A stretch of 7,319 bases of DNA from JAGLHV01 sp023143305 [NCBI: Clostridia bacterium]. Its GTDB lineage: Bacteria > CBDUZB01 > JAGLHV01. Positions 1-7,319 of this stretch are shown here, one piece after another. The notes beneath the pieces were generated by a model, which was not told where the DNA came from, did not search any database, and worked only from the letters and a program-made list of their open reading frames with translations. Where the stretch lies: assembly GCA_030637025.1 (NCBI GenBank), contig DAOVVV010000062.1, positions 1-7,319 on the forward strand. Reading direction: 5' to 3'. Positions within the stretch are counted from its first letter, which is position 1; each line of letters starts with the position of its first letter. The translations under genes were made by a program, and so were the position numbers.

Positions 1-123
1 GGCATCAGCAATTTTGACGGTGGTTACACCAGAATCGGCTATTTTACCGGTGGTTACATTTAAATCGGCTATCTTCACAGTGGTTACATTTGAGTCTGCG
101 ATCTTGGCAGTGGTTACATTGGC
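1..123 (-). repeat. Decapeptide-coding tandem repeat array 2 (at least 4 units, continues off window)
   Basis: Codons 400-439 give four decads (ANVTTAKIAD, SNVTTVKIAD, LNVTTGKIAD, SGVTTVKIAD) and codon 440 begins a fifth. The array is entered through the same NDAID-x-AKILD unit as array 1. Its full length cannot be seen. Confidence 0.9.
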
Positions 124-1320
124 ATCTAATATTTTAGCCATATCAATAGCATCATTAGCAATCTCAAGACTTGTACCGTTATCTGTAAAATCTCCGGTAT
201 CTAAATATCTTGGTGTACCTGCTACTCCGGCTTTGACCAATTCGTCACTGCCGGCACTTTGAGCTACCCATTCAAATCTACTACCGGCATTATTCCAGGC
301 CAGAACTTCCCCGTCTGCCGGGGCATCCAGCACATCTAACTTGGGTTCGGTAATTGCATTATCTGCAACTTTGGCCGTAGTTATATTAGCATCAGCTATT
401 TTTGCGGTTGTAATATTGGCATCAGCAATTTTGACGGTGGTTACACCAGAATCGGCTATTTTACCGGTGGTTACATTTAAATCGGCTATCTTGGCTGTGG
501 TTACATTAGCATCTAATATTTTCACTGTAGTTACATTGGCGTCTGCGATCTTGGCAGTGGTTATATTTGAATCTGCAATTTTAGCAGTGGTTACATTTGC
601 ATCCAATATTTTAGCCGTATCAATGGCATCATTAGCTATTTCAATACTCGTTCCATTATCTGTAAAATCACTTGTATCTAAATATCGGGGTGTACCGGCT
701 ACTCCGGCTTTGACCAATTCGTCACTTACCGAAACACTAGCCCATACAGGATTCGCTCCTGCTCCCTGGGTTTGTAAAACTTGACCTGAAACACCCACAG
801 GAAGATTTACCCAATCTAAACTATTGTAATACAACAGCTCCCCCTGGGACGGACCACCACCAAAATTAACATCTGCTAAATCTCCCAAATCGGTACTGCT
901 TCCGCTTAAATTATCTAATTCTACCCAGGTAACAGCATCTTCGTCACGATATTCCAATTTTCCTGTTGCGGGATTTACTCTAAAACCTGGTAAATTTGTA
1001 TATCCATTAATAAACCAATACAAATAAGAACCATTGGCAATTGTAAGCATTTGAAAATAATTATTAAGATCGCCGGATGGTTTAATATTAATAGATCCTT
1101 CATCATTAATAATATTTGCCTCCCCAGAATCGAGTTTCTGAAAAATAAGGTTATTTTCGTCTTGATCTTTTATAATAACCTGCGGAGAATCACCTACATT
1201 GTCATCCAATATAAAGTCTTTATCCGTTGTAGCAGAAAAAGTGTTAATTGAAAAAAAGTTTAAACTCATAAAAGAAATTGTAATAATTAAAATACCTTTA
1301 AAAAATGATTTTTGTTTCAT
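1..1320 (-). CDS. Secreted decapeptide-repeat fibre-like (tail-fibre/adhesin-type) protein, 3' end outside window
   Basis: The minus-strand frame is open for 440 codons from ATG at 1318-1320 to the left edge, with no stop. Residues 1-30 form a signal peptide: a K-rich start, a hydrophobic core and probable cleavage near TFSA/TT. Residues 33-200 are a beta-rich head or linker with short modules seen in tail-fibre-like proteins, such as LGDLADVNF, GELLYYNSLDWVN and SGQVLQTQGAGANPVWAS. Residues 241-320 are eight tandem decads of the type ANVTTAKIAD. A spacer follows (321-399) and a second decad array starts at 400 and leaves the window. Decads of this kind occur in phage tail-fibre-like and bacterial surface proteins, where trimeric stalks are expected; such proteins often end in an S74-type chaperone, which would lie outside the window. 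A strong Shine-Dalgarno sits 8 nt before the ATG. The export signal argues for a cell-surface fibre and against a cytoplasmic phage structural protein. The ligand is unknown. Confidence 0.85.
   Translation of the reverse strand, partial: MKQKSFFKGILIITISFMSLNFFSINTFSATTDKDFILDDNVGDSPQVIIKDQDENNLIFQKLDSGEANIINDEGSINIKPSGDLNNYFQMLTIANGSYLYWFINGYTNLPGFRVNPATGKLEYRDEDAVTWVELDNLSGSSTDLGDLADVNFGGGPSQGELLYYNSLDWVNLPVGVSGQVLQTQGAGANPVWASVSVSDELVKAGVAGTPRYLDTSDFTDNGTSIEIANDAIDTAKILDANVTTAKIADSNITTAKIADANVTTVKILDANVTTAKIADLNVTTGKIADSGVTTVKIADANITTAKIADANITTAKVADNAITEPKLDVLDAPADGEVLAWNNAGSRFEWVAQSAGSDELVKAGVAGTPRYLDTGDFTDNGTSLEIANDAIDMAKILDANVTTAKIADSNVTTVKIADLNVTTGKIADSGVTTVKIADA
94..249 (-). repeat. 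Inter-array module, copy 2 of a 156-bp direct repeat
   Basis: Codons 358-409 repeat codons 199-250 with an offset of 477 bp (159 codons). The proteins differ at only three of 52 positions (S/G, I/L, T/M). The module contains SDELVKAGVAGTPRYLD and leads into each decad array, so the fibre appears to be built from a long super-repeat of linker plus decad array. Confidence 0.85.
361..600 (-). repeat. Decapeptide-coding tandem repeat array 1 (8 units of 30 bp)
   Basis: Codons 241-320 of the fibre gene form eight consecutive 30-bp units with the consensus A-N-V/I-T-T-A/V-K-I-A-D. Variants include L-N-V-T-T-G-K-I-A-D and S-G-V-T-T-V-K-I-A-D. T4, T5, K7, I/V8 and D10 are nearly invariant. The array is preceded by a divergent copy (NDAIDTAKILD) and followed by a capping unit (NAITEPKLD). 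The regular hydrophobic V/I and I positions suit a repetitive beta-structured stalk (inference). Confidence 0.9.
418..492. repeat. 75-bp perfect direct repeat, partner of 1-75
   Basis: Bases 418-492 match bases 1-75 without a mismatch (offset 417 bp, 139 codons, in frame). They diverge at 76 versus 493. The left limit of the copy at 1-75 is hidden by the window edge, so 75 bp is a minimum. It encodes about 25 residues of the decad arrays. Confidence 0.92.
571..726 (-). repeat. Inter-array module, copy 1 of a 156-bp direct repeat
   Basis: Codons 199-250 of the fibre gene, paired with the copy at 94-249. It starts with SDELVKAGV and ends inside the first decads of array 1. Confidence 0.85.
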
Positions 1321-1327
1321 ATTTACT

Positions 1328-1334
1328 ACCTCCT
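1328..1334 (-). promoter_or_regulatory. Strong ribosome binding site of the fibre gene
   Basis: AGGAGGT on the minus strand, ending 7 nt before the ATG at 1318-1320 (8 nt from the AGGAGG core). It fixes the start of the fibre gene, which has no closed reading frame inside the window. Confidence 0.85.
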
Positions 1335-1696
1335 ATTATAATATCCGCTTAAAAGTGAACTGTTTTCAATAATAAAATATTTAAACCCTGACAAAGCAGG
1401 AGAATAATTCTTCTTAATTTTTCTTCAAATTCATGAATATTATCCAACTATTCTTAAAACATAAAAATCTATAACCATACTATTTATTTGTTTTTAACTC
1501 TATTTTTTATGCCAGTCAAAGAACATTTTACTACTCTATATTTTAATTTCTTAATTTAGCATCCAATACTTATAATTTTTAGTCTATTTAATTTCTATTT
1601 TTTACGCTTGCCTGATTTTTTGAATTCATTTTTTCAGGTCTATTTTTTCTGAAATAATTTTTTTGAGAGATTTTGACTACAGGAAGAGAAATGATT
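1335..1696. other. AT-rich intergenic leader between the four-Cys gene and the fibre gene
   Basis: No gene or known RNA is recognised here. Three things can be seen. A weak minus-strand promoter candidate has TTGACT at 1519-1514 and TAAAAA at 1496-1491 with a 17-bp spacer. A symmetrical element at 1611-1638 reads CCTGA, T5, TGAATTCA, T5, TCAGG; it lacks a T-run on the minus strand after the hairpin, so it is not a convincing terminator for the upstream gene. Two motifs are shared with the riboswitch leader: TTTACTACTCTA at 1527-1538 and TATTTAAACCCTG at 1378-1390. With no clear terminator, read-through from the four-Cys gene into the fibre gene is possible. Confidence 0.5.
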
Positions 1697-2128
1697 TCAA
1701 CAAAGAAAGACTTTAAGCTTTAAAAATAGGTCATCTGCTTCGGAAAAGAAAAAAGAAGGAAAACATCTTGTACGATTTTGAACATTAACAATTTCTAATT
1801 TATTTAAATTTACAATTTTTGATCTTATACTATTAATTATTTTCTTCTTTTCAATAATAGCCCAAACAATAAAAACTTCGTCAAATTGAAAAGCATCATT
1901 TAAAAACAAATTATTGTAATTTTTTACAGGTTTATTGTTTTCATCCCGGATATCTAAATCCGGAAAGACCAGATAAAGAGGTAAAAATTGTATTTTTGCA
2001 CGAAAACAAAAATCTTGTGTGTTGAGACCAAACAGAAATGATTTTTCATTAAAACAGGAAGCATAAGTTTTACTGCTCCACATAAAAAAAACCAACAAAG
2101 CAAAAAGAATAAACTTGCTTTTTTTCAC
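1697..2128 (-). CDS. Small secreted four-cysteine protein of unknown family
   Basis: The protein has 143 residues from a GTG start at 2126-2128, with GGAG at 2136-2139 placed 7 nt upstream. Residues 1-23 are a clear signal peptide (MKKSKF, hydrophobic core, cleavage TYA/SC), so the product is exported to the periplasm or beyond. The mature part of about 120 residues has cysteines at 25, 41, 122 and 143, the last being the C-terminal residue. Two disulfides are plausible. It is rich in Phe, Lys and Asn, with alternating hydrophobic stretches (FQFDEVFIVWAII) suggesting beta-strands. I recognise no family and assign no function. It is the first gene downstream of the c-di-GMP-I-like riboswitch and terminator, which strongly suggests it is a regulated surface-lifestyle gene. 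The C-terminal Cys leaves open that the frame ends prematurely. Confidence 0.72.
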   Translation of the reverse strand: MKKSKFILFALLVFFMWSSKTYASCFNEKSFLFGLNTQDFCFRAKIQFLPLYLVFPDLDIRDENNKPVKNYNNLFLNDAFQFDEVFIVWAIIEKKKIINSIRSKIVNLNKLEIVNVQNRTRCFPSFFFSEADDLFLKLKVFLC

Positions 2129-2156
2129 TTTCCCTCTCCAAAATTACTCTTAATAT

Positions 2157-2202
2157 AAAAAAACCGCGTTACTCCGTTTTTTATCTACGGTTAACCCGGT
2201 TT
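2157..2202 (-). terminator. Riboswitch-associated intrinsic terminator
   Basis: On the minus strand AAACCG (2202-2197) pairs with CGGTTT (2166-2161). After a G/G mismatch GTTA pairs with TAAC, and after a small internal loop CCGT pairs with ACGG. The loop is A-rich, and a run of seven T (2163-2157) follows directly. It lies between the aptamer and the start of the four-Cys gene, the position of a transcription-attenuation expression platform. The segment ACCGTAG (2191-2185) in its 5' arm is complementary to CTACGGT (2257-2251) in the aptamer, so the two structures can exclude each other. Confidence 0.78.
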
Positions 2203-2220
2203 ATTTTTTATTTAAACCCT

Positions 2221-2294
2221 GGCAACTCAGCCTCCCATAATAATTATGGGACCGTAGTTTTGTGCCCCCCGGTTTCCCGGGGTTTACCTTTATC
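2221..2294 (-). ncRNA. Cyclic-di-GMP-I (GEMM-I) type riboswitch aptamer
   Basis: The minus strand reads GATAAAGGTAAACC, then a hairpin with stem CCCCGG/CCGGGG closed by a GAAA tetraloop (2282-2267). Next come GGCACAAAACTACGG, a second hairpin with stem TCCCATAA/TTATGGGA (2251-2233), and finally GGCTGAGTTGCC. GGTAA (2288-2284) pairs with TTGCC (2225-2221) to close P1. The GGYAAACC start, the GAAA-capped P2, the CRCAAARCYA-like joining strand and the GUUGCC end all match the GEMM-I consensus as I know it. The G of GGTAAACC is retained, which favours c-di-GMP over the cGAMP-type variants (inference). It sits about 95 nt upstream of the four-Cys gene, with a promoter before it and a terminator after it. 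Confidence 0.82.
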
Positions 2295-2335
2295 AGAGCA
2301 ATTTAATTTGCTTTATTTAATTATCAATTAATCAT

Positions 2336-2351
2336 TGTGATTTTTATCACA
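2336..2351. promoter_or_regulatory. Perfect CRP-type palindrome (possible Crp/Fnr-family operator)
   Basis: TGTGA-N6-TCACA is a perfect inverted repeat equal to the half-sites of the E. coli CRP consensus. It lies just downstream of the predicted -10 of the riboswitch promoter (2364-2369), around +6 to +21, where binding would be expected to repress. Whether this organism has a matching Crp/Fnr regulator is unknown. The same bases could also form a hairpin in the leader RNA. Confidence 0.5.
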
Positions 2352-2363
2352 TTTACTACTCTA

Positions 2364-2391
2364 AATATAACCTCTTTTTTCATTTTGTCAA
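2364..2391 (-). promoter_or_regulatory. Sigma70-type promoter of the riboswitch leader
   Basis: TTGACA (2391-2386) and TATATT (2369-2364) are separated by 16 bp, a near-consensus housekeeping promoter pointing at the aptamer and the four-Cys gene. The predicted start is near 2357, giving a leader of about 230 nt. Confidence 0.78.
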
Positions 2392-2433
2392 GGTTTTTTC
2401 AACGCATTAATTATTTAAGATATTATGTGGATT

Positions 2434-4110
2434 TTATTTAAAATAAGCGTTTGTTACATATTGCTGAACCATTCGATAGGTATTAAAAAATGAAGCATTT
2501 AAAGAAATTGAATGTTTCATAATATCTAACCATTTATCTTTTTGATTATAAAACATTGGAACAATTACCTTTTCTAATTTATCATATAAATCTTGTAAAT
2601 CTTCCACCTCGTTTAATTCTTCTTTATCCGAACCTATTGACCAACCAGTAATGTTTTCAATATGCCCTTCTACCCACCATCCATCTAAAACACTAAAGCT
2701 GGGAATTCCATTATGCGCCGCCTTCATCCCACTCGTACCCGAAGCTTCTCGTGGCCTTACGGGATTGTTTAACCAGAGATCAACCCCGGAAGTAATTAAT
2801 TTTCCTAGTTTCATATCATAGTTTTCTAGATAAACAGCTTTAACTTTCCCTTCTAATTCTTTAATACTAAAAAAAACAGATTTAATTAATTCCTTCCCTT
2901 TTATATCCTGAGGATGAGCTTTGCCGGCAAAAATAATTTGAATTTTACCGATTTTTTCGTTAATTTCTAATAACCGGTTTATATCATTAAACAATAAATC
3001 CGCCCTTTTATAAGAAGTAACCCTCCGGGCAAAACCAATAGTAAACACGTCATAATCCATCCCCACATTTTCCTGACGATTTACATAATCAATAAGTGTC
3101 TTTTTTGCTTCTTGATGAGTTTCCCATATTTCTTCTTTAGGAATACCCAAAGCATTCCTCAGAGAAAAAGGATTTTGCTCCCACCCAGGTATATATTTAT
3201 CATATAATTTTTTAAATGAATCAGCAGTCCAGGAAAAAGAATGAACCCCGTTAGTTATAAAATTTATCGTATGACCGGGAAACATGTTTTTAGAAACTTC
3301 CCCATGTCTTTTAGCTACTCCGTTTATATAGTGACTAAAATTCATCCCGATTAAAGTCATATTTACTTCGTTATCCCGGCAAAACATCTCTGGCAACTCA
3401 AATAAGACAGAAGAAGGAAAAACATTTTTCACTAAATCCAAAGGAAATCTATCATGCCCGGCAGGCACAGGGGTATGAGTAGTAAAAATACATTGTTTTT
3501 TTACTGCCTCTATATTATATTTATTTTCTTTCTTTGTTTTTTCCAATAATTCAGTTACTAAAAAACTGGCATGCCCTTCGTTCATATGATACTTTTCAAT
3601 ATTATTATATCCTAAAGCCTCTATTATTCTCACTCCCCCTACTCCTAAAATTATCTCCTGACACAAACGGTATTTTTTATCTTCTCCATAAAGATAATGA
3701 GTAAGAGTACGATGATACTCATCATTTTCATCTATATCAGTATCTAAAAAATAAAGGGGAACACTGTACCCGCTTAAACCTTTTACTATATATTCCCATA
3801 CCTGAACTTTAACTTCCCGTCCTTCAATATTGACGGAAATCTTAACCGGCAACGATTTTAAAAAATCATCCTTGCTCCAATTAGTAGGCATCTCAATTTG
3901 ATTTCCCTCTTCATCTATTTTTTGAAAAAAATAACCATTTTCCGCTAACAGGGTTATTCCAATAATCGGTATTTTTAAATCAGCACAAGCTTTTAGGGTA
4001 TCCCCTGCTAAAATCCCCAAACCACCGCTATAAGTAGGTACTCGGCTATCAAATCCTATCTCCATAGAAAAATAAGCTACTCTTCTGTTTCTAAAATCTT
4101 CACTCAACAC
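2434..4110 (-). CDS. glgP: Alpha-glucan (glycogen/maltodextrin) phosphorylase, short form
   Basis: The gene encodes a cytoplasmic PLP-dependent enzyme of 558 residues that releases glucose-1-phosphate from alpha-1,4-glucans by phosphorolysis. The N-terminus carries AYFSMEIGF and YSGGLGILAGDTLKA (27-41), typical of the TIGR02094-type alpha-glucan phosphorylases. Further motifs are HMNEGHASF (175-183), THTPVPAGHDRFP (211-223), TNGVH (286-290), the phosphate/PLP-binding GFARRVTSYKR (359-369) and EASGTSGMK (455-463). K463 is the expected Schiff-base lysine. At 558 residues it is much shorter than the roughly 800-residue classical GlgP, but this is normal for the short subfamily, and all catalytic motifs are present. 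The start is GTG at 4108-4110 with AAGGAGG (4118-4124) 7 nt upstream. It has its own promoter (4228-4199). No glycogen-pathway gene is next to it, so it looks like a separate unit between two surface-protein modules. Confidence 0.95.
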   Translation of the reverse strand: MLSEDFRNRRVAYFSMEIGFDSRVPTYSGGLGILAGDTLKACADLKIPIIGITLLAENGYFFQKIDEEGNQIEMPTNWSKDDFLKSLPVKISVNIEGREVKVQVWEYIVKGLSGYSVPLYFLDTDIDENDEYHRTLTHYLYGEDKKYRLCQEIILGVGGVRIIEALGYNNIEKYHMNEGHASFLVTELLEKTKKENKYNIEAVKKQCIFTTHTPVPAGHDRFPLDLVKNVFPSSVLFELPEMFCRDNEVNMTLIGMNFSHYINGVAKRHGEVSKNMFPGHTINFITNGVHSFSWTADSFKKLYDKYIPGWEQNPFSLRNALGIPKEEIWETHQEAKKTLIDYVNRQENVGMDYDVFTIGFARRVTSYKRADLLFNDINRLLEINEKIGKIQIIFAGKAHPQDIKGKELIKSVFFSIKELEGKVKAVYLENYDMKLGKLITSGVDLWLNNPVRPREASGTSGMKAAHNGIPSFSVLDGWWVEGHIENITGWSIGSDKEELNEVEDLQDLYDKLEKVIVPMFYNQKDKWLDIMKHSISLNASFFNTYRMVQQYVTNAYFK

Positions 4111-4117
4111 TCTACAT

Positions 4118-4124
4118 CCTCCTT
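4118..4124 (-). promoter_or_regulatory. glgP: Ribosome binding site that selects the GTG start of glgP
   Basis: AAGGAGG is 7 nt before GTG at 4108-4110. The ATG that begins inside the 7-nt gap is out of frame and is followed at once by TAG, so GTG is the supported start. Confidence 0.85.
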
Positions 4125-4198
4125 AATCGCTCTTTCTCAATAATCTTTTATCTTTCTTTTTCTTAATATAAAAACAATTTCTTTTGAGAAATTTAGTT

Positions 4199-4228
4199 AT
4201 TATATAACTTATCCCGATAACAAGTCAA
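4199..4228 (-). promoter_or_regulatory. Sigma70-type promoter of glgP
   Basis: TTGACT (4228-4223) and a perfect TATAAT (4204-4199) are separated by 18 bp. The predicted start is near 4192, leaving a leader of about 80 nt. The -10 lies inside an inverted repeat (AGTTAT-TAT-ATAACT, 4195-4209), and an 18-bp hairpin (AATTTCT, loop, AGAAATT, 4176-4193) begins at the predicted transcript start. Either could be an operator or a 5'-stabilising stem, which cannot be decided here. Confidence 0.75.
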
Positions 4229-4262
4229 TAATTTATTTGAACTAATGGAACAATATAAATAT

Positions 4263-4303
4263 AAAAAAATATTAAAAAGTGAAAACAAAATGTATTTTTC
4301 ACT
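4263..4303 (-). terminator. Intrinsic terminator downstream of the PorV-like operon
   Basis: On the minus strand AGTGAAAA (4303-4296) pairs perfectly with TTTTCACT (4285-4278) around a 10-nt loop. TTTT and then, after four bases, seven further T follow down to 4263. It is about 170 nt after the PorV-like stop codon and upstream of the glgP promoter, so it separates the two units. Confidence 0.75.
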
Positions 4304-4475
4304 AAACATTCTTATTTATTAAACTTTTACCGTAATACTATTTCTCCACATTATCTACGAAAGAACCGAATATTATAAGTTTTAATTACTTTATATTTTC
4401 AAATAATACTTAAAATAATTAAAAACGAATAACCAATTTGTAATGATAAAAAGGAAAGATATTTTTTTAATAGTA
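4304..4475. other. AT-rich gap after the PorV-like gene, with a possible short transcript
   Basis: There is no coding region here. A minus-strand promoter-like pair, TTGAAA (4402-4397) and TATAAT (4377-4372), has a long 19-bp spacer. If active, it would produce an RNA of roughly 100 nt ending at the terminator at 4263-4303. In sequence this AT-rich, such pairs also occur by chance. Confidence 0.3.
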
Positions 4476-5492
4476 TTAAAAGGTAACACGCAGAGAAAAA
4501 CGATTGGTCCAACTCAAATCTTCCTGTATATCCATTAAAACAGCATAATCAATTTTCGCTTTAACTATCTTTAAAGGAAGAGTTAAACTGGTGCCTATGG
4601 TAGGATTGAAATTACTGCTCCCTGCTCTAAGACAAATATTTTTTCCTACTTGATATTCACTGCCCAAATAAAGTTTTACATCCTGCTCGAGAGTTTTTTC
4701 TACATCCAAAGCTAATAATAATTTACTTTTTAAGGGCCTATACGCACCCCCCAATCTTATGTTTAATAAAATATCATCTTTTACCGACCCCCCATCCAAA
4801 GACCATTTTAAAGAACCCATTATATTTTGTATATTCAATCCAAAAGACCACTGCTTTGTAGGTTTATACATCGTTCCTACATCTAAACTAAAACCCGTTG
4901 CTTTTTCTCTTTCTAATTTTTGTATATGGTATTTAAAACTTGTTCCGCAATAAAAATTTTTTCTTATTTTTTTTCCATAACCAACAATAAAAGTATCTTC
5001 CCTGTCTTCAAAATTTCCTGTCGGCCGGCCGTAATCATCTCTTCCTTCAATATTTTTTACACTAAAATTTATCCAACCAACAGCAATTCCACCGTAAGAC
5101 GGCTCCCGGTCTTCATCAGCAAATGACCAACTACTTGCAAAAGTACCCTCATCTTCGTCATCTCCCAATTTTAATGGATAAACATAATCCAAATAATTAT
5201 AAAAACGATCTACCCCTAATGAACCGGACATAAGCATTGTTTGATGTTGACGGATCTGTGACAATCCTGCCGGATTCCAGTAAAGACTGGAAGAACCATC
5301 TGCTACTGCTACAAAAGCATTCCCCATCCCTAAAGGTCTTGCTCCCACTCCCATACTAAGATAAGCACCTGCCCCCTTAGCCAAACCTTCATCATCTGCC
5401 AACAACAAACACTTAGAAAAAATTAAAAACAATATTAAAAAAAACAAACTACATAGAATTTTTTTTAAACAACAATCGTTTTTATGCTTCAT
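4476..5492 (-). CDS. PorV/PorQ (UPF0164) family outer-membrane beta-barrel protein
   Basis: The protein has 338 residues from ATG at 5490-5492. Residues 1-32 are a long signal peptide with a strong hydrophobic core (LFFLILFLIF), cleaved near LLLA/DD. The mature N-terminus carries the FadL/PorV-like signature GVGARPLGMGNAFVAVADG followed by YWNPAGL (about 48-77). The rest alternates short amphipathic strands and turns, and the last residue is an aromatic Phe (FSLRVTF), typical of outer-membrane barrels. In Bacteroidota, PorV is the outer-membrane shuttle that hands type IX cargo to the cell surface; other family members have no known role. The gene follows a CTD-bearing secreted protein by 49 bp, so co-transcription and a functional link are likely. 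The frame can be read from a TTG nine bases further upstream (5499-5501), but that codon abuts the Shine-Dalgarno. Confidence 0.88.
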   Translation of the reverse strand: MKHKNDCCLKKILCSLFFLILFLIFSKCLLLADDEGLAKGAGAYLSMGVGARPLGMGNAFVAVADGSSSLYWNPAGLSQIRQHQTMLMSGSLGVDRFYNYLDYVYPLKLGDDEDEGTFASSWSFADEDREPSYGGIAVGWINFSVKNIEGRDDYGRPTGNFEDREDTFIVGYGKKIRKNFYCGTSFKYHIQKLEREKATGFSLDVGTMYKPTKQWSFGLNIQNIMGSLKWSLDGGSVKDDILLNIRLGGAYRPLKSKLLLALDVEKTLEQDVKLYLGSEYQVGKNICLRAGSSNFNPTIGTSLTLPLKIVKAKIDYAVLMDIQEDLSWTNRFSLRVTF

Positions 5493-5501
5493 TAAAATCA
5501 A

Positions 5502-5507
5502 CCTCTT
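5502..5507 (-). promoter_or_regulatory. Ribosome binding site that sets the PorV-like start
   Basis: AAGAGG ends 9 nt before ATG at 5490-5492 but directly abuts the in-frame TTG at 5499-5501. Translation therefore starts at the ATG, and the longer frame from TTG should not be used. Confidence 0.75.
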
Positions 5508-5541
5508 ACTTTCACTTTAAAACCAATATACTTGAAAAAGA

Positions 5542-7319
5542 TTACCGCTTAATTACCGCAATTTTTTTGATTACTGTTCTTTCTTTTCCTCCCCAGGTAG
5601 CAACAACCCGGTAAAGATACACCCCGTTAGCCACATCATTTATATCCCAATCCACTCCAAAATGACCGCTTCCGTTAGTAGTAGTTTTATAAGTTTTTAC
5701 CCGTTTTCCGGCAGCAGTAAATATTTCCACTTCAACCTCTGCTGATTCTTCGGTATAAAATACAATGCGTACCGGATTTTGCCTAACCGGGTTAGGATAA
5801 CAAAAAGCTTCTAATTTTTCCGTATCCTCAAAAGGCCGAAATAAAACGACATTAATATTTTCAGTATCAGTCCCCGGACCTACATTTACCGGCATTGTCC
5901 TATTAGCATAACCTGAAGCAGTGGCCACAATCTGGTAAGTTCCCGGGGTTAAATTTTCAATTAAAAAGGTTCCATCGGAAAAAGGTGTAGTAGTAGCTGC
6001 TAATATACCGTTATAAAAGATATTAATTGTCGCTGATACTAAGGGTTGGGCATCACTATTGGTAACCCGTCCGTGAATTGAATTAGGTAAAGCGGGAATA
6101 TATATTGACTTGTTGACAGTCATAGAATCCCCTTCGGCATAACAGGTAACTGAAAAATTTACATATCCGGTCATTGAACCTAAAGGTTTTACCCGCCATT
6201 CTCTTTGTACAATTTCCTCCGCAGGTACATCTCCCAGAGATTTTTCTGCAATCTCTCCGGTATCAAAAATCAATCCGGGAGCTAAATTAAACTTCACCGT
6301 TGCCCCACTAACTGTATGACCCGAAGAATTTTTCAGATAACACACGGTAGTAAAAGGGTCCGGCACATATTCATTACTTCCATCTATCTGGAGAAATTCC
6401 GGAGCCGATAAACCAATATTAAAAGGATTCCATTGTACATAAGTCATCCCTCCTAAACCATAACCTGTACCGTAAGTTCTGGATTGTCCGAAAATAAAAT
6501 TTTGCGGATTCCAGGAAATAACTACCGCACTGTCATAAAATTCAACGGGAGGAGACTCAATTGTGTAATTCCAGGGGGCAGAGGGACTATCCCCGCTATA
6601 AGCTTTTGGCCAGGAACCAAGAACAAGACGGTCAGGGTCAGAAAAACCTACCCCGGTTATAGAAAACATAGAAAGCACGGAAGGGTCATCAAAATTATCA
6701 AATACCTGAAAATACTGAGGAATGGTATCTGCCGGGCTCACCCACTCTTTTTCCACCGTAACTTCCCCAAATCCTAAAACACGAAAAGGAGCACCGTCAT
6801 TATCGCCTAACATTGTATCTAACATTAAAGAAAGCCCTATATCCGGTGAACTACTTCCTTCATTTCTTATTTCATAGGCAATCTGTAAATTATCTTCTCT
6901 CCCTGTAGAAAAACTTCTTACGATAGTAAGAGTTTGGGTAACTACTATTTGCGAACCGATCTCCCAGGAAGCAACTAAACTTCCTCCTTGTTGACAGGGA
7001 GGAATAATCCATGTCCCCCCGGAACCAAAGATATAATCAACTCCATCTATCCTGATGGAAGTAAATGAACTCCAGGGATTAGGATGTCCAAACAATAATA
7101 TTTTATCATCGTCGTTAGAATTATTTGGGTCTCCTCCAATATTGCCCAGGGTAAATCTTCCATTTTCAGCAATTACCGCCTGAATATAATCATTGGAGAT
7201 ATTAGGATAAGAAGTTTCAGCAGGAAGAGGTGGAGCAAGTGCAGATTTTAGGACTACCGGCCCGGCCCATACACTCATAGAAAATAAAAGAAAAATTGCC
7301 ATTAACCCATTAATAAACA
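5542..7319 (-). CDS. Secreted multidomain surface protein with CarboxypepD-regulatory-like and T9SS/FlgD-like C-terminal domains, 5' end outside window
   Basis: Residue numbers count from the in-window ATG at 7300-7302, giving 586 residues. Residues 1-13 are the hydrophobic end of a signal peptide (MAIFLLFSMSVWA). No basic residue and no Shine-Dalgarno precede this ATG, and the frame stays open to the right edge, so the real start is probably just outside. Residues 35-300 are a beta-rich domain of unknown family with ENGRFTLGNIGGDPNN and a DDDK-x-LLFGHPNP segment. Residues 300-400 resemble an Ig/CARDB-like domain. Residues 408-485 fit a carboxypeptidase-regulatory-like fold (HGRVTNSDAQPLVSATI, then GTFLIENLTPGTYQIVA). 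Residues 498-586 form a C-terminal domain beginning CYPNPV, with IFTAAGKRVKTY, ANGVYLYRV and KKIAVIKR, typical of T9SS type A sorting or FlgD Ig-like domains. It is probably exported and surface-anchored or secreted. The PorV-like gene follows in the same orientation. Confidence 0.85.
   Translation of the reverse strand, partial: FINGLMAIFLLFSMSVWAGPVVLKSALAPPLPAETSYPNISNDYIQAVIAENGRFTLGNIGGDPNNSNDDDKILLFGHPNPWSSFTSIRIDGVDYIFGSGGTWIIPPCQQGGSLVASWEIGSQIVVTQTLTIVRSFSTGREDNLQIAYEIRNEGSSSPDIGLSLMLDTMLGDNDGAPFRVLGFGEVTVEKEWVSPADTIPQYFQVFDNFDDPSVLSMFSITGVGFSDPDRLVLGSWPKAYSGDSPSAPWNYTIESPPVEFYDSAVVISWNPQNFIFGQSRTYGTGYGLGGMTYVQWNPFNIGLSAPEFLQIDGSNEYVPDPFTTVCYLKNSSGHTVSGATVKFNLAPGLIFDTGEIAEKSLGDVPAEEIVQREWRVKPLGSMTGYVNFSVTCYAEGDSMTVNKSIYIPALPNSIHGRVTNSDAQPLVSATINIFYNGILAATTTPFSDGTFLIENLTPGTYQIVATASGYANRTMPVNVGPGTDTENINVVLFRPFEDTEKLEAFCYPNPVRQNPVRIVFYTEESAEVEVEIFTAAGKRVKTYKTTTNGSGHFGVDWDINDVANGVYLYRVVATWGGKERTVIKKIAVIKR

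What the first reader, a model, noticed from the sequence alone, without database searches (positions are those of the whole stretch)
2157..2391. Complete c-di-GMP-I-type transcriptional riboswitch with a visible mutually exclusive antiterminator
Promoter, aptamer, terminator and T-run can all be read in order on the minus strand. Within the aptamer, CTACGGT (2257-2251) is exactly complementary to ACCGTAG (2191-2185), which belongs to the 5' arm of the terminator. Ligand binding should keep the first segment in the aptamer and let the terminator form, which predicts an OFF switch. Without ligand the 7-bp antiterminator pairing would allow transcription. The target is a secreted protein of unknown family, so the switch gives a functional clue (cyclic dinucleotide, surface lifestyle) for an otherwise uncharacterised gene.
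Basis: partly seen in the sequence, partly recalled or inferred. Interest (0 to 1): 0.68.

Follow-up and report, generated by a model that had tools for sequence, protein, structure and literature searches.

The report
c-di-GMP OFF riboswitch, uncultured bacterium
This stretch is an ordinary-class RNA sensor for the bacterial signal c-di-GMP that most likely shuts off a small secreted protein when the signal is high, in a little-known bacterial lineage that carries 12 to 19 such sensors per genome.

Summary
Window 2298-2217 (minus) is a c-di-GMP-I clan aptamer (RF03167 62.3 bits; RF01051 65.4 bits on the genome's copy), behind a TTGACA-16-TATATT promoter and before a terminator with a U-run. 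Rfam's label "c-di-GMP-I-GGC" is misleading: the three ligand-contact positions read G, A, C, the canonical c-di-GMP-I set; the GGC model has G second. Comparison supports it: 16 of 43 copies in the three genomes held for this phylum share it, with compensatory changes. Folding predicts that it forms before the terminator's 3' arm is made and loses afterwards, so a ligand-induced OFF switch is the best reading. Correction: the antiterminator overlaps only the terminator's inner helix, so exclusion is kinetic and topological. Added: a Crp-type palindrome follows the -10 box in all 7 leaders of this secreted-protein family. OFF and ON layouts coexist in the genus. This is a known riboswitch kind in a little-known lineage; ligand and polarity are untested experimentally.

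The parts
2386..2391 (-). -35 box TTGACA
   Evidence: a promoter-like pair scoring 9 or more stands before 41 of 43 copies
2364..2369 (-). -10 box TATATT (16-base spacer)
2336..2351 (.). Crp-type palindrome TGTGATAAAAATCACA (minus strand), between -10 box and aptamer
   Evidence: TGTGA-N6-NCACA within 150 nt before the aptamer in 7 of 7 leaders of this protein family and in 1 of 36 other copies
2217..2298 (-). c-di-GMP-I aptamer; GAAA tetraloop 2276-2273; ligand-contact positions G 2288, A 2261, C 2222 (Vc2 numbering 20, 47, 92)
   Evidence: Vc2 numbering from recall
2251..2257 (-). switching strand CTACGGT (5' strand of the aptamer's receptor helix)
2185..2191 (-). antiterminator partner ACCGTAG, at the top of the terminator hairpin
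2213..2218 (-). GGUUUA, predicted to pair with UAAACC 2203-2198 in the antiterminated state (already one base different in the G000 contig)
2161..2202 (-). intrinsic terminator hairpin
2157..2163 (-). U-run of the terminator
2132..2139 (-). Shine-Dalgarno-like GGAGAGGG
1697..2128 (-). controlled gene: 143-aa protein with signal-peptide-like start (GTG), no Pfam family at E 1; 6 other riboswitch-led members in the three genomes, one of them cut by a contig end

Best explanation
A c-di-GMP-I (GEMM-I) riboswitch that works by transcription termination as an OFF switch. RNA polymerase starts about 60 nt upstream of the aptamer. The aptamer (2298-2217) is complete about 30 nt before the antiterminator partner (2191-2185) is fully made. 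If c-di-GMP has bound, strand 2257-2251 stays inside the aptamer, the terminator (2202-2161) folds and transcription ends at about 2157, before the secreted-protein gene. If not, 2257-2251 pairs with 2191-2185 as it emerges, the terminator folds too late, and the gene is transcribed. A Crp-family protein probably gates the same promoter through the palindrome at 2351-2336. Shown by computation: aptamer class, contact residues, terminator, covarying antiterminator, its predicted dominance just before the terminator's 3' arm appears. Inferred: start site, ligand, polarity, kinetics, the Crp input.
For: RF03167 62.3 bits and RF01051 65.4 bits against a cut-off of 35 on the genome's copy. Contact positions G/A/C as in the RF01051 consensus. 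16 of 43 copies carry the same platform; antiterminator pairs 44-139 (A-U to G-C in 3 sequences), 47-137 (G-C to A-U in 2) and 49-135 change on both sides, and sliding the partner by 1-3 columns drops pairing from 90.2% to 24-57%. Terminator stem 91.5% of cells paired. Stepwise folding of the window RNA: P(antiterminator) 0.87 when the transcript ends at 2185, 0.81 at 2168, 0.19 at 2164, 0.00 at 2161. The genome has 8 GGDEF matches, four of them complete domains with GGEEF or GGDEF, and 3 PilZ matches, so c-di-GMP is very likely made and sensed.
Against: No experiment. Four of the 16 platform copies have mispairs in the six-pair core (G001:C2, G002:C152, G001:C346 one each, G002:C72 two), and the seventh pair, 49-135, is unpaired in 7 of 16. 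With the transcript cut 2 nt past the partner, antiterminator probability is below 0.5 in 2 of 16 (G001:C2 0.02, G002:C169:28281 0.12); cut 8 nt past it, in 4 of 16 (also G002:C152 0.27, G001:C346 0.19). At full length the terminator wins without ligand (P at most 0.01 in 15 of 16 and 0.36 in G001:C34), so OFF control depends on kinetics. Shared ancestry inflates the covariation counts: the A-U to G-C change looks like two events. Two of the five covariation measures do not beat shuffles (pairs with a change on both sides, 165 of 500; pair types, 363 of 500), nor do the extension pairs 50-52/129-131 (73 of 500). No EAL phosphodiesterase was found in the 94.7%-complete genome (HD-GYP not searched).
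Confidence: 0.8

Rival explanations
1. The aptamer is of the same clan but senses another cyclic dinucleotide, such as 3',3'-cGAMP.
For: The clan contains cGAMP-selective members (PMC9262584, passages); 4 of the 43 copies (G000:C125, G000:C323:7260, G001:C179, G002:C56) carry A at position 20, the base tied to cGAMP sensing (G20A discussed in PMC6274999, passages seen).
Against: The window copy has G20, A47, C92. Two of the four A20 copies have counterparts with G20 before similar genes in the sister genomes (judged by eye), which suggests drift more than a fixed ligand change.
Confidence: 0.08
2. It belongs to the variant c-di-GMP-I-GGC (RF03167) with a different ligand preference, as the top Rfam hit says.
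For: RF03167 is the best clan hit by E-value (1.7e-14 against 9.5e-13 for RF01051 in the genome) and exceeds its cut-off (62.3 against 59); 8 of 12 copies in the genome exceed it.
Against: The model has G where this sequence and its relatives have A; no copy shows G there (39 of 43 read by script, the remaining 4 by eye). RF01051 gives a higher bit score (65.4) and 30 bits of margin over its cut-off instead of 3.
Confidence: 0.06
3. The terminator is constitutive attenuation; aptamer and antiterminator are decayed and ligand-independent.
For: Full-length folding of the window ends in the terminator without ligand; one relative (G001:C346) looks decayed at its aptamer 3' end.
Against: Aptamer core, promoter, terminator and antiterminator are kept together in the seven family members in three genomes (two of them with one mispair), with compensatory change.
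Confidence: 0.05
4. An ON switch: ligand disrupts the terminator.
For: 15 of 43 copies in these genomes have the ON layout, with the terminator's 5' arm overlapping the aptamer 3' strand (14, plus G000:C31:2572).
Against: In the window the terminator begins about 15 nt after the aptamer and shares no base with it, so bound aptamer and terminator can coexist.
Confidence: 0.03

Closest known systems
c-di-GMP-I (GEMM-I) riboswitch, Rfam RF01051
   Same: Aptamer fold, GAAA tetraloop, contact residues G20/A47/C92, position between promoter and gene.
   Different: Host lineage and controlled protein family; Rfam ranks it under RF03167 by E-value.
Cd1 of Clostridioides difficile (class I OFF switch; PMC9262584, abstract and passages seen)
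   Same: OFF control by termination: aptamer and terminator can coexist and compete with a transient antiterminator.
   Different: In Cd1 the antiterminator takes the aptamer's 3' strand (G147-C87, C148-G86). Here it takes the internal 5' strand of the receptor helix. The stretch between finished aptamer and finished antiterminator is about 32 nt here; the paper's abstract gives a 61-nt binding window for Cd1.
pilM of Geobacter metallireducens (cGAMP ON switch; PMC9262584, abstract and passages seen)
   Same: The ON-layout copies of this genus have its plan: terminator 5' arm is the aptamer's 3' strand.
   Different: Not the layout of the window copy; ligand differs.

Membership tests
c-di-GMP-I riboswitch (RF01051) | Covariance-model score above the gathering cut-off | tested here: met
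   65.4 bits against 35 in the genome copy of the window
c-di-GMP-I riboswitch (RF01051) | G20, A47, C92 at the ligand contacts | tested here: met
   Alignment to consensus; positions checked; Vc2 numbering recalled
c-di-GMP-I riboswitch (RF01051) | Tetraloop hairpin and receptor helix | tested here: met
   GAAA loop and both helices aligned; tertiary docking not testable
c-di-GMP-I riboswitch (RF01051) | Binds c-di-GMP with high affinity | not testable with these tools
   needs in-line probing or ITC
c-di-GMP-I riboswitch (RF01051) | Expression platform before a gene | tested here: met
   terminator plus covarying antiterminator
c-di-GMP-I-GGC (RF03167) | Score above cut-off | tested here: met
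   62.3 against 59
c-di-GMP-I-GGC (RF03167) | G at the position of A47 (the middle G of GGC; meaning of the name inferred from the RF03167, RF03168 and RF01051 consensus lines) | tested here: not met
   A in the window and in all 43 copies (39 by script, 4 by eye)
3',3'-cGAMP (GEMM-Ib) riboswitch | A20 | tested here: not met
   G20 in the window
Cd1-type OFF platform | Antiterminator pairs the aptamer's 3' closing strand | tested here: not met
   here the 5' receptor-helix strand pairs
Crp-regulated promoter | TGTGA-N6-TCACA site near the promoter and a Crp-family protein in the genome | tested here: met
   site 2351-2336; one HTH_Crp_2 match in each of 3 genomes
Crp-regulated promoter | The protein binds the site and changes transcription | not testable with these tools
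   needs gel shift and reporter assays

The most novel reading that the evidence does not exclude
The leader is a two-signal gate: a Crp-family protein at the promoter and c-di-GMP at the terminator jointly control a lineage-restricted secreted protein. It is part of a genus-wide regulon in which one c-di-GMP-I aptamer type is wired in both polarities, and the OFF form uses an antiterminator on an internal aptamer strand not used in Cd1.
Probability: 0.35. Interest if true: 0.5.

Novelty: new member of a known kind. Interest (0 to 1): 0.36.

Why it matters
It places a riboswitch-heavy c-di-GMP regulon (12, 12 and at least 19 hits per genome of 1.8-2.6 Mb) in a phylum of which only three genomes are held here. 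For comparison, C. [quoted passage not shown] The set of 43 leaders gives natural compensatory variants for testing antitermination, ties an orphan secreted protein family to c-di-GMP, and shows that Rfam's GGC label can attach to aptamers with canonical contacts.

Tried and rejected
Structure prediction of the secreted protein from a two-sequence alignment gave mean pLDDT 38.5, so no fold search was made. Pfam (window protein, 0 families at E 1), NCBIfam (hits far below cut-off and unrelated) and a PDB profile search (0 hits) gave no family. A genome-contig scan with the protein reported no relative, but this negative is weak: the same collection holds L048, which encodes a 57%-identical relative. 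The original description of the GGC/UAU variants (doi 10.1093/nar/gkx699, recalled) is not held. The three papers that name c-di-GMP-I-GGC were seen as a listing, one of them also in passages, none of which speak of its ligand. An automatic ON/OFF classifier was too permissive (22 "ON-like", some plainly by chance) and is used for one copy only, checked by eye; it also calls G002:C169:18483 "other", which one search gives as overlapping. The automatic terminator finder missed or misplaced hairpins in several copies, among them an overlap for G002:C169:28281 that I dropped as spurious because that copy has the OFF layout; these were read by eye. An RNA-hairpin reading of the palindrome (UGUGA/UCACA stem) was considered; it is less likely because G002:C32 carries the palindrome upstream of its promoter, but it is not excluded. 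Paper searches on Crp with c-di-GMP-I (10 of 654 papers listed), c-di-GMP riboswitches with pilin or candidate phylum (10 of 60 listed), antiterminators of c-di-GMP riboswitches (20 of 23 listed, 2 of 2) and doubled 3' halves (1 of 1) showed no direct precedent in the titles and abstract starts; most were not opened, so this is no proof of absence. PMC11218506 (Bc1, a c-di-GMP-I switch with a long platform and two terminators) was seen only in listings.

Full report
What is there. On the minus strand the window holds, in order, a strong sigma-70-type promoter (TTGACA 2391-2386, 16 bases, TATATT 2369-2364), an aptamer at 2298-2217, a terminator hairpin at 2202-2161 running into U7 (2163-2157), a Shine-Dalgarno-like GGAGAGGG and a GTG-started 143-codon gene with a signal-peptide-like beginning (2128-1697). 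The simple terminator scan did not list this hairpin, whose loop of 9 lies outside its limits; folds it at -15.3 kcal/mol, z -2.6.

Aptamer class. cmscan gives RF03167 (c-di-GMP-I-GGC) at 62.3 bits, E 3e-13, cut-off 59. In the genome search the same place scores 65.4 bits with RF01051, cut-off 35, though RF03167 has the better E-value there too (1.7e-14 against 9.5e-13). The consensus lines of RF01051, RF03167 and RF03168 differ at three ligand-contact positions, which I read (numbering of Vc2 recalled) as 20, 47 and 92: G/A/C, G/G/C and U/A/U. The window has G/A/C at 2288, 2261 and 2222. So by contacts it is a canonical c-di-GMP-I aptamer, and the GGC label fails on its defining base. Among all 43 copies described below none has G47 (39 by script, 4 by eye).

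The host. The window matches contig C38 of G000 at 99.89% over 4717 bases. Searches of family, order and phylum all return the same three genomes of one genus, so only three genomes of this phylum are held. RF01051 finds 12, 12 and 19 places in them (43 in all, 42 above the cut-off); in the third genome 150 of 173 candidates were scored, so 19 is a lower bound. A named relative (JAUVLC010000031.1, "MAG: Clostridia bacterium isolate CSMAG_496", L048) carries the syntenic orthologue; its length equals that of G002 contig C152 (23202 bases). The own genome has 8 GGDEF matches (four complete domains with GGEEF or GGDEF; one complete with an altered motif, one degenerate and two cut by contig ends), 3 PilZ matches, no EAL match (HD-GYP not searched), one HTH_Crp_2 match and 2 class III cyclase matches.

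The antiterminator. In the single sequence the 7-bp match is not significant: 33% of simulated downstream stretches contain a perfect match of 7 or more to some part of the aptamer. But 16 of 43 leaders have a hexamer at the top of the terminator hairpin that pairs with the same aptamer strand: 12 of 16 pair at all six positions (G-U counted), three at five, one at four. Both sides change together: CTACGG/CCGTAG becomes CTGCGG/CCGCAG in G001:C34 and, separately, in the counterparts G001:C5 and G002:C137; CTACAG and TTACAG meet CTGTAG in G001:C112 and G002:C169. On a MAFFT alignment of the 16, with a seventh pair added, 90.2% of cells pair (shuffles 85.4 +/- 2.0; 4 of 500 as high), 9 cells have changes on both sides (4.3 +/- 1.4; 0 of 500), the covariation score is 0.260 (0.175 +/- 0.027; 0 of 500), and slid versions pair at 24-57%. 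The number of pairs with a change on both sides (3) and of pair types (7) does not beat shuffles (165 and 363 of 500), and the seventh pair is open in 7 of 16. The terminator stem pairs at 91.5% (shuffles 89.4 +/- 0.9, 9 of 500 as high). A possible three-pair extension (columns 50-52 with 129-131) pairs at 91.7% but does not beat shuffles.

How it works. Stepwise folding of the window RNA gives P(antiterminator) 0.00 when the transcript ends at 2192, 0.87 at 2185, 0.81 at 2168, 0.19 at 2164 and 0.00 at 2161. At 2183 the free fold is 5.2 kcal/mol better than aptamer plus separately folded downstream RNA (-40.1 against -34.9). Ligand binding therefore has to hold the aptamer for about 30 nt of transcription; without it the antiterminator forms first and the terminator comes late. 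In the 16 copies of G000-G002 the antiterminator reaches at least 0.5 in 14 when the transcript is cut 2 nt past the partner (below: G001:C2 0.02, G002:C169:28281 0.12) and in 12 when it is cut 8 nt past it (also below: G002:C152 0.27, G001:C346 0.19). In the window an additional predicted hairpin 2218-2213/2203-2198 covers the foot of the terminator's 5' arm; the G000 contig differs by a base there, where the predicted pairing is shorter.

A second input. The leader contains TGTGATAAAAATCACA at 2351-2336, between the -10 box and the aptamer. TGTGA-N6-TCACA occurs exactly at only 6 places in the three genomes (reversed-pattern control: 3), and 5 of the 6 lie in front of a c-di-GMP-I riboswitch. 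In the form TGTGA-N6-NCACA within 150 nt before the aptamer it is in 7 of 7 leaders of this secreted-protein family, in 1 of the 36 others (G002:C32, there upstream of the promoter), and in none of the remaining 35. Several of the 7 are orthologues or paralogues, so they are not independent. The sixth exact site, in G002:C68, lies just upstream of an outer-membrane-protein-like gene (judged by eye). Each genome has one HTH_Crp_2 protein; the two complete ones have a GE...RSA motif as in cyclic-nucleotide binders and an R-E-x-x-x-K recognition helix (meaning of these residues recalled from E. coli CRP). The position downstream of the -10 box suggests repression or a roadblock. This is inference.

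What it controls. Of the seven family members six are complete and align over their whole length (46-57% identity to the window protein); they have no Pfam (window protein), NCBIfam or PDB relative. Of 10 other proteins behind these riboswitches scanned with Pfam, 5 had no family at E 0.01; above the curated cut-off were a DUF7305 protein (also a sub-threshold PilX_N match), a subtilase and a protein with a T9SS_plug_1st match; DUF4900 and HEAT_2 matches were below it. This fits a cell-surface regulon but does not prove one.

Comparison with what is known. Cd1 of C. difficile is the nearest functional parallel (PMC9262584, abstract and passages seen): an OFF switch in which aptamer and terminator coexist and compete with an antiterminator; but its antiterminator takes the aptamer's 3' strand. 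pilM in the same paper is an ON switch whose terminator takes the aptamer's 3' strand, a layout found in 15 of the 43 copies here (14, one; 3 of the 15 have doubled 3' halves, so their polarity is open, and disputes one, G002:C169:18483). In C. difficile the tested class I switches were OFF and class II ON (PMC6200980, abstract; a passage says all but one class I); the same paper recalls that Vibrio cholerae Vc1 and Vc2 leaders are controlled both at the promoter and by the riboswitch, so two-level control has precedent. Here one class appears with both layouts in one genus. Each element is known separately, so I file this as a new member of a known kind, with a platform variant.

Noticed in passing
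L021 4468-4609; L060 3943-4084; L074 2822-2962; L065 near 1520; L081 near 1694; L085 458-619: Six of the 43 copies have one aptamer 5' half followed by two alternative 3' halves, the second being the terminator's 5' arm. In L021 the first half alone still gives a clan match (RF03168 55.4 bits, E 5.7e-12 in a 111-base search, below its cut-off of 65.9) and the second gives RF03167 60.9 bits. Read by eye, the first half has U and the second C at contact position 92 in L021, L060 and L085, but C in both in the G002 counterpart (L074) and in L065 and L081. It may be a strand-swap switch with reversed or graded response, perhaps even two ligands, or a relic of a tandem.
   Followed up: partly
L018 1078-1161; L017 7260-7343; L064 1567-1647; L079 3307-3387: Four of 43 copies carry A at position 20 (the cGAMP-type base); the first two have G20 counterparts before similar genes in the sister genomes (by eye), so the contact base changes between species. 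L064 and L079 pass the cut-off of RF03168 (c-di-GMP-I-UAU) although they have A and C, not U, at positions 20 and 92.
   Followed up: partly
43 copies in L017-L025 and L058-L085: The same aptamer class is used with OFF layout (16 copies) and ON layout (15 copies, three of them with doubled 3' halves) in one genus; three copies (L018, L061, L073) have a start codon 2 nt after the aptamer and no terminator found.
   Followed up: partly
window 1-1320, minus strand: Secreted-looking protein with many degenerate repeats of the type NVTTAKIADSNITT, tail-fibre-like in look; only weak Pfam matches below cut-off.
   Followed up: no
window 4476-7302, minus strand: A protein with sub-threshold PorV/UPF0164 matches and one with Por_Secre_tail and FlgD_ig domains lie next to a glycogen phosphorylase-like gene, hinting at type IX-like secretion in this lineage.
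   Followed up: no
L075 1887-5098: Behind one sister copy the secreted protein is followed by three small secreted-looking proteins and a 269-aa one, none with a Pfam match above cut-off, perhaps a pilus-like operon.
   Followed up: partly
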